Source of the DNA: Ohessyouella blattaphilus
Lineage (GTDB): Bacteria > Bacillota > Clostridia > Lachnospirales > Lachnospiraceae
Direction of reading: 5' to 3'
DNA: 64,000 nucleotides
Assembly (NCBI RefSeq): GCF_024721265.1
Contig: NZ_JAMXOC010000001.1
Span: 248,001-312,000 of the forward strand
The position numbers and the translations under genes were made by a program. Of the stretch, positions 1 to 64,000 are shown in pieces; within the stretch, counting starts at the first letter, position 1, and every line of letters begins with the position of its first letter. The notes under the pieces were generated by a model. The model saw nothing but the letters and a program-made list of their open reading frames with translations. It ran no database searches and had not been told where the DNA came from.

Positions 1-2879
1 TTGATGGTGTTTAAGTTATAGAGCACCACAAAAGCTAGGAGCGCGGCGGCGATAATCAAAACGATAATAACCAGATTAAGGGTTTTAATCATATCATCCA
101 TCTGCCGCATTAAGTCCTTCGAGTACTGAATACTTAAAACCCCGTCTTGAGTCAGGAGACGCTCACCAGACTCTTCAATGCGATCGTAGTCCGCGCTCTT
201 CGTATTAAAGAGCATGCTATTGTAATCGGGAGCCTGGCCGAAGATTTCCTCGTAGTACCCAGGGGATAAGTAGAGATAGTGACCGACGTAATTTTCGCAA
301 ATATTGGCAATCTTAACCGGCGTCTCCACCTCTTTAATCTTAATCGTATCGCCCACTTCTACCTCTAGTTCCTTCGCCGTCTTCTCGGAGATAATCGCCC
401 CTTTGTCATCCAAGCGATACTCTTCGTGACTCTTCCGGTCCCGGAAGTGGATATAATCCTCCAAATCCTTAAGGGTATCCGGGCTAAAGATATAAGCATC
501 CCACTTGGTCTTCCCCTTCGTCAGGGTAACGTTCTTCATGTAGACGGGAAGCGCGGCCGTAATATTACTATCGTCTAAGGCATAATCTAAGATATCTGCC
601 TCTTCGCTTTCGGTCACATCCTCGGTAAAAATCGCTTGCCCCTCATACTGTTGCAAATCCGTATACTGGACGTAGGTAATGTCGTAAATGGAATCCCGAA
701 TACCAAAAGCCGTAATCAACAGCCCCATACAAGCGGCAATACCAAAGACCGTCATAAAGAAGCGCTTTTTATACCGCATTAAATTGCGGATAGTGGATTT
801 CCAGATAAAGCTTAAATGCTTCCAGATAAACCCGATCCGCTCTAAGAACACCCGGGTTCCCTTTTTCGGTGCCGGCGGTCGCATCAGCACTGCCGGTCTT
901 TGCCGTAATTCCTTATAGCAAGAAAAAATGGTCGCTAGCAGCGTACTAAAGACTGCTAAAGCCGTGGCAAACAAACCTAGAGGCAAGTTATACGGCACGA
1001 TAATATCCGGCAGATGCCGATACATCATTCCGTAAGAATAGATAATTATATAGGGGAATATCTTTTCACCAAAGAGCACCCCGAAGATACTTCCCGTCAC
1101 CGTTGCTAGGAGGGCATAACCGATGTACTTCATGGCAATACTCGGCTTATTGTAGCCAAGGGCCTTCATGGTACCAATGGCCATTCGCTGCTCTTCCACA
1201 AGACGGCTCATAGTGGTTAAACTAACGAGAGCGGCCACCAGGAAGAAAATCACCGGGAATACCTCGCCGATTTTTCCTATTCTCAGGGCATTATCGCCAT
1301 ATCCTGTATAATCGGGAAAGGTTGAGCGGTCCTCAATATACCACTTGGGCTTCTTAATATCGTTGACTTTTGCTTCGGCTTCAGAAAGCTCTTTATCTGC
1401 CTCCTTTGACTGCTCGGTCAGTTCCTTCATACCACTATCTAGCTGATTCTTTCTCACGTCTAGCTCGGCTCTTCCTGAGGCCAGCTGTGTGCCTCTGGCT
1501 GAAAGTTCGTTTTTACCGGCTTCTAACTGGCTCGTCCCACTAGCTAATTTCTGATAGCTCGCCTGAAGCACGGCCTCATTGCTAGCAATTTCCGCCTTTG
1601 AAGCATCCAGCTGCTGCCGGATACTCTGGGCCTGAGCATTTAACTGGGATAAGGTGGCGCCTAGCTGACCTTGATTTTCTTTCATCACTCCTAACTGGGC
1701 TTTTAAGCCGGCTAACTGAGCCGCCTCATCAGCCGTTATGCTGCCGTTACTGGCCTTTTCTTCTAGAATCGCAATCTGACCCTCAATCTGGGTTATCCCC
1801 CCGGTGAGTTCATCGTAACTAGCCTGCAACTGCTGAATCTGGTCGCTTAGCTGAGAATACCCAGACTCTCCCGCTTCGTATTTGGCTTTTCCTTCGGCTA
1901 AGGCGTTCATACCGGCATAATAAGCACTCCAACCCTGGTTAAGCTCTTGTTCCTGGGCATATAACTGGGCCCAGGCAGCCTCAATCTGGGCCTCCCCAGA
2001 AACGATTTCCGCCTCCGCATTATTCAGCTGATTTTCGCCATCAGCCAACTCTTTCTTCGCCTTGTCAATCTCTTCATCGGCCTCTTTTCGCGCCTTCTCA
2101 ATCTCCTCATTCGCCTCTTCTACCAGTTCCTCTTGGCGCGTACTAGCAAGCTTATCAGCCACCGGGCTTAAGTCATCTATCACCTCTTCGATCCGCTGAT
2201 CGTATTCATCGGTATAGGCTAAAAACTCCTTGGCACCGCTTACGCTTAAGTAGACTTCGGTATACACTTCCAGCGAAAAGGTCTCTTCGCTAACCAAGCA
2301 AAAGCCACTAACCACACCGGTACCGATATTGGTATTCCCACGCTCAAAGCCGATATAGGCTGGGCTATTTACAATGCCCACTACCTTTAAGCGGTCCTGC
2401 TTAAGGGTATCTTTTACCTCCTTATCACCCTCTAGTGAAAGGTGAATCTCATCGCCTACCTTGTAGCCCAAATCAGAATCTACCACACACTCTCCGATTT
2501 TTTCCGGTAAGTTGCCTTTCTCTAAGCTTACCTGATTAATCTCTGGCAAATAGGAAGATACCCTAAGAACGATCTGTTTCTCATTCTTTTCACAGAGAAA
2601 ATCGCTGCTGTAGCTACCGGTCGCCTTCTCTATATCCTTTTCCTTAGCTAGCGCCTCTACTTCCGTCTCCGTAATGCCATAGGTACTATAGGCCTTTACA
2701 TCCGCCAAATTCGTGCGGTCGTAATACGTATCAGCCGTCACCCGCATATCCGGCTCCGTTGCTCTGATTCCGGAAAAAAAAGCTACGCCTAGGGCCACAA
2801 TAAAGAAGATCGATAAAAATCTTCCCGGACTATTCTTTATTTCTCTGACAAAATCGATAAATGTCGCTTTCTTACCCAA
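1..2879 (-). CDS. FtsX-like ABC transporter permease with long coiled-coil ectodomain (partial, C-terminus outside window)
   Basis: The frame is open from a TTG start at 2879 to the window edge, giving about 959 codons with the C-terminus missing. TTG is chosen because AAGGAG lies 7 bases upstream and the protein then begins MGKKATFIDFVREIKNSPGR, followed by a first membrane helix. Two FtsX cores can be read: one around 1000-1300 (VAALVSLTTMSRLVEEQR, then GTMKALGYNKPS) and one at the left edge (LLAFVVLYNLNTI). Between the first helix and the first core lies a long hydrophilic, Gln/Ala/Glu-rich segment (about 1380-2150) with repeated QLASG-type units, probably an extracellular coiled coil. It pairs with the ATPase encoded 20 bases upstream. 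Known relatives act in lipid or lipoprotein handling, drug export or cell-wall hydrolase control; the substrate here is unknown. Confidence 0.88.
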   Translation of the reverse strand, partial: MGKKATFIDFVREIKNSPGRFLSIFFIVALGVAFFSGIRATEPDMRVTADTYYDRTNLADVKAYSTYGITETEVEALAKEKDIEKATGSYSSDFLCEKNEKQIVLRVSSYLPEINQVSLEKGNLPEKIGECVVDSDLGYKVGDEIHLSLEGDKEVKDTLKQDRLKVVGIVNSPAYIGFERGNTNIGTGVVSGFCLVSEETFSLEVYTEVYLSVSGAKEFLAYTDEYDQRIEEVIDDLSPVADKLASTRQEELVEEANEEIEKARKEADEEIDKAKKELADGENQLNNAEAEIVSGEAQIEAAWAQLYAQEQELNQGWSAYYAGMNALAEGKAKYEAGESGYSQLSDQIQQLQASYDELTGGITQIEGQIAILEEKASNGSITADEAAQLAGLKAQLGVMKENQGQLGATLSQLNAQAQSIRQQLDASKAEIASNEAVLQASYQKLASGTSQLEAGKNELSARGTQLASGRAELDVRKNQLDSGMKELTEQSKEADKELSEAEAKVNDIKKPKWYIEDRSTFPDYTGYGDNALRIGKIGEVFPVIFFLVAALVSLTTMSRLVEEQRMAIGTMKALGYNKPSIAMKYIGYALLATVTGSIFGVLFGEKIFPYIIIYSYGMMYRHLPDIIVPYNLPLGLFATALAVFSTLLATIFSCYKELRQRPAVLMRPPAPKKGTRVFLERIGFIWKHLSFIWKSTIRNLMRYKKRFFMTVFGIAACMGLLITAFGIRDSIYDITYVQYTDLQQYEGQAIFTEDVTESEEADILDYALDDSNITAALPVYMKNVTLTKGKTKWDAYIFSPDTLKDLEDYIHFRDRKSHEEYRLDDKGAIISEKTAKELEVEVGDTIKIKEVETPVKIANICENYVGHYLYLSPGYYEEIFGQAPDYNSMLFNTKSADYDRIEESGERLLTQDGVLSIQYSKDLMRQMDDMIKTLNLVIIVLIIAAALLAFVVLYNLNTI

Positions 2880-2899
2880 TGTGTTTCTCCTTGTGCTTT

Positions 2900-3601
2900 C
2901 TACCACTCGATTTCTTCCACCGAAATCGGGTTCTCATTCTCTCTCATCGATGACACCTTACCGTTTTTAATCTTGATAATTCGGTCTGCCATTGGGGAAA
3001 TAGCCGAGTTATGGGTGATTAAAATCACCGTCATCCCCTTCTCCCTACAGGTGTCTTGAAGAAGCTTTAGAATCGCTTTCCCCGTCTGGTAATCCAGCGC
3101 CCCGGTGGGTTCATCACACAGTAACAGCTTAGGATTTTTGGCTAAGGCTCTAGCAATGGAAACCCGCTGCTGCTCTCCCCCTGATAGCTGGGCCGGAAAG
3201 TTATTGATCCGGGCGCCAAGTCCTACGTCCTCTAAAGTTTCCTTGGCATCCATTGGATGCTTAGATATCTGCAACGCCAACTCCACGTTTTCAAGAGCGG
3301 TTAAGTTGGGAATCAAATTATAGAACTGAAAGACAAAGCCCACATCGTCTCGCCGATAGGTGGTTAACTGGCGCGGGCTATACTTTGCCACATCGTGACC
3401 ATCCACTAATACTTCACCAGAGGTGGCCACATCCATACCTCCGAGAATATTAAGAACGGTGGTTTTCCCTGCTCCACTAGGACCTACCACCACCGCAAAC
3501 TCACCTTGTTCAATCTGAAAATCGATTCCGTCAGCCGCCGGGATCTCAACTTCTCCTACTTTATATACTTTTCGCACATTATTAAGCTCCACAAAACTCA
3601 T
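2900..3601 (-). CDS. ABC transporter ATP-binding protein (LolD/MacB type)
   Basis: This 233-residue cytoplasmic ATPase would power the large FtsX-like permease encoded immediately downstream (20-base gap). It shows a Walker [10 protein letters not shown] near residue 41, a Q-loop in [10 protein letters not shown], the signature [15 protein letters not shown], a Walker [12 protein letters not shown] and the switch His in LITHNS. The order and spacing match the LolD/MacB/FtsE-like exporter class rather than importers. The ATG start is supported by AAGGAG with a normal spacing. The C-terminal tail after IKNGKVSS is short, as usual in this class. Substrate cannot be inferred. Confidence 0.95.
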
Positions 3602-3779
3602 GGCTATTCTCCTTAAACCTCTAATTCGTTCCTGATAAATTCTTCGTATATTTCATCATAACACAACAATTATGGGAAAAGATGAAAATTTTGTGATGAA
3701 TTACCATCATTTGCCTCAGCGAAACTAGCAATAGTCACGAAATTCCCTGATAAACCTTATATTGTCTCCAAAAAAATGC

Positions 3780-3785
3780 TATAAT
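3780..3785 (+). promoter_or_regulatory. putative -10 element of the carD-like gene
   Basis: A perfect TATAAT lies 43 bases before the CarD-like start codon, downstream of an AT-rich tract. No convincing -35 hexamer is found at 16-18 bases, so strength is uncertain. This is the only clear signal in the 227-base gap between divergent genes. Confidence 0.5.
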
Positions 3786-3828
3786 ACAATAGTAGTTCGC
3801 CCACACAGTTAAAGATCGGAAGGTAGAT

Positions 3829-4338
3829 ATGTTTAGTGTAAATGAGTTAGTGGTTTACGGCAACTCTGGATTATGCACAGTTGATGCTGTCGGCGAATTA
3901 AACATCCCCAGTGCTAAAAGTGATAAGGCCTATTATACCTTATCACCCTTAAATCAGAAGAATTCACAGATTTATGCCCCCGTTGACAGTGAAAAAACCG
4001 TCATCCGCAAAGTCTTAAGTGAATGCGTCTGTAAGGACTTAGTCAGCGATATCCCTTTTATCACACCCTTTAATGTCCAGACCGAAAAGGATCGTGAGAG
4101 AGAATATCGACAAGTTCTAAAGAGCTGCGATTTACGCGATATCGTCAGCTTAATTAAGTATTTGTATATCAAAAAACTAGACCTGGAAGAACACGGCAAG
4201 AAACTTAATCTTTTAGACAAATCCAGCTTGCAAAAAGCCGAGAAGATTGTCTACAGTGAACTTCAAACTGTGCTTGGTGTAGAGGATGATTTAGTTCGTA
4301 ACTTAATTCTGAGTAATCTTAAAGTAAAGTCAGAATAA
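3829..4338 (+). CDS. CarD/CdnL/TRCF-type transcriptional regulator
   Basis: The 169-residue protein starts MFSVNELVVYGNSGLC and continues with a small beta-rich domain to about residue 62 (AYYTLSPLN, IYAPVDSEKT), the pattern of the CarD/CdnL RNA-polymerase-interacting domain shared with Mfd. The remaining about 105 residues are helical and charged, like the DNA-binding half of CarD. Family members bind the RNA polymerase beta subunit and stabilise or destabilise open complexes at rRNA and stress promoters. The start has the ribosome site GGAAGG seven bases before ATG. The gene stands alone, divergent from the ABC operon and convergent with gatB, with a shared terminator between. Its regulon cannot be read from the window. 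Confidence 0.85.
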   Translation: MFSVNELVVYGNSGLCTVDAVGELNIPSAKSDKAYYTLSPLNQKNSQIYAPVDSEKTVIRKVLSECVCKDLVSDIPFITPFNVQTEKDREREYRQVLKSCDLRDIVSLIKYLYIKKLDLEEHGKKLNLLDKSSLQKAEKIVYSELQTVLGVEDDLVRNLILSNLKVKSE

Positions 4339-4344
4339 GGAGCC

Positions 4345-4384
4345 AAAGGGCCCCGTCGCTTATTAATAAGCGCCGGGGCCCTTT
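4345..4384. terminator. bidirectional Rho-independent terminator between carD-like gene and gatB
   Basis: A long hairpin with arms AAAGGGCCCCG and CGGGGCCCTTT, extended by an inner stem CGCTTATT/AATAAGCG, sits between two convergent genes. A-rich and T-rich flanks allow it to act for both strands. Confidence 0.9.
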
Positions 4385-4389
4385 AAACA

Positions 4390-5823
4390 TCAACTTAATA
4401 GTTTCCTTAATATCTCATTCACCATTCCCGGGTTTCCCTGGCCTTTTAAGACCTTCATGGTCTGACCCACCAAAAAGCCCAGCGCTTTTTCTTTCCCCCC
4501 TTGGTAATCCGCTACCGACTTAGGATTCTTCGCTACCACCTCCTTGGCAATCTCTTCTAAGGCAGCGGTGTCATTTACCGACTTTAAGCCCTTTTCTTCC
4601 ACATATTCTCGCGGACTGACGTCCTCGTCAAAAATATGTTCAAAGACCTCTTTAGCAACGGTGCCATTAATCAATCCTTGATCAACCAAATCAATCAACT
4701 CCGCTAAATGCGCTGGCGAAAAGTTCACGTCTTCCGCCTCTAGGCCACGCTCTTTCACTAAACGTAGGGTCTCCACCATTAGCCAGTTACTTACTTTCTT
4801 TGGTTTATGACAGAGGCTACTCGTCGCTTCAAAAAGGTCAGCCATTCGCTTGGTCTCCGTTAATATGCGGGCATCGTATTCTGGTATGTCAAATTCCTTT
4901 TTATAACGCCTGAGCTTTTCTGCTCTAAGCTCAGGTTGGTTATCCTTGATTCTCTGAACCCAGACCTGGTCAATATGAACTGGCGGTACATCTGGATCAG
5001 GAAAATATCGGTAATCCTGAGCATCCTCTTTCGAGCGCATAGAATAGGAGGTTTCTTTATTATCATCCCAGCGCCGGGTTTCTTGAATAACTGTGTTTCC
5101 ACTTTCTAAAAGCTCTATTTGGCGCTCTCGTTCCCCGGCTATCGCTCGGCTAATGGCCTTAAAGGAGTTAAGATTTTTCATCTCGGTGCGAGTTCCCATA
5201 CTAGCTTCCCCTACAGGTCTAACCGATAGATTCACATCTGCCCTCATCGATCCCTCTTGTAATTTACAATCAGAGGCACCGAGATAACGAATAATTGTCC
5301 GCAACTCATTTAAATACGCGATTACCTCTTCGGCGCTTCGCAAATCCGGCTCCGATACAATCTCCACTAAAGGTACACCACTCCGGTTATAATCCACTAA
5401 TGAAGTATCATCCCACTCATCGTGAAGTAATTTACCCGCATCTTCCTCCATATGCATCTCATGGATGCGAATAATGCGAGGCCCTGCATCCACCTGAATC
5501 TGGATCTGGCCATTTCTGGCAATCGGCAAATACAGCTGAGAAATCTGATAGTTCTGGGGATTGTCCGGGTAAAAATAGTTCTTGCGGTCAAATTTCGTAA
5601 CCGGAGTAATGTCACAGTTTAGCGCCAAACCAATGGCCAGTGCATGCTCTACCACTTGCCGATTAAGAACCGGCAGCGCCCCTGGCATGCCGGTACACAC
5701 CGGACAAGTATGAGTATTCGCAGAAGCGCCAAAGTCATTTTTACAGCTACAGAAAATCTTGGTCTTGGTCTGAAGCTCTACGTGTACCTCCAGGCCGATT
5801 ACCGTTTCGTATGCTTTACTCAT
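4390..5823 (-). CDS. gatB: Asp-tRNA(Asn)/Glu-tRNA(Gln) amidotransferase subunit B
   Basis: GatB (477 residues) activates the misacylated Asp-tRNA(Asn) or Glu-tRNA(Gln) and passes it to ammonia made by GatA. The N-terminus YETVIGLEVHVELQTKTK and the Cys-rich CSCKND...CPVCTGMPG region are characteristic, as are HMEEDAGKL and the YRYFPDPDVPP block. A helical YqeY-like tail follows, ending KGQGNPGMVNEILRKLL. Length matches the family. It overlaps the end of gatA by 8 bases, so translation is probably coupled. It is the last gene of the aspS2-gatCAB operon and is followed by a strong terminator. Confidence 0.98.
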   Translation of the reverse strand: MSKAYETVIGLEVHVELQTKTKIFCSCKNDFGASANTHTCPVCTGMPGALPVLNRQVVEHALAIGLALNCDITPVTKFDRKNYFYPDNPQNYQISQLYLPIARNGQIQIQVDAGPRIIRIHEMHMEEDAGKLLHDEWDDTSLVDYNRSGVPLVEIVSEPDLRSAEEVIAYLNELRTIIRYLGASDCKLQEGSMRADVNLSVRPVGEASMGTRTEMKNLNSFKAISRAIAGERERQIELLESGNTVIQETRRWDDNKETSYSMRSKEDAQDYRYFPDPDVPPVHIDQVWVQRIKDNQPELRAEKLRRYKKEFDIPEYDARILTETKRMADLFEATSSLCHKPKKVSNWLMVETLRLVKERGLEAEDVNFSPAHLAELIDLVDQGLINGTVAKEVFEHIFDEDVSPREYVEEKGLKSVNDTAALEEIAKEVVAKNPKSVADYQGGKEKALGFLVGQTMKVLKGQGNPGMVNEILRKLLS

Positions 5824-7294
5824 CTACTTCCCCTCCTTTTCCAATCGCCGGCGCCTGATAAGGCCGGCTTTTTTCTAAGGCATAGGCAGCCTTTAAAATC
5901 GCCTTTTCCTGAAAGCAGTCTCCTAAAATTTGGATACCGATCGGTAAGCCTTTTAAGTCTTTTCCTATGGGCAGGGTAATGCCTGGAAGCCCGGCTAAAT
6001 TGGCCGAAATGGTATAGATATCGCTTAAGTACATCTGTAGCGGATCCTTTAGACTCTCCCCTAACTTAGGCGCCGTCGTCGGTGCCACGGGAGCGACCAC
6101 CACATCAAACTGAGAAAAAGCCTGAGTAAATCTTTCTTTTATCAAGGCTTTTGCTTTTAATGCCTTCAGATAATAAGCGTCGTAATAGCCAGCACTTAAG
6201 ACGAAAGAGCCTAACATAATCCGGCGCTTAACCTCTTCTCCGAAGCCCTCGCTTCTGGTTCGCTTGTACATCTGGGCCAAATCATCGTAAACGGTCGTAC
6301 GGTAACCATACTTAACCCCGTCAAAACGGGATAAGTTTGAACTTGCTTCCGCAGAAGCCATAACGTAATAGGCAGGCACAGCATACTCGGTGAGACCTAA
6401 CGCAAATTCCGTTACGATGGCCCCTTTATCCGCCAAAATATCTAGCGCTTTCTTAATCTCTTCGGCTACTTCTGTATCTAAGCCCTGACTAAAATACTCC
6501 TTGGGAACGCCAATCTTAAGTCCCTTCACATCTTCTGTTAAGGCACTTCTAAAATCATAATGCTCTCGTCTTACACTTGTAGCATCCTTTTCGTCTGGGC
6601 CCGCTAGCACTTCTAGAATAAGGGCCGCATCGGCAACCGAGCGGGTAACGGGACCAATCTGATCTAGGGAAGACCCATAGGCAATTAGACCATACCGTGA
6701 AATCGTCCCATAGGTGGGTTTTAATCCCACCACGCCGCAGTGACCTGCCGGCTGACGAATCGACCCACCGGTGTCAGACCCTAGCGAAAAAGCACACTCT
6801 CCAGCCGCTACTGCTGCACAACTACCGCCCGAAGAACCGCCCGGAACCCGGGTCAGATCCCAGGGGTTACGGGTCACGCCAAAAGCAGACGTCTCCGTAG
6901 TCGAACCCATGGCAAACTCATCCATATTGGTCTTACCAATGACGATGGCGCCAGCTGCCTCTAGTCGCTCCACCGCCGTAGCACTAAAGGTCGGGTAGTA
7001 GTTCTCTAACATTTTCGAGCTACAAGTAGTTCGAAGTCCTTTCGTAGAAAGATTATCTTTAATCGCTACCGGCACTCCTGCTAGCACACCTAGTGTTTCT
7101 CCTTTAGCAATTCTTGCTTGTACGTCTTCCGCTTTCGCTAGCGCCCTTTCTTTATCTAAGGTGACAAACGCATTCACCTTATCTTCACACGCTTCCATGC
7201 GCTGGAAATACTGAGTCACCACCTCTGGGGCTTGATACTCTCCTGTCTTTATCTTCGCGGCAAGCTCACTTGCCGTTATCTTTGATACATCCAC
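5816..7294 (-). CDS. gatA: Asp-tRNA(Asn)/Glu-tRNA(Gln) amidotransferase subunit A
   Basis: GatA (492 residues) is the amidase that hydrolyses glutamine (or asparagine) to supply ammonia to GatB. The amidase-signature triad is intact: Lys79 in GVPVAIKDN, cis-Ser154 in PGGSSGGSCA and nucleophile Ser178 in GSDTGGSIRQPA. Family length is normal. It starts 11 bases after gatC and overlaps gatB by 8 bases, forming the usual C-A-B order. Together with the archaeal-type AspRS upstream the complex probably makes Asn-tRNA(Asn), and possibly also Gln-tRNA(Gln). Confidence 0.98.
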   Translation of the reverse strand: MDVSKITASELAAKIKTGEYQAPEVVTQYFQRMEACEDKVNAFVTLDKERALAKAEDVQARIAKGETLGVLAGVPVAIKDNLSTKGLRTTCSSKMLENYYPTFSATAVERLEAAGAIVIGKTNMDEFAMGSTTETSAFGVTRNPWDLTRVPGGSSGGSCAAVAAGECAFSLGSDTGGSIRQPAGHCGVVGLKPTYGTISRYGLIAYGSSLDQIGPVTRSVADAALILEVLAGPDEKDATSVRREHYDFRSALTEDVKGLKIGVPKEYFSQGLDTEVAEEIKKALDILADKGAIVTEFALGLTEYAVPAYYVMASAEASSNLSRFDGVKYGYRTTVYDDLAQMYKRTRSEGFGEEVKRRIMLGSFVLSAGYYDAYYLKALKAKALIKERFTQAFSQFDVVVAPVAPTTAPKLGESLKDPLQMYLSDIYTISANLAGLPGITLPIGKDLKGLPIGIQILGDCFQEKAILKAAYALEKSRPYQAPAIGKGGEVDE

Positions 7295-7305
7295 CTTGCT
7301 CCTCC

Positions 7306-7593
7306 TTATCCTATCGTTTTCGGCACCTTAAACATTCCATCTTTCACTAATGGTGCATTCTTAAGCGCTGCCTCTGCGCCGTTTTCACCACTAGGAATGT
7401 CTTCGCGAAAAACATTGTCAGACGCAAACAAATGGGTAAGCGGCTCTACCGCTTCCGTATCTAGCGTCTCTAACGTTTCAATATAAGTCAGCATTTTTTC
7501 CATTTCGGCTGCTGCCTTTTTCTTCTCCTCTTCTCCTAGCTCTAATTGAGCTAAAAGGCTTACATGGGCAATTGTCTCATCTGTAATTTTCAT
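7306..7593 (-). CDS. gatC: Asp-tRNA(Asn)/Glu-tRNA(Gln) amidotransferase subunit C
   Basis: This 95-residue protein matches GatC, the small clamp that wraps GatA and GatB. It shows the conserved opening ITDETIAHVSLLAQLELGEEE, the MLTYIETLETLDTEAVEPL helix and a proline-poor tail ending LVKDGMFKVPKTIG. The ATG has GGAGAAAAGCG upstream. It lies 12 bases after the zinc-ribbon membrane protein gene and 11 bases before gatA, which supports a single transcript. Confidence 0.95.
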   Translation of the reverse strand: MKITDETIAHVSLLAQLELGEEEKKKAAAEMEKMLTYIETLETLDTEAVEPLTHLFASDNVFREDIPSGENGAEAALKNAPLVKDGMFKVPKTIG

Positions 7594-7605
7594 TCGCTTT
7601 TCTCC

Positions 7606-8637
7606 TTACTCTACTACGTAATTGCTATAAAGCAGAACCGCATCGCTGGCCGGATCCTCACTTAAAATCGTCTGACTAGGTGTCAAGAGAATCTCTAGCT
7701 CATCTTCCGTATCTTCAGCAAACAAATACATCCCTTCTGCTAGAACCACATTGCGCTTGCCAATTGTGGTTATTTCAAAATTATCTAGATTGTATTCCTC
7801 ACCACCTACATCCTGTTTCAAGTTAAGAAAGAGATACTCTCCTCTTACTAGGGTAATATCGTAGGTTCCTGGCTTGATATCTTCACCAACCAGAATTTTC
7901 TTACCCGTTAACTTCTGACTAATCGCTGGCTCACCGGCGTTCGGATTCGCCAAAGGTGCTACCCATTCAGAACTGGCATTCTCGCTTCGGAAGTGAATCG
8001 GGTTTTCTCCCTCTATAAATACCACTGCCCCCTCAAAGAGGCGAAGGTCATCTAGATAATTCTCTTCTTCATAGCTATATTCAAATAAATTAATCATGTT
8101 TTCCGAATCACGCACCTGAACCGTGTCGAAATCATCCACCGTGGTAGCCACATAAGTCCCCTCTGGTAAATCCCTTCCGACTACGTAAAACCCAGGGGCT
8201 AACTCGATTGCAAACTCCTGTCCTGTCTCTGGCAAGGTCTTTTCTGTATATTTATAAGGATCGTAATTAAAGGCTTCCCCGTCGTCGTCAAAGTTTAGAT
8301 TAAAATCCTTTGGTAGTTCTATATGGGGTTCTATCCTCGCCCTATAGATATCCATCACATTCGGCAAGATTGACGCTAGTGCCAATAAAATAGTGATAAT
8401 TCCTGCCAAAAGTTTGGTTTTTTTTCCCTTATTCTTCTTTCCCTTATTCTTCTGTGCCACTTGCTGAGGACTTGCCCATGTCTTTTGGGGTTTAGTGGAG
8501 CTATTCTGCGCCGTCCCTACTGGCTTTGCCTCATTATTAATCTCGGCAACCGTCTCGTTTTCTTGATAGCGCATTCCGCATTCCTTACACACACCCTGGG
8601 AATCTACATTCCCCCCACACAAATTACAATTCCTCAT
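7606..8637 (-). CDS. zinc-ribbon single-pass membrane protein with repeated beta domains, unknown function
   Basis: I do not recognise the 343-residue protein as a named family. It opens with a zinc ribbon (CNLCGG then CKECG), followed by a low-complexity charged linker ending in a KNKGKKNKGKK stretch, one membrane helix near residues 75-95 (LLAGIITILLALASIL) and a C-terminal extracellular part. That part has two similar beta modules, one around GFYVVGRDLPEGTYVATT and one around KILVGEDIKPGTYDITLV, each with a following segment suggesting a short beta barrel or jelly-roll repeat. It sits 15 bases after aspS2 and 12 bases before gatC on the same strand, so it is transcribed within the transamidation operon. 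Whether that link is functional is unknown. Its ribosome site GAGGAGGAAGAA is strong. Confidence 0.8.
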   Translation of the reverse strand: MRNCNLCGGNVDSQGVCKECGMRYQENETVAEINNEAKPVGTAQNSSTKPQKTWASPQQVAQKNKGKKNKGKKTKLLAGIITILLALASILPNVMDIYRARIEPHIELPKDFNLNFDDDGEAFNYDPYKYTEKTLPETGQEFAIELAPGFYVVGRDLPEGTYVATTVDDFDTVQVRDSENMINLFEYSYEEENYLDDLRLFEGAVVFIEGENPIHFRSENASSEWVAPLANPNAGEPAISQKLTGKKILVGEDIKPGTYDITLVRGEYLFLNLKQDVGGEEYNLDNFEITTIGKRNVVLAEGMYLFAEDTEDELEILLTPSQTILSEDPASDAVLLYSNYVVE

Positions 8638-8652
8638 TTCTTCCTCCTCATT

Positions 8653-9960
8653 CTAGGGTTCTAACCTACTCATATCTCGGGGAAACAGCGTGGTTTCCCG
8701 TACATTCTCCTCTTGACAGAGCTTCATCGTTAAGCGCTCTAAGCCGATACCTAAGCCTCCGTGAGGCGGCATGCCGTGCTTAAACGCCATTAAGTATTGT
8801 TCCATGCCCTCAGTAGTCATACCCCTACTAGCAATTTTCTCTAACAGTTCATGATAATCATGAATACGTTGACCACCGGTGGTAATCTCCATCCCTCTAA
8901 ACAACAAATCGAAGCTTAGGGTATAGTTTCTATCTTCAGGGTCTTCCATCGCGTAAAAGGGGCGCTTTTTCGTCGGGTAATGGGTGACGAAAACAAAGTC
9001 CGTTCCCCACTTTTCCTTGGCATAACGACTTATCAACACTTCTTCTTCCGGCTCTAAATCAAAGGGGTTTTTGATCTTATGACCATACTCTCGTGCTACT
9101 AACTCTTTGATCTCACTAAATCTTACCGCCGGAATTGCCTCCACTTTCGGGAGCTCTAAATCTAGGATCCGAAGTTCCTTTTGATACTCCGCTTTCAGTA
9201 GCGCAAACGCCGCCTGTAGATAGCCCGTCTCCATCTCCATAATCTCCGTAAAGCTATCAATATAGCCCATCTCTAAATCGAGACTGATATATTCGTTTAG
9301 GTGGCGCTTCGTATTGTGTTTTTCCGCTCGAAAGGCTGGCGCCGTCTCAAAGACCCGGTCATAAACCCCTACCATCATCTGCTTATAAAACTGGGGGCTC
9401 TGGGAAAGAACGGCCGGTTTGTGAAAGTAATCTAAGCGAAACATATTCGCACCGCCTTCGGCGCCCCTAGCCGCTAACTTCGGCGTATGAATCTCGGTAA
9501 AACCGTGGGCGTATAGATAATCTCTAAACCCTCGTACTAGGCCCTCTTGCAACTTAAACTTAGCTCGTTCCCGAAGGTTTCGCAGGGCAATCGCCCGGTA
9601 GTTAAGCTTGGCTTCTAGGGATGTCTGCAACCGCCATTTAGAAATCGGTAGGGGTAGCATCTCGCCTGTGGCTTTGCTAAGAACATTCACCCCATCAACA
9701 ATTACCTCTACCCCTCCGGGTGCCTTTTCATTTTCAGAAAGAATCCCGCTAATTTCTATTGTATCAGCTTCGCCCACATCTTTTAAGTAGGATTTTGCTC
9801 CTTCCCCGCTAATTACACCTTGAAGCAGCCCTTCCCGTCTTCGCAAAATGAGAAAAATCAGATTTCCCATATCCCGAAGCGCATACACACTCCCTCTTAC
9901 CTGCACCTCTGTCCCTATTTCCATAGGTTTTTCCATTTTTACACCAGTAACTAGTTCCAT
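8653..9960 (-). CDS. aspS: archaeal-type aspartyl-tRNA synthetase, probably non-discriminating (AspRS2)
   Basis: The 435-residue class II synthetase is much shorter than bacterial AspRS (about 590) and lacks the GAD insertion, which is the archaeal/AspRS2 pattern. An N-terminal OB anticodon-binding domain (about 10-100) is followed by the catalytic core with motif 2 in AFRAEKHNTKRHLNEY and motif 3 in GGLGIGLERLTMKL. Such enzymes commonly charge both tRNA(Asp) and tRNA(Asn) with Asp; the following gatCAB would then amidate Asp-tRNA(Asn). The start at 9960 is chosen because AAAGGAGG lies 8 bases upstream; a longer in-frame start at 10005 would fall just after the T-box terminator and lacks such a site. 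It could instead be an AsnRS-like paralogue, but the gatCAB neighbour argues for AspRS2. Confidence 0.9.
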   Translation of the reverse strand: MELVTGVKMEKPMEIGTEVQVRGSVYALRDMGNLIFLILRRREGLLQGVISGEGAKSYLKDVGEADTIEISGILSENEKAPGGVEVIVDGVNVLSKATGEMLPLPISKWRLQTSLEAKLNYRAIALRNLRERAKFKLQEGLVRGFRDYLYAHGFTEIHTPKLAARGAEGGANMFRLDYFHKPAVLSQSPQFYKQMMVGVYDRVFETAPAFRAEKHNTKRHLNEYISLDLEMGYIDSFTEIMEMETGYLQAAFALLKAEYQKELRILDLELPKVEAIPAVRFSEIKELVAREYGHKIKNPFDLEPEEEVLISRYAKEKWGTDFVFVTHYPTKKRPFYAMEDPEDRNYTLSFDLLFRGMEITTGGQRIHDYHELLEKIASRGMTTEGMEQYLMAFKHGMPPHGGLGIGLERLTMKLCQEENVRETTLFPRDMSRLEP

Positions 9961-10011
9961 TCTTTGTTCCTCCTTTTTGAAAGTTGAATGTATTCTGAGG
10001 AACATTTGGAA

Positions 10012-10287
10012 ACAAAAAACGCCCCGGAATACATATCTGCATTCCGGGACGGATTATTATGATAATAAATATCCGCGGTACCACCCGTCTTGAGCCCTTA
10101 GCTAAGCGCTCCACTTTTAATCCGTAACGAGGACGAAACGTACTGACCTACTCCTAATAGTTCGTTCAATCAGTCGGCTCCAGAGTGTTCCCATTCATCT
10201 CTCTTCCTCTAGCAGCGCTCTCAGTCGGTGACGCCACATTCCTGTCAAGTAGGGGGAGACTCGAGTCTCTTTCTTTGCTTTTAATTG
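10012..10287 (-). ncRNA. T-box riboswitch leader of the aspS2-gatCAB operon
   Basis: Reading the minus strand, the T-box sequence GGGTGGTACCGCG lies at 10086-10074, followed by a terminator hairpin with arms CCCGGAAT/ATTCCGGG and a run of T (10049-10012). Upstream is a stem I whose base pairs CCTACT with AGTAGG (10152-10147), with an AGAGAG-type bulge region near 10200. The 3' side of the internal loop carries GAACGAAC (10167-10160), where the specifier codon is expected. GAAC contains both GAA (Glu) and AAC (Asn). Uncharged tRNA would stabilise the antiterminator and raise expression of the downstream operon. Confidence 0.93.
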
Positions 10288-10293
10288 TTCTTA

Positions 10294-10322
10294 ACGATAG
10301 CACAGCCTCATTCATTGTGCAA
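10294..10322 (-). promoter_or_regulatory. promoter of the T-box/aspS2-gatCAB operon
   Basis: On the minus strand, TTGCAC (10322-10317) and TATCGT (10299-10294) are separated by 17 bases. This places the transcript start near 10287, just before the T-box leader. It is back to back with the abiE promoter. Confidence 0.75.
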
Positions 10323-10361
10323 GTTTTTTAGCCCTGAAAAGAAAAAAATAGATCGGTTATG

Positions 10362-10409
10362 AATAAATCGACATGTTTATTGACTTTATTTGTATAAGAA
10401 TGGTACTAT
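10362..10409 (+). promoter_or_regulatory. abiE promoter with overlapping inverted repeat
   Basis: TTGACT (10380-10385) and TACTAT (10404-10409) are spaced by 18 bases. An inverted repeat AATAAA-N8-TTTATT (10362-10381) overlaps the -35 region. AbiEi antitoxins are known to autorepress by binding inverted repeats at their own promoter, so this is a candidate operator. Confidence 0.65.
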
Positions 10410-10434
10410 AATTATGAAAGGAGTGGATAAGCAT

Positions 10435-11061
10435 ATGTTAAAAGAGTATTTAGAAAAAACCTATGGTTATAACGAGCCCATCTTCCTGACCGATTTGACC
10501 GCTAAGACAGCAAATGCAAATGCCCTTCGTCAATCCGTAAAACGCATGGTTAAATCGGGCACCTTGTTGCGCTTTGACACTGGAATCTATTATCTGCCAA
10601 AGGCCTCTCGATTATTAAATAAAAGCTATCTAGACCCGTTAAAAGTTATTGTACGAAAGTATATTCAAAACAATACTGAAACATTTGGATATTTCACAGG
10701 TGCAACCTTTGCAAATCAATTGGGCGTAACCACACAAATGCCGGCTATTTTAGAAATTGCTACTAACAAAGAAGCCACAAAAGGCAGGCTCATCACAATT
10801 GGCAACCAGAAAGTTCGCCTGAAACGTCCTGCTTTGGAAATCACTTCGGAGAATGCCCCTCTTCTGCAATTTTTAGAAGCGTTTTCTCAGATTGACAAGT
10901 ATGCTGAACTATCGGGCAATGAAGTCCAAACTATTTTGAGACATTATATAAAAAAGCAAAAATTCAGCCGTTCCCAATTGCTCTGTGTTGTCCCTGCTTT
11001 AACTGGTACGACTGCAAAAAAGCTGATAGAAGGGGGGCTCATCTATGATTTTACACCATGA
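10435..11061 (+). CDS. abiEi: AbiEi-like antitoxin / transcriptional regulator of a type IV toxin-antitoxin system
   Basis: The 208-residue protein has an N-terminal winged-helix (LKEYLEKTYGYNEPIFLTDL, then ALRQSVKRMVKSGTLLRFD, GIYYLP) and a C-terminal domain with FGYFTGATFANQLG and LEIATNKEA, the pattern of AbiEi/DUF6088 antitoxins. These repress their own promoter and neutralise the toxin without direct protein contact. The ATG at 10435 is preferred because GAAAGGAG precedes it; the longer open frame from 10390 would start inside the promoter. It overlaps the toxin gene by 17 bases. The pair is visibly richer in A and T than neighbouring genes, consistent with horizontal gain. Confidence 0.85.
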   Translation: MLKEYLEKTYGYNEPIFLTDLTAKTANANALRQSVKRMVKSGTLLRFDTGIYYLPKASRLLNKSYLDPLKVIVRKYIQNNTETFGYFTGATFANQLGVTTQMPAILEIATNKEATKGRLITIGNQKVRLKRPALEITSENAPLLQFLEAFSQIDKYAELSGNEVQTILRHYIKKQKFSRSQLLCVVPALTGTTAKKLIEGGLIYDFTP

Positions 11062-11959
11062 CAAAGAAGCTTTCGAAGAGCTGATTACTGCCACTTCAAA
11101 CGTACTTCATATTCCTACCACTATTGTTGAGAAGGATTATTATGTGACCTTAGCATTAAAAGAATTGTCCCAGCGTATTCCTGGAATGGTCTTTAAAGGG
11201 GGAACTTCGCTTTCCAAGTGCTACCAAATTATTGACCGTTTTTCAGAAGATATTGATATTTCCCTTTCTGCTGAAGATGGGATTCCTGGGGAAAGCAGGA
11301 AGCGAAGCTTAAAGAAATCCGTTATTGCCGCTATGGATGCTTTGAACTTACAAATCAAAAAACTTGATGATATCCAGAGCAGACGCAACTACAACTGTTA
11401 CCATGTGGATTATACTTCCATCTATTCTCCGATTTTGTCCATTAAACCCGAACTAATCATTGAGACTTACATTACTCTTCTTCCATTCCCTACCGTCAAA
11501 CGATCCGCTGACAATTATATTCATCATTTTCTAGAAACCGAGAATATGGAGCACCTTGCACAAGAGTACGAGCTCATGCCTTTTTCCGTTGCAACACAGG
11601 CAATCGAGCGCACCTTTGTAGATAAAGTCTTTGCCATTTGTGATTACTATTTAACAGGTAAAACAGATAAACATTCTCGTCACCTATATGATATACATAA
11701 AATATGTTCTTCAACACCTTTTACTCCTGCATTAGCTGATCTCGTTCATGAAGTTCGTCTCTTGCGAGAACCGCTGTCTCTTTGTCCTTCTGCTGCAAAA
11801 GAAGTGGATATCAATCAGGTTTTAAAAGAAATTATTGAAAAATCTGTATATAAAAAAGACTATCACAATATTACAGAACGACTGCTCTTTGCACCTGTCT
11901 CTTATGAAGCTGTCATCACCAGTTTGAAACAGATTATTGAGCTTGGTTATTTTAAGTAA
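11045..11959 (+). CDS. abiEii: AbiEii-like nucleotidyltransferase toxin
   Basis: The 304-residue protein carries the DNA polymerase beta-like nucleotidyltransferase motif VFKGGTSLSKCY followed by RFSEDIDISL, giving the GGTS and DxD residues that bind nucleotide and metal. This is the AbiEii/AbiGii toxin family (PF08843). Members such as MenT transfer nucleotides to tRNA acceptor ends; abortive phage infection is the classical phenotype. Translation probably couples to the antitoxin through a 17-base overlap. The C-terminal helical half shows TFVDKVFAICDYYLTGK and SRHLYDIHKI, also family-typical. The motifs are intact, so the toxin is likely functional. Confidence 0.88.
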   Translation: MILHHDKEAFEELITATSNVLHIPTTIVEKDYYVTLALKELSQRIPGMVFKGGTSLSKCYQIIDRFSEDIDISLSAEDGIPGESRKRSLKKSVIAAMDALNLQIKKLDDIQSRRNYNCYHVDYTSIYSPILSIKPELIIETYITLLPFPTVKRSADNYIHHFLETENMEHLAQEYELMPFSVATQAIERTFVDKVFAICDYYLTGKTDKHSRHLYDIHKICSSTPFTPALADLVHEVRLLREPLSLCPSAAKEVDINQVLKEIIEKSVYKKDYHNITERLLFAPVSYEAVITSLKQIIELGYFK

Positions 11960-12050
11960 TCGCCTCACCATTTACCTATATATTGTGTTTATTTATTTGT
12001 TCCAAACTGCTATAGTAAAATAAAAAGCTAATTAAAGGAGATTCTATATC

Positions 12051-13661
12051 GTGATTTTTAATCGTAAAAAGATCAAAACCACCGGGAAACAAACCTTAAA
12101 GCTAAACTATCGAAAATACGTTATCGTCTGTCTGATTGTCTTGCTTATCGGCGGCGGTTACACAGGCACTAGAGATGCTCTCTTTAGTGCGGCCGAGCCG
12201 AGCGTCATTCCTGAAGAAACCACCCAAACCACCCTCGACCGCCTTCCAAGTAGCGCCAAAAACAGTCAAGCGGTCGACGATTTTGTTAAGGGCGTCAACG
12301 ATATCTATCAGGTAAGAAATGACACTTTAACAAAGATGCGGGCCTATAAGCCCACTCGTGGTATCTTCGCCCAGTTTTTTAACAACATCAGTTCTTCGGG
12401 AGATTTTATCTCCGGCTCTTTAAACGCTATTAACCACATCGCCTTTAAAGGACAGTTGCAAGAAGGTATTATCATCTACGCTGCCCTTCTCATAGGCATT
12501 CTATTTTCTCTATTTGTCGCAAAGATTCTAGGCGTTGGGGAAAAGCGCGTATTCCTAGAGTCCCGGCGCTATACCGGTACTAAAATGGAACGAATTTTAT
12601 TTCCCTTTCAAATTCGCCGAGTACTTAAGTTGGGCCTCGCTTTCATCCGTCTAGAGATTTATAATTTTCTCTGGATGCTGACCGTTATCGGTGCCTTTAT
12701 TAAACGGTACTCCTATTATCTAGTACCCTACATCCTGGCAGAGAATCCTAATATCACCGGCAAAGAGGCCATCGCTCTTTCCCGCACCATGATGAACGGT
12801 CATAAATGGGAGATGTGCAAACTCGAGCTTTCCTTCATGGGCTGGTATATTCTTAACTCCCTCTCTTTTGGTCTGGTGGGTATCTTTTACTTTAATCCTT
12901 ATAAGACCTGTTGCGAAACCGAGGTCTACATGCTTCTTAGGCGAGAGGCTATCACCAAGAATCTTCCAGGGAGCAACCTACTAAATGATGTCTGTCTAGA
13001 TCCGGAAATGGTGGTTCCTGAAGCCTATCCTGTTCACGAATACCATCTCCCCATTCCTAAGCAAAGGGAGTGGCTAAAGATTGATTATAATGTGAATTAT
13101 CCTATTCAGCACTTGATTTTGATTTTCTTCTCCTTCGCCTTTGTGGGCTGGGTTTGGGAAGTCTCCCTGCACTTGGTCGCCGATGGCGTCTTCGTTAATA
13201 GGGGCGTGCTCTTCGGACCTTGGCTACCTATTTATGGCGCCGGTTCGGTCTTGGTACTTATTCTTCTACGTCCCTTCAGACACAACCACCTGCTAACTTT
13301 CTTTCTAGCGATTTTGGTCTGCGGCGTAATCGAATACGGAACCAGTTATTTTCTCGATATGAAATTTCACACCAAATGGTGGGACTACTCTGGTTATCTG
13401 CTTAATATAAATGGCCGGGTCTGCCTAGAAGGGCTCCTGGTCTTTGGCCTTGGTTGCTATGCGATTATCTACCTAGTAGCACCGCTCCTTGAAAGCCTCT
13501 TTAGCCACTTGGAAAGGCGGCTTGGCTGGATTATCGCAACCATCTTAATCTCTCTTTTCCTAACGGATTTGGTACACTCTCACTTCCATCCTAATAAAGG
13601 AAAAGGGATTACCGATTATCAATCACATACCATTAAAAAAATGGATATCAGCATCAGCTGA
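12051..13661 (+). CDS. membrane protein: DUF975 domain fused to CmpB-like putative ABC permease domain
   Basis: The 536-residue protein begins with GTG after AAAGGAG. Residues about 20-290 have a first helix (YVIVCLIVLLIGGGYTG), then a DUF975 pattern: YSYYLVPYILAENPNITGKE, LSRTMMNGHKWEMCKLELSF and FGLVGIFYFNPYKTCCE. After a loop, residues about 355-510 form a second domain of four or five helices with FSFAFVGWVWEV, VNRGVLFGPWLPIYGAGS and FHTKWWDYSGY, matching the putative ABC transporter permease family PF06541 (CmpB/YmbB). Both families are poorly understood membrane proteins that often occur separately. The stop codon lies inside the terminator hairpin, so the last codons encode one stem arm. 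Function is unknown. Confidence 0.82.
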   Translation: MIFNRKKIKTTGKQTLKLNYRKYVIVCLIVLLIGGGYTGTRDALFSAAEPSVIPEETTQTTLDRLPSSAKNSQAVDDFVKGVNDIYQVRNDTLTKMRAYKPTRGIFAQFFNNISSSGDFISGSLNAINHIAFKGQLQEGIIIYAALLIGILFSLFVAKILGVGEKRVFLESRRYTGTKMERILFPFQIRRVLKLGLAFIRLEIYNFLWMLTVIGAFIKRYSYYLVPYILAENPNITGKEAIALSRTMMNGHKWEMCKLELSFMGWYILNSLSFGLVGIFYFNPYKTCCETEVYMLLRREAITKNLPGSNLLNDVCLDPEMVVPEAYPVHEYHLPIPKQREWLKIDYNVNYPIQHLILIFFSFAFVGWVWEVSLHLVADGVFVNRGVLFGPWLPIYGAGSVLVLILLRPFRHNHLLTFFLAILVCGVIEYGTSYFLDMKFHTKWWDYSGYLLNINGRVCLEGLLVFGLGCYAIIYLVAPLLESLFSHLERRLGWIIATILISLFLTDLVHSHFHPNKGKGITDYQSHTIKKMDISIS

Positions 13662-13672
13662 TATCCATTTTT
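13636..13672 (+). terminator. terminator overlapping the end of the DUF975/CmpB gene
   Basis: Perfect 12-base arms ATGGATATCAGC/GCTGATATCCAT around an ATCA loop, flanked by runs of A and T. The TGA stop of the upstream gene (13659-13661) lies in the 3' arm. Confidence 0.9.
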
Positions 13673-13710
13673 ATGTAACAGACGGGTTCTTCGAACCCGT
13701 CTGTTACATA
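13672..13710. terminator. second perfect palindrome, probable terminator for znuB on the minus strand
   Basis: An 18-base perfect inverted repeat (TATGTAACAGACGGGTTC and its complement) with a three-base loop directly abuts the preceding hairpin. A short A run follows on the plus strand and the minus strand continues into a T run. It could terminate znuB transcripts, or belong to the adjacent palindrome cluster. Confidence 0.6.
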
Positions 13711-13800
13711 AAAAGCGCTCCGCTATAGAGGCGCACTTCGGCGTAATGAATTTCGTGCATCTGCACGCGCCGAAGGCGCAGAAATTTGCCAAGCGCAAAT
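13711..13800. repeat. cluster of short GC-rich palindromes, possible interspersed repeat or structured RNA
   Basis: The 90 bases after znuB consist almost wholly of small back-to-back palindromes: GCGCTCCGC/GAGGCGC, GTGCATCTGCAC, GCGCCGAAGGCGC and AATTTGCC/GCGCAAATT. The GCGC core recurs several times. No credible protein is encoded. It resembles a small non-autonomous repeat or stacked-hairpin 3' element; copies elsewhere cannot be checked from this window. Confidence 0.5.
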
Positions 13801-13801
13801 T

Positions 13802-14641
13802 CTATAACACCAAGCCTAAGACGAAGCACACCAGAAAACCGACAATATCCACCGTCACAATCGTCGCCCCCACCGGCGTTCCGGCGATAATAGCGATTAG
13901 TAATCCTAGCACACAACAAACTACAGAAAAGACCACCGAAAAGATCGTGACCCCTCTAAAGCTTTTGAATAGCCGCATGGCCGCAAGAGCTGGAAAGACG
14001 ATTAGGGCTGAGGATAAAAGTGAGCCTACCAGATTCATCGCCAACACGATGACCATCGCCGTAATCATCGCCAGCAGCGTATTGTAAACACCTGCTCGCA
14101 TACCTGTTGCTACCGCAAAGTTCTCATCAAAGGTAACGGCAAATATTTTGTGGTAAAACAACGTAAAAAAGACGATAATCACCACCGCTAACGCAATACT
14201 AAGAAGGACTTCTGTTAAAGAAAGGGTCAAAATCGCCGTAGAGCCAAAAAGAGTCGAGCAAACATCGCCGGCCAGATTTGCTGAGGTCGAGAACACATTC
14301 ATCAATAAATACCCCACTGCCAAAGAGCCCACGGAAATCATGGCAATCACCGCATCCCCGCGAATCTTAGCATTCTGTCCCGTCTTTAGAATTAGAACGG
14401 CACAAATCACCGTGATTGGCGTCACTAAAAGGGCTTGGTTTGTCAGCTGCATAACCGAGGCGATAGCCACCGCTCCAAAGGCTACGTGAGAGAGACCGTC
14501 ACCGATAAAGGAAAAGCGCTTAAGAACTAAGGTCACCCCCAAAAGAGAGGCACAAAAGGCGATAAACACGCTAACGATCAGAGCATATACCACGAATTCA
14601 TGGGAAAAATAAAGAGCAAGCTGAGAAAAAAGATTATCCAT
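13802..14641 (-). CDS. znuB: zinc/manganese ABC transporter permease (ZnuB/MntB family)
   Basis: The 279-residue permease has about eight hydrophobic helices and typical ABC-3 family stretches: LGVTLVLKRFSFIGDGLSHVAFGAVAIA, MISVGSLAVGYLLMN and a late AMNLVGSLLSSALIVFPALAAMRL. It would form the membrane channel for metal delivered by the ZnuA-like lipoprotein. Its ATG overlaps the end of the ATPase gene by one base. The His-rich loop of the binding protein suggests zinc, but manganese transporters share this permease family. Confidence 0.93.
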   Translation of the reverse strand: MDNLFSQLALYFSHEFVVYALIVSVFIAFCASLLGVTLVLKRFSFIGDGLSHVAFGAVAIASVMQLTNQALLVTPITVICAVLILKTGQNAKIRGDAVIAMISVGSLAVGYLLMNVFSTSANLAGDVCSTLFGSTAILTLSLTEVLLSIALAVVIIVFFTLFYHKIFAVTFDENFAVATGMRAGVYNTLLAMITAMVIVLAMNLVGSLLSSALIVFPALAAMRLFKSFRGVTIFSVVFSVVCCVLGLLIAIIAGTPVGATIVTVDIVGFLVCFVLGLVL

Positions 14642-15338
14642 TACTTCTGCCCTCCTTTTTCCTGAGAATTACAATACACCTCATAATCTGCGGCCTTTCC
14701 GAAAAAGAGCGGCGTATAGCTCATGTGCAAAACCGTGCTTGCATACTTTTTAGCCCCTTCAATATCATGAGAAATCATGATAACGGTAAGTCCCTCGTCA
14801 TTAAGACACTTAATTACCTGATACATCTCTTCTGTAGCGACTGGATCTAAGCCCGCTGTCGGCTCGTCTAATAAAAGTAGCTCCGGGTCGCACAAAGCGC
14901 CCTTGCTAAAAGTACTCTTTGCTGCTGACCACCTGAAAGTTCCCGGTAGCTGCTTTTTGCCAAATCGGCAATTCCTAGCTTCTCCATATTATCTCTGGCT
15001 AAGCCCTTCTGCTCTTTCGTATAAAGAAGCTGAAGCCGCTGATGGTTAAGGCAACCCGAGCGTACGATTTCTTCCACACTAGCAGGGAAATCCCTTTGTA
15101 CTACCGTCTGCTGAGGCAAGTAGCCAATGCTCGTCTGCTTAAACCCTGAGCAAAAGGTAATGGTGCCCGCCATCGCTTTATGAAGACCGAGAATCGTCTT
15201 CATCAGCGTACTCTTGCCCGAGCCGTTCTCGCCGACGATACAGAGATAATCCCCGCTATCTACAGAAAAGCTAATATCTTTAGCAATTGTTCTTCCTTCA
15301 TATCCTAATTCCAGATTCTCACATTTTAAAAGCGTCAT
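14641..15338 (-). pseudogene. znuC: zinc ABC transporter ATP-binding protein, frameshifted near the signature motif
   Basis: Two overlapping frames together make one ZnuC-like ATPase. The first (15338-14868) holds Walker A VGENGSGKSTLMK, the Q-loop GYLPQQT and the signature [18 protein letters not shown], then runs into a stop. The second (from about 14895) resumes with DPELLLLDEPTAGLDP, the Walker B, and the switch IMISHD. The break lies in GCGACCCGG (14883-14891). Restoring a tandem GACC (ACC GAC CCG) would give an unbroken ALCATDPELLLL, so a 4-base repeat loss is the simplest explanation; an assembly error is equally possible. As written, no complete ATPase is made and zinc uptake through this system would fail. 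Confidence 0.85.
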
Positions 15339-15350
15339 ACTAAACTCCTA

Positions 15351-16322
15351 CTAATTTGCCAACACCTTTTCTAGCTGCTCTAAGTTCTGCTCCATAATCG
15401 TCAGATAGGTCGCACTCTCTTCCGTAACCGCTTGGAGAGAATCGAGAACTACAATCTGAGCATCTCTATCCTGGGTATTGTTAACAATGGCCTCGGCGAT
15501 CTTCTCATTGGAATTTTCCAGAGCGATTACGTATTTAAGCTTAAGCTCATCCACCTTATTCGCTAAAAAGATAATCGTTTCAAAGCTAGCCTCTGTCTCT
15601 GCCGAACACCCCGGAAAGGCTCCGTAATAATCGAGCCCGTAATCATCTAACATGTAGCGAAAAGGAAAGCGGTCACCAAAGACTACCGTGTTTACCTCTG
15701 CTGTCTTGACGGCCTCGGTGAATTCTTGGTCTAACTGCTGTAGTTTCCCTGCGTAAATCCCGTAATTGTCCTGATAAACCTGACCGTTTTGCGGGTCAAG
15801 CTGGGCTAATTTATCGACCATTTCCCGGCAAACAAGCTGGGCATTTCGAAGGGATAGCCAGATATGCTCATCCACTTCCTCCCCCTCTTCCTCCTCGTGC
15901 TCATGCTGCTCTTCTTGCATTCCTGGCACCACCTCTTCAAGCTTTGCCTTATCCCCGAGGACCTCTAGCAAATCTAGGGTCTGGATATTTTCATTTTTCG
16001 CTGTAGCGATAGCATCCTTAACCCATTCATCAGAAATACCGCCGACGTGAACGAACAGATCGGAATCGGAAATCTTTGTCATATCTTGAACGGTCGGCTG
16101 ATAACTGTGTAAATCCACACCTTGTTTTTGCAAAAGGATAAGATTAACCTTATCCCCCGCAATTTCCCTGAGCCAATCATAAGCGGGAAAAATCGTCACC
16201 ACCACGTTTAATTTCTCCTTCTCTTCGGAGACTTTCTCTGTCTGTTCGCCCTGTTTCCCACAACCATAGGCACTGATAACCAACAAGGTCACAAGTAGCA
16301 GATATATTATAAATTTCTTCAT
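15351..16322 (-). CDS. znuA: zinc ABC transporter substrate-binding lipoprotein (ZnuA/AdcA family)
   Basis: The 323-residue protein has a lipoprotein signal (helix LLLVTLLVISAYGC with lipobox Cys near residue 21) and would be anchored outside the membrane. The cluster-A-I/TroA fold is shown by NVVVTIFPAYDWLREIAGD, GVDLHSYQPTVQDM and a final DRDAQIVVLDSLQAVTEE. A His/Glu-rich loop HEHEEEEGEEVDEH sits before the HIWLSLRNA metal-ligand helix; such loops are typical of zinc rather than manganese binders. It is first in the znuA-znuC-znuB operon, behind a strong promoter, 12 bases before znuC. I did not find a clear Zur box. Confidence 0.93.
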   Translation of the reverse strand: MKKFIIYLLLVTLLVISAYGCGKQGEQTEKVSEEKEKLNVVVTIFPAYDWLREIAGDKVNLILLQKQGVDLHSYQPTVQDMTKISDSDLFVHVGGISDEWVKDAIATAKNENIQTLDLLEVLGDKAKLEEVVPGMQEEQHEHEEEEGEEVDEHIWLSLRNAQLVCREMVDKLAQLDPQNGQVYQDNYGIYAGKLQQLDQEFTEAVKTAEVNTVVFGDRFPFRYMLDDYGLDYYGAFPGCSAETEASFETIIFLANKVDELKLKYVIALENSNEKIAEAIVNNTQDRDAQIVVLDSLQAVTEESATYLTIMEQNLEQLEKVLAN

Positions 16323-16350
16323 TCATAGTCCTCCCGTATACCGATTTTTT

Positions 16351-16379
16351 ATCATACCCCAATCTGGCAAACAAGTCAA
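16351..16379 (-). promoter_or_regulatory. promoter of the znuACB operon
   Basis: TTGACT (16379-16374) and TATGAT (16356-16351) are separated by 17 bases on the minus strand. It directly follows the pckA terminator hairpin. Confidence 0.85.
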
Positions 16380-16380
16380 A

Positions 16381-16409
16381 CAGACCCCATCATAACTTGA
16401 TAGGGTCTG
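16381..16409 (-). terminator. pckA terminator
   Basis: On the minus strand, arms CAGACCCTATCA and TGATGGGGTCTG enclose a short AGTTA loop, with only a brief T run after. It sits between pckA and the znu promoter. Confidence 0.7.
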
Positions 16410-16446
16410 TGGTAAGTCTCTTTATGGTAACTTTTAAACGAAAATC

Positions 16447-18051
16447 CTATAACTGAGGACCAGCTGATACTAATGCTTTACCAGCAGCATTGTCTTCGTA
16501 TTTAGAGAAGTTCTTAACAAAACGTCCTGCAAGATCCTTTGCTTTTTCTTCCCATTCAGAAGCGTCTGCATAGGTATCTCTTGGATCTAAAATGTTGGTG
16601 TCAACGCCCGGTAACTCGGTAGGAATTTCCACATTAAACATTGGTAATTGTTTCGTTGGCGCCTTAGCGATAGAGCCATCAAGGATGGCATCGATAATAC
16701 CGCGAGTATCTTTAATAGAGATACGTTTTCCAGAACCGTTCCAGCCTGTATTAACAAGGTAGGCTTTCGCACCGCTCTTTTCCATTCTCTTAACAAGCTC
16801 TTCTGCGTATTTGGTTGGGTGAAGCTCTAAGAAAGCTTGACCGAAGCAAGCAGAGAAGGTCGGTGTCGGCTCGGTGATTCCTCTTTCCGTACCTGCAAGC
16901 TTAGCTGTAAATCCTGATAGGAAGTAGTATTGTGTCTGCTCTGGAGTCAGGATTGATACTGGAGGCAATACGCCGAAAGCATCTGCTGAAAGGAAGATAA
17001 CATCCTTAGCAGCTGGTCCTGCTGATACTGGGCGTACAATCTTCTCGATGTGATCGATTGGGTAAGATACACGAGTATTCTCAGTAACGCTCTTATCGTC
17101 GAAGTCAATCTTGCCATCCGCATCAAGAGTAACGTTCTCTAATAACGCATCACGTTTAATTGCGTTGTAGATATCTGGTTCTGAGTCCTTATCAAGGTTG
17201 ATAACCTTCGCGTAGCAACCGCCTTCAAAGTTGAAGACACCTTGATCGTCCCAGCCGTGCTCATCATCGCCGATAAGAAGACGCTTAGGATCGGTAGATA
17301 ACGTCGTCTTACCTGTTCCAGAAAGACCGAAGAAAATAGCTGTATTCTCGCCATTCATGTCGGTGTTAGCAGAACAGTGCATAGAAGCAATGCCCTTAAG
17401 TGGTAGGTAGTAGTTCATCATTGAGAACATACCTTTCTTCATTTCCCCACCGTACCAAGAGTTAACGATTACTTGCTCGCGGCTTGTTAGGTTAAACATA
17501 ACCGCTGTTTCTGAGTTAAGACCTAATTCTTTGTAGTTTTCCACTTTCGTCTTGGAAGCGTTGTAAACCACGAAGTCTGGCTCAAAGTTCTCAAGCTCTG
17601 CCGCCGTTGGTTTGATAAACATGTTCATAACGAAATGGGCTTGCCAAGCAACTTCCATGACAAAACGGATAGCCATGCGAGTATCTTCATTAGCACCACA
17701 GAATAAATCAACAACAAAAAGTCTTTTTCCTGAGAGTTGTTCCTGTGCTAATTTCTTAACCGTATCCCAAGCTTCTTGAGTGGCTGGGTGGTTGTCGTTC
17801 TTATACTCATCAGAAGTCCACCATACTGTGTCTTTCGATGTGTCGTCCTTTACAATGAATTTGTCTTGAGGTGAACGTCCTGTATAAATTCCTGTCATAA
17901 CGTTTACTGCACCAAGTTCACTTACTTGGCCTTTTTCAAAACCTTCTAATTCTGGTTTTGTCTCTTCTTCGAAAATCATTTCGTAAGAAGGATTGTGAAC
18001 AATCTCTGTAACTCCTGTAATACCGTACTTGCTCAAATCAATGTTTGCCAT
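16447..18051 (-). CDS. pckA: phosphoenolpyruvate carboxykinase (ATP)
   Basis: The 534-residue enzyme interconverts oxaloacetate and phosphoenolpyruvate with ATP/ADP. It shows the kinase-1a P-loop [15 protein letters not shown], the kinase-2 metal site [21 protein letters not shown], the substrate region [12 protein letters not shown] and the C-terminal [16 protein letters not shown] adenine-binding segment. Length is normal for the ATP class; the GTP class is longer and has a different P-loop. In fermenting Clostridia it may run in either direction. It is transcribed alone from a strong promoter and ends at a hairpin. Confidence 0.98.
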
Positions 18052-18089
18052 TTTGTACCTACCTTTCTTTCATTAACAAAATCCCTCTT

Positions 18090-18118
18090 ATTATCGCAAT
18101 TTGTGAATAAAAAGTCAA
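18090..18118 (-). promoter_or_regulatory. promoter of pckA
   Basis: TTGACT (18118-18113) and GATAAT (18095-18090) are spaced by 17 bases, about 40 bases before the ATG. The remainder of the 162-base gap up to the YolD-like gene is AT-rich with no other clear feature. Confidence 0.85.
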
Positions 18119-18213
18119 TCCTATTCGGAATAAATCCAAAGAAATTTGTATATTTATTACAAGACATATAAATTCTTGCGAAAAAGCAATAATCGACAAT
18201 ATTTTGTTTCCGT

Positions 18214-18621
18214 TTAACCCTCTCCTTCTTCAATAGCCACCACTTCCTTAATCTCAATCTCCTCTTCACCTTCGAGAACCAGCACCTGCTCATACTCCTT
18301 GTACTTCTTGAGCCGACCAGCTACCGTTTGATACGCCCCGCCCGCCTTCTTCTCATCAGGGACGAAATACGTTATGGTTAAAAAAGGCCCCTCCTGAATG
18401 AACGCTAAAGCCTTTCTGAGGGTTTCATTTAATCGCTCCTGGTCGCTTTCTTCAAGCTCGATACGGTGAGTCGTTAACCGCGCGGTCTCTTTAATACTCT
18501 CCTCATGACCGGTAAGGGCGGCGAAGGGCGCAAACTGCGCGGCTCTATCACCACGGGGCATGGGTGGGTGCTTTTTTGACTGCGGTCTTGTTAAATGCAT
18601 GATGTCTGTATATTTACTCAC
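18214..18621 (-). CDS. YolD-like protein
   Basis: This 135-residue protein contains MPRGDRAAQFAPFAALTGHE and a following acidic helix, the signature of YolD-like proteins (PF08863), which usually accompany Y-family translesion polymerases in Firmicutes. It overlaps the polymerase gene upstream by 4 bases (ATGA type), so the two are co-translated under the same LexA-boxed promoter. The C-terminal part LTITYFVPDEKKAGGAYQTV is a small beta segment. The tail is strongly acidic. A role as polymerase partner is inferred from context. Confidence 0.85.
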   Translation of the reverse strand: MSKYTDIMHLTRPQSKKHPPMPRGDRAAQFAPFAALTGHEESIKETARLTTHRIELEESDQERLNETLRKALAFIQEGPFLTITYFVPDEKKAGGAYQTVAGRLKKYKEYEQVLVLEGEEEIEIKEVVAIEEGEG

Positions 18622-20069
18622 GCCTTATGCCCTCCTATCTGATCATTTCTGGAAATTGTGGTACCACCATCTTCAAGGTTCATGCCCTTAAGGACAGCAT
18701 TTTTCCCATATTTCTTCTTAAGGGCTAGGGTCGCCCTTTGCAGTTGCTTCTCCTTTTCAAGCTGCTCATCTTCCTTTTCCTGCTGAGCTTTTAAAGCTTC
18801 GTAATCGGTAAATAGATCAAGTTGACCGTATGCCGCCGCCCCTTGCTGAGCTTCCTTCGCTTCTGCCTCAGGCATCACCCTAGTCGCGGCTATGGTTACG
18901 CGGCGAACCAACAGGCGCTCGTCCACAATCCGAGCAAAAAGTTCCATTACCCCTTCGACAATCAACATAGTAGAAGATGTCTTGCGACTTAAATTCGCCG
19001 TTCCATGAGCATGCTTAGGAATCTTACGCCCGTAGTAATCCACCTTTACCTCTCCTCGGTAACTCCTGGCGATTTGCGGATCGCTTAGACTTTCCTTATC
19101 ATAGCCTACCGTTAACACCACCTGATCCGTCACCAGCTTTTTATCCACCAAATCGAGAACCAAAAGCTCCGTCATCTCCCGGACGATTAATCTAGCTTTC
19201 TCATAAGGATAGGGCTCATGTAAGACTTGGCCGCTTCCGACGCTGTGAGCAGCGGGCTTATAGGCCTTGATATCACTCATGGTACACGGCTCATAGCCCC
19301 AGGCGTGATCGATTAAAAGCTCGGCATTGATACCAAATAGCTTATATAATAAGTCTTCATTATAGTAGTCGTCGGCCTTGCCGAGCGAACACCTAGCAAT
19401 ATCCCCCATGGTAAAAAGCTGCTGAGCGTGGAGCTTCTTCTGGTAGCCGTAGCCTACCCGCCAGAAATCTCGAAGGGGCTGATGATCCCAAAGCTCCTCT
19501 TTGTACTTCTGCTCATCCAACTGGGCAATCCGCACCCCGTCGGCATCCGCTTGGCTTTTCTTAGCCATAATGTCCATCGCCACCTTGCTTAAGTAGAGGT
19601 TGGTACCAATGCCGGCCGTGGCGGTAATTCCCGTGGCTGCTAAGACCTCTTTGATCATCTTCCTGGCTAACTCTTTGGCACTTAGCTGATACGTCTTTAG
19701 ATAAGTAGTGGCATCGATAAAGACTTCATCGATAGAGTATACGTGAATGTCCTCAGGGGCGATGTATTTTAAATAGATATTATAAATCCGGGTGCTGTAC
19801 TCTAGATAAAGACTCATCCGCGGTACTGCCGTAATGTAGTCCACGTTTTTTCCCTTCACCTTTTGCTCCACTTCAAAGAGGCGCGGACGCCCGGGAATTC
19901 CATAAGCTTTCAGAGCCGGCGATACCGCTAGGCAAATGGTCTTACTGGTTCTACTGGCATCCGCCACCACAAGCCGTGCTTTTAACGGGTCGAACCCCCG
20001 CTCGACACACTCTACCGAAGCGTAAAAAGACTTTAAATCAATGGCGATATACTGCCTCGTTCTGCTCAT
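18618..20069 (-). CDS. Y-family translesion DNA polymerase (UmuC/DinB-like)
   Basis: The 483-residue polymerase carries the palm motif YIAIDLKSFYASVECVERG near the N-terminus and the catalytic YSIDEVFIDATTYL. It also has TAGIGTNLYLSKVAMDIMAKK (helix-hairpin-helix/thumb region) and a little-finger domain around LDLVDKKLVTDQVVLTVGYD. It matches the UvrX/YqjW-type branch of UmuC proteins in Firmicutes and probably extends DNA past lesions with low fidelity. A near-consensus LexA box precedes the promoter, implying induction by DNA damage. It is followed by a YolD-like gene. The residues after about 420 are Gln/Glu/Lys-rich and may hold a clamp-binding motif (QLDLFTDY). Confidence 0.95.
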   Translation of the reverse strand: MSRTRQYIAIDLKSFYASVECVERGFDPLKARLVVADASRTSKTICLAVSPALKAYGIPGRPRLFEVEQKVKGKNVDYITAVPRMSLYLEYSTRIYNIYLKYIAPEDIHVYSIDEVFIDATTYLKTYQLSAKELARKMIKEVLAATGITATAGIGTNLYLSKVAMDIMAKKSQADADGVRIAQLDEQKYKEELWDHQPLRDFWRVGYGYQKKLHAQQLFTMGDIARCSLGKADDYYNEDLLYKLFGINAELLIDHAWGYEPCTMSDIKAYKPAAHSVGSGQVLHEPYPYEKARLIVREMTELLVLDLVDKKLVTDQVVLTVGYDKESLSDPQIARSYRGEVKVDYYGRKIPKHAHGTANLSRKTSSTMLIVEGVMELFARIVDERLLVRRVTIAATRVMPEAEAKEAQQGAAAYGQLDLFTDYEALKAQQEKEDEQLEKEKQLQRATLALKKKYGKNAVLKGMNLEDGGTTISRNDQIGGHKA

Positions 20070-20117
20070 AAAAATTCCCTCCTCACCTATGAATTATAGT
20101 CCGTTGCTTATGCTCAA

Positions 20118-20168
20118 ATTATAAGGAAAAAAGTAGAATAAGTCAATCGCATTTTCGAACACTTGTTC
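20118..20168 (-). promoter_or_regulatory. SOS promoter with LexA/DinR box for the translesion polymerase
   Basis: GAACACTTGTTC at 20157-20168 fits the Gram-positive LexA box GAAC-N4-GTTC. Immediately downstream on the minus strand are TTGACT (20146-20141), a 17-base spacer and TATAAT (20123-20118). LexA bound here would cover the region upstream of -35 and could also touch the divergent kinase promoter. Confidence 0.92.
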
Positions 20169-20171
20169 CCT

Positions 20172-20200
20172 TTGCTTTTCTATCAAAAACACGTTAAAAT
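20172..20200 (+). promoter_or_regulatory. promoter of the hybrid histidine kinase gene
   Basis: TTGCTT (20172-20177) and TAAAAT (20195-20200) are spaced by 17 bases. The -35 box begins four bases from the LexA box of the divergent polymerase promoter. Confidence 0.7.
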
Positions 20201-20241
20201 ATATAGGACTATGTGCTGATCATTTTTGGGGGGAATAAAAT

Positions 20242-23200
20242 TTGAGCAACCGGGAGAAATTAAGTGTACGTATTAATCGTTTTTTAACTAATCATGGGAT
20301 AGGAATGCGCTTAAAGCTCATTATTATCTTTCTTTGTGTGCAAGTTGTACCGCTCATCATCTTAACGAGCCTGTCTTACCATCAAATCCAAGTTCTGGGA
20401 AGTACCCTACGTGAAATAGCTGTCGCCGACGCCTCTACCGCTCTTAACGACAGCGCCGTAACCAATATCGAAAGAATGTCCACCGATGCCGCAGACCGGG
20501 TGGCAGAGTTTTTGTACGCTAGAGACGACGATATTCTCGCTTTAGCGGGGCTTTCGCCTTCCTATGATACTTATCGTGACTTTAGTAATGCTAAGAAAAG
20601 TAGTATTATTACCGACTCCACCTGGGAGCTTTCCGAAGAGGAAAATGCTTGGATTCAAATAGCTGATCTTCCGGATGAAGAGGCAGCTAAGGCTAACGTC
20701 TCGACGAATAAGGAAAATGAGGATATGGATGGTTTTCACCATATTCCGGCTTTTGACTATCCTAAGGTCGATGTCTCTCTTTACGATGAGATTACGTATG
20801 TAGCCCTAGATGGCAGTGAACAAGTCAAATACTTAGCTCCAGATTCAACAAAGATAAACTATCCTTTTGATTCTGAGCTTAAGAATATCGCCGATAAAAA
20901 GAACACCTATATCGGCTGTGAAAATTACTTTTCTAAGCTACGGCAGCTAGAGCCAGGAGAAATCTATGTTTCCGACGTCATCGGTACCTATGTGGGCACC
21001 AATTATATCGGTATGTATACGCCGGAAAACGTGGCCACCGCCGCTTCGGAAAGAGGCTACGAAATCGACTACAAACCGGAAGAACAAGCCTATTCTGGTG
21101 CTGAAAACCCCGTTGGGCAGAAATTCGAAGGCATCGTTCGCTGGGCTACCCCGGTAATGGATAATGGCGGTAAGATCACCGGCTACGTGACCTTCGCCCT
21201 TAATCACGAGCACATCGCCGAGCTCGTAGATCACTTGACGCCGATGAATGAGCGCTATACTCAGGTTTCCAGCGCTTACGAAGGCAATTACGCCTTTATC
21301 TGGGACTATCAGTGCCGCAGCATAGTTCATCCTAGACACCACTCCATTGTCGGTTATGATCCTGCCACTGGCGAACAACAGATTCCTTGGCTAGAAACCT
21401 CCATCTACGAAGGCTTCAAGGAAAGTGGGTCAAAAAGTTGGACGGATTACGTAAAGGACTATCCGGAATTCAATGAGCAATCCCGGGAAAAAACCCCCGC
21501 GGCCGAACTGACGAAGAATTCCTTGGTGGGCTTAGACGGACGTTATCTCAATAATGCGCCCCAATGTATCGGTTGGATGGATTTGACGAAAGACGGGGGT
21601 TCTGGTTCCTTTTATATTCTTTGGAGTGGCATCTACAAGCTGAATACCGCAGCCGCCATTCCTTACTATACCGGCCAATACGCTCCTGGTGAGCATAACG
21701 ATTTTTCCAAAAGAGGCTTTGGTTTTGTAGCCGTCGGTTCTGGTCTTGAAGACTTTACCGAGCCGGCCACTAAAATGGAAGGTGTTCTTACTACCACCAT
21801 CACCAAGAACCAAAACGATACGGCGATGGCGCTCCTAGGAAGCGCTGGCGTTCTCATGATTCTAATTATCCTGATTGCCATTTTTGTAGCTTCTAGCGTT
21901 ACCGGCAATATTAAGCGCCTAACGGAGGGCTTAAATCGCTTCCGCTCAGGTGAGCGTAACTTTCGGTACCGAGCGCCGGTAAAGGACGAATTCGGACAGC
22001 TATCCGATGCTTTTGACGCCATGGCTGACAGTGTGGTCGACAGCGTTTCGAATCCGCTAGTAATTACCAATAACGAGGAGACCGTCATCTACTGTAACGA
22101 ATTAGGTCTAGGAGTGGCGAATATCACCGCTGAAGAAATGCCCGGCAGCCAGTATCCAGACATTAGCCTCTATCCAGCAAATACCTCTTACGATCCGATT
22201 TTGGCTCTGAAAGAGGGACGGGAAGCAGAAGTCATCTATTTGGAGGATAGCGATCGCTACGTAAAGGGCGTGGCTAATTACTTATTGGATAACGAAGGCG
22301 AGCAAATCGGCTATATTATCGAATCCATCGATATGACCGAAATCATTCGCGAACAAAAAGAGATTGAAGCCCAGCGAGCGCTTCTAGACAAGGTCTTCTC
22401 AGCCTCTCCAGACCTTATCTGGTATATGGATGAAACTGGCAAATACTTAACGGTAAATCCGCGATTTGCGGCCATTGCTGGCACTTCTACGGAAGACTTT
22501 GTGGGCAAAAACGCTGAGGATATCCTCCCGGCAGAAATCGCTTCACGCTTTGCCGCAAACGATGAAAAGGCCATCCTGGGAAAAGTGCCTCTTTACTCTG
22601 AAGAACATATTACCTTTGCCGATAAGCATACGGAGTACTTAGATTCGGTACGGACGCCGCTCTATGACTCTAACGGTGAACTAATCGGACTTTTAGGCTA
22701 CGCCAGAGACGTTAGCTCACGAGTCGAGATTGAAGACGCTCTTAGAAAAGCCCAAACAGAACTAGAAAAAGCCGTTGCCGATGCCAATGCGGCCAACCAA
22801 CACAAGAGCGAGTTTTTAGCCCGGATGAGCCACGAAATTCGCACGCCGATGAATGCCATTATCGGACTGACAGCTATCGTTAAGGAGAAGGTTTCGGAAC
22901 TAACCGAACAGACCTCGGCATTAGAAGGTCTTAAATCAAACATCAACAAAATTGAAGATTCTTCAGGCCACCTACTGAGCCTCTTAAACGACATTCTCGA
23001 TTTATCCAAAATCGAAGCTGGTCGGATTGAGCTTATAGAAGAGGCAAGCAATCTAACGGAAGTGTTAGAGGCGGTCGGCACCATCATTCAGCCGCGCTGT
23101 GAAGAAAAGTCCATTACCTTTGTGCCTTCGTTTGACTCCTTTGCACCAGATACCTTTAACTTAGATGCTCTGCGCCTGCGTCAAGTCCTGATTAACCTTC

Positions 23201-23949
23201 TAGGAAACGCAGTGAAATTCACACCTGAGGGTGGTAGGATTGAATTCATTGTCAAGTGCCTACGGGAAAAAGACGGTAAGACCTTAGTCTACTTTGCCGT
23301 TAAGGATAACGGCATTGGTATTGATAAATCTCAGCAGCAAGCCATCTTCGAATCCTTTGAACAAGCTGGAGACAATTCCGCTCTCCGAAATGGGGGAACC
23401 GGTCTTGGTCTCGCGATTTCTAAGCGTATCGTCAATCTCTTTGGCGGCGATTTGCGCGTAGAGAGCACCTTTGGAGAAGGTAGTGAGTTTTATATGGAAC
23501 TGTGGTTAAAGCAGTCTTCTACCGTAATCGAAAAAACCATTGCTACCCCAGATATGACTGGGCGCCTAGCTGGCAAGAAGATGCTACTTGTAGATGATGT
23601 GGAGATTAACCGGATTATCTTAAAGACCCTTCTCGAAGATACCGGCATTGAAATTATCGAAGCAACCACTGGTAAAGAAGCCTTTAAGCGGTTTAAAGCC
23701 TCAACACCAGGAGCCTTTGATATTATCTTTATGGATATTCTGATGCCAGAAATGAACGGCTACGAGGCCACTGCCGCTATCCGTGCTCTCGACCGAGCGG
23801 ATGCAGGAAGTGTCCCAATTATCGCTCAGACGGCTCACGCCTTCCAAGACGATATTGATAAAGCAACAGAAGTCGGTATGAACGGACATATGGCCAAGCC
23901 GATTGAAAAGAACGTGCTAATGGAGACCCTTTATCGTTTCCTCGGCTAA
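20242..23949 (+). CDS. hybrid sensor histidine kinase/response regulator with large extracellular sensor and two PAS domains
   Basis: The 1235-residue protein has a membrane helix at about 24-44 and a large extracellular region to about 530 resembling double-Cache sensors. A second helix (LMILIILIAIFVASSV) and HAMP (about 553-606) follow, then two PAS-like domains (about 610-840). A coiled linker leads to a HisKA domain with His864 in MSHEIRTPMNAIIG, an HATPase with DNGIGIDKSQQ and GTGLGLAISKRI, and a receiver with acidic pocket VDDVEIN and phospho-acceptor Asp1165 in IFMDILMPEMNG. It probably senses a small extracellular ligand and passes phosphate internally. TTG is taken as start after a G-rich site; an ATG at 20304 would remove the N-terminal tail only. 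No dedicated output regulator lies next to it. Confidence 0.92.
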   Translation: MSNREKLSVRINRFLTNHGIGMRLKLIIIFLCVQVVPLIILTSLSYHQIQVLGSTLREIAVADASTALNDSAVTNIERMSTDAADRVAEFLYARDDDILALAGLSPSYDTYRDFSNAKKSSIITDSTWELSEEENAWIQIADLPDEEAAKANVSTNKENEDMDGFHHIPAFDYPKVDVSLYDEITYVALDGSEQVKYLAPDSTKINYPFDSELKNIADKKNTYIGCENYFSKLRQLEPGEIYVSDVIGTYVGTNYIGMYTPENVATAASERGYEIDYKPEEQAYSGAENPVGQKFEGIVRWATPVMDNGGKITGYVTFALNHEHIAELVDHLTPMNERYTQVSSAYEGNYAFIWDYQCRSIVHPRHHSIVGYDPATGEQQIPWLETSIYEGFKESGSKSWTDYVKDYPEFNEQSREKTPAAELTKNSLVGLDGRYLNNAPQCIGWMDLTKDGGSGSFYILWSGIYKLNTAAAIPYYTGQYAPGEHNDFSKRGFGFVAVGSGLEDFTEPATKMEGVLTTTITKNQNDTAMALLGSAGVLMILIILIAIFVASSVTGNIKRLTEGLNRFRSGERNFRYRAPVKDEFGQLSDAFDAMADSVVDSVSNPLVITNNEETVIYCNELGLGVANITAEEMPGSQYPDISLYPANTSYDPILALKEGREAEVIYLEDSDRYVKGVANYLLDNEGEQIGYIIESIDMTEIIREQKEIEAQRALLDKVFSASPDLIWYMDETGKYLTVNPRFAAIAGTSTEDFVGKNAEDILPAEIASRFAANDEKAILGKVPLYSEEHITFADKHTEYLDSVRTPLYDSNGELIGLLGYARDVSSRVEIEDALRKAQTELEKAVADANAANQHKSEFLARMSHEIRTPMNAIIGLTAIVKEKVSELTEQTSALEGLKSNINKIEDSSGHLLSLLNDILDLSKIEAGRIELIEEASNLTEVLEAVGTIIQPRCEEKSITFVPSFDSFAPDTFNLDALRLRQVLINLLGNAVKFTPEGGRIEFIVKCLREKDGKTLVYFAVKDNGIGIDKSQQQAIFESFEQAGDNSALRNGGTGLGLAISKRIVNLFGGDLRVESTFGEGSEFYMELWLKQSSTVIEKTIATPDMTGRLAGKKMLLVDDVEINRIILKTLLEDTGIEIIEATTGKEAFKRFKASTPGAFDIIFMDILMPEMNGYEATAAIRALDRADAGSVPIIAQTAHAFQDDIDKATEVGMNGHMAKPIEKNVLMETLYRFLG

Positions 23950-23963
23950 AAACGAATAAGACA

Positions 23964-24009
23964 AAAAACGCGTCGAAAGCAGTACTTTTACTACTTTCGG
24001 CGCGTTTTC
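23964..24009. terminator. bidirectional terminator between hybrid kinase and DUF4767 gene
   Basis: A long imperfect hairpin with arms AAAACGCG-CGAAAG and CTTTCG-CGCGTTTT, flanked by A and T runs, between convergent genes. Confidence 0.88.
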
Positions 24010-24013
24010 TTAA

Positions 24014-24874
24014 TTATCTTCTGCCCTGCAGAATATCAGCAAAGCCGTTACTCAAGTCGGCGTTCTCCGTTGGAGCAAAGTGGAAATAGTTTTCTGGATT
24101 TCCTTGGTTCTGGCTAGTATGAAGAGCCACTGGCCGTCCGTTATAAATACAGAAAAGGTAACAATGCCCACCACCAGGCTTTATCTCACCTGAGTCTATA
24201 TCTGAATAAACCGCCACTAAATGATAGACACCTTGCTCTTCACCGGACTGGCTCCACTGCAGGACTATCGGCGCACCATCGACAGCGACAATCATCCCCT
24301 GAGGCCTGACCCCCGTAATATCATCGGGTACCCTAACTCCGTAGAAGTTTACCGATTTCCCTGGCCAGTACTCCTGGTACTGCTGTCCCATGGTCTGTCC
24401 CCAGCTGCTCATAAACCCGCGTAGTTTTAACGTCTTCTCATCAGTCCAAGTTCTGGCGGCCTGAGCTTCGGCGGCGGCCTGAGCATCCGCTTCCGCTTTC
24501 TTCTTAGCCTCTTCTTCAGCGGCTTTTTTCGCAGCCTCGTCGGCTTCGGCTTTGGCTTTTTCCTCGTCCTCGATTTTCTTTTTGGCTGCTTCTGCCTCTT
24601 CTACTTTTTTCTTTTCCTGCATAACCTTTTCTTCTATCTCGGCAGCGGCCTTCTTCTGCGAGACAGCATTAATTCCCGTAATCACCACCGCTATGACCGC
24701 TAAGACAATCGCCACCGCACAGATAAGCAAGATTATCTTTTGCCGCTTACTCTCCGGCTTACTAGCTTCCTTTTTTTCTAATTCTTCGTCTGGCTCCTCA
24801 ATAGGGGCGCCGCAATTGCTACAAAATTTTGAATTTAAATCCTTAACTTCCTTGCCACAGTTAAAACAAGTCAT
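24014..24874 (-). CDS. zinc-ribbon membrane protein with C-terminal DUF4767-like domain
   Basis: The 286-residue protein starts with a zinc ribbon (CFNCGKE, then CSNCGAP), then a membrane helix near 47-68 (IILLICAVAIVLAVIAVVITG) and a Lys/Glu/Ala-rich coiled coil to about 145. It ends in an extracellular domain beginning TWTDEKTLKLRGFMSSWGQTM and containing QYQEYWPGKSVNFYG, which resembles DUF4767 of Firmicute surface proteins. It overlaps the upstream diguanylate cyclase gene by one base, so they are probably co-translated. The overall layout (cytoplasmic ribbon, one helix, outer domain) parallels the protein at 7606-8637. Function is unknown. Confidence 0.8.
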   Translation of the reverse strand: MTCFNCGKEVKDLNSKFCSNCGAPIEEPDEELEKKEASKPESKRQKIILLICAVAIVLAVIAVVITGINAVSQKKAAAEIEEKVMQEKKKVEEAEAAKKKIEDEEKAKAEADEAAKKAAEEEAKKKAEADAQAAAEAQAARTWTDEKTLKLRGFMSSWGQTMGQQYQEYWPGKSVNFYGVRVPDDITGVRPQGMIVAVDGAPIVLQWSQSGEEQGVYHLVAVYSDIDSGEIKPGGGHCYLFCIYNGRPVALHTSQNQGNPENYFHFAPTENADLSNGFADILQGRR

Positions 24875-26118
24875 TATCTCTCATTCTCCTTTTCCTCAAA
24901 GACAAAGTAGCGGTTCTTTCCCGATTTCTTCGCCACGTACATCGCATTATCCGCATTGTTAATCAGCATATCCACTTCCGTCCCATCACTAGGGCTATGG
25001 CTAATGCCGACGCTAAAGCCTAGGCCATACTCTAAATGATAGTGCTTAAGCTCACTGCTCTCGTATTCCTCGTATAGAGATGCCACAACGTCTTTTGCTA
25101 TCTCCTTATCGTTAATGCCGCCGATAACATATAAAAATTCATCGCCACCAATCCGCGCACAAATGCCGATTTCATTGCTATCGCCCCACTTCTTTTTCGC
25201 CGTTTTATTGTGCCCTTCTAAAAAGGCTCCCATCCTTTGAAGAACCACGTCTCCTTCGTCGTGACCAAGCACGTCGTTGATAATCTTAAAGTTGTCGAGA
25301 TCGATAAAGCACAAAAGAAATGGATATTTTTCTCCTCTTCTCTCTCGCAAGGCTTCCATATAGATGCCGAAATTTGTCCGGTTTGGTAAGCCCGTCACCG
25401 CATCGAAAAGGGCAATCCCCTCTAAACGCTTACGTTCATCTCTCGTACGACGATAAAACGTATAAGCAAAGGAAGCGAGCGCACACAGGGTCACTATCAT
25501 CGCCGCAACGGAAATAATTTCATTACGAAAACCAGCGCTTCGACTCTTCTGAATATAGGAATCTTCGATGTCCACGCTAATAATACCGATTAACTTCCCT
25601 TCGTGAAAAAGCGGCAAGGCACCGCTATTAAAGGTGCCGTACATATCCACCACATTCATCACCCCAGCTCCCTCGCGACCGGCAAAGGCATCCATATGCA
25701 CCTGCGATAATTCGTAGGGAATAAAGAGCTCTTCATCGGCTTCATCGGAATCGATTACGAACTGAGGCTCTCCCTCTAACATTTTTAGGGCGTAAATAAA
25801 GGTGACTCCAGTCTCTTTTGCCAGCAAACGCAGCCGCGACCTTAGCTCTGAATACTGCTCCCAGTCCTCGTCTACGTCCTTCTGGCTATTATACTCTACA
25901 AAAGGATATTCATTTACAATATCCCGTGCCGAGATGCAGACCGACATAATCTGAGCCTCGATGCTCTCTTCTAGAATTGTCTGCTGCTCCCGCACATTAC
26001 TAATATTAAGAATTGTAGAGCTAATAATAATTATCGATACAATAATTACAAAGATAAAGACAGATAAAGAGCGTCCTCGCCTTTTAGTCCCACCAAAACT
26101 GCTTTTTCTGCGTTCCAT
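24874..26118 (-). CDS. membrane diguanylate cyclase (GGDEF) with extracellular sensor
   Basis: The 414-residue protein has an N-terminal helix (FIFVIIVSIIIISSTIL), an extracellular segment of about 170 residues with a Cache-like pattern (TFIYALKMLEGEPQFVID), a second helix and a GGDEF domain. The domain shows DAVTGLPNRTNF, LCFIDLDNFKIINDVLGHDEGD and the intact active site ARIGGDEFLYVIGG, so it should make cyclic di-GMP. The RxxD inhibitory site five residues upstream is not present, which suggests no classical product inhibition. The start at 26118 is preferred because AGGA precedes it; an ATG 42 bases earlier has no ribosome site. It is followed by the DUF4767 gene with a one-base overlap. 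Confidence 0.92.
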   Translation of the reverse strand: MERRKSSFGGTKRRGRSLSVFIFVIIVSIIIISSTILNISNVREQQTILEESIEAQIMSVCISARDIVNEYPFVEYNSQKDVDEDWEQYSELRSRLRLLAKETGVTFIYALKMLEGEPQFVIDSDEADEELFIPYELSQVHMDAFAGREGAGVMNVVDMYGTFNSGALPLFHEGKLIGIISVDIEDSYIQKSRSAGFRNEIISVAAMIVTLCALASFAYTFYRRTRDERKRLEGIALFDAVTGLPNRTNFGIYMEALRERRGEKYPFLLCFIDLDNFKIINDVLGHDEGDVVLQRMGAFLEGHNKTAKKKWGDSNEIGICARIGGDEFLYVIGGINDKEIAKDVVASLYEEYESSELKHYHLEYGLGFSVGISHSPSDGTEVDMLINNADNAMYVAKKSGKNRYFVFEEKENER

Positions 26119-26248
26119 TCGTTGTCGTCCTCCCACGCCATTCCCCATTGTTTTCTTCATTTTACCATGGTTTTATACCCCAGACAATAAAGGACTAGGA
26201 CAAACTTTTCGGGAAGTGTGACTAAGACACAGTATTTTCATAGAGATG

Positions 26249-26257
26249 TGGTAAGAT
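26249..26257 (+). promoter_or_regulatory. extended -10 promoter element of tpx
   Basis: TGG followed by TAAGAT forms an extended -10 element 41 bases before the tpx start. No good -35 hexamer is visible. Confidence 0.55.
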
Positions 26258-26298
26258 GTAGTTAGTCGAAACAAACTTGTATGAAGGAGGTTTTTATT

Positions 26299-26793
26299 AT
26301 GAGTATTACATTTAAAGGCAGTCCAGTAACTTTAGCTGGAAGTGAACTTAAGGTAGGCGATAAAATGCCAGATTTCGTAGTTATGAAAAATGATATGACC
26401 CCGATGCACTTAAGCGATACGAAGGGTGTTCGCGTATTCTTAAGCGTCCCTTCTTTAGATACTCCCGTATGTGATTTGGAAGTACGGACATTTAATCAAG
26501 AGGTGGCTTCTTTAGGCGATGTGAGTGTATACGTAGCCTCTATGGATTTACCTTTTGCTCAGACTCGTTGGTGTGGCGCTAACGGCATAGATAACGTTAT
26601 CAGCGTATCGGACTTTAAAGACCGCAGCTTCGGTAAGGCCACAGGCACTTACGTGAATGAACTTGGTCTACTAGCAAGAGCGGTCTTCGTAGTGGATAGC
26701 AATAACGAGATTACCTACGTTGAATACGTACCTGAGATTGGCGAGCAACCAAGCTTTGAATCAGTATACATGGCTGCGAGAACAGCGAAATAA
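26299..26793 (+). CDS. tpx: thiol peroxidase (atypical 2-Cys peroxiredoxin)
   Basis: The 164-residue protein reduces hydroperoxides with thioredoxin as donor. It shows the Tpx pattern: peroxidatic Cys in SLDTPVCDLEVRTFN, resolving Cys in TRWCGANGIDNV, and the conserved SITFKGSPVTLAGSELKVGD opening. Length matches the family. The ATG at 26299 is chosen because AAGGAGG lies eight bases upstream; an earlier in-frame ATG at 26281 overlaps that site. It is a single-gene unit ending at a strong terminator and would protect an anaerobe from peroxide. Confidence 0.97.
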   Translation: MSITFKGSPVTLAGSELKVGDKMPDFVVMKNDMTPMHLSDTKGVRVFLSVPSLDTPVCDLEVRTFNQEVASLGDVSVYVASMDLPFAQTRWCGANGIDNVISVSDFKDRSFGKATGTYVNELGLLARAVFVVDSNNEITYVEYVPEIGEQPSFESVYMAARTAK

Positions 26794-26800
26794 TTAGCAA

Positions 26801-26838
26801 AAAAAAGAACCGTACTCCACAAGGGGTGCGGTTCTTTT
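26801..26838 (+). terminator. tpx terminator
   Basis: Arms AAAGAACCG and CGGTTCTTT with an inner ACTCC/GGGGT pairing and T-rich 3' flank, directly after tpx and before the oppositely oriented tRNA-Ser. Confidence 0.9.
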
Positions 26839-26841
26839 TAG

Positions 26842-26929
26842 CGGAGAAGGTGGGATTCGAACCCACGTGCCGGTTGCCCGACAACCGCATTTCGAGTGCG
26901 GCTCGTTATGACCACTTCGATACTTCTCC
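26842..26929 (-). tRNA. tRNA-Ser (anticodon CGA)
   Basis: On the minus strand the 88-base sequence folds as a class II tRNA: acceptor GGAGAAG/CTTCTCC, anticodon stem CCGCA/TGCGG with loop CTCGAAA (anticodon CGA, reading UCG), a long variable arm and TTCGAATC in the T arm. Discriminator base is G. CCA is not encoded. Confidence 0.95.
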
Positions 26930-26935
26930 TAATAG

Positions 26936-27223
26936 TTAGATGATTTGAATAAAGGAATCAATCATCGGCGGATTTTGACACATCGCCACTAGTTGCGGCA
27001 CAATTCTAGTAAAATGTTCCGATTTGCCGTGAACATCTAAAGCTTCTTGGCTTTCCCATGATTCTAGGACAACTAAGAGATTCTCATCCTCTGTTGACTG
27101 AGCAAGATCGTAGCCTGCACATCCGTATTCTTTCCTAGTAGCAGCGATTAGCTCTTCAAAAAGGGCTCTTGCTGGTAACTTTTCTTCGGGTTTCAATTGA
27201 AATTTTGCAACGACTCTAATCAT
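26936..27223 (-). CDS. small antibiotic-biosynthesis-monooxygenase (ABM/YgiN-like) domain protein
   Basis: This 95-residue protein has the single ABM ferredoxin-like fold: MIRVVAKFQLKPEEKLPAR, then EYGCAGYDLAQSTEDENLLVVLESWES, then AHFT-like HGKSEHFTRIVP. Relatives are quinol or flavin-independent monooxygenases, haem-degrading enzymes or proteins of unknown role; no active-site residues allow a choice. The ATG at 27223 has AAGGAGG upstream; the longer open frame to 27301 is non-coding promoter sequence. It lies between two tRNA genes. Confidence 0.85.
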   Translation of the reverse strand: MIRVVAKFQLKPEEKLPARALFEELIAATRKEYGCAGYDLAQSTEDENLLVVLESWESQEALDVHGKSEHFTRIVPQLVAMCQNPPMIDSFIQII

Positions 27224-27290
27224 CTGCAGCCTCCTTCGAAATAACGTCCATATCATCAACGAATTTATTTTACCATAATTCAGGTAGATA

Positions 27291-27320
27291 TTGCAAAACA
27301 ATTTATGTCTGTGTTATACT
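27291..27320 (+). promoter_or_regulatory. promoter of tRNA-Ala
   Basis: TTGCAA (27291-27296) and TATACT (27315-27320) with an 18-base spacer, 10 bases before the mature tRNA 5' end. Confidence 0.8.
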
Positions 27321-27330
27321 GTCTAGGCAC

Positions 27331-27403
<73 letters not shown>

Positions 27404-27427
27404 TTAAAATAAGATATCTATATAAAT

Positions 27428-27461
27428 GAGGTAGGTTGCATACGCATCCTACCTCGTTTTT
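27428..27461 (+). terminator. terminator after tRNA-Ala
   Basis: Arms GAGGTAGG and CCTACCTC with an inner TGC/GCA pairing, followed by a T run. It ends immediately before the convergent nadC stop. Confidence 0.88.
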
Positions 27462-27463
27462 CT

Positions 27464-28312
27464 TTACACTCTCATATTTTTAAGGGATAAATCAAGAATC
27501 GGGGAGCTGTGAGTAAGGGCACCGCTGGAAACGTAGTCCACGCCCAGATCAATCACCTTTGCCACATTGTCCTCGGAGATATTGCCTGAGCACTCCGTTA
27601 GCGCCTGATCGCCAATCAAAGCTACGGCTTCTTTCATCTGTGCTGGTGTCATGTTATCTAGCATAATAATGTCCGCTCCAGCTTCTAGAGCTTCCTTTAC
27701 CATATCTAAGTTTTCCACTTCCACTTCGATTTTGCGAACAAAAGGTGCATATTCCTTGGCCATAGCCACCGCCTTTTTGATGCCGCCAGCGGCAGCGATG
27801 TGGTTGTCTTTTAAGAGAACGCCGTCAGATAGGTTGTAGCGATGGTTGTAGCCGCCACCCACTTTAACGGCATACTTTTCAAAAATCCGCATATTAGGCG
27901 TGGTCTTTCGTGTATCGAGTAACTTTGTCTTTGAGCCTTCTAAGAGGCTCGTAATCCGTTTGGTATAGGTGGCTATTCCGCTCATCCTCTGAAGATAGTT
28001 AAGAGCGGTGCGCTCTCCTGATAGGAGAACGCGAACGTCTCCTTTTACCAAGGCGATTTTCTCACCTGACTTGATCATCTCGCCGTCTTTTTTGTAGGTT
28101 TCTACCGTGGTCGTTTCATCTAAGAGAGTAAAGACGCGGATAAAGACATCCAGTCCTGCCAGAACACCGTCCTCTTTACAAAGCAACTCTACTTCACCTG
28201 TAGTCGCCTCTTTCATAATGGCATTCGTAGTTACGTCTTCGCTAGAAATATCCTCTTCTAAAGCCATCATAATTAGTCGGTCTACATTTATCTTTTCGGT
28301 AATCTTATTCAT
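27464..28312 (-). CDS. nadC: nicotinate-nucleotide pyrophosphorylase (carboxylating)
   Basis: NadC (282 residues) converts quinolinate and PRPP to nicotinate mononucleotide. The motif LLDTRKTTPNMRIFEKYAVKVGGG, the following HRYNLSDGVLLKDNHI, and the barrel strands VEVENLDMVKEAL and DIIMLDNMTP identify the quinolinate phosphoribosyltransferase family. Length is standard. It overlaps nadB by 8 bases and is the last gene of the asnA-nadABC operon. Confidence 0.98.
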   Translation of the reverse strand: MNKITEKINVDRLIMMALEEDISSEDVTTNAIMKEATTGEVELLCKEDGVLAGLDVFIRVFTLLDETTTVETYKKDGEMIKSGEKIALVKGDVRVLLSGERTALNYLQRMSGIATYTKRITSLLEGSKTKLLDTRKTTPNMRIFEKYAVKVGGGYNHRYNLSDGVLLKDNHIAAAGGIKKAVAMAKEYAPFVRKIEVEVENLDMVKEALEAGADIIMLDNMTPAQMKEAVALIGDQALTECSGNISEDNVAKVIDLGVDYVSSGALTHSSPILDLSLKNMRV

Positions 28313-29564
28313 TCCTCAACACTCCTTTTAATTTTTCTCGTCGTTCCTCTAAAAGCTCCCGGCCATCTTGATACTCTTTGCTACTTAGAAATACCGGTTC
28401 AAAGGTGTCTTCTCTAGCGGCGATATCAAGGGCTGCCCGCTTGGCAAACACCAAAGACTCCAGCAGGGAATTGCTGGCTAAGCGATTGGCACCGTGCACC
28501 CCGTTGCAAGCCGCTTCACCGGCCGCATAGAGACACTCTAGAGAAGTGCGCCCCTCCAAATCAATTTTAATTCCGCCCATATAATAATGCTGAGCCGGCA
28601 CTACCTTAATCGGCTCCTTCGTAATATCGTAGCCCTCTCGTAAGCAGCGTTCATAGATGGCGGGAAATCGCTCTTTTACATCCGTTTCTATCTCGGCAAA
28701 AGACAAGAAGACGTAGGGCAGGTTATCCTTTTCCATCTGCTCATGGATCGCTTTGGAAACCACGTCTCGCGGTTTAAGCTCGTCGGTAAAGCGCTCACCT
28801 GCCTTATTAAGCAAAATGCCCCCTTCACCTCGGACTGCCTCCGATATTAAAAACCGGCGACCCGGTTCCTCAGAATACAGGGTCGTAGGATGTATTTGCA
28901 CGTAGCTTAAGTCCTTCATCGCTACCCCGTGAGCCATCGCAATGGCGATTCCATCTCCAGTAAGATGGCGATAATTCGTGGAATGTTCGTAGAGTCCACC
29001 CACACCTCCTGTAGCCAGGATAACAAACTTACTATAAAGATTTAATAAACCATCAGGGCTTTCGATTTGAACGCCGATACAGTGCTCATCCTTTACCAGC
29101 AAATCCACCATCGTGGTCTCTTCAAAGACCCGCACATGGCGATTTTCTAACGTTTTGACAAGCAAGGTATGGGTAATCGCTTTTCCCGTCTCATCCTTAA
29201 AGTGAAGAATTCGCGGTTTCGAATGCCCGCCCTCTTTCGTATAGAGCAGTTCACCGTCCCTCGTTTCAAAGGCGACCCCGTAGTCAATCAGCTCATGGAT
29301 TACCTCTGCCGAGGATTTAATCATCATGTCTACGGACTCCCGGTCGTTTTCATAATGCCCCGCTTTTAGCGTATCCTCCATAAAGGCTTCATAATCATCT
29401 GCCGACGTTTCCACGCAAATCCCGCCTTGAGCCAAAAAAGAATCGCTCTTATTCAGTTGTTCTTTTGTCACCATGCAGATATCCATCTCTTTTGGCAGAT
29501 GCAGGGCGCTAAAGCAGCCGGCAACTCCACTGCCAATGATGACAACGTCATAATAATTTTTCAT
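28305..29564 (-). CDS. nadB: L-aspartate oxidase
   Basis: NadB (419 residues) oxidises aspartate to iminoaspartate for NAD synthesis. The FAD-binding VVIIGSGVAGCFSALHLP lies at the N-terminus; SFLAQGGICV, the substrate loop LTGDGIAIAMAHGVAMKDL and the late LYAAGEAACNGVHGANRLASNSLLE are typical. It is shorter than enterobacterial NadB (about 540) because the C-terminal helical domain is reduced, common in Clostridia. In anaerobes fumarate is the likely electron acceptor. It lies 9 bases after nadA and overlaps nadC. Confidence 0.97.
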   Translation of the reverse strand: MKNYYDVVIIGSGVAGCFSALHLPKEMDICMVTKEQLNKSDSFLAQGGICVETSADDYEAFMEDTLKAGHYENDRESVDMMIKSSAEVIHELIDYGVAFETRDGELLYTKEGGHSKPRILHFKDETGKAITHTLLVKTLENRHVRVFEETTMVDLLVKDEHCIGVQIESPDGLLNLYSKFVILATGGVGGLYEHSTNYRHLTGDGIAIAMAHGVAMKDLSYVQIHPTTLYSEEPGRRFLISEAVRGEGGILLNKAGERFTDELKPRDVVSKAIHEQMEKDNLPYVFLSFAEIETDVKERFPAIYERCLREGYDITKEPIKVVPAQHYYMGGIKIDLEGRTSLECLYAAGEAACNGVHGANRLASNSLLESLVFAKRAALDIAAREDTFEPVFLSSKEYQDGRELLEERREKLKGVLRNE

Positions 29565-29573
29565 TTTCTTACC

Positions 29574-30497
29574 CTATTTTGCTAATTCTAGCATCCGCTC
29601 AAGAGGTGTAAGAGCATCCTGCATAAGCTGATCATCCATCTGCACCTGATTTGTCTCTGGCATATCCCGGAGCACATCTCGCACTTTCTCCATGGTTATA
29701 AGCTTCATATCCCTACAGACAATTTCCTGGTCTAAGCCATAGAAACGCTTATCTGGCGCTTGTTGTGTTAAAGGATGCATAATCCCTTTCTCCGTTAGGA
29801 TAATAAATTCCTTAGCTGGACTCTTAAGAGCGTAATCGATAATCCCTTTGGTACTGCCTACGTAATCTGCCTCTTTACAGATTTCTTCCCGGCACTCCGG
29901 ATGGGCGAGGGCTATCGCCTCTGGGTGAGCCGCTTTAAGAGCCTGTACTTCGGCCACTTGAATACGGTCATGGGTTGGGCAGTGTCCTTCGTTGAAGATA
30001 AAATTCTTCTCTGGCAACTGTTTCGCTAAAAAGCCACCAAGGTTATGGTCCGGAATAAAAAAGATGTTTTTATTCGGCAACTCTTTTACAATCTTTAAGG
30101 CATTAGAAGAAGTCACACAGACATCGCTTAAAGCCTTAATCTTGGCAAATGAATTGACGTACGTTACCACCGCCACGTCTTCATACTTTTCCCGGACCGC
30201 TGCAATCTCTTCTGGCGTCACCATATGCGCCATCGGGCAATCCGCCCCGCCATCAGGCATAAGCACGGTCTTCTCTGGGTTTAAAATCTTCGCACACTCG
30301 CCCATAAAAGAAACCCCGGCAAAAACGATAACGTCTTTATCCACACCGGCTGCCACCTCGCTTAAATAATAGGAGTCGCCTACGTAATCGGCAATCTCCT
30401 GCACGTCACCGTCCACGTAATAGTGGGCGAGAATTACCGCGTTTCGCTGTTTCTTTAGTTCTTCAATTTCCTTTTTTATACTTGTTTCTTGGCTCAT
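29574..30497 (-). CDS. nadA: quinolinate synthase
   Basis: NadA (307 residues) condenses iminoaspartate with dihydroxyacetone phosphate using a [4Fe-4S] cluster. Conserved segments are VILAHYYVDGDVQEIADYVGDS, FAGVSFMGECAKIL, YVNSFAKIKALSDVCVTSSNA and HPECREEICKEADYVGSTKG; the three cluster cysteines are in GEC, VCVTSSN and PECREEIC. Its ATG overlaps the TGA of the preceding gene by one base, so translation is likely coupled to that papain-like protein. Confidence 0.98.
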   Translation of the reverse strand: MSQETSIKKEIEELKKQRNAVILAHYYVDGDVQEIADYVGDSYYLSEVAAGVDKDVIVFAGVSFMGECAKILNPEKTVLMPDGGADCPMAHMVTPEEIAAVREKYEDVAVVTYVNSFAKIKALSDVCVTSSNALKIVKELPNKNIFFIPDHNLGGFLAKQLPEKNFIFNEGHCPTHDRIQVAEVQALKAAHPEAIALAHPECREEICKEADYVGSTKGIIDYALKSPAKEFIILTEKGIMHPLTQQAPDKRFYGLDQEIVCRDMKLITMEKVRDVLRDMPETNQVQMDDQLMQDALTPLERMLELAK

Positions 30498-31114
30498 CAG
30501 ACCTTTCCTTCCTTTTCCTCGTACAAAATCATGCCACCTTTTTCCTCATATCCTGTTTCCCAGAGCTGATCAAAAGAAATGGTGTGCTTTTTGGCATATG
30601 TGGCTACCGTCACCTGCATTTCACCGCTCTTCTCTTCCTCGTAGCCCGTTAGTAAAAACCAATGCCACGTGAAAAAAGACAGACTCTTTTGCTGATGTTT
30701 TAGCAACAAGAAAGGAACCACCTTTCCTCCATCTATCTGGCGACGAACCCTCTCTTTGGCAAGAGAAAGCTCGTTATCACCAGAAAATTCTTTTATCCGA
30801 TAGGGAAAAGCGATACCGTAGTCTGTCAAATACTGCTCTAGCTCCTCTTTATACCAGGCGAGTTTTTTAACGCCGTGGATGCGAGGGCTGATATATGGTT
30901 TCATCAACATGCCGAAAGCCTTGTAATCCTCTTTCGTCACCTGTTTTAAATCGAAGGGATAGAAATCGGCTCTCGCTAAATGCTTGGCAAAATAGATCAG
31001 GCTGTCACAGGCAACAAGAGCTGCGCAGCCCCCCATATGCATCACCAGATTCGTGTGCCAATCTTGATTTCCTCCGTAAGCGCCATCGACGCTAAAATAA
31101 CTTAACTCATTCAT
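30497..31114 (-). CDS. papain-like (C39-type) fold protein of unknown function in the asnA-nad operon
   Basis: I do not recognise a named family for this 205-residue cytoplasmic protein. The region GGNQDWHTNLVMHMGGCAALVACD looks like a cysteine-peptidase active-site helix (Gln then GGCAA), and the later WHWFLLTGYEE resembles the catalytic-His strand of C39/papain-like folds. A third catalytic residue is not obvious. There is no signal peptide. It begins 3 bases after asnA ends and overlaps nadA by one base, so it is firmly part of the operon. It may be an enzyme on asparagine, aspartate or a nicotinamide compound, or a regulator, but nothing in the sequence decides this. Confidence 0.7.
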   Translation of the reverse strand: MNELSYFSVDGAYGGNQDWHTNLVMHMGGCAALVACDSLIYFAKHLARADFYPFDLKQVTKEDYKAFGMLMKPYISPRIHGVKKLAWYKEELEQYLTDYGIAFPYRIKEFSGDNELSLAKERVRRQIDGGKVVPFLLLKHQQKSLSFFTWHWFLLTGYEEEKSGEMQVTVATYAKKHTISFDQLWETGYEEKGGMILYEEKEGKV

Positions 31115-31117
31115 GAT

Positions 31118-32125
31118 TTATAATAACCTAATTCCTGCCTCTTTGCAGATTGCTTTTGTCTCATCATCCCACAGTGATGTCTGCACTTCACCGATATGAG
31201 CCTTGTGAAGAATCAGCATACACACTCTTGATTGCCCGATACCACCGCCGATGGTAAGAGGTAATTCGCCATTTAACAATAGCTTGTGGAAGGTGAGCTC
31301 ACGACGCTCGTTGCAGTTTGCCTTATTAAGCTGCTCATCTAGCGCTTTTTCATCCACCCGGATTCCCATGGAAGAGATTTCAAAAGCCGTTCCTAAGATC
31401 TCGTTCCAGATGAGGATATCGCCATTTAGGGACCAATCATCGTAGTCAGGCGCCCGGCCATCATGGGGTTTCCCTGACTCTAATTTATCGCCGATCTGCA
31501 TCAGGAATACGGTCTTATGCTCCTTACAGATAGCGTTTTCTCTTTCTTTCGCCGTCATTCCTGGATACTTATCCTCAAGCTCTTGGGTAGTAATATAAAA
31601 CACTTCCCGGGTAAGCGTATTCGTAAGGGCTGGATACATTTCACAGATGCTTGTGGCGGTATCGTAAAGAGCACCGACGATTTTATCCACCGTTTCTTTT
31701 AAATAATCTAGATTCCGCTCATCTTTTGTGATTACTTTTTCCCAGTCCCACTGATCCACATAGACTGAGTGAATATTCGAAAGCTCTTCATCTCGGCGAA
31801 TCGCGTTCATATCCGTATAAAGGCCATTCCCTGGATAGAAATCATACTCTTTTAGAGCCATTCGCTTCCACTTTGCTAACGAGTGGACGACCTGAGCGCT
31901 TTTTCCGGTCTCCTTCATCTCAAAGGATACTGGGCGCTCGATGCCGTTAAGATCATCGTTAAGGCCGGTCTTCGGATCCACAAAAAGGGGCGCAGAAACT
32001 CGCTTAAGCTCTAATGCAGCTGCCAAATTGTCCTGAAAGATATGGCGCAGCTTTCCAATCGCCACCTGGGTTTCATATAAATCGAGGGCAGACTGGTAAC
32101 CTGCCGGTACTGTTGTTTTACTCAT
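31118..32125 (-). CDS. asnA: aspartate-ammonia ligase (asparagine synthetase A)
   Basis: AsnA (335 residues) makes asparagine from aspartate, ammonia and ATP. It is related to class II tRNA synthetases: VSFEMKETGKSAQVVHSLAKWKR, YPGNGLYTDMNAIRRDEE and the final GGGIGQSRVCMLILHKAHIGEVQ are characteristic. The start at 32125 follows AAAGGTGAG; a GTG 18 bases upstream is possible but less well placed. It is first in an operon with nadABC. This is notable because the genome also encodes tRNA-dependent asparagine formation at 4.4-10 kb. Confidence 0.97.
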   Translation of the reverse strand: MSKTTVPAGYQSALDLYETQVAIGKLRHIFQDNLAAALELKRVSAPLFVDPKTGLNDDLNGIERPVSFEMKETGKSAQVVHSLAKWKRMALKEYDFYPGNGLYTDMNAIRRDEELSNIHSVYVDQWDWEKVITKDERNLDYLKETVDKIVGALYDTATSICEMYPALTNTLTREVFYITTQELEDKYPGMTAKERENAICKEHKTVFLMQIGDKLESGKPHDGRAPDYDDWSLNGDILIWNEILGTAFEISSMGIRVDEKALDEQLNKANCNERRELTFHKLLLNGELPLTIGGGIGQSRVCMLILHKAHIGEVQTSLWDDETKAICKEAGIRLL

Positions 32126-32150
32126 CTTCTCACCTTTCCTCACTGCTTTG

Positions 32151-32203
32151 TCCTACTAGTAGGATATAATACCATAAAACGCCTTTTTCTTCCACTACTA
32201 GGA
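32151..32203 (-). promoter_or_regulatory. operator and promoter of the asnA-nadABC operon
   Basis: A perfect palindrome TCCTACTAGTAGGA (32151-32164) lies just downstream of a TATTAT -10 element on the minus strand. A second related site, CCACTACTAGGA (32192-32203), lies about 40 bases away over the -35 side. Two similar sites flanking a promoter suggest a dimeric repressor; the regulator is not identified. Confidence 0.7.
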
Positions 32204-33553
32204 TGTTTCATCTCGGCGTTTAAAGATCTTATTAATATTCCTTTTAAAAAGAATACCGGCGGTAGTCGCCGAAATCACATCGGAAATCGGTTCTGCCAAA
32301 TAGATTCCCAGTACGCCGATAAACTTAGGTAACACAAGCGCTAGGGGAATAATCAAGATCACTTTTCGCAGACAAGCAAGGAAGAAGGAAAGCTTGGCTT
32401 CTCCTAAGCCCACAAAGGCACACTGAGCTCCTTGCTGAATACCGAAGACCATCATACCACTGACAAAAAGCGGTAACATTTTCCTTACAATCTGGAGGAT
32501 ACCCTCACTGTCGGTAAAGAGGCGACCAAAGAAGCTTGGAAAGAGCATGACCACCCCCGTTAGAACCACCATCACCACCGTAATGGAGATGAAGGCAATC
32601 CGGTAAGCCTGGCGAACCCGGTCGTCCTTTCTCGCCCCGAAATTATAGCTAATAATCGGCTGAATTCCTTGAGTTAAACCGGCGGAGACAATAAAAATCA
32701 TCTGCATAACGCTTTGAATAATCGTCATGGCCCCAACGTGATAGTCACCTCCGTATTTTTGTAACCCACTGTTAAAGACTACATTAATTAAAGACTCCGT
32801 AAATTGCATGATGAAGGGCGACACTCCCAGAGCCATCATGCCAAGAAGCAGGGGCATCTTCGGGCGCAGATTATCTAGCCGCAGGCGAATATTACTTTTC
32901 TTAGAACTTAAATAAACGACCACAAAGAGCGCACTCACCGCCTGAGAGATAATGGTCGCCAGTGCCGCACCTTTCACTCCCATCTTGAGCCCAAAGATAA
33001 AGAGCGGGTCGAGAACAATATTAAGTAAGGCGCCGATTAATACCGTAAACATCGCCGTCTTAGACTTTCCCTGACAGTTGATAAAGGGATTTAGCCCTAA
33101 GGATAGCTGAACAAACCCGGTGCCTAATAGATAGACGCTCAAATAATCCAGACCGTGGCCAAGGGTGGCTTCACTCGCCCCAAAGGCTAGAAGTATGGGA
33201 CGCTTTAGCACCTGAAAGACCACCGTTAAAACTACGCTGATTATTAGGAGCGCAGTAAAGGCATTCCCTAGCATCGCTTCGGCTTTCTTCTTGTCCCCCT
33301 TGCCCATTTCAATGGCCGCTAAAGGGGCACCGCCAGAACCTATCAGATAGGCAAAGGCGGACACAAGAATAAGAATAGGAAATGTCACCCCTACCCCAGT
33401 AAGAGCTTTCTCCCCTATCCCTTCAATCCGACCGATATAGACACGGTCGATAATATTGTATAAAACATTGATTATCTGTGCGAGAATTGCTGGCAAGGCC
33501 AGGGTGATGACGAGCTTAGGCACAGGCCAAGCTTCTAAGCGATCTTTTTCCAT
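32198..33553 (-). CDS. MATE-family multidrug/sodium antiporter
   Basis: About 451 residues with 12 membrane helices in two repeats. MATE features include the start of repeat 1 (ITLALPAILAQIINVLYNIIDRVYIGRIEG), VGVTFPILILVSAFAYLIGSGGAPL and the repeat 2 equivalent MIFIVSAGLTQGIQPIISYNFGARKDDRV. Members export drugs or metabolites using Na+ or H+ gradients. The start is uncertain: ATG at 33553 follows GGAG closely, another ATG is at 33562, and the longest frame (33589) would begin inside the terminator of the preceding gene. It ends 73 bases before asnA, and its last codons overlap an operator-like repeat. Confidence 0.92.
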   Translation of the reverse strand: MEKDRLEAWPVPKLVITLALPAILAQIINVLYNIIDRVYIGRIEGIGEKALTGVGVTFPILILVSAFAYLIGSGGAPLAAIEMGKGDKKKAEAMLGNAFTALLIISVVLTVVFQVLKRPILLAFGASEATLGHGLDYLSVYLLGTGFVQLSLGLNPFINCQGKSKTAMFTVLIGALLNIVLDPLFIFGLKMGVKGAALATIISQAVSALFVVVYLSSKKSNIRLRLDNLRPKMPLLLGMMALGVSPFIMQFTESLINVVFNSGLQKYGGDYHVGAMTIIQSVMQMIFIVSAGLTQGIQPIISYNFGARKDDRVRQAYRIAFISITVVMVVLTGVVMLFPSFFGRLFTDSEGILQIVRKMLPLFVSGMMVFGIQQGAQCAFVGLGEAKLSFFLACLRKVILIIPLALVLPKFIGVLGIYLAEPISDVISATTAGILFKRNINKIFKRRDETS

Positions 33554-33575
33554 AAGCTCCATTATACAGCAAAAA

Positions 33576-33609
33576 AGGATATTCTCCATATAAAAATGAA
33601 GAACATCCT
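33576..33609 (-). terminator. aquaporin gene terminator
   Basis: On the minus strand, arms AGGATGTTCT and AGAATATCCT (one G-T pair) are followed by a T run at 33576-33571. It argues against the earliest MATE start. Confidence 0.82.
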
Positions 33610-33625
33610 CTTTATTTTAAGCCTT

Positions 33626-34333
33626 TTATGCATCTGCCTCACTAGCTAATAAAAAGCGATACACAAGGGCTGCCAAAATACCACCAACTACAGGGGCTAC
33701 GATAAATAACCACACTTGCTTAAGCGCTTCGCCACCAACTAATAACGCTGGACCAAAGCTTCTTGCTGGGTTAACGCTGGTTCCTGTAAAAGGAATACCT
33801 AAGATGTGAATGAGGACTAACGTAAGTCCGATTACCACACCAGCGATAGAGCCGTATTTTTCCTTAGAGGTCACTCCTAGAATAAGTAATACAAACACAA
33901 AGGTTAGTACGACTTCCACTAAGAAGGCACCTGCCATTTCTGTTCCCAGAGCACTTGCCTCTCCGTAACCGTTCTGACCTAGCGCTTCGTTGCTACCAAA
34001 GAAGACGGTTAGGATCCCTGCACCAGCGATACCACCGAGGAACTGAGCCACTAGGTAGCCGATAAAGTCTGTCACTGACATCTTGCCGGCACAGAATACG
34101 CCTACAGAAACTGCCGGGTTAATGTGACATCCCGAAACATTGCCGATGGAGTACGCCATTGCGACGATAGAAAGGCCAAAGGCAAAGGCGATTAAAAGCG
34201 TCGAAAAGGCTAGGGGGGTTGTCACACCTAAGTCGCCTCCCAGTAAGGTGTTGGCGGCCACGGCACTTCCGCAACCGAAGATAACTAATACTGCTGTTCC
34301 GATAAATTCTGCTACATATTTCTTGATATTCAC
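33626..34333 (-). CDS. aquaporin Z-like MIP channel
   Basis: The 235-residue channel has six helices and the two NPA motifs, INPAVSVG after helix 2 and VNPARSFGPAL after helix 5. The selectivity filter looks like that of water-specific AqpZ channels (His in SGCHINPAV is one residue earlier; Arg in NPAR), so water rather than glycerol is likely. It starts with GTG after AGGGAG. The N-terminal YVAEFIGTAVLVIFGCGSAV is classical. It appears to be a single-gene unit with its own terminator. Confidence 0.95.
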   Translation of the reverse strand: MNIKKYVAEFIGTAVLVIFGCGSAVAANTLLGGDLGVTTPLAFSTLLIAFAFGLSIVAMAYSIGNVSGCHINPAVSVGVFCAGKMSVTDFIGYLVAQFLGGIAGAGILTVFFGSNEALGQNGYGEASALGTEMAGAFLVEVVLTFVFVLLILGVTSKEKYGSIAGVVIGLTLVLIHILGIPFTGTSVNPARSFGPALLVGGEALKQVWLFIVAPVVGGILAALVYRFLLASEADA

Positions 34334-34407
34334 AGTGTATTCTCCCTTCGAATCAAATTTTTTCCAAATGTAATACTACCACTAATTAGGAGTTTTGGCT
34401 ACACCTT

Positions 34408-35160
34408 TTAGCCGGCCATCCAGCCGCCATCAACTGGCATCGCTACACCATTCACAAAACTAGCATCATCGGTTGCTAAGAAGACCGCTACTTTAGCGAC
34501 TTCTTCTGGTTTTCCCGTACGCGGATTTACGGCATTGGCCTTCATCACCTTTTCAATTCCTAAAGGAGAAATCTTGGTCTGATCAAAGTTGCCGATTTCC
34601 GTCTCTACCCCACCAGGACAGATAACGTTCGCCCGAATCCCTTTTTCCGCGTACATAATTGCGGTGTTCTTCGTCAAGCCAACCAAAGCGTGTTTGGAGG
34701 TTACGTACGTCGCTCCCCCAGCAGCGCCTCTAAGACCGCCTACGGAAGCGATATTGATAATCACGCCACCGCCACTTTCGAGGAAAATATTGACGGCTTT
34801 TCTCATAGCTTCCATCGGTGCCGTCAGATTCACTCGCAGCACCCGCTCCCAAAGCTCATCGGTCAAGTCACCTACTGGCATAAAGTTATCCAGAATACCG
34901 GCATTATTAACGAGAATATCTAACTTACCGAACTCGGTAACTGCATAATCAAGCATCGCCGTTACATCTTCTGGCTTTGCCATATCTCCGGAAAAGGCCA
35001 CGATATTAGGAAACTCACCAGCTAGCTCTTCTAGTTTTTCTTTTCTTCTAGCTACTGCCACCACTTTAGCGCCTTCTGTCGCGTAGGCTTTCGCAATCTC
35101 TCGGCCCATTCCTGAGCTAGCACCGGTAACTACCGCTATCTTTCCATCTAATTTACCCAA
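34408..35160 (-). CDS. SDR-family oxidoreductase
   Basis: The 250-residue classical short-chain dehydrogenase has the NAD(P)-binding VTGASSGMGREIAKAYA, the NNAG motif in ILVNNAGILD, and the catalytic Ser-Tyr-Lys in NIASVGG and TYVTSKHALVG. The C-terminal NGVAMPVDGGWMAG is typical. Basic residues after strand 2 (VVAVARRKEKL) suggest NADP preference. It looks like a glucose- or 3-oxoacyl-type SDR, but substrate cannot be set. It is monocistronic with a good promoter. Confidence 0.93.
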   Translation of the reverse strand: MGKLDGKIAVVTGASSGMGREIAKAYATEGAKVVAVARRKEKLEELAGEFPNIVAFSGDMAKPEDVTAMLDYAVTEFGKLDILVNNAGILDNFMPVGDLTDELWERVLRVNLTAPMEAMRKAVNIFLESGGGVIINIASVGGLRGAAGGATYVTSKHALVGLTKNTAIMYAEKGIRANVICPGGVETEIGNFDQTKISPLGIEKVMKANAVNPRTGKPEEVAKVAVFLATDDASFVNGVAMPVDGGWMAG

Positions 35161-35208
35161 ATCGAAATCCTCCTTTATATAGAAGCGAATTAATAGTTTG
35201 CAATTTCA

Positions 35209-35237
35209 ATTATAGGCCTTTATCTATTTTTTAACAA
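35209..35237 (-). promoter_or_regulatory. promoter of the SDR gene
   Basis: TTGTTA (35237-35232) and TATAAT (35214-35209) on the minus strand, spacer 17 bases. Confidence 0.8.
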
Positions 35238-35272
35238 GCTTTATGCGTCGTTATCTGAAAGTTTTATAAGTT

Positions 35273-35902
35273 TTATAATTTGATTACAATGTCGGTAGCT
35301 TTCGAAACCGCCGGGGAATGAGTCACCAGGATGACGCACCGGCCTTCGTCAGCTAAACGGCGCATAATCCCTAGAATTTCCTTCTCTGTCTGGCCGTCTA
35401 GGTTACCCGTTGGTTCATCGGCTAAGATAACATCTGGATTATACGCAAGGGCCCTAGCAATGGCAACTCTTTGCTGCTGCCCGCCGGAAAGCTGTAGCAC
35501 CCGGCGATTGGCTTCTTGCTCACTAATCCCTACACTCCTTAATAGGCGCATGGCTTCTGCTGATTTGTCCACCTTTTTCATCTCGGCGATATCCATTGAT
35601 AACACCACATTTTCAAGAGCTGTTAGCTTCGTCAGCAGATTGTAGCTCTGAAAAATTACACCCACGTATTTGCTGCGATACTTATAGGTATCGATTTTCT
35701 TTACGTCCTGTCCCAGGTAATACATCTCTCCCGAATCAGGTCTTGCCAGACACGCCAGCAAGGATAAAAGCGTGGTCTTACCAGCTCCGGACTTACCGAC
35801 AACAGCATACATTTTTCCCTTTTCAAAATCTAGAGACAACTGATTTAACACCACATTTTCTCCATACGAATAACTAACATTATCTAATCTAAGTACACTC
35901 AT
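35273..35902 (-). CDS. ABC transporter ATP-binding protein (MacB/LolD type)
   Basis: This 209-residue ATPase shows Walker [17 protein letters not shown]-loop [15 protein letters not shown], signature [15 protein letters not shown], Walker [13 protein letters not shown] and switch His in VTHSP. It is followed by no extra domain. Its permease is encoded 14 bases upstream. The pair resembles bacterial exporters and antimicrobial-peptide resistance transporters regulated by adjacent two-component regulators. Confidence 0.95.
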
Positions 35903-35916
35903 GTCTTTCCTCCTAC

Positions 35917-37530
35917 CTAATCTCGGTTTACTAAAATATCCAACGGGTTATAGCGCAAAATAAAGACAATTGCCACCATACCTGCCACTATTCCCAGCAA
36001 CAAACCAATCCCAATTAATTGAGCTAACACCGTGAAATTAAGAGATGCATCTACTTCGTCTAAGTAATTACTTTCCTCAGCTGCCCCCGATTCACCCCTT
36101 TGACCGTCCATCATGCCGCCACCTGGCCTACCAAACGCCGCTTCTTGCTGGCTCTCCTGCTCACTCATGGATTCTATTTGTTGTTTTAATAAGGAATTAG
36201 AAACCGGCCCTGATAAAGCCACACCGAGACCAGTGCCAATTACCATGGCGCAAATAGTCACTAGGAGTGTTTCTAATAGAAACGACAGTGCTACCTTTCC
36301 TTTTTTCATACCGATGGCCGTCAAAACACCAATCTCATATTTTCGCTCGCGGACGGCAAACATATTAATTACGATTAGAACAACAGCACCTATTCCCAGC
36401 ACTACGATTAAAAAGTAGCTCGTCATCTTACTTAAATTTTCTAGCGGAATCAGGCTATTTTCATAGCTGCTAACATCTGTGGAGGTGACCTGATAGTCTT
36501 CTGAAAGCCCTAACTCTCTCACCTGTTCCTCAAACGCGTAATAAGCATCTAAATCTTTAAATATATACGTTCCCGAAACTTGTTCCGGTAAAGCCGTAGT
36601 CGTCTCTAGACCGGTGGTTTCATCTGTCGATGTGGTAGCTACACTGGTGGAGGTACTGATTATACTTTCTGCACTTGGATAGCTAATATAGATGCGATTA
36701 GCCGCATCATTTCCTGGATTAAAGCCGCCCATCATGCCCTCGCCATTACTACTAGACTGCTCATTGTGATAGATGCCACTAACAGTAAGGATATACGTCT
36801 CCCCTTCATTATTCGGATTCTCTACGGTAATTTCATCTCCTACAGCTAAGTCATTATAGGTAGCAAGCTCATCGGAAATCACACAGTTCATATCGCTTTC
36901 ATTAAAATCAAAAAAGCTGCCCTCGGTAATACTGCTACTTCCAGAGATGAAATCCGTCATCGCCTCTTCTTTTCCATAACCAACTACCGTAAAATCTCCC
37001 TGGGTGCCCATGCCGCCTCGTACAAATCCAGGCATACTACCGCCACCAGACATCTCTCCACTTGGCATATCACCGCCTGGCATCATTCCCGTATCCGTTC
37101 TTTCACCTTCACTACTGCTCCCATTATCACTGCTTTCACTTTGAACAGACGTAGACACAGCTTCTAATTCCTCGCTTCCATTTAGTGATAAAGACGATGA
37201 ATAGTAAAAGTCCGTAACCGCCTCTGCCTGTGCATACCCTTCTAGCTCTGACAGTGAAAGACTTTCGGTGCTCTGAAGCCTTTCCCGCATGGCTTCTGGG
37301 TCCGGCGCTTCTCCATCTTCGCCGCCAGACATCATCGCCTGCCGGTCTACGCTAATCTGAGCCGATATCGTCATCGTATCTAAGCTACTCGTCTTAGCCT
37401 TATCAGCGGCCCCCATAATAGATAGACCGACACATGATGACAGGACTATGATAAAGATAATAATGCCAATCAGGATATTTCTCCCTCTATTTCGACTCAC
37501 ATTTCGTATTGCGTTCTTTATAATATACAT
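35917..37530 (-). CDS. MacB-like ABC transporter permease with large extracellular domain
   Basis: The 537-residue permease has the MacB topology: an N-terminal helix (NILIGIIIFIIVLSSCVGLSI), a large extracellular domain of about 330 residues, and three C-terminal FtsX helices. The FtsX part contains MFAVRERKYEIGVLTAIGMKKG and IVFILRYNPLDILVNRD. The ectodomain includes an unusual Gly/Met/Pro-rich segment around residues 145-180 (GMMPGGDMPSGEMSGGGS), and similar Gly/Met runs recur later (GEGMMGGFNPG, PGGGMMDGQRG). Methionine-rich loops could be flexible or metal-binding; that is speculation. It is co-transcribed with the ATPase and divergent from an OmpR-type regulator. Confidence 0.9.
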   Translation of the reverse strand: MYIIKNAIRNVSRNRGRNILIGIIIFIIVLSSCVGLSIMGAADKAKTSSLDTMTISAQISVDRQAMMSGGEDGEAPDPEAMRERLQSTESLSLSELEGYAQAEAVTDFYYSSSLSLNGSEELEAVSTSVQSESSDNGSSSEGERTDTGMMPGGDMPSGEMSGGGSMPGFVRGGMGTQGDFTVVGYGKEEAMTDFISGSSSITEGSFFDFNESDMNCVISDELATYNDLAVGDEITVENPNNEGETYILTVSGIYHNEQSSSNGEGMMGGFNPGNDAANRIYISYPSAESIISTSTSVATTSTDETTGLETTTALPEQVSGTYIFKDLDAYYAFEEQVRELGLSEDYQVTSTDVSSYENSLIPLENLSKMTSYFLIVVLGIGAVVLIVINMFAVRERKYEIGVLTAIGMKKGKVALSFLLETLLVTICAMVIGTGLGVALSGPVSNSLLKQQIESMSEQESQQEAAFGRPGGGMMDGQRGESGAAEESNYLDEVDASLNFTVLAQLIGIGLLLGIVAGMVAIVFILRYNPLDILVNRD

Positions 37531-37571
37531 CTTAACTACCTCCTTCTTTTTGCAAGCCAGATTGTATATTA

Positions 37572-37646
37572 GAAACCTTGAATGAACCTTGAAACACAGA
37601 TTTTACACAAGGTGTTCAAGCTTTTTACATGAGCTCTTCGTATAAT
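37572..37646. promoter_or_regulatory. intergenic control region with 11-bp direct repeats between ABC operon and response regulator
   Basis: Two copies of CCTTGAA-type half sites (minus strand TTCAAGGTT, 11 bases apart) lie at 37572-37594, just upstream of a -10-like TAATAT for the ABC operon. Another TTCAAG occurs at 37615-37620. A TATAAT at 37641-37646 serves the plus-strand regulator and lacks a good -35, as in activated promoters. An 11-base direct-repeat period is typical of OmpR-family regulators. Confidence 0.65.
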
Positions 37647-37682
37647 AAGCTAACGTAAAAAACACAAAAGAGGTATAGTTAA

Positions 37683-38363
37683 ATGCGGATTTTACTAATA
37701 GAAGACGACTGCGCACTTGCGGAAGCAGTCGCCGAACTTCTAAAAAATGAAGGCTTTATTGTAGACTGTGTCCACGAAGGAAAGCTCGGATATGATTTTG
37801 CCGTAAGCGGCATATACGATCTCTTTCTAATCGATGTGATGCTTCCTGGCCTGAACGGCTTTGAAATCCTAAGAAAATTGCGGCAACAAAACATACACAC
37901 GCCTGCCATTATGCTAACTGCCAAAGCCGAGTTAGATGATAAGCTCGCAGGCTTTGAAAGCGGGGCTGATGACTATATCACCAAACCCTTTATGACTAAG
38001 GAACTTATCGCTAGAATCTGGGCGGTCTTAAAGCGTCAAAATACCGGCGAGCATAAGTTCCTCACCTTTCACGATCTGGAACTTCGAAGCGCCGAAGGCA
38101 CACTCCACAACACGCAGACTAATAAATCAATCACCCTGGGACCGAAAGAACTGTATTTGATGGAATCCTTTCTAGCTCACCCCTCCCTCATTCTCAGCAA
38201 AGAAATATTAACCGAGCGTGCCTGGGGCTATAACAGCGACTCCGAATACAACAACATCGAAGTCTACGTCTCTTTCCTGCGCAAGAAAATAGTCGCACTT
38301 CAGTCTCAGGTGCAAATAAAATCCATTCGGGGGATTGGGTATAAATTGGAATATAAAGATTAA
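37683..38363 (+). CDS. OmpR-family response regulator (orphan)
   Basis: The 226-residue regulator has a receiver with acidic pair IEDD, phospho-acceptor Asp51 in DLFLIDVMLPGLNG, conserved Thr/Lys in MLTAKAE and YITKPFM, and a C-terminal winged helix (LGPKELYLMESFLAHPSLILSKE; VYVSFLRKKI; IRGIGYKLE). No histidine kinase gene follows: the next genes are tRNAs. It is divergent from the MacB-like transporter and probably controls it through the repeats in the shared gap. The partner kinase must lie elsewhere. Confidence 0.95.
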   Translation: MRILLIEDDCALAEAVAELLKNEGFIVDCVHEGKLGYDFAVSGIYDLFLIDVMLPGLNGFEILRKLRQQNIHTPAIMLTAKAELDDKLAGFESGADDYITKPFMTKELIARIWAVLKRQNTGEHKFLTFHDLELRSAEGTLHNTQTNKSITLGPKELYLMESFLAHPSLILSKEILTERAWGYNSDSEYNNIEVYVSFLRKKIVALQSQVQIKSIRGIGYKLEYKD

Positions 38364-38454
38364 GAGAAAACCGTTCTAGAACTTAGTCAAATTATCGGTG
38401 AGGAGACGGAAATTTTATATGTTTGATTTGTCCTTGATTTCCGTAAAAAGTTGT

Positions 38455-38482
38455 TGCATTTTTCACGACTTTTGAATATAAT
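38455..38482 (+). promoter_or_regulatory. promoter of the tRNA-Gln/tRNA-Pro pair
   Basis: TTGCAT (38455-38460) and TATAAT (38477-38482), spacer 16 bases, about 20 bases before tRNA-Gln. Confidence 0.75.
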
Positions 38483-38501
38483 GAATATTGTTCGATACCG
38501 A

Positions 38502-38572
38502 TGCGGATTGGTGTAATGGTAGCACAGCAGACTCTGACTCTGTTAGTAGAGGTTCAAATCCTCTATCCGTAG
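38502..38572 (+). tRNA. tRNA-Gln (anticodon CTG)
   Basis: Acceptor TGCGGAT/ATCCGTA with the U1-A72 pair seen in glutamine tRNAs; anticodon stem GCAGA/TCTGT with loop CTCTGAC, anticodon CTG; T arm GGTTCAAATCC. Discriminator G. Confidence 0.92.
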
Positions 38573-38606
38573 TTTTATTTGAACTAAAGATGAAAATTGC
38601 ATATCG

Positions 38607-38680
<74 letters not shown>

Positions 38681-38682
38681 TT

Positions 38683-38707
38683 AAACCCTTGCATTTGCAA
38701 GGGTTTT
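38683..38707 (+). terminator. terminator after tRNA-Pro
   Basis: Arms AAACCCTTGC and GCAAGGGTTTT around a short loop, with a T run in the 3' arm. Confidence 0.88.
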
Positions 38708-38729
38708 CGCATGTCTGAAAACAATCACT

Positions 38730-39488
38730 TTACACCGCTGTCCAGCCTCCATCAATAACTACCGTTTGTCCCGTCGTGTAGGAAGAAGCATCCGAGGCAA
38801 ACAGAAGCATCTGCGCTAAGAGCTCTTCTACTCTACCGGGACGACCGAGGGGACAACGATTCGCTAGTAAGGCTTTTGTGCCCTCTTCGATAACCATCAT
38901 TTCACTAGGAAACATTCCCGGAGCGATGGCGTTAACCGTAATGCCATACTCTGCCCACTCCTGGGCAAGACTTCTCGTAAAATTGGGAATCGCCCCTTTT
39001 GTGGCATTGTATGCTAGATTGGGCATGTGATGCCCAGCAATCATCCCGAACATCGAGCAAGTATTAATAACCCGCCCGTACTTATTAGCAATCATATGCT
39101 TGCCGCACTCTCTGGCCATGAGAAAGTAACCGGTTAAGCTAATGTTCACCACTTGATTCCATTCCTGAAGTGGCAGATCAACTGTCGGCGTTACCTTAAT
39201 GGCACCGGCATTGTTAATAAGAATATCAATTCTCCCAAAGTGGTCCATAATTTCCGCCACGGCTTCTGTTACCCGGGCCTCATCTGTTACGTCTACCGTT
39301 ACCGGCAAGCACTCTCCGCCACTTTCTTCAATCTCTTTCTTTAATTCTTCTAGACGGTCCGTTCGTCTAGCCAGCGCTGCTACTTTGGCACCGTTTTCTG
39401 CAAGTGCTTTGGCGTAGGCATTGCCAAGACCAGATGACGCTCCTGTTACTACCGCCACTTTTCCCGTAAGATCCAAATAATTCTTCAT
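38730..39488 (-). CDS. SDR-family oxidoreductase (gluconate 5-dehydrogenase-like)
   Basis: The 252-residue classical SDR has VTGASSGLGNAYAKALAENG, NNAGAIKV, the catalytic NTCSMFG Ser and Tyr/Lys in AYNATKGAIPNFTRSLAQEWA, and the C-terminal TTGQTVVIDGGWTAV. The LAQEWAEYGITVNAIAPGMFPSEM stretch resembles gluconate 5-dehydrogenases and related sugar-acid SDRs. ATG at 39488 is preferred because AAGGAGG precedes it; the longer frame extends into promoter sequence. Substrate is not certain. Confidence 0.92.
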   Translation of the reverse strand: MKNYLDLTGKVAVVTGASSGLGNAYAKALAENGAKVAALARRTDRLEELKKEIEESGGECLPVTVDVTDEARVTEAVAEIMDHFGRIDILINNAGAIKVTPTVDLPLQEWNQVVNISLTGYFLMARECGKHMIANKYGRVINTCSMFGMIAGHHMPNLAYNATKGAIPNFTRSLAQEWAEYGITVNAIAPGMFPSEMMVIEEGTKALLANRCPLGRPGRVEELLAQMLLFASDASSYTTGQTVVIDGGWTAV

Positions 39489-39591
39489 GTTCTGCCTCCT
39501 TAAATTTTTCCATGTGACCTTCTGCCTGATGAGTAGTTTAACTATAATATCATCTGCCGCTGTCTCCCACCGCACCATTTGGGTACCAAAA

Positions 39592-39613
39592 GACCTGCCA
39601 AAATCGGCAGGCC
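39592..39613 (-). terminator. terminator of the surface-protein gene
   Basis: On the minus strand, arms GGCCTGCC and GGCAGGTC enclose GATTTT and are followed by TTTT. Confidence 0.8.
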
Positions 39614-39629
39614 TCTCGGTATTTGTATT

Positions 39630-42600
39630 CTATTTACCGTATTTCTTCCTTCTTAAAAAGATGATGATACAAGTTAAGAGTGCGAGGATTACGATTCCCG
39701 TCCAAAGAGCAATCCAGGAATTGTCTCCCGTGGTGATAATCGATTTTTTCGAAGTTTTACCACCATTCTTAAGGTTGGCGTCGCCAGCTGGCTTAGCATC
39801 TGCTGTAATCTTAGCGTTTACCGTCTTTTCAATCACTTTTTTAAGCTGTGGCTCTAACCCTGGCTTAGTAATCTCTTCTTGAATCTCATAGCCTTCGAGA
39901 ACCACTGTCGTAGTAATCGGCGCTGTTGCCGCTAATAAATTCTCCAGATTTGGTTTTACTTCAAGGTCGGTCACCTCGTCTCCCACCACTTTTTTAGCTG
40001 CTGCCTTTGTCTCTTTTGTCACATAAGCTTCTAGCGTTCCCTCTTTCTTCATCTTATTCAGCTCCGATATGCTCATTTCGATATCGACACCTATTATTTC
40101 ATAACGATACAGAGAAAGCACTACCGTGGTACTTGTTGTATCTGGGGCAATAAGGGTGATGTTTACTTTTCCGGTCTTTTCTTTGCTAATCATTTCATTA
40201 AGAGCATGAATGGTAGTTTCGTCAATAGCAATATCTCCCCTAGCTATGTCCACACCCTCAGCATCCACAGCCTTGGTTTTTAAAATCTCTTTTATAGAAT
40301 CGGCGCTAAGAGCACCTTTGTCGATATTGTAATCTCCATCTTTGGCACTAAGTACGGTGCCAATTAACGTTACCGGAATCGTAAGACCAAGTTTCTTATC
40401 AGTCGTTTGGTAAGCAAGAGTATACTCTCCCAAAGCTCTTTCCCCGATAGCTTTATTAATCTTCTGCAAATCTTCTACCGAGGTGTCCACACCATCCTTA
40501 ATCTCATTTCCAAACTTATCTTCTAGATATACATTAGATAAAGCATTCATACTAGCCTCATCTAATTCCCCGCCAATAACGTCGTAACGTACTCCGTTGG
40601 CACCTAATCGACGGCCGTCATCACCTGTATTTACGTAATCAAATAAGGTTACGCGAATGCCGACGGTTAGATTATCTGGCGAACCAAAGGTTAAGTTAAA
40701 GCTACGCTCTCCTTTGTATCTGTTGCCTTCCGCAAAGATTTGTCCTTTTGCCTTATTTATGGCTTTTAATTCATCAGCATTCACCGTAATATCTGCTGCT
40801 TGATATTTATTTTGGTGTTTATCGTTGGCCCAGGCTTTTCCTAACTCCTTAGCAAGGTTGGCTGTCAAATCATCGGCTTGTGCTAAGTTAGTATCTGATA
40901 CATGGACTCCGTAGATAAAATTCGTTCCCCCAATGGCGCCTTTACCGTCTTCAATTGTTCCCACGCCTGTAAGGGTCACGGTAATCGTTACCTTATCGCC
41001 GGTATTTGCATCTTTATCATAATCCTGAGTATAGAAGGTCAGCTCATATTGTCCCTTTATACCTGCAAGGATTTGATCATTGATGTGCTGTAACTGGGCC
41101 GAATCCACAGTTGCTTTATCAAGCTCTTGCTTCGTGCTACCATCCGCCTCAAAGCCAGCCACTACTACCTTGGCAAGTACTTTTGCTTTTGCCGCATCAA
41201 TAGGGGGCATTGCCGTACCGCTTTCATCGGCAACTGCGTAGCTAAAGTGACTAGCACCGATTTTGCCCTTCTCGCCATTAACATCTGTTTTGGCAAAATA
41301 TGCGTATAGCTCTTTATCGCCCGTATCCGTTGGTTCGATTTTTACAACTTCGGTACCACCGCTAGCGCTATCATACCATCCTAGGAAAAGGTGACCGGAC
41401 TTGCTAGTTGGAGCAAAGGATGAAACACCAACACCATAGGTGTACTTGGTCGGGTTACTCGTTGCTTCGCCGCCATCTAGGTGATAAGTGATTTTATACT
41501 CGTTAAGTTTCCAAACGGCGTAAACCGTTTTCTCAGATATAAAATCAATCTCGGTACCGTCGCCAAAATCAGCGACAGTGGCATCATTGGTGGTTGCCCA
41601 GCCGAGGAACTCATGACCGGCTCTCGTTGGATTCGTTCCCGGTAATGCAGAAGCGGTCAGTGCCGAGCCATATGGGTAAGCAATGCTCGCCGGCGAAGCC
41701 TCTGTGTCACCACCGTTCTTATCAAAATTAACGGTGACATTGACAGCCTTCCACTGAGCTTTCAAGATGATCTCGCCTGCTTCAGAAAAGAAGACTTCTC
41801 CACCAGCGGAATATTCATTTCCAGCTCCATCTTTCCAATTTATAAATTCGTATCCGGCAAGCGTTGGTTCCTGATTGCTTACGGCAAATTTATTGCCTGC
41901 AACTATGCCATAAATACCAGAGGAAGCTATCGGCATATTCTCTGCTCCCGTTATGTCACTAGGCAATTTGCTTGGCAAATTCTGGTCATATGTCAACTGA
42001 ATTAATTGCGTACCAAAGCCAACTTTGCTTGAATACGCCTGTAAGAACACTGGCGAGTCCCCTTTTTCTAGGGCGTAGTATTTAAATTGATTATAGGCTA
42101 CCTGACTGCCGCTGCTAGGTATTTTGAACTTAAGTATCGCATCCAAGCTCTCTCCTGCAGCGATCGTATGCGTGCCAAATTCAATGTAGATTGCCGTAGC
42201 CTTTGCCGCACCACCAATCGCTTCCGCATTTTCTTTCCAGATATCCGCTTCGCTTGGCGCGTATGTGGCCAGATTAATCTCATCATATGTTGGCAATTCT
42301 GTAATCGCTACATCTGTATAATAAATTTTATAATCTAATGCATCTGGTACATTCACACCCTCAAAGCTAACGTTACCATCCGAACCGCGTCCGTCTGTAG
42401 ACGAGGGCAAAATATTGTAAATCTTTAGATTGTCAAAGTCCGTATTTCCTGTATTGGTTAGCGTCGCTTTCATCTCAACGATTTCATCGTGTGTCGCCGG
42501 AACAAAAGCATCTGTAACCCAAGCATTTTCTGTAGACGCACTCTTTACGCTACCAGTACCAGATAGTGCCGTCACTGACACAATGCTTAGAGGTGAATGG

Positions 42601-45080
42601 TAATAGTCCACCATACCCGTGTAATTATCACCATCGACAAAGCCCATAGCTGTGGCCATCTCTGACCCTAGGTTATTCTGATATATGCCGTTTATATGCT
42701 CATATTTGGTTGCGTCTTTCTGAGTGACGGCAACCGCAGGAATCGGATAATATCCCGGCTGTGCGCCCGCCGCAACTTTAAATTCTAAAGGTATCTTATA
42801 AGAAACCTCACTTTCCACTATGGCCCCGCAAAGCCCTTCGTCTGCTTGAAGGTTATAGTAATTATAATTCTCATCTGAGCTAACAAGACTCACCGCTACT
42901 GCACCTGTTTCCGTCTTCTGATTCACCACGTCGATAAAGTCTTTTGGTGTACCTATGTCTTGCAATTCTAGGACTTTGGGAACAGCAATAACGATTCGCG
43001 GATTTAGCAAATCACCATCCGACCTGATTCCATCGTTATATCCCTGGACTTCGTAACTTACACTCTCTCCTGGCTTCTTACCGTTGGCATTACTGCTAAC
43101 CATATCGACACGAGCGTAAGGGGCATCAGAATAATACACCTTGTGGTCTTGACTTGGCCATGATGTGGGGTCTCCGCTTTCTGTATCATAAAATAGGGTC
43201 CACTGTAGGGTAAGCGGCGTATTGTAGCCTACCTCGGTACCATCGGGCCACTTATAATCCGCCCACTGCTTGGGCTCATAGTAAAAGCCCACAGAGGTCT
43301 TTGGTGGAAACTTCCCTTCATCTTCTGCATTTCCCGCGGTGCCCATAGGCACAGCAGTCACATTATCATAGTAATGTCCAGCTGCCAAAGGTGGAAGCTC
43401 TATCCTTTTACCGTATTCATTACTAGGTTCTGTTTCTCCCTGACTAATTACCTGATCGGAAGCATCCTTTATTTGATAGGTAAGCTTTACGTAGGGAGTA
43501 GGATATTTATCCGGATCAAGGGAATCCGGATAAACTAGAAAGTGAGAAAAATTCACTTTACCAGAACCGGTAGATTCTTGATTCAGTTCCAGGCTTACTC
43601 CTGTTATTGCTTTCGAGCCACTGTTCTTCGTGGATGCTCTATCTACGTATTTGTCCGTCGATACATAGATGCCTACTGGCTGGTTGTCTGTTTTCTTTGA
43701 AACCACTGACCACCAGTCGCTTTTCGTATAATGAAAGCCGGTATTTTCCAACTTCCATTCTTGCTCTGGCACTTTTTCATAGCCAAGACTAGCACTCGTG
43801 GTCTGAATGGCGCCATTCATTTTCTTATAGTCTGCCCCTATCGTAATCTTAAATTTCGTTCCATCTTCCATAGTATCTGGAAAAGAGATTCGAGGTTCAT
43901 ACATGCATCCAGCGTAATAGAGGGCTCCCCCGTACTGCCACTCATTCCACTTATCAGACGTATTGGCGATTTGGCCTGTGTAACGCTTATAGCCTACAGG
44001 GACGGCTGGATTATCGCTATTGGTTTCTAACTCCTCATTAAAAAATTCTAATGTAGGACTATCTTTAATCTCCGCTTCTTCTGGAATCTCGATATAAATC
44101 ACACTCTTATAACTTGGATCAAAGTCTGCTTGATACCAATCGAATTGCTTGTAATTCGCCTGAAGCGATAATATCCCCCCTGAAAACTGGTTGTTTATCG
44201 GCACCAGCGGAAGTCCAAACGGTTCAATCACAGTATCGGCCACGGTTCTAATTTCTTGATTTGCCGCCGTCACCTTCACTTCGCCATCTACTCTTAAAAC
44301 TGGCTGTAGGTTCCAAAGAACGGAACCATTATCGATGAGACCTAGCCCTTTACCAGCACCATCCGTCTTCAGATACTTAGCTGCATTAAAGTCAAAACGA
44401 AGTGTAAGAGAATCTACGGTTGCCGCACTTAAATTGTCTTTGATTTTCAAAACCAGAGTGTCTGCCGTGCCATCCGCGCCTTTTACTATTTCATAGCCGC
44501 TATACATCGAATCGCTTTTAAGGTCGATAGACGACTCATCTAAAACAAAGATATCATCCGTCATTGTAAAATTAGGATGGGTTGCCCCGGTCGGTCGATA
44601 AGTAAGGGGCACTTCCACTTGGGCACCTGTAATTCCTGATTGGAAGGAAGCCTTTAGCGTTACGGTTAAGGGCTGCGGCGCTTTACCAGAGTCTTCATTT
44701 ACAAATGTCTGGTATTCATTAGTAGATGGCTCTGCTACCAAATTAAGGCTTCCCGTATCTTGAGGTCCAATTTTGGCAACGCGTCCTTCCTTTTGAGGAA
44801 TTTCCGGGGCCTCTTCTTGCACCAACTGGGGAATCGTTTCCTCTTCGTTATCTGTCCCCTGTTCTTCTTTCGGTAATTCTTCCGTAATGAGGGATTCCTC
44901 TCCTGATTCTTCAACTACTTCTGTATTTTCTTCTACCTTTTCTTCACTACTGCCTTGAGTCTCTTCTGTCTGAGCAGTAACATCATCCGCCAATACCGGT
45001 GTGATACTACCACAAACTAACGTCAAGGCCAGAAGTATGCCAAGCAAAGATTGTAACCATTGTTTTCTTTGTTTCTTCAT
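39630..45080 (-). CDS. giant repeat-containing cell-surface protein with InlB-type repeats and variant sorting signal
   Basis: The 1816-residue protein has a signal peptide (LLGILLALTLVCGSITPVLA) and an acidic Glu/Thr-rich stretch to about residue 100. A long beta-rich region follows to about 1030, including an isopeptide/DUF11-like segment (VEMKATLTNTGNTDFDNL). Next come three or four Listeria-Bacteroides (InlB B) repeats at about 1030-1275 (YEFINWKDGAGN, HEFLGWATTND, HLFLGWYDSASGG), then four or five similar modules of about 100 residues to about 1720. The end is a sorting-like signal: IITTGDNS, a hydrophobic helix and RRKKYGK. The pentapeptide is not LPxTG. It is probably an adhesin or cell-wall scaffold. 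It is the last gene after a dedicated two-component locus and also has its own promoter. Confidence 0.88.
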   Translation of the reverse strand: MKKQRKQWLQSLLGILLALTLVCGSITPVLADDVTAQTEETQGSSEEKVEENTEVVEESGEESLITEELPKEEQGTDNEEETIPQLVQEEAPEIPQKEGRVAKIGPQDTGSLNLVAEPSTNEYQTFVNEDSGKAPQPLTVTLKASFQSGITGAQVEVPLTYRPTGATHPNFTMTDDIFVLDESSIDLKSDSMYSGYEIVKGADGTADTLVLKIKDNLSAATVDSLTLRFDFNAAKYLKTDGAGKGLGLIDNGSVLWNLQPVLRVDGEVKVTAANQEIRTVADTVIEPFGLPLVPINNQFSGGILSLQANYKQFDWYQADFDPSYKSVIYIEIPEEAEIKDSPTLEFFNEELETNSDNPAVPVGYKRYTGQIANTSDKWNEWQYGGALYYAGCMYEPRISFPDTMEDGTKFKITIGADYKKMNGAIQTTSASLGYEKVPEQEWKLENTGFHYTKSDWWSVVSKKTDNQPVGIYVSTDKYVDRASTKNSGSKAITGVSLELNQESTGSGKVNFSHFLVYPDSLDPDKYPTPYVKLTYQIKDASDQVISQGETEPSNEYGKRIELPPLAAGHYYDNVTAVPMGTAGNAEDEGKFPPKTSVGFYYEPKQWADYKWPDGTEVGYNTPLTLQWTLFYDTESGDPTSWPSQDHKVYYSDAPYARVDMVSSNANGKKPGESVSYEVQGYNDGIRSDGDLLNPRIVIAVPKVLELQDIGTPKDFIDVVNQKTETGAVAVSLVSSDENYNYYNLQADEGLCGAIVESEVSYKIPLEFKVAAGAQPGYYPIPAVAVTQKDATKYEHINGIYQNNLGSEMATAMGFVDGDNYTGMVDYYHSPLSIVSVTALSGTGSVKSASTENAWVTDAFVPATHDEIVEMKATLTNTGNTDFDNLKIYNILPSSTDGRGSDGNVSFEGVNVPDALDYKIYYTDVAITELPTYDEINLATYAPSEADIWKENAEAIGGAAKATAIYIEFGTHTIAAGESLDAILKFKIPSSGSQVAYNQFKYYALEKGDSPVFLQAYSSKVGFGTQLIQLTYDQNLPSKLPSDITGAENMPIASSGIYGIVAGNKFAVSNQEPTLAGYEFINWKDGAGNEYSAGGEVFFSEAGEIILKAQWKAVNVTVNFDKNGGDTEASPASIAYPYGSALTASALPGTNPTRAGHEFLGWATTNDATVADFGDGTEIDFISEKTVYAVWKLNEYKITYHLDGGEATSNPTKYTYGVGVSSFAPTSKSGHLFLGWYDSASGGTEVVKIEPTDTGDKELYAYFAKTDVNGEKGKIGASHFSYAVADESGTAMPPIDAAKAKVLAKVVVAGFEADGSTKQELDKATVDSAQLQHINDQILAGIKGQYELTFYTQDYDKDANTGDKVTITVTLTGVGTIEDGKGAIGGTNFIYGVHVSDTNLAQADDLTANLAKELGKAWANDKHQNKYQAADITVNADELKAINKAKGQIFAEGNRYKGERSFNLTFGSPDNLTVGIRVTLFDYVNTGDDGRRLGANGVRYDVIGGELDEASMNALSNVYLEDKFGNEIKDGVDTSVEDLQKINKAIGERALGEYTLAYQTTDKKLGLTIPVTLIGTVLSAKDGDYNIDKGALSADSIKEILKTKAVDAEGVDIARGDIAIDETTIHALNEMISKEKTGKVNITLIAPDTTSTTVVLSLYRYEIIGVDIEMSISELNKMKKEGTLEAYVTKETKAAAKKVVGDEVTDLEVKPNLENLLAATAPITTTVVLEGYEIQEEITKPGLEPQLKKVIEKTVNAKITADAKPAGDANLKNGGKTSKKSIITTGDNSWIALWTGIVILALLTCIIIFLRRKKYGK

Positions 45081-45121
45081 ACTCTTCCTCCTTTTCGAAT
45101 AATGGGTGTGTCTACACCGTT

Positions 45122-45150
45122 AGTCTAACAAAGAAGGTTTTTCGCATCAA
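45122..45150 (-). promoter_or_regulatory. putative promoter of the surface-protein gene
   Basis: TTGATG (45150-45145) and TAGACT (45127-45122) on the minus strand with a 17-base spacer. Upstream, TTTTGTGTCG (45205-45214) repeats the TTTGTGTC core found before the response-regulator pair. Confidence 0.6.
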
Positions 45151-45220
45151 AGAACGCCAAATTAAAATAACTCGCAATAGGTGGTTTGTATTTTCTTCGG
45201 CGTCTTTTGTGTCGTTTATG

Positions 45221-45922
45221 TCATTCCCTCATCTCGATATCCTTCTTTTTTGCATAAGAAATAAAAAATTCGCTAAGCTCGTTGCGTGCTCGTGATAAGA
45301 ACACGTACAACGCCATAATCAGCATCACCGGCACTAGGACTAGGAGAATAATTGCCATCGCGAACCACAGAATGTATTCATCTTCCCACTGTAGAAGACT
45401 GCTCTCCTTGTCCAGACTCATGTAGATAAAATCTTTCCGACTAAATATCTCTGCCCCGGTACGATAGGCATGAATCGTTATCGTTGTTCCCCTCTGCGTA
45501 CTATAACTAATCTCCCCGTAATTCTCTGTTATCTGGTTGGTAACCACCTTCGTAATAGGGACTTCACTACCATCCTCTAAAGACCAAGCGTGAGCTCTCG
45601 CTCGCCGGATCATCTCTGTCTTTGTAAACTCCTTCATTTCCTCGGCTTTGGTAAACTCAAAATCGCTAGCATCTATACCTTCCCTGTGAACTTTTGAAGT
45701 GACTGTGTAATCATAGGTCACCGTAATATAAACAATCCCTTCAATCTCTTCCCCTTCGTCCTGGGCCGCTATCTTCACCGGATAAGTGCCGGCTCTCTTA
45801 ACCTCGGTAACTTCTTCTGGAGTATAGATCTTTTGCTTATCCTCCTGGGCGCTAACTATTGTGGTCTGACAAGTTAGCAAGATTAAGAGAAGTATTCCCA
45901 TTATCTTTCTTGTGCCAATCAT
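45221..45922 (-). CDS. secreted/membrane protein of unknown function in the surface-protein locus
   Basis: The 233-residue protein has a signal peptide (IMGILLLILLTCQTTIVSA), an extracellular part of about 155 residues and one membrane helix near 185-212 (WFAMAIILLVLVPVMLIMALYVFL), then a basic cytoplasmic tail. The outer part contains two strands with TYPVKIAAQDEGEEIEGIVYITVTYDYTV and a later EISYSTQRGTTITIHAYRT. No known family is recognised. It overlaps the histidine kinase gene by 4 bases, so it may be a sensor accessory or a surface-assembly helper. It ends just before the surface protein promoter region. Confidence 0.75.
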   Translation of the reverse strand: MIGTRKIMGILLLILLTCQTTIVSAQEDKQKIYTPEEVTEVKRAGTYPVKIAAQDEGEEIEGIVYITVTYDYTVTSKVHREGIDASDFEFTKAEEMKEFTKTEMIRRARAHAWSLEDGSEVPITKVVTNQITENYGEISYSTQRGTTITIHAYRTGAEIFSRKDFIYMSLDKESSLLQWEDEYILWFAMAIILLVLVPVMLIMALYVFLSRARNELSEFFISYAKKKDIEMRE

Positions 45923-47328
45923 TCCTCGCCCTCCTTATCTGGTAAAAATAAGGTGGCTGTCACCAAATCGTCAGTAATCTCATACTTATATTCACCGCCT
46001 AGCATCTGGGCTAAGTCCTTAATCAAGTAGAGTCCATTGCCGCTACTATAGGTATGATCTTTGTCTGCTGTATGGTTCTTTACCACGTAGTCCATTCGTT
46101 CACTACGTCGCATTCTATCAATATCCTTGCCTTCGCTCTGGTTCTTGGTGATGACTAAAATACCTTCTTCACGCTTATGGACATCAACAATTATTTCCGT
46201 CTCGGAAATCGTATAGTGAACTAGATTCGTTAAGATGTTATGGATCAATAATTGTACCCCCGCTTTGCTCTGATTAAGAGTACTGTCTTGCGGTCCTTCG
46301 TAGCTAAACAGCAATTTCTTCTTCTCCATCTCCGGGCGGTTGTGATTCTGTGAGGTGAGAATAAGCTCTTCCATATCAATCGTTTCAATACTGCTCCCCA
46401 CATTGTAAAGGTCTTCTCGCATAACCTTTAAAATCCCATTAATCTCTTGTAAGAGCTTCTGAGAATGGGCTATGTTCGAACGAAGAGCAATTTTACGCTC
46501 TACCGTTAGCTCGTCATGCTTGAGCTTGATTTCATTTTCTATTAGCGATTGGTGTACTGGTCCCTTTAAGTCATGAACTAACGCTCTAGAAAGCTGAATG
46601 GTGTTTTCTAGGCGGTCGCTTTCTACAGAAAGCGCCAACTCTAGATTCGTATTTTTACTATAGACTTCCTTGAGCGCACTGCGCTGTCTAACAAAGAAAT
46701 TTCCTAACCGTTCATTCAAAGGGTCCGTAGAACTCACTCCTTGGAAATGTTCCATATTGTCTTGTTCTGCTTGCTCTAATGATTCCGCCACCTGATAAAG
46801 AGGGTTTAAAAGGTTCTTAAGCAAGAGAATAATTAATACAAAAAGCACCAGAAAAATCACTGCCACTAAGAGGTTCTGCCTTAAGAGAAATCCCTCTAGC
46901 TGGTTCACAAAGGTGGTGCGATAGATCACGTACCAGACGTAATGCAGCTTGCCATCTAGAATAACTTCACCGCCGCCTTCCACGAATTTGGCCTGCTTAT
47001 TAATAAGACCTTGGAGCTTCACGTCTTTTTCAAAAGGTAAGCTTTCAAAGACTACCTGATTATCTTTATTCACCACGACTATCTCTACAGCGTATCTCTC
47101 TATTAGATCCTGCAGAGCTTCTTCCCTTTCTTCTGAGTGGAGAGCCTCGTCGATTTCTTTTTTTACAATTTCTACGTGTTTGAGTTCCTGATTTCGGTAA
47201 GATTGTCTGAAAAAATATAGATTACTAAAGATAAAAATGACTACGATTGCAAATAGTAGTGTGGACATTATAAAGACTTTGCCCATTTCTCGTCTGCTTC
47301 TGTTCCCCTTTACTTTACTCCTATTCAT
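45919..47328 (-). CDS. divergent membrane histidine kinase of the surface-protein locus
   Basis: The 469-residue protein has two helices (about 20-40 and 155-180) around an extracellular segment, a HAMP-like linker, a coiled dimerisation region and an ATPase domain. The H-box reads LSRALVHDLKGPVHQ, with HD in place of the common HE. The N-box NILTNLVHYT is present, but the G1 box DxGxG is replaced by KNQSEGKD; the G2 box is GNGLYLIKDLAQMLGG. It therefore looks kinase-like but divergent, and activity is uncertain. It is preceded by two regulators and followed by the small membrane protein with a 4-base overlap. Confidence 0.85.
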   Translation of the reverse strand: MNRSKVKGNRSRREMGKVFIMSTLLFAIVVIFIFSNLYFFRQSYRNQELKHVEIVKKEIDEALHSEEREEALQDLIERYAVEIVVVNKDNQVVFESLPFEKDVKLQGLINKQAKFVEGGGEVILDGKLHYVWYVIYRTTFVNQLEGFLLRQNLLVAVIFLVLFVLIILLLKNLLNPLYQVAESLEQAEQDNMEHFQGVSSTDPLNERLGNFFVRQRSALKEVYSKNTNLELALSVESDRLENTIQLSRALVHDLKGPVHQSLIENEIKLKHDELTVERKIALRSNIAHSQKLLQEINGILKVMREDLYNVGSSIETIDMEELILTSQNHNRPEMEKKKLLFSYEGPQDSTLNQSKAGVQLLIHNILTNLVHYTISETEIIVDVHKREEGILVITKNQSEGKDIDRMRRSERMDYVVKNHTADKDHTYSSGNGLYLIKDLAQMLGGEYKYEITDDLVTATLFLPDKEGEE

Positions 47329-47354
47329 ATATCAAGTCTCCCCTCCTTGCCTTC

Positions 47355-48026
47355 TCATTCATTCCACTTGTACCCAACTCCCCGAATAGATACTAGTGAT
47401 GATATTTGAAGCTTCTCTCGTATCCTCCGAATGTGTACATCAATCACCCGGGGATCAATTTCTTCTATCTCGGTAGTCCATAACTCAGCGATAATTTCGT
47501 CCCTTGAAAAAGCTCTGTTTTTATGTCTTAAGAAATGTAATAATACCTCAAACTCCTTTTTTGTTAACTCGATGTGTCTCTCCCCTTTATACACATCGTA
47601 TCCTTTACTGTCTGCGGTGATACCTTCCGCTTCCGAGCAAAAAAGCGTTTCTTCCTTTCGACTGCTCTCATCTCGCAAAATTCTAAGCACGTAATGATTG
47701 ATCATCTCTAGGCTTTTTTCCTTGCTTAAAAAGAAGTCCACTTTTAGATTCAGAGCAATATGTTCGATGTCTTCCGCCTGATAGCCTGTGAGCATGATTA
47801 TTTTTACAGTAGGTCTTATCTCCTTCATCGTCTTAATTAGTCTAAGCCCATCTATGTTCTCCATTTTATAATCGGTAACCACAAGATCATAGCTTTCTCT
47901 TGTAAACCTCGATAAAGCTTCGATTGGATTATATTCGGTGACGATACGATAACCCGGTGTCACGATAGCTAACTTAATCGTGTCTATATATTCCCGGTCG
48001 TCATCTACCAGCAAAATATTGTACAT
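47355..48026 (-). CDS. OmpR-type response regulator 2 of the surface-protein locus
   Basis: The 223-residue protein begins MYNILLVDDD and has phospho-acceptor Asp52 in YDLVVTDYKMENIDG, the Thr in IIMLTGYQ, and a winged-helix output (ELTKKEFEVLLHFLRHKN; VIDVHIRRIREKLQ; SIRGVGYKWNE). The usual KPF near the conserved Lys is replaced by SKEKS, as in its neighbour. The start at 48026 follows AGAGGAGC; a longer open frame would overlap the first regulator. It is 13 bases after regulator 1 and clearly paralogous to it, so the pair arose by tandem duplication and divergence. Confidence 0.93.
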   Translation of the reverse strand: MYNILLVDDDREYIDTIKLAIVTPGYRIVTEYNPIEALSRFTRESYDLVVTDYKMENIDGLRLIKTMKEIRPTVKIIMLTGYQAEDIEHIALNLKVDFFLSKEKSLEMINHYVLRILRDESSRKEETLFCSEAEGITADSKGYDVYKGERHIELTKKEFEVLLHFLRHKNRAFSRDEIIAELWTTEIEEIDPRVIDVHIRRIREKLQISSLVSIRGVGYKWNE

Positions 48027-48039
48027 AAGCTGCTCCTCT

Positions 48040-48729
48040 CTAAAGTCCTTTCCATTTATAACCGTAGCCTCTAACAGAAGAGATACTATAGATTCCCAGT
48101 TTGGCTCGAAGTCGCTTAATATGTCCATCAATCACTCGCAATTCTACCTTCTCAATCTCCTTTGTCCAGAGCTTATCAGCTATCATTTCACGACTAAGAG
48201 CAATCCCCCTATTTTCTAAAAACAATACCAGTAGCTCATACTCCTTCTTCGTAACCTCCACCGGTACGTCATTCTTATACACTTGACGCTTGCCGGTATC
48301 AATTATCAGATTATCCTCTTTAGAGATCAGCTTATACCCAGAATCTCCCTTCTGAATAATCTCTTTATTTAGCAAATCTTCAATATACTTTATCGTCACA
48401 TGAAAGCTTTTATCTTTGCTTAAGTATTGATCCACATTCACTTCTAACGCCTGTATTTCAATGTCTTCCTCTGGAAATGCCGTTAAGATAATACTTTTTA
48501 CCGCTGGATTAATACCTTTTAAAATCGAAAACATTTTAATCCCATCCATTTCCTTCATCCGGTAATCGGAAACGACAATATCATAAGGCTCTTTAACGTA
48601 CTGAGCAACTGCATCTACTGGGCTCGCGATATACGTCACTTCAAAACCTTTATCTTCTAATTCCTTTTGTAAATTTTTCGCATAGTATTCATTGTCCTCT
48701 ACTAGTAAAATTCGCTTTTTCATTTTCAT
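48040..48729 (-). CDS. OmpR-type response regulator 1 of the surface-protein locus
   Basis: The 229-residue protein has the acidic pair VEDN, Asp55 in YDIVVSDYRMKEMDG, the Thr in IILTAFPEED and a winged helix (EVTKKEYELLVLFLENRG; VIDGHIKRLRAKLG; VRGYGYKWKGL). The conserved Lys is in LSKDKS with no following Pro, unlike typical OmpR proteins. It shares its layout with the next gene throughout. It is first in the five-gene locus, behind a promoter with 11-base direct repeats, so autoregulation is likely. Confidence 0.93.
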   Translation of the reverse strand: MKMKKRILLVEDNEYYAKNLQKELEDKGFEVTYIASPVDAVAQYVKEPYDIVVSDYRMKEMDGIKMFSILKGINPAVKSIILTAFPEEDIEIQALEVNVDQYLSKDKSFHVTIKYIEDLLNKEIIQKGDSGYKLISKEDNLIIDTGKRQVYKNDVPVEVTKKEYELLVLFLENRGIALSREMIADKLWTKEIEKVELRVIDGHIKRLRAKLGIYSISSVRGYGYKWKGL

Positions 48730-48779
48730 TGGCTTTTCCCTCCCCTAATAGCGCAATTCCGCATTATTGACACATTTCT

Positions 48780-48866
48780 ATCTTAGCAAAGCCGCTTTCC
48801 ATACACAAACACATCTTAATCATGTTTGTTCGTTTTGTTTACTTTGTGTCTTTTTCGTGTCTTTTT
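48780..48866 (-). promoter_or_regulatory. promoter and direct-repeat region of the surface-protein locus
   Basis: TTGTGT (48808-48803) and TAAGAT (48785-48780) with a 17-base spacer. Upstream, two tandem 11-base units TGTGTCTTTTT and CGTGTCTTTTT (48845-48866) lie where an OmpR-type activator would bind; on the minus strand they read AAAAAGACAC. Confidence 0.72.
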
Positions 48867-48911
48867 ACCAAGACCATTCCCATTTTTTGTAAAATTTTTC
48901 GCAAAAAAAAA

Positions 48912-48931
48912 CGCCTCTTTACGTCGAGGCG
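48912..48931 (-). terminator. terminator of the fprA-glnA-dapL operon
   Basis: Arms CGCCTC/GAGGCG, loop of eight bases, followed on the minus strand by nine T residues. Confidence 0.85.
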
Positions 48932-48949
48932 CTGTTTTTTGCTATGGTA

Positions 48950-50164
48950 TTACGCTTTTTTAATTCGGTCAATAGCCGCTACGGTATTCTCGTAGGTGCC
49001 AAAAGCCGTCAAGCGGAAGTACCCTTCCCCGCTTGGACCAAAGCCTGATCCTGGGGTACCTACTACATTGGCTTTTTCCAGAAGGAAATCAAAGAAATCC
49101 CAGCTAGTCATCCCCTTTGGTGTCTCCAGCCAGATATAAGGTGCATTTACACCACCGGAAACGGTGTAGCCAGCTTCCTTAAGGCCGTTGTAGATCACTT
49201 TTGCATTATTCATATAATACGCTACTTGCTCCTTTAGCTGAACTTTTCCTGTCGGTGAATAGACTGCCTCGCCGGCCTTTTGTACAATGTAAGGAGCTCC
49301 GTTATACTTCGTTCCGTGTCTTCTAGCCCACAGAGAGTGCAACGTAGTGTCCCCTGATTTGATATCTTTAGGAATGACTGCTGCCCCTAGGCGCACACCG
49401 GTAAAGCCGGCATTCTTGGAAAAGCTACGCAGTTCGATGGCACAGGTCCGTGCACCTTCACATTCAAAGATGGTATGCGGTACATCCGCCTCGGTAATAT
49501 AGGCTTCATAGGCCGCATCGTAGATAATCACCGCTTTGTGTTCATTGGCGTAGTCTACCCATTTCTGTAGCTCAGCTTTCGTAATGGTTGAGCCCGTCGG
49601 GTTATTCGGAAAGCATAGATAGATAATATCCGGCACCTCTTTTGGTAGCTCAGGCGCAAAGTTAGTGGCCTTGGTACAAGGCATGTAGATGACATCACTC
49701 CACTTTTCTGTCTGAGGGTCATAGGTGCCTGTGCGCCCAGCCATAACATTCGTATCTACATATACTGGGTATACAGGATCACATACTGCAATCTTATTAT
49801 TCTTGGCAAAGATTTCCTGAATATTACCGGAATCGCCCTTAGCGCCGTCGGAAATAAAGATTTCATCCGCTTTAATATCACAGCCGCGAACCTGATAATC
49901 GTTTTGAGCCATCGCACTTCTTAAAAACTCGTAGCCAAGATCTGGAGCGTAGCCATGAAAGGTAGATGCATTTCCCATCTCCTCTACCGCTCCGTGAAGA
50001 GCTTCGATAATGGCTGGTGCCAAAGGTTGCGTCACGTCGCCAATACCCAAGCGGATAAGCGCTTTCTCTGGATTTTCCTCCTGATAAGCGTTGATCTTTT
50101 TCGCAATGGTGGAAAACAAATAGCTTCCCGGTAATTTCAAATAATCCTCATTAATTTTAAACAT
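48950..50164 (-). CDS. dapL: LL-diaminopimelate aminotransferase
   Basis: DapL (404 residues) converts tetrahydrodipicolinate directly to LL-diaminopimelate with glutamate as amino donor, for lysine and peptidoglycan. The PLP Lys lies in LRSFSKNAGFTGVRLGA, with PVYPVYVDTNVMAG and CFPNNPTGSTITKAEL typical of this fold-type I enzyme. The ending PGSGFGPSGEGYFRLTAFG is diagnostic. It lies 21 bases after the ANTAR gene and probably ends the fprA-glnA operon, which would tie lysine synthesis to glutamine supply. Confidence 0.97.
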   Translation of the reverse strand: MFKINEDYLKLPGSYLFSTIAKKINAYQEENPEKALIRLGIGDVTQPLAPAIIEALHGAVEEMGNASTFHGYAPDLGYEFLRSAMAQNDYQVRGCDIKADEIFISDGAKGDSGNIQEIFAKNNKIAVCDPVYPVYVDTNVMAGRTGTYDPQTEKWSDVIYMPCTKATNFAPELPKEVPDIIYLCFPNNPTGSTITKAELQKWVDYANEHKAVIIYDAAYEAYITEADVPHTIFECEGARTCAIELRSFSKNAGFTGVRLGAAVIPKDIKSGDTTLHSLWARRHGTKYNGAPYIVQKAGEAVYSPTGKVQLKEQVAYYMNNAKVIYNGLKEAGYTVSGGVNAPYIWLETPKGMTSWDFFDFLLEKANVVGTPGSGFGPSGEGYFRLTAFGTYENTVAAIDRIKKA

Positions 50165-50185
50165 TCTAATCGTCCTTTCTCGTCT

Positions 50186-50734
50186 TTACTCGTCTCTAAT
50201 ACTAATCACTTCTAAGGCTGTATCCACCAGGCGCTGGCCTTTGTCCATACTGGATTTTTGCAAGAATCTGTGGGCCTCTTCCTCTGTCATTTGGTTGCGG
50301 CCAATCAGAAGCTCTTTCGCCTGGGCGACGATTGCCTTCTCTTCCTCTGTGAGCATCTTCTTTTGTTTACGTTTTTTCTTTCGGTAGACCGCATAATCGT
50401 TGATTAACATGCCCACCGTATTGATGAGCTCGTACCCTTTAAGGGGCATCGGCAGACCAATAATATTTTCACTGGCTACGCCCGCTAAATTCTCCGGCGC
50501 AGTAATCAAAAGCATATTTAAGTCCTTAGGCAAATAGTCCCGCAACTCGAGGACCATCATATCCGCTAGGCGATAGCCACTGATGACCACGCCTCTCTCC
50601 AGGGTCTCTGTAAGTTGTAGCGCCTGCGCACCAGTAGTGCATACGCCTAGTACTTCGATTCCATTTTTGGTTAATAGGTTACGTATATTAATCCCATTAT
50701 CTTTGTTGGGAAAAACAACAATTACTCCGAACAA
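50186..50734 (-). CDS. ANTAR-domain RNA-binding antiterminator with degenerate receiver
   Basis: The 182-residue protein has a receiver-like half (about 1-115) and a C-terminal ANTAR domain: KKMLTEEEKAIVAQAKELLIGRNQMTEEEAHRFLQKSSMDKGQRL. ANTAR proteins bind paired hexanucleotide-loop hairpins in leader RNAs to prevent termination, often for nitrogen genes. The receiver lacks the acidic pair (VFPNKDN) and the phospho-acceptor Asp (VVISGYRLADMM), so control is probably by ligand or partner binding, not phosphorylation. It follows glnA by 34 bases. I did not find a matching paired-hairpin target nearby. Confidence 0.9.
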   Translation of the reverse strand: MFGVIVVFPNKDNGINIRNLLTKNGIEVLGVCTTGAQALQLTETLERGVVISGYRLADMMVLELRDYLPKDLNMLLITAPENLAGVASENIIGLPMPLKGYELINTVGMLINDYAVYRKKKRKQKKMLTEEEKAIVAQAKELLIGRNQMTEEEAHRFLQKSSMDKGQRLVDTALEVISIRDE

Positions 50735-50768
50735 GACCTTCGCCTCCTCTCTTAGCCGTTTCTAGTTG

Positions 50769-52100
50769 CTAGATTCGGTGTAGGTATTGTTCGATTTCCC
50801 AGGTACTGACTTTTTCCGCATAGTCAAGATACTCTGCTTTTTTAGCCTTTATTAACTTTCGGGCTAGTTCTTCGCCGACCACGCTACGGATAAATTCATC
50901 CTCTTCAAAAGCCCCCGCGGCTTCTAAAAGGGTCCTCGGCAGAGCTTCCACTTGCGCTGTGGCCACTTCTGCTGCCGACATTTTAGCAATTGTTTGGTCG
51001 ATGGCACTAGGGGGTAGCTGCCTATCTTTAATCCCTTGAAGTCCTGCCTTTAAACACACCGCTAAGGCTAGATACGGATTGGCGGCCGGATCGGGGCTAG
51101 TCAGCTCAATTCTCGTACTCTCCCCGCGAATGGAAGGAATCCTGATTAGCTGAGTCTTATTTATCGGTGACCAAGCGATGTGGCTAGGAGCTTCATAGCC
51201 CGTAACTAACCGCTTATATGAATTCACTAGGGGATTGGTAATAAAGGTAATGGCCTTGATATGCTTCATAATCCCCGCGATAAAGTAATACGCTTCTTTA
51301 CTTAGACCATAGGCATCGCCTTGATCAGTAAAGATATTCTTGTCGTCTCTTCTCATATACATATTAAGATGCATTCCTGAACCGTGGACGCTGCTTAACG
51401 GCTTAGGCATAAAGGAGGCATGAAGACCATGTCTTTTGGCAATCGTCTTAACCACCGTTTTAAAGGTCATTAAATCATCCGCCATACAAGAGGCTTCGGC
51501 AAACTCCATGTCAATCTCGTGCTGCCCTGGCGCATGTTCGTGATGGGAAGACTTAACGGCAATATCCATCTCTTCTAGGGTAAGGACGATATCCCGTCTG
51601 GCATTTTCTCCCATATCTAAAGGCCCTACATCAAAATAGCTAGCTCTTTCGTGGGTTGTGGTAGTAGCCATCCCATTTTCATCTGTGTGAAAAAGGAAAA
51701 ACTCACACTCTGGACGAACACGAAAACTTAGACCCAGCTCCTTGGCCTCCGCAATCGCTTTTGCTAAGACCTGCCTCGGATCTTGGGAGTATGGGGTGCC
51801 GTCGGTTTTATATACATTGCAGATAAAGCGGGCAACCTTTCCCTGTTGGGGGCGCCAGGGGAAGATTTCAAAGGTGTTTAAATCGGGATACAAATACATA
51901 TCCGACTCTTCCATCCGGGCATAGCCGTCGATGGAGGAACCATCAAACACAATCCGGTTATCTAGAGCCTTTGGCAGTTGGTTTACTGGAATGGCCATGT
52001 TTTTCATATTGCCGAAGATATCCGTAAACTGTAGCCTAATAAAGCCTACATCCTCTTCCTCCACTAGTTCCATTATTTCTTCTCTGGTATAATTTCTCAT
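50769..52100 (-). CDS. glnA: glutamine synthetase type I
   Basis: GlnA (443 residues) makes glutamine from glutamate and ammonia. Diagnostic segments are IVFDGSSIDGYARMEESDMYLYPD, SSHHEHAPGQHEIDMEFAEA, VTGYEAPSHIAWSP and RIPSIRGESTRIELTSPDPAANPYLA. Its length and lack of the adenylylation-loop insertion fit the GSI-alpha subclass of Firmicutes. Its ATG directly follows the stop of fprA with the ribosome site GAAGGAG inside fprA, so it is transcribed with that gene and followed by an ANTAR regulator. Confidence 0.98.
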   Translation of the reverse strand: MRNYTREEIMELVEEEDVGFIRLQFTDIFGNMKNMAIPVNQLPKALDNRIVFDGSSIDGYARMEESDMYLYPDLNTFEIFPWRPQQGKVARFICNVYKTDGTPYSQDPRQVLAKAIAEAKELGLSFRVRPECEFFLFHTDENGMATTTTHERASYFDVGPLDMGENARRDIVLTLEEMDIAVKSSHHEHAPGQHEIDMEFAEASCMADDLMTFKTVVKTIAKRHGLHASFMPKPLSSVHGSGMHLNMYMRRDDKNIFTDQGDAYGLSKEAYYFIAGIMKHIKAITFITNPLVNSYKRLVTGYEAPSHIAWSPINKTQLIRIPSIRGESTRIELTSPDPAANPYLALAVCLKAGLQGIKDRQLPPSAIDQTIAKMSAAEVATAQVEALPRTLLEAAGAFEEDEFIRSVVGEELARKLIKAKKAEYLDYAEKVSTWEIEQYLHRI

Positions 52101-53312
52101 CTACTCTCCTTCTTTCAGTGACTGTGCAAATACCTTAGCCAGTTGGCAGAGTTCTTCTTCCTGCTCCTTTTTAAGCGATGACTTAATGGTTACTTGGGGC
52201 TCTAAGACTTCCATCTTCTTCATCTTTGCTAGTTCTTCACGGATGAGCTTACCGCTGGCCGGAGCCCAGCTCCCATTTTCAACGATCGCCACCTGACGAT
52301 TTTGTACGCACAGAGCCTGGCAATCGTGGATGAAGTCCGCCATCTTCGGAAAAATCCCGTTATTATAAGTAGCACAAGCAAGGACTACGTGAGAATATTT
52401 GAATATTTCTGAAATTAAGTACGAAACATCGGTCTTGGACACATCATACATTTTCACCTTACTTACACCCTCCTCTTTAAGGGCCGCGGCTAGCTTATCG
52501 GCCGCTCTGTGTGTGTGTCCGTAAATCGAACCCACCAGGATTAGTACGCCTTTTTCCTCTGGCTCGTAGCTACTCCAAGTTTGGTACTTATCGATAAAGT
52601 ACTCAAGGTTACTACGCCAAACGGGACCGTGAAGAGGAGCAATCATCTCGATTTCAAGACCGGCGGCTTTTTTTAGCAAGGCCTGAGTCTGCATTCCGTA
52701 CTTGCCCACAATATTGGCGTAGTACCTTCTAGCTTCGTCTAGGTAATCCTCCGGAAAATCTACCTCGTCATTAAAAAGGGCACCATCTAAGTCGCCAAAG
52801 GTGCCAAAGGCATCGGCAGAAAACAAGGTCTTCGTGGTCTTATCATAGGAAACCATCACTTCTGGCCAATGGACCATCGGGGCCATCACAAAGGTAAGTT
52901 CATGCTTTCCAAGAGGCAAGCTATCGCCTTCTTTTACTATCACCATTCTATCTGTTAGATCCACATCAAAGAACTGATGAATCATCGTCTCGATTTTGGT
53001 ATTCCCTACTACTTTCATCTGCGGATACCGATCTAATAAACGCTTAATATTGGCACCGTGGTCGGGCTCCATATGATGTACTACAAGGTAATCGATGGTT
53101 CTCCCCTCTAAAGCGGTCTCAATATTATCGATAAACTGATCGGTAACATCGCTGTCCGCGGTATCCATAAGCGCAACCTTATCATCTAAAATCAGATATG
53201 AATTGTACGTGACGCCACTTGGCAAGGGAAACAGGTTCTCAAAACGAGCTAACCGTTTATCTCCTACCCCCACATATACTATATCATCGCTGATTTTTCT
53301 AGTAATTTGCAT
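52101..53312 (-). CDS. FprA-family flavodiiron protein (A-type flavoprotein)
   Basis: The 403-residue enzyme joins a metallo-beta-lactamase-like diiron domain (about 1-250) to a flavodoxin domain (about 255-400). Metal ligands are visible in VVHHMEPDHGANIKRLL, the HWPEVMV His, SADAFGTFG and PLHGPVWR; FMN-binding is shown by LILVGSIYGHTHRAADKL. Such proteins reduce O2 to water or NO to N2O in anaerobes with rubredoxin or NADH-linked partners. It has a strong promoter and leads glnA, the ANTAR gene and dapL, an unusual operon partnership. Confidence 0.96.
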   Translation of the reverse strand: MQITRKISDDIVYVGVGDKRLARFENLFPLPSGVTYNSYLILDDKVALMDTADSDVTDQFIDNIETALEGRTIDYLVVHHMEPDHGANIKRLLDRYPQMKVVGNTKIETMIHQFFDVDLTDRMVIVKEGDSLPLGKHELTFVMAPMVHWPEVMVSYDKTTKTLFSADAFGTFGDLDGALFNDEVDFPEDYLDEARRYYANIVGKYGMQTQALLKKAAGLEIEMIAPLHGPVWRSNLEYFIDKYQTWSSYEPEEKGVLILVGSIYGHTHRAADKLAAALKEEGVSKVKMYDVSKTDVSYLISEIFKYSHVVLACATYNNGIFPKMADFIHDCQALCVQNRQVAIVENGSWAPASGKLIREELAKMKKMEVLEPQVTIKSSLKKEQEEELCQLAKVFAQSLKEGE

Positions 53313-53351
53313 GCTGATCCTCCTTCTATATGTAAGTTGTCGTACTTTGTA

Positions 53352-53380
53352 ATTATAAACATATTATTAATTTCTGTAAA
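53352..53380 (-). promoter_or_regulatory. promoter of the fprA-glnA operon
   Basis: TTTACA (53380-53375) and TATAAT (53357-53352) with a 17-base spacer on the minus strand. The 5' leader is only about 30 bases, so no terminator-type ANTAR target fits before fprA. Confidence 0.85.
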
Positions 53381-53402
53381 CCTTATTTAATAGGTGGTAG
53401 CG

Positions 53403-53431
53403 TTGACTTTTAGATACTTTACAGTTAAACT
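53403..53431 (+). promoter_or_regulatory. promoter of the PTS-EAL gene
   Basis: TTGACT (53403-53408) and TAAACT (53426-53431), spacer 17 bases, 26 bases before the start codon. Confidence 0.8.
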
Positions 53432-53457
53432 TATCTCAGGCAAACAAGGAGTGTGAC

Positions 53458-55578
53458 ATGCGACTAAAACTATCTCAGAAAGTAACCGGGGGGGTACTTA
53501 GTGGCGCGATCCAGCGAGGACTCACGTTAACTATTCCATTTCTTATTATTGGTTCTTTCGCACTATTAATTAATAATTTTCCTATTGATGCTTTTCAGAC
53601 TTTTATTAAGGAAAGTTTCTTTGATGGCATCATCTCTCAATTTTTAATAACCGTCTATAGCGTAACGTTAGATTCTTTAGCTTTGCTTTTGATTTTAACT
53701 ATCAGTGTCTCCTATGGACAAATGATCGGTTCAGAACTTTACTTCCTCTATCCGGTCTTTTCGCTGATTTCTTTTATGGCTTTTTGTGGCGGACTGACCG
53801 ATTATGAATCTTCTATTTTCAATGCCACTTGGATTTTTACAGCGATGGTAGTTACGATTATCGCCTGCAAATATTTTCATTTCTTTGAAAAGCGTCGAAT
53901 AAAGAACTTCCCCCTATACTCTACCGGTGCCGGTTACTACTACAACCTAGCCATCACTTATATTCTGCCGCTACTGGCAATTATCTGCACCTTGGCTTTA
54001 CTTGGTTTTATTCTCCGAAACTTAACGGGCGATGCTAACGTGAATAACTTTGGTTCCTACATCTTTGTCCGGGTCTTCAGAAATATCGGTGCTACCCTAC
54101 CAGGAGTAATCCTCTACGTGGTCTTGGTGCATATTCTTTGGTTCTTTGGAATTCACGGCACGAATACGTTAGAGGCGGTGGCCATCGACTTATTTGGACC
54201 GAGTTTTGAGATTAACGAAGCGCTGATTGCCGCTGGCAAGGCGCCTACGGAAATCTTTAACCGGATTTTTCTTGATTCCTTCGTCTTTCTCGGGGGCTGC
54301 GGGACGGCACTGGCCTTCGTAATCGCCTTATTATTAGTTTCGAAAAAAAATCACAATCGACGCTTGGGGGTATTTTCCCTATCCACTACCCTATTTAATA
54401 TCAGCGAGATTCCGATTTTTGGCTTTCCGATTGTCTTTTCACCGACTATGTTTATACCTTTTGTGCTGACGCCGGTGGTGTTAACCTTAACCTCCTATGT
54501 GGCGATGGTAACGGGTCTGGTTCCAATTCCTACCGAAGCGGTAGGCTGGACGGTTCCCCTTATTCTCAGTGGCTATATGAGTACCAAATCCTTTAGCGGC
54601 GCTCTCTTACAGCTATTTAACCTTGTTATCGGAATTGCCATCTACATTCCTTTTATCAAGATTACAGAAAACGCTCAGGTGGATTCGTATAAGGATATTG
54701 TTAAAAAACTAGAGCAAGACGTCTTTGACAGCGAAGCTAACAATAGCGCTCTAAAGCTTCTATCTAATACTTATAAATACAGTTACTATGCCAAAACTCT
54801 GGCAGAAGATTTGCGAGTTGGCTTAATGAAGGGCGAACCGGTGCTTTTCTATCAGCCTCAGATAACCAACACGGGCACCTTACACGGCGTCGAAGGATTA
54901 TTGCGGTGGAAACATCCAAGCTTTGGCTATATCGCGCCGCCCCTCCTTGTGGCTCTTGCTAGTGAATCAGGATTTTTGGATGAGCTTACCTTTTATTTAA
55001 TGGGAAAAGCCAATCAAGACGGGGCCAAGATGGTGGAGAAAATGGGGCAAGAAGTCTACATTTCCCTTAATATTTCTCCCGAACATATGGAGAGTCAAGC
55101 CTTTTTAGCTCATGCTAACCACCTAATGTTAAACGCGAAGGAAGTCGGTATCCATCCGGTACTTGAATTTACTGAACGAACGGTTATGACCGCCGGTGAA
55201 GAACAGCTTAATGTTATTAAAGATATGCAAAAGCAAGGAAACGAATTTAGTATCGATGATTTCGGAATGGGGCATAGTTCCATCTTAAGACTACAAGAAC
55301 AAAGCTTCGACGAAGTGAAATTAGACGGTTCTCTCGTGACTCAACTAGTGGATAACCCGCGCTCCCAAGAGATTGTCGCTAGTATCGTCCAACTCGCCCG
55401 CACCCTTGACTTCCGGATCATCGCTGAATTTGTGGAGACGAAGGACGTGCGCGATCTTTTAGAGGAGCTTGGCTGCTACGTTTATCAAGGATACTATTTT
55501 AGCCGTCCCCTACCGATTAATGAGCTCTTAGATTATCTCACGATTTTTTCAGCAAACAAGAGAAAAGCCGATTCGTAA
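53458..55578 (+). CDS. PTS EIIC-like membrane domain fused to a cyclic-di-GMP phosphodiesterase (EAL)
   Basis: The 706-residue protein begins with a lactose/cellobiose-type EIIC domain of about 10 helices (about 1-400; VTGGVLSGAIQRGLTLTIPFLIIGSFALL, FGIHGTNTLEAVA, FNISEIPIFGFPIVFSPTMF). A short linker leads to an EAL domain from about 455. The EAL core is close to consensus: EGLLRW in place of EALLRW, LNISP, FTERTV, DDFGMGHSS, KLDGSLV, AEFVET and QGYYFSRP, so metal and substrate ligands appear kept. It would degrade cyclic di-GMP in response to a sugar-like ligand or act as a sensor rather than a transporter; no EIIA/EIIB genes are nearby. It has its own promoter and terminator. Confidence 0.93.
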   Translation: MRLKLSQKVTGGVLSGAIQRGLTLTIPFLIIGSFALLINNFPIDAFQTFIKESFFDGIISQFLITVYSVTLDSLALLLILTISVSYGQMIGSELYFLYPVFSLISFMAFCGGLTDYESSIFNATWIFTAMVVTIIACKYFHFFEKRRIKNFPLYSTGAGYYYNLAITYILPLLAIICTLALLGFILRNLTGDANVNNFGSYIFVRVFRNIGATLPGVILYVVLVHILWFFGIHGTNTLEAVAIDLFGPSFEINEALIAAGKAPTEIFNRIFLDSFVFLGGCGTALAFVIALLLVSKKNHNRRLGVFSLSTTLFNISEIPIFGFPIVFSPTMFIPFVLTPVVLTLTSYVAMVTGLVPIPTEAVGWTVPLILSGYMSTKSFSGALLQLFNLVIGIAIYIPFIKITENAQVDSYKDIVKKLEQDVFDSEANNSALKLLSNTYKYSYYAKTLAEDLRVGLMKGEPVLFYQPQITNTGTLHGVEGLLRWKHPSFGYIAPPLLVALASESGFLDELTFYLMGKANQDGAKMVEKMGQEVYISLNISPEHMESQAFLAHANHLMLNAKEVGIHPVLEFTERTVMTAGEEQLNVIKDMQKQGNEFSIDDFGMGHSSILRLQEQSFDEVKLDGSLVTQLVDNPRSQEIVASIVQLARTLDFRIIAEFVETKDVRDLLEELGCYVYQGYYFSRPLPINELLDYLTIFSANKRKADS

Positions 55579-55597
55579 AGAATCGGCTTTTCTCTTG
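55557..55597. terminator. bidirectional terminator overlapping the end of the PTS-EAL gene
   Basis: An 18-base perfect inverted repeat (CAAGAGAAAAGCCGATTC and complement) with loop GTAAA. The stop codon of the plus-strand gene lies in the loop and 3' arm. It separates convergent genes. Confidence 0.9.
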
Positions 55598-55598
55598 T

Positions 55599-56159
55599 TT
55601 ATTCAGCAATCAATATTGCGCGTACCGGCGAAGCCTCTATCCCCTCCCATTTTAGCGGTAGGGCAACTAGCGTGTATTCACCAGCTTCTACTAGATTTAA
55701 GTCCGCGTTTTCTAAAATAGCCATCTGGGCTTTTAAAAGCGTTCGGTGAATGGCCGTATCACCAATCGAACCCGATTCTATGCCTACGAGCACCACCCCT
55801 CTTTTAACTAGTTCATGTGCACCACTTATGGTAAGAGTCGCTTTTCCCTTTAATAATAGTCGTTTGGTGCCATCGCTTACTAGGCTTTGCACCCGCTCTT
55901 TATCAACCTCTCCCTCTGCGATAACCACCTGACATTTCCCTAAGTAATCTTCTAAACTTACACTCTCAATGGTCTCGCCGTTATTTATGAAATGCTTCGG
56001 GGCGTCCACGTGAGTGCTATTGTGAGGACAAAGGCAGACGTAGGTAAGATTATACTCGTCGCCCTGTTTCATATCCTTTACAATTGAGTATTTCGGTTCC
56101 GGATCTCCAGGATATACTGGCAAATTGAACAAATTTTTAGTAATATCAAAAATTTTCAT
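55599..56159 (-). CDS. cyclase-family protein (kynurenine formamidase-like)
   Basis: The 186-residue enzyme matches the metal-dependent cyclase family PF04199: NLPVYPGDPEPKY near the start, HNSTHVDAPKHFINNGETIESV with the HxxxHxD-like metal site, and GIESGSIGD. Members hydrolyse N-formylkynurenine, cyclise polyketides or act on isatin; the substrate here is unknown. ATG at 56159 follows GAAAGGA; the longer open frame lacks such a site. It lies between two plus-strand transport genes. Confidence 0.88.
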   Translation of the reverse strand: MKIFDITKNLFNLPVYPGDPEPKYSIVKDMKQGDEYNLTYVCLCPHNSTHVDAPKHFINNGETIESVSLEDYLGKCQVVIAEGEVDKERVQSLVSDGTKRLLLKGKATLTISGAHELVKRGVVLVGIESGSIGDTAIHRTLLKAQMAILENADLNLVEAGEYTLVALPLKWEGIEASPVRAILIAE

Positions 56160-56267
56160 ACACAATTCCTTTCCTATTTGTAGAATTTTCGCCAAAAGCT
56201 GGCTCTTTCCGAATAAAGTGCTATACTGTGGCTGATATTAAAATAATTCTAAAGGAGAATAATAGCT

Positions 56268-57731
56268 ATGATATCATTTTTTTTGTGCCTTGCGGCACTT
56301 ATTGTTGGGTATCTCATCTACGGTAAAATTGTGGAAAAAGTATTCCATCCTGATGACCGTAAAACACCCGTTGTCGAGCACCCTGATGGTGTGGACTATG
56401 TGGAGATGAAACCTTGGCGCGCCTTTTTGGTGCAACTTCTTAACATCGCCGGCCTTGGACCTATCTTTGGTGCTTTATCCGGTGCCATTTGGGGACCTTC
56501 TGTCTTCCTATGGATTGTCTTTGGCTCCATCTTCGCCGGTGCCGTTCACGACTACTTATCGGGTATGCTTTCTATCCGTAATGACGGCGCTAGTATCTCC
56601 GAAATTGTAGGCAAATACCTAGGACCTGCCATGAAGCAAGTTATGCGCGTTTTCTCTGTAGTCCTTCTAGTGATGGTCGGTACTGTCTTTATGGTTGGAC
56701 CGGCTGGACTCATCGCCCTACTGACCCCAGATGTCTTAAACGTGACCTTCTGGACGGTTGTCATCTTGATTTACTACTTCTTGGCAACTCTATTACCAAT
56801 TGATAAGATAATCGGTAAACTATATCCTGTCTTTGGTATTGCACTAATTGTCATGGCTCTTGGTATTGGTGGTGCGACTATCTTTAATAACGGTACCAGA
56901 CCAATGATGGAAATCACTTTAGCTAACCTCCATCCAGAAGGTAAACCCATTTGGCCACTGATGTTTATTACTGTTGCTTGTGGAGCTATTTCTGGCTTTC
57001 ACGCTACTCAGTCACCAATGATTGCGCGTACTCTATCTAGCGAGAAACAAGGTCGTCGAGTATTCTACGGCGCCATGATTGCGGAAGGAATTATCGCTCT
57101 GATCTGGGCCGCTGCCGGCTGCGCCTTTTACCAAACAGAGGGCGGACTTATGACAGGACTTTTAGCTATGGGTGGTGGTAACTCCACAACCGTCTATGAG
57201 ATGTCTATCGGTCTTCTAGGACCAGTAGGTGGCGTTCTAGCTATGATCGGCGTAATTGCCTGCCCTATCACTTCTGGTGATACCGCATTTAGAAGTGCAC
57301 GTTTAACAATTGCGGACTGGTTTAAAATCGATCAAAGTAATAAGGTCAAACGTCTAGCCTTGACCTTCCCTTTACTCGCCGTTGGTTATCTGATTTCACT
57401 GATTGACTATCAAGTTGTCTGGCGTTATTTCTCTTGGTCAAACCAAACTCTAGCCATGATGGCACTTTGGGCCGGCGCAACTTACTTAACCCTGTATACC
57501 AAGAAACCGTTATCAGGGCTTATGGCAGCCATTCCTGCCACCTTTATGTCAGCAGTAAGCATCACGTATATCATCTATGCTGATGAAGGACTACGCTTAG
57601 GTACTGGCATCGCTTATCCCGTTGGCATAGCTGTTGCCGTTCTCTTCGCTTTAATTTATCTCTTTAGAGCCTTAATTCCTGCCCTAAAGGGAAAACACCT
57701 TGAAGATGTACCACTAAAATTATCAAGATAA
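56268..57731 (+). CDS. cstA: CstA-family carbon starvation/pyruvate or peptide transporter
   Basis: The 487-residue membrane protein begins MISFFLCLAALIVGYLIYGK and carries the CstA pattern: QLLNIAGLGPIFGALSGAIWGPSVF, FAGAVHDYLSGMLSIRNDGASISEIVG and ITVACGAISGFHATQSPM. Family members import pyruvate or peptides in starving cells. This short form (under 500) lacks the C-terminal extension of E. coli CstA (about 700) and is the common Clostridial version. No LytS/LytR-type regulator genes are nearby. It ends at a very strong terminator. Confidence 0.94.
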   Translation: MISFFLCLAALIVGYLIYGKIVEKVFHPDDRKTPVVEHPDGVDYVEMKPWRAFLVQLLNIAGLGPIFGALSGAIWGPSVFLWIVFGSIFAGAVHDYLSGMLSIRNDGASISEIVGKYLGPAMKQVMRVFSVVLLVMVGTVFMVGPAGLIALLTPDVLNVTFWTVVILIYYFLATLLPIDKIIGKLYPVFGIALIVMALGIGGATIFNNGTRPMMEITLANLHPEGKPIWPLMFITVACGAISGFHATQSPMIARTLSSEKQGRRVFYGAMIAEGIIALIWAAAGCAFYQTEGGLMTGLLAMGGGNSTTVYEMSIGLLGPVGGVLAMIGVIACPITSGDTAFRSARLTIADWFKIDQSNKVKRLALTFPLLAVGYLISLIDYQVVWRYFSWSNQTLAMMALWAGATYLTLYTKKPLSGLMAAIPATFMSAVSITYIIYADEGLRLGTGIAYPVGIAVAVLFALIYLFRALIPALKGKHLEDVPLKLSR

Positions 57732-57739
57732 TAATTGGT

Positions 57740-57781
57740 AAATGGGGAGGTCGTTTTTTTAAAAAAACGACCTCCCCATTT
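57740..57781. terminator. perfect 42-base palindrome, bidirectional terminator
   Basis: Two 21-base arms (outer AAATGGGGAGGTCG, inner T run then A run) form a perfect hairpin between cstA and a convergent hydrolase gene. The run of T or A makes it suitable for both directions. Confidence 0.9.
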
Positions 57782-57812
57782 GAAATTTGAAAAAAGTGTG
57801 TCCCCGATGGTA

Positions 57813-58697
57813 TTAATCGTGTTTATTTAACCATTCTTTCATCAGTTCCACATATCTATCGTTGTCTTCTACAAAGCACATATGACGACAAGTTCTGAAT
57901 AATTCCCACTCTGCTCCCGGAATACGGTCATACATATACTTAGCAATATATGGCGTACAAAGATCATCGCCACCATCGATAACGAGGGTTGGTTCTTTGA
58001 TGTCTTTTAATTGAGCGGTTACATCGAAGTCTTTTAACGTTCCCGTTGGGGTAAATTCATTCTGGCCCCAGCCTACTACGTAAGCCTCGCCGCCTTTTTT
58101 AACAGGGCGACGTAAGCATTCCGGTGAATCCTCAGTAACGGCTCCTGCAGCGTGACGACGCATATATTCAGCTTCAGCTGCTTGATATAGCGGATCGCTG
58201 TAGTCACCTGTGGATGTTGCTTTAGCAATCGCCTCTTGGTAATCCTCTGGCAGATACTTAATCAAGCGGTGCTGTTCTTCACCCCACATCCATGACGCTG
58301 GTAGGGTACTGGATAAGATGACGCTTTTTACACCATCGTGGTCATAGTTACACACGTGATCTAGTAAAAGCATACCACCCCAAGACTGGCCTAAGATGTG
58401 AACCTCATCAAGACCTAAATGCTTTCTCATCTCAATCAACTCTTTTGCCCAAGATTCTGGAGTAAAGAGCTCCGGATGGCCTTCGATGAAGGACTCGCCA
58501 CAACCGATTTGGTCGTACATAACGATCTGGCGGCCATCTTCCTCAGCTAAGCGGTCTAACACTTCAAAATAATTGTGAGTAGACCCTGGTCCTCCGTGGA
58601 GTAATAATAGGGGTTTCTTGTTTCCAGTTTTTTCGCCCACAACGCGGTAATACGTTTTGAATTCCCCAAAGGGCATAAAACCTTCTTGAATCTTCAT
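57813..58697 (-). CDS. proline iminopeptidase-like alpha/beta hydrolase (peptidase S33)
   Basis: The 294-residue enzyme has the oxyanion motif LLLLHGGPGSTHNYF, the nucleophile elbow HILGQSWGGMLLLD, a cap domain (about 135-215), an acid in VIDGGDDLCTP and the His in CRHMCFVED. This triad and length match proline iminopeptidase/tricorn factor F1-like enzymes that release N-terminal residues from short peptides. There is no signal peptide. It is a single gene just downstream of the phoR end on the same strand. Confidence 0.92.
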   Translation of the reverse strand: MKIQEGFMPFGEFKTYYRVVGEKTGNKKPLLLLHGGPGSTHNYFEVLDRLAEEDGRQIVMYDQIGCGESFIEGHPELFTPESWAKELIEMRKHLGLDEVHILGQSWGGMLLLDHVCNYDHDGVKSVILSSTLPASWMWGEEQHRLIKYLPEDYQEAIAKATSTGDYSDPLYQAAEAEYMRRHAAGAVTEDSPECLRRPVKKGGEAYVVGWGQNEFTPTGTLKDFDVTAQLKDIKEPTLVIDGGDDLCTPYIAKYMYDRIPGAEWELFRTCRHMCFVEDNDRYVELMKEWLNKHD

Positions 58698-58725
58698 TTG
58701 TTACTTCCTCCTTGACATTTATATT

Positions 58726-58748
58726 AATACTTCATTATTTGAAGTATT
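58726..58748 (-). terminator. weak hairpin at the phoR stop codon
   Basis: Arms AATACTTCA and TGAAGTATT overlap the phoR stop. It lacks a clear T tract, so it may be a weak terminator or an mRNA-end stabiliser. Confidence 0.45.
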
Positions 58749-60057
58749 CTGTCCCCAGTATAATCGTCGTGCCCTTGCCTTCTTCGCTTTCTACGAAAAT
58801 CCCCATCTTATGGAGAGCGGCTCCGTGCTTGACAATAGATAAGCCAAGACCTGTGCCCGGCACTTCTTTTGAGTGGCTTTTATCCACTCGGTAAAAGCGT
58901 TCAAAGATACGCTCATGTTGGTCTTTGGGGATGCCGATGCCGGTGTCGGAAACGGAAATTCTAACTCCTTGTAGGGTTTTTCCGACCCAAACTGCTACGC
59001 TTCCACCTTCACGGTTATATTTTATACCATTTTCCACCAAATTGGTAATCATTTCATCAAGAATTCGATAATCTCCCATAATTTCTACCGGCTCACCGGT
59101 AAGCTCTAGGCGTACCTTACTCTTCTTCGCCAGTGGTGTCAGCCTAGTGATTACCCCATGGGAAAGCTGAAAGAGATCCACCGGCTCGGTTTTTACTACC
59201 CGCTCTTCATCAAGGCGTGAGAGCTTGATTACATCATCGATTAGGGAAATCAGACTGCTGGCTTCCTTATAAATACGCTCAGAAAAATTCTGCATATCTT
59301 CTGGTCTAACAATGCCGTCTTTCATAATCTCCGCATAGCCGGAAATAGATGTAAGTGGCGTCTTTAGCTCATGAGATACATTAGCGGTAAACTCTCGGCG
59401 CATTTTCGCCACTAATTCTTTCTCCCGGATCTGCTCGTCCATATTTACGAGAAGTGGCGTCAGCTCTTCGTATATCTCATTGTGAAGAGGATTTTCAACA
59501 TCCATTTTGTTAATCGGTTCAATAATCTTCGCTACTTGGCGCTTGGAAAGTCGCCAGGCGATTAACGCCATTATGAGCACGATAATACCGATATAAGGGA
59601 GAACGCGCAGGGAAAGAATAAATGCCGTATCTACACTTTTCGAAACCCGGAAAATACGGCCATCTTTTAATTCCTTAGCGTAGTAAACCATATCCTTATT
59701 AAGGGTGCTAGAGCGCCTGATATCTCGCCCTTCGCCAGTCTTCATGGCGCTGATAACTTCGGGACGGCTTTTGTGATTTTCCTGTAGTGCCGCTTCATTA
59801 TAATCATAAAGAACCGTTCCGTTTTCGTCAATCAAAGTCACCCTCGTGGGGCGCCGAACGGCATCGATCTGAGCCAAGTAATCCTCGCCAGCCATCTCCA
59901 TGGCGGCAATCATATAGTCGGCCTCTTGTTCCAATTCATTTTCCACAATATCTATAGTCTGTCGATAGACGATAATCGTCGTTGCCAGATAGCTGACTAC
60001 CAAGGTAAGGATAATCATCAGCAACATACTTCGTCCGATTTTCTTCTGTAATTTCAT
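58735..60057 (-). CDS. phoR: phosphate-responsive sensor histidine kinase PhoR
   Basis: The 440-residue membrane kinase has two helices (about 10-30 and 145-165) around an extracellular segment, a linker, HisKA with NVSHELKTPLTSISGYAEIM, an N-box NLVENGIKYN, G1 VSDTGIGIPKDQ and G2 GTGLGLSIVKHGA. The full catalytic set is intact. In this class the Pst transporter and PhoU hold the kinase off when phosphate is plentiful. It is 9 bases after phoB and ends the pst-pho operon. Confidence 0.95.
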   Translation of the reverse strand: MKLQKKIGRSMLLMIILTLVVSYLATTIIVYRQTIDIVENELEQEADYMIAAMEMAGEDYLAQIDAVRRPTRVTLIDENGTVLYDYNEAALQENHKSRPEVISAMKTGEGRDIRRSSTLNKDMVYYAKELKDGRIFRVSKSVDTAFILSLRVLPYIGIIVLIMALIAWRLSKRQVAKIIEPINKMDVENPLHNEIYEELTPLLVNMDEQIREKELVAKMRREFTANVSHELKTPLTSISGYAEIMKDGIVRPEDMQNFSERIYKEASSLISLIDDVIKLSRLDEERVVKTEPVDLFQLSHGVITRLTPLAKKSKVRLELTGEPVEIMGDYRILDEMITNLVENGIKYNREGGSVAVWVGKTLQGVRISVSDTGIGIPKDQHERIFERFYRVDKSHSKEVPGTGLGLSIVKHGAALHKMGIFVESEEGKGTTIILGTEYFK

Positions 60058-60066
60058 ACTGGTCTC

Positions 60067-60738
60067 CTACTTGCTGATGCGATAGCCCACGCCGCGAATC
60101 GTTTCGATTAGCGAGGCGTAATTGCCAAGTTTTTGTCGCAGGGTTCTGATGTGCACATCGATGGTTCTAGTCTCGCCGTCAAAGTCATAGCCCCAGATAT
60201 CCTCTAAGAGTTGATCTCTTGTCAGGACGATATTGGGATGGCTTAGCAAACGGTGTAACAGCTCGTACTCTTTAAGGGTTAAGGGCACCACCTGGCCGCC
60301 AGCAGTCACTTCGCGCTTCTTGTGATCCATAATCAGGTCACCTGCTTCTAATACTTTCTCTTTCGCTGCATCTTTATTGCTCCGGCGCAGGACCGCCTTA
60401 ATTCGCGATATCAGCTCCATCATGCCAAAGGGCTTCGTTACGTAATCATCTGCACCTAGGTCTAGGCCGATAACTTTATCGTATTCCGTCGACTTCGCCG
60501 TAATCATAATCACTGGAATTTCCTTCGTCTTTGCCGAACTCTTAAGCTTCTTTAAAAGCGTAATTCCGTCATCTCCTGGGAGCATAATATCTAGGAGCAC
60601 CAGCTCCGGTGTTTCAAAGGCTAGGGTACTTAAAAAGTCCCGTCCGTTTTCAAAACCTTTGGCGGTAAAACCGGTGGTTTCTAGAGTGTAGACCACAAGG
60701 TCACGGATGTTGCTGTCATCTTCTACACAAAAAATCAT
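60067..60738 (-). CDS. phoB: phosphate regulon response regulator PhoB
   Basis: The 223-residue OmpR-family protein has VEDDSNIRDL, phospho-acceptor Asp in ELVLLDIMLPGDDG, Thr/Lys in MITAKST and YVTKPFG, and a winged helix with PLTLKEYELLHRLLSHPNIVL and RTIDVHIRTLRQKLG. Its start codon directly follows the phoU stop. It would activate phosphate-starvation genes. No pho boxes can be judged because the promoter of the pst operon lies beyond the window. Confidence 0.95.
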   Translation of the reverse strand: MIFCVEDDSNIRDLVVYTLETTGFTAKGFENGRDFLSTLAFETPELVLLDIMLPGDDGITLLKKLKSSAKTKEIPVIMITAKSTEYDKVIGLDLGADDYVTKPFGMMELISRIKAVLRRSNKDAAKEKVLEAGDLIMDHKKREVTAGGQVVPLTLKEYELLHRLLSHPNIVLTRDQLLEDIWGYDFDGETRTIDVHIRTLRQKLGNYASLIETIRGVGYRISK

Positions 60739-61395
60739 CTAGTTTCCCTCTTTTCTGATGCCGGTAATGGAATATTCCACCCATTCGGCGATATTCGTCG
60801 CGTGGTCGGCAATCCGCTCTAAGTACTTCGCCACCATTACCAGGTCAAGAGCGCGCTCGCCGTGCTTGCCTTTATCCTTTGATAGGTATTTAATCAATTG
60901 CTTTTTATTTTCCAAAAAGAGTCGATCCACCACATCATCGGCTTCAATTACCTGCCGTGACAAAGCGATATCTTGATTTACATAGGCCTTTACGCTATCT
61001 TTTACCATTTGACTAGCGGCAACTGCCATCTCGGTCAAGCTCTCTACAGGAACCGGTACTTCGCCGGAAAAATTCTCCGAGATAACGATTTCCGCAATAT
61101 CGGAGGTTTGATCGCCAATCCGCTCCATATCGGTAATCATCTTAAGCGCTGCAGAAACTTGACGCAAATCCCGAGCAACCGGTTGCTGCTCTAAAAGCAT
61201 CTTCATACACAAAGCCTCAATATCCTTTTCCATGCTATCAATGGCCTGGTCGGCCTTGCGGATTTTCTTCGCCTGTTCCACGTCCCCATTTTTAATGGCT
61301 TTGGTGGCTTTATTTATCGCTACTTCACACAGCTCTCCCATCTGTGTAAGCTGTGTCTTTAGTTCTTCTAATTGTCTGTCTAAACCCTTACGCAT
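60739..61395 (-). CDS. phoU: phosphate transport system regulator PhoU
   Basis: PhoU (218 residues) is an all-helical protein of two three-helix bundles that links the Pst transporter to PhoR. The repeat signature appears twice: ADQAIDSMEKDIEALCMKMLL and ADDVVDRLFLENKKQLIKYL, with DMERIGDQTSDIAE and YLERIADHATNIAEWV supplying the metal-binding Glu/Asp clusters. The start at 61395, two bases after pstB stops, follows AGGGAGG; a longer frame would overlap pstB. Confidence 0.96.
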   Translation of the reverse strand: MRKGLDRQLEELKTQLTQMGELCEVAINKATKAIKNGDVEQAKKIRKADQAIDSMEKDIEALCMKMLLEQQPVARDLRQVSAALKMITDMERIGDQTSDIAEIVISENFSGEVPVPVESLTEMAVAASQMVKDSVKAYVNQDIALSRQVIEADDVVDRLFLENKKQLIKYLSKDKGKHGERALDLVMVAKYLERIADHATNIAEWVEYSITGIRKEGN

Positions 61396-61396
61396 A

Positions 61397-62161
61397 TTAA
61401 CCAAACCTCCCTGTAATGTAGTCCTCCGTTCGTTTGTCTGACGGAATCGAAAATAGCTTCTCTGTATCATTATATTCAATAACCTCACCCATTAGAAAAA
61501 AGGCGGTATTATCTGATATTCTGGCGGCTTGCTGCATGTTATGGGTAACCATGACTATAGTATAGTCTTTTTTAAGTTCCATCGCAAGGTCCTCGATTTT
61601 GCTGGTGGAGATAGGATCAAGAGCCGAAGTGGGCTCATCCATTAGCAGCACTTCAGGGGCAATTGCTAGGGCTCTAGCGATACACAGACGCTGCTGCTGC
61701 CCCCCTGACATCCCTAAGGCACTTTTTTTAAGACGATCCTTCGTCTCCTCCCAAATAGCCGCTGCTCTTAGGGATTTTTCCACAATCTCATCCAGCTTAG
61801 CCTTACTTTTGATTCCGTGGGTCCGCGGTCCATACGCCACGTTATCGTAGATGCTCATCGGGAACGGGTTAGGCTTTTGAAAGACCATGCCGACTCTTTT
61901 GCGCAACAGGTTCACATCCATCCCTTTAAAAATACTTTCGCCGTCCAAATAAATCTCTCCCTGGATGCGACAGCCTTCTACTAGATCGTTCATCCGGTTA
62001 ATAGACTTTAAGAGGGTGGATTTACCACAGCCGGAGGGACCGATAAAGGCGGTTATCTTCTTTTCCTCAATCTTCATATTGATATTTTTAAGGGCGTGAA
62101 AGTCGTCATAATATAAATTTAGATTGTTGACACCAACTTTCGGTGTTTCGTTTTTTTCCAT
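61397..62161 (-). CDS. pstB: phosphate ABC transporter ATP-binding protein
   Basis: PstB (254 residues) has Walker [21 protein letters not shown], the PstB-specific [24 protein letters not shown], signature [18 protein letters not shown], Walker [14 protein letters not shown] and switch VTHNMQQA. It powers the PstC-PstA channel. Order pstC-pstA-pstB-phoU is standard. Confidence 0.98.
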
Positions 62162-62173
62162 GTTTGTCCTCGC

Positions 62174-63007
62174 TTATACTTTCGTAAGTTTTTTGGCAAC
62201 GAATCCTGACAGCGTGTTGATACCTAAGACTAAAGCTAGCAGTACCACCGCGGTCGCGTAGGCTTGATCCATATGTAAGCCTTCGCTGGATAAATTATAC
62301 ATATGCACGGCTAGGGTACGCCCTGACTCCATCACCGAAGTCGGTACCTTGGCAACCGTCCCGGCGGTGTAAATAAGGGCTGCTGTCTCTCCCACGATCC
62401 GCCCAGTGGCTAAGATGATACCGGCCAAAATTCCGGGAATAGCCGAGGGGAGGACTACCTTAAAGACCGTTCGTAGCTTCCCTGCGCCTAAGCCAAAGCT
62501 TCCTTCTCGAAAGGAGTCCGGCACCGATTTTAACGCTTCCTCGGTCGTCTTCATAACTAAAGGAAGAATCATAATCGCTAAGGTTAGGGCTCCTGCTAAT
62601 AAGGAAAAGCCAAAGCCACAGGTAGTGACGAAAAATAGCATTCCAAAGAGACCGTAGATAATAGAAGGAATTCCCGTTAACGTCTCGGTGGTTAGGCGAA
62701 TAAGGCCGATGAAGCGATTGCCCTTTTTGGCGTATTCTACCAGAAAGATGGCGCTAAACACTCCAATTGGTACCGCAATCACTAGCGATAAGAGCGTCAT
62801 TAATACGGTGTTGATTAGAGCCGGCATCAGCGAAACATTTTCCGAAGTGTAATACAGGGAAAATAAGGACGGTCGCAAATGCGGTACTCCCTTTATCAAG
62901 ACGTACGCCACCAGAAATAGAAGGACGGTAAACGTGATCAAGGCTGCTCCTACCACTAATAGCATCACCACTAGCGAACCGGGATGACCTTTGTATTTTT
63001 TAAGCAT
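62174..63007 (-). CDS. pstA: phosphate ABC transporter permease PstA
   Basis: PstA (277 residues) has six helices and the permease signatures GVFSAIFLVEYAKKG, GIPSIIYGLFGMLFFVTTCGFG and the EAA-type loop REGSFGLGAGKLRTVFKVVLPSAIPGI. ATG at 63007 has GGAGGG upstream; it overlaps the pstC end by 8 bases. A longer frame to 63037 is less likely. Confidence 0.96.
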   Translation of the reverse strand: MLKKYKGHPGSLVVMLLVVGAALITFTVLLFLVAYVLIKGVPHLRPSLFSLYYTSENVSLMPALINTVLMTLLSLVIAVPIGVFSAIFLVEYAKKGNRFIGLIRLTTETLTGIPSIIYGLFGMLFFVTTCGFGFSLLAGALTLAIMILPLVMKTTEEALKSVPDSFREGSFGLGAGKLRTVFKVVLPSAIPGILAGIILATGRIVGETAALIYTAGTVAKVPTSVMESGRTLAVHMYNLSSEGLHMDQAYATAVVLLALVLGINTLSGFVAKKLTKV

Positions 63008-63875
63008 TTTTATCCCTCCTGTTAAGCAATGACACACTCACATTAATTAGTAAAATAAAGACGAAAAGCACCACGCCTGTGGCAATCAGCGCTTCCCGGT
63101 GTAAATCCGTCGCGTAGCCCATCTCTAAGACGATATTAGCCGTCAAAGTTCGGATGCCCCGGAGGAGACCGTTTGGTAAGCGAGGCTGATTACCAGCTAC
63201 CATGATGACCGCCATCGTCTCCCCAATCGCTCGGCCCACGCCTAGGACCACACCAGCCACCACCCCTGACTTTGCCGCCGGTAACACGGTGCGAAAAATC
63301 GCCCGCTCATGGGTAGCACCAAGAGCTAACGCACCTTCATAATAGTAAGAAGGCACTGCCCGAATGGCGGATTCGGTAACTCCGATAATCGTTGGCAGAA
63401 TCATCATTCCCAGTAATAACGAAGCGGTCAAAATACTGTTGCCATTGCCGCCAAGCCCTAGCGTGCGGCCGATACTGCGAATCGCCGGTACTAATACCAC
63501 TAGGCCAAAGAAACCGTAGACCACAGAAGGAATGCCTGCTAGTAGCTCGATAGCGGTCTTTAGTGGCCGGTAGAGAACCTTTGGGCAATACATCGCCATA
63601 AAGACAGAGGTCAAGATTCCAATAGGCACACCAAAGAGAAGAGCACCTGCTGTTACGTAAAGGCTTCCCACAATCATTGGGAAGATCCCGTACATATCGT
63701 TATTTGGTCGCCATACCTGACCTCCTAAGAACTTTAGAGGACCAATCTTGAGAATCGCCGGTAAGCCGCCTTCAAAGAGGAAGTAGCAAATGATGGCAAC
63801 CGCTAGAATGGAAACACAGGCTGCTAAGAAAAACACCCCTTGCATAAAATATTCTTTAAACTTATTTAACTTCAT
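63000..63875 (-). CDS. pstC: phosphate ABC transporter permease PstC
   Basis: PstC (291 residues) has six helices, IGILTSVFMAMYCPKVLYRPLK, GIPSVVYGFFGLVVLVPAIR and the EAA loop YEGALALGATHERAIFRTVLPAAKSG. ATG at 63875 overlaps the preceding pstS stop as ATGA, suggesting coupling. A TTG at 63896 with AGGAG upstream is an alternative start that would add seven residues. Confidence 0.95.
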   Translation of the reverse strand: MKLNKFKEYFMQGVFFLAACVSILAVAIICYFLFEGGLPAILKIGPLKFLGGQVWRPNNDMYGIFPMIVGSLYVTAGALLFGVPIGILTSVFMAMYCPKVLYRPLKTAIELLAGIPSVVYGFFGLVVLVPAIRSIGRTLGLGGNGNSILTASLLLGMMILPTIIGVTESAIRAVPSYYYEGALALGATHERAIFRTVLPAAKSGVVAGVVLGVGRAIGETMAVIMVAGNQPRLPNGLLRGIRTLTANIVLEMGYATDLHREALIATGVVLFVFILLINVSVSLLNRRDKNA

Positions 63876-64000
63876 CGCTGTGTCACCGCCTCCCAAGTCA
63901 TCGCTTCTCCTAGATATATCTTTTGCACTTCGGCGCTAGTAAGAGCGTCTAAGTCGTTTAATTTATTGACGATAATGGCGATGCCATCAACGGCAATCAC
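63872..64000 (-). CDS. pstS: phosphate-binding protein PstS, C-terminal end visible and apparently truncated
   Basis: The last 42 codons of a PstS-like protein enter at the right edge: VIAVDGIAIIVNKLNDLD, then ALTSAEVQKIYLGEAMTW. In the family this segment (DGIAVIVN, LT..Q....F.G...NW) is mid-protein and is followed by about 100 more residues including the GSGT phosphate-binding motif. Here it stops after EAVTQR, overlapping the pstC start by four bases. Either pstS lost its second half by deletion, or this is a divergent domain order. The N-terminal part is outside the window. Confidence 0.7.
   Translation of the reverse strand: MIAVDGIAIIVNKLNDLDALTSAEVQKIYLGEAMTWEAVTQR

Follow-up and report, generated by a model that had tools for sequence, protein, structure and literature searches.

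Two kinds of described system come closest to the locus analysed here. In Clostridioides difficile, the cmrRST operon encodes a single kinase together with two OmpR-family regulators and is phase-variable by inversion (PMC6837544, PMC12548384, both taken in excerpt). According to the excerpt of the latter, CmrR autoactivates cmrRST and both homo- and heterodimers were detected, while the biological relevance of the CmrR/CmrT heterodimers is called unclear (PMC12548384). The WxL or Csc gene clusters (PMC1534035, likewise in excerpt) provide the second comparison, which concerns the surface protein.

The locus lies on the minus strand at 39630-48729 of the window, the stretch of 64,000 nucleotides of Ohessyouella blattaphilus DNA that was analysed as a whole. 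As the earlier note had stated, five ORFs are present there on the same strand; in 5' to 3' order they encode the regulators RR1 and RR2, a kinase, a membrane protein and a surface protein. Like CmrRST as described in the excerpts, the locus combines a single kinase with two OmpR-type regulators in an operon, which is here predicted from gene order and spacing. Judged by this gene set, the arrangement resembles CmrRST, its closest precedent, and is a variant of a known wiring. The gene set that had been called unusual, two regulators with a single kinase, is thus present, but the claim that it is unusual is weakened by the precedent (PMC12548384, in part).

The two systems differ in several respects, as far as the excerpts of PMC6837544 and PMC12548384 go. 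CmrT is a pseudo-receiver, whereas RR1 and RR2 are both complete; the CmrR site is an inverted repeat, ACAAT-N8-ATTGT, whereas direct repeats of GACAC are found here; and neither a neighbouring giant surface gene nor a gene for an accessory membrane protein is mentioned in the excerpts, while a giant surface gene and a putatively accessory membrane protein gene are present here. Three inverted-repeat pairs were detected in 44900-49100, and none of at least 14 bp brackets the RR1 promoter, as read from the assembled sequence.

Organization of the locus

The first genes are closely packed, with gaps of 13 bp between RR1 and RR2 and 26 bp between RR2 and the kinase gene, and the kinase and membrane protein genes share 4 bases. 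Each of the five is preceded by a Shine-Dalgarno-like sequence, which makes ribosome-binding sites plausible. RR2 most likely starts at the ATG at 48026, which follows GAGAGGAGCAGCTT, rather than at an upstream TTG overlapping RR1. Between the membrane protein gene and the surface gene there are 140 bp, and because of this gap a single transcription unit of all five genes, as first proposed, is doubtful. Probably there are two units, one of RR1, RR2, kinase and membrane protein and one of the surface gene with its own 140-bp upstream region.

The upstream neighbour of the operon is an aminotransferase-like gene, which is set apart from it by a terminator-like hairpin behind that gene (48910..48933, minus strand). 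Downstream of the surface gene lie an SDR dehydrogenase gene and two tRNAs. The GC content is 0.37 for RR1 and 0.44 for the surface gene. A known riboswitch upstream of RR1 or the surface gene was considered and rejected, as the Rfam matches at E up to 0.5 over 38300-50300 were two tRNAs only.

The response regulators

RR1 (48040..48729, minus strand, 229 aa) and RR2 (47355..48026, minus strand, 223 aa) were assigned as OmpR/PhoB-type response regulators from the ORF list, Pfam and motif reading; both contain PF00072 (Response_reg) and PF00486 (Trans_reg_C) above cut-off. With 40% identity they are paralogues in tandem, as had been noticed from the sequence. The reported absence of KPF holds for the proline, while the conserved lysine is retained: RR1 reads SKDKS and RR2 SKEKS (KDK/KEK). 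This proline is common in OmpR/PhoB-type regulators, not defining. The catalytic residues of the receiver are all kept, namely the acidic pair ED, D55, T83 and K105 in RR1 and the acidic pair DD, D52, T80 and K102 in RR2. With all five in place, neither protein is a pseudo-receiver by the definition given in the excerpt of PMC12632262, and this candidate assignment was dropped. In the second half of the receiver, RR1 and RR2 are unlike each other and unlike the canonical regulators of the same genome.

A midpoint-rooted tree was calculated for 15 regulators of this genome; 14 of them had been found at E 1e-10 or better, and the fifteenth was added from the window. A branch with 100/100 support separates RR1, RR2 and three others from the rest; inside this five-member clade the tree leaves the order of RR1, RR2 and the member on contig C34 unresolved. 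The clade occupies three sites, two of which hold a tandem pair and have surface genes nearby. The sister regulators are degenerate: on C34 the phosphoacceptor Asp is replaced by Tyr and the Lys by Arg, and in the tandem pair on contig C32 the acidic pair and the Thr are gone. Upstream of this sister tandem, with one ORF between, lies a gene for an FctA/DUF11 protein. About 3.7 kb downstream, past four other ORFs, are genes for a LepB signal peptidase and an FctA pilin and a sortase-like gene, the latter scoring 26.3 bits, slightly less than the cut-off of 26.6.

A profile of the five regulators was searched in 397 genomes of the family, with up to seven candidates per genome scored among the matches listed; 190 of the 397 pass E 1e-38. 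The members themselves reach 317-336 bits, the best match from another genome 157 bits, and all 29 loci fetched from other genomes carry the KPF motif. Close members of the clade in other genomes were therefore rejected, and within this sample the clade belongs to this genome alone. On plasmids, RR1 matches 26 records at E 1e-20 or better, with 31-35% identity in the 10 of 26 listed; the best match sits in an ordinary annotated regulator-kinase pair. Three loci with 26-39% identity were found with the regulator profile in viral contigs.

The kinase and the membrane protein

The sensor histidine kinase (45919..47328, minus strand, 469 aa) was identified from the ORF list, Pfam/NCBIfam, topology and structure alignment. 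Transmembrane segments are predicted at residues 13-43 and 144-181, and the extracytoplasmic stretch between them resembles sCache_like at E 0.051, which is under the cut-off. HATPase_c is matched at E 1.6e-5, but the score of 25.7 bits falls below the cut-off of 26.4; HisKA was not matched with Pfam at E up to 1. The H-box (HDLKGP, H252), the N-box (364-372, with NILTN at 364) and the G2 box (SGNGLYL at 429) are present and align to solved kinases. The DxGxG (G1) motif was not found; VITKNQSEG stands at its place (392-400).

The kinase had been described as divergent, and the HD H-box and the missing DxGxG are indeed observed. Both features also occur in solved kinases: the bacteriophytochrome kinase 9rcc has HDL at the H-box, and DxGxG is absent at the same place in both solved relatives for which alignments were shown (2 of 3 matches). 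Hence, these signs of divergence are no argument for a dead kinase, and degeneracy is not supported. The idea of a necessarily inactive protein was rejected. AF2 models of the kinase and the membrane protein had a mean pLDDT of 51, a low confidence too poor for a fold comparison. At E 1e-20 the kinase matched one of the 397 family genomes, its own; up to four candidates per genome were scored among the matches listed, so that misses are possible. No relatives were confirmed in genome contigs, and plasmids gave no match.

The membrane protein (45221..45922, minus strand, 233 aa) is bitopic according to the ORF list, topology and profile comparison, with a signal peptide, an ectodomain of ~150 aa, one transmembrane segment (179-213) and a short cytoplasmic tail. 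It had been said to resemble no known family. This agrees with Pfam and NCBIfam, neither of which gave a match above cut-off; the region of residues about 64-149, however, is similar to a domain that ABC ATPases carry as an insertion. Apart from its own genome, 10 of 298 family genomes contain stretches with 30-35% identity to this region, located in frames of 525-557 aa, and a joined query against 398 genomes of the phylum added two further ectodomain-like matches. Four domain-bearing frames were read, three of the ten (L002, L004, L006) and one of the two (L038); all encode ABC ATPases, of the polyamine type by eye, with a permease gene following and the domain behind the TOBE match (Pfam scan for L004). 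Comparison of the ectodomain with six ABC-ATPase segments by hhalign gave 97% probability. The inserted domain spans about 90 residues with 30-39% identity to the ectodomain; it is cytoplasmic and present in two copies by eye, whereas the membrane protein has one copy, outside the membrane.

Searches of the 298 family genomes, the same-genus genomes and the plasmids gave no relative of the membrane protein over its full length. The two same-genus genomes, its own included, contained just the protein itself, and plasmids gave no match at all. Kinship of the ectodomain to the C-terminal segment repeat of the surface protein was also considered and discarded (hhalign 0.2%).

The surface protein

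The surface protein (39630..45080, minus strand, 1816 aa) was characterized from the ORF list, Pfam, BLASTP and topology. It has an N-terminal signal peptide and a C-terminal hydrophobic anchor, and its ectodomain, residues 120-1245, is homologous to plasmid-borne Enterococcus proteins (30-33% identity). Residues 120-1244 align with E. gilvus WP_114525412 at 33% identity and residues 35-1260 with E. faecalis WP_016622119 at 30%. The description as a huge repeat protein applies to a part of it: InlB-type List_Bact_rpt repeats lie towards the end of the ectodomain, best at 1195-1260, and about five weakly alike C-terminal segments follow at 1271-1761, their boundaries cut by eye, but ~1100 residues form a non-repetitive ectodomain. 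BLASTP of the protein against itself detected no internal repeats.

The C-terminus reads IITTGDNS-TM-RRKKYGK and lacks the LPxTG proline. There are 19 anchor-like places in the genome; of the eight tails printed, three have TGD without LP (VVNTGDGA, DVKTGDAN, IIRTGDPA) and three LPLTG or LPLSG. These three TGD tails and the nine sortase-domain matches over cut-off in the genome make a TGD-type anchor plausible. The similarity of 30-33% over about 1100-1280 residues to the E. faecalis WxL-operon protein and the E. gilvus protein recalls the WxL or Csc clusters, as far as they are described in the excerpt of PMC1534035. The locus differs from these in that it has no WxL C-terminus, but a transmembrane segment with a TGD tail instead (PMC1534035, in part). 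None of cscA (DUF916), cscB and cscD was found among the six proteins scanned with Pfam here. Judged from the alignments, the surface protein is related to one of a WxL cluster and is carried on another putative anchor.

The ectodomain profile matched 4 of the 397 family genomes: its own and three others, in which the match covered 115-120 positions (E 6e-4 to 8.4e-4); hence no full-length relative was detected in the 396 others searched. A joined query against the 398 phylum genomes gave 4 of 398, again its own and three short weak matches. Nothing was confirmed in genome contigs and viral contigs, and phages gave no match. Its own genome aside, full-length relatives of the ectodomain were found on Enterococcus plasmids only.

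The whole gene order, whose conservation had been suggested as a check, was found nowhere else in the sampled genomes, including one further genome of the same genus, and conservation can therefore not be used as evidence. As relatives of the kinase and full-length relatives of the ectodomain were not found in these genomes, the order is neither confirmed nor refuted beyond this genome.

Related loci in Enterococcus

In E. gilvus two genes, EGCR1_RS14165/14170, directly precede the surface-protein homologue; over 99 aa their products share 34% identity. The first carries a Trans_reg_C domain and gives no Pfam receiver match in its N-terminal half, and its product aligns end to end with the regulator profile at 53.8% probability. 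The second is a paralogue of the N-terminal half of the first and has no winged helix; since it gave no significant Pfam match and a probability of 0.3% with the regulator profile, its kinship to receivers rests on the sister gene. The gene table for the 27 kb around the homologue, which is incomplete, lists no kinase, and a Mga-type regulator gene lies downstream of it. K5P74_RS14650 of E. raffinosus, in one of five records matched, is 33% identical to the first E. gilvus gene and heads an accessory-Sec locus. Both loci resemble the one described here in having an OmpR-like regulator upstream of an adhesin-type locus. They differ from it in that the annotation of the stretches inspected shows no kinase next to these regulators; in the E. 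gilvus pair, profile similarity to RR1/RR2 is weak for the first gene (53.8%) and absent for the second (0.3%). On the E. faecalis plasmids the relative lies in a gene run with WxL and DUF916 genes, and inspection by eye found no regulator pair just upstream of it.

Paired boxes upstream of RR1 and the surface gene

Upstream of RR1, starting 136 bp from its ATG, lies a tandem box, AAAAGACAC-N2-AAAAGACAC, with a repeat spacing of 11 bp (48846..48865, minus strand). A similar box, AAACGACAC-AAAAGACGC, with a repeat spacing of 9 bp (45200..45217, minus strand), starts 137 bp upstream of the ATG of the surface gene. Weak promoter-like hexamers were recognized by eye before both genes, TTGTGT-17-TAAGAT before RR1 (48780..48808, minus strand) and TTTGAT-18-TAGACT before the surface gene (45122..45151, minus strand); the list from a consensus promoter scan contains neither pair.

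The box was evaluated with AAAAGACAC from the RR1 promoter alone, allowing at most one mismatch and pairs 9-12 bp apart. The 64-kb window contained two such pairs, that of RR1 itself and that of the surface gene, and 40 simulated windows contained none. A genome-wide pattern composed after both sites had been seen, GTCTTTTN{0,4}GYGTCNTTT, matched three places, two of them at this locus and the third upstream of a small gene on C34 that by eye is HPr-like, rather than upstream of a surface gene; the reversed pattern had no match in the genome. C32, on which the sister tandem lies, gave no GACRC pair. When the two upstream regions are compared without gaps, they are most similar in a stretch other than the boxes, with 17/20 identical positions, a value reached in 0 of 60 simulations; before RR1 this stretch overlaps the terminator of the neighbouring gene. 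The difference between the 11-bp and the 9-bp spacing is awkward for one OmpR-type dimer. Generally, the rare motif common to both promoters suggests that the operon may switch the surface protein on.

Model and alternative explanations

We consider it somewhat more probable than an even chance that the locus is a local two-component system serving a single giant, adhesin-like surface protein, with phosphorylated RR1/RR2 acting via the paired boxes. The membrane kinase would phosphorylate RR1 and RR2, while the bitopic membrane protein, to which we ascribe a presumably accessory role, may be a sensor or modulator of the kinase. The phosphorylated regulators would then bind the paired GACAC boxes as homo- or heterodimers; binding before RR1 would lead to autoactivation of the operon and binding before the surface gene would switch surface display on. 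Activation rather than repression is assumed for both sites, and adhesion is the presumed function of the surface protein. The dedicated surface-display locus proposed by the earlier note is thus favoured by the shared box pair, the sister tandem near pilin and sortase-like genes and the E. gilvus gene pair; a conserved gene order does not back it. The close packing of the first four genes, the catalytic residues of both receivers and the H, N and G2 boxes of the kinase are also in favour of the model. Against it stand the unequal box spacing, the genome-wide pattern composed after the fact, its match before an HPr-like gene, the missing GACRC pair on C32 and the stronger ungapped similarity elsewhere in the upstream regions. 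The lack of an annotated kinase near the E. gilvus homologue, the Mga-type regulator downstream of it and the absence, by eye, of such regulators just upstream of the E. faecalis relative point the same way.

A division of labour as in CmrRST is possible, yet rather doubtful. RR1 would autoactivate via the 11-bp boxes, and RR2 or a heterodimer would control the surface gene along with genes elsewhere in the genome; the adhesin would then be one output among several of a regulator of the cell surface. Autoactivation by CmrR and the detection of both kinds of dimer (PMC12548384, in excerpt) are in line with this, as are the different spacing and letters of the two box sites and the divergence of RR1 and RR2 from each other and from canonical regulators in the second half of the receiver. 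The full active site of both regulators is at odds with it, CmrT being a pseudo-receiver, and with one further box site in the genome this motif gives no sign of a large regulon. The neighbourhood may also have arisen by chance, a lineage-specific two-component system lying beside an acquired surface gene that answers to other regulators. Such an origin, which we regard as unlikely, would fit with the restriction of full-length ectodomain relatives outside this genome to Enterococcus plasmids, that of the close regulator clade to this genome, and the difference in GC content between RR1 and the surface gene. It would leave unexplained why a rare box pair is common to both genes at nearly equal distances from their start codons, and why two paralogous genes, one of them OmpR-like, precede the E. 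gilvus homologue too.

In envelope systems of Gram-positive bacteria, e.g. SaePQRS and LiaFSR, a kinase can be encoded together with an accessory membrane protein. By this analogy, kinase and membrane protein could sense cell-wall damage, the surface protein being only one effector of an envelope-stress system. We hold this to be very improbable, since the operon has no evident detoxification or cell-wall gene and the membrane protein, having no Pfam/NCBIfam match over cut-off, matches no SaeP/SaeQ or LiaF model either.

Returning to the dedicated locus, a more far-reaching and rather unlikely version of it is that the paired OmpR regulators constitute a lineage-specific surface-display family with one pair per cassette. 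Here, the kinase and the bitopic protein would monitor the adhesin in a closed loop, and homo- and heterodimers of RR1 and RR2 would read the differently spaced GACAC boxes.

How anaerobes of this kind control the timing of giant adhesin display is, to our knowledge, little understood. With a single kinase and a single target, connected by two complete sister regulators and two predicted binding sites, the locus would be a self-contained test case for this decision. It also bears on whether paired OmpR regulators work as heterodimers, a question raised for CmrR/CmrT (PMC12548384, in excerpt).

Related elements within and outside the genome

The clade of five OmpR/PhoB-type regulators to which both regulators of the operon belong includes a second tandem in the same genome, on contig C32 (L055:1-11529), whose receivers are degenerate. 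An FctA/DUF11 protein is encoded upstream of this tandem, and beyond it lie four other ORFs followed by LepB, an FctA pilin and a sortase-like gene. The fifth member of the clade, on contig C34 (L056:7805-8479), carries a tyrosine in place of the phosphoacceptor aspartate and adjoins a gene that by eye resembles a hybrid kinase.

The genome holds a third copy of the GACAC-type box pair on contig C34 (L114:5072-5089; C34:61071-61088), with the same 11-bp spacing as the pair before the first regulator gene, between genes judged by eye to be asparagine-synthase-like and, for the small one, HPr-like. Upstream of the operon in the window, a small regulator-like ORF of 182 residues (50186-50734), which we take to resemble an ANTAR-type regulator, is flanked by glutamine synthetase-like and aminotransferase-like ORFs. 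On an E. raffinosus plasmid, an OmpR-like regulator is located immediately 5' of secA2-secY2-asp1-3 (L117:9001-18633).

Three of the eight surface-protein tails listed for the genome end in TGD, a transmembrane segment and basic residues, without the LP of LPxTG. These tails, which occur beside pilins with LPLTG, possibly represent a second type of sorting signal.

In ABC ATPases of related genomes (L004:502-2121, L002, L006 and L038), by eye of the polyamine type, a domain of ~90 residues, seen by eye in two copies, follows the TOBE match. Covered by no Pfam model, it also forms the ectodomain of the operon's membrane protein, so that one domain serves both inside and outside the cell.
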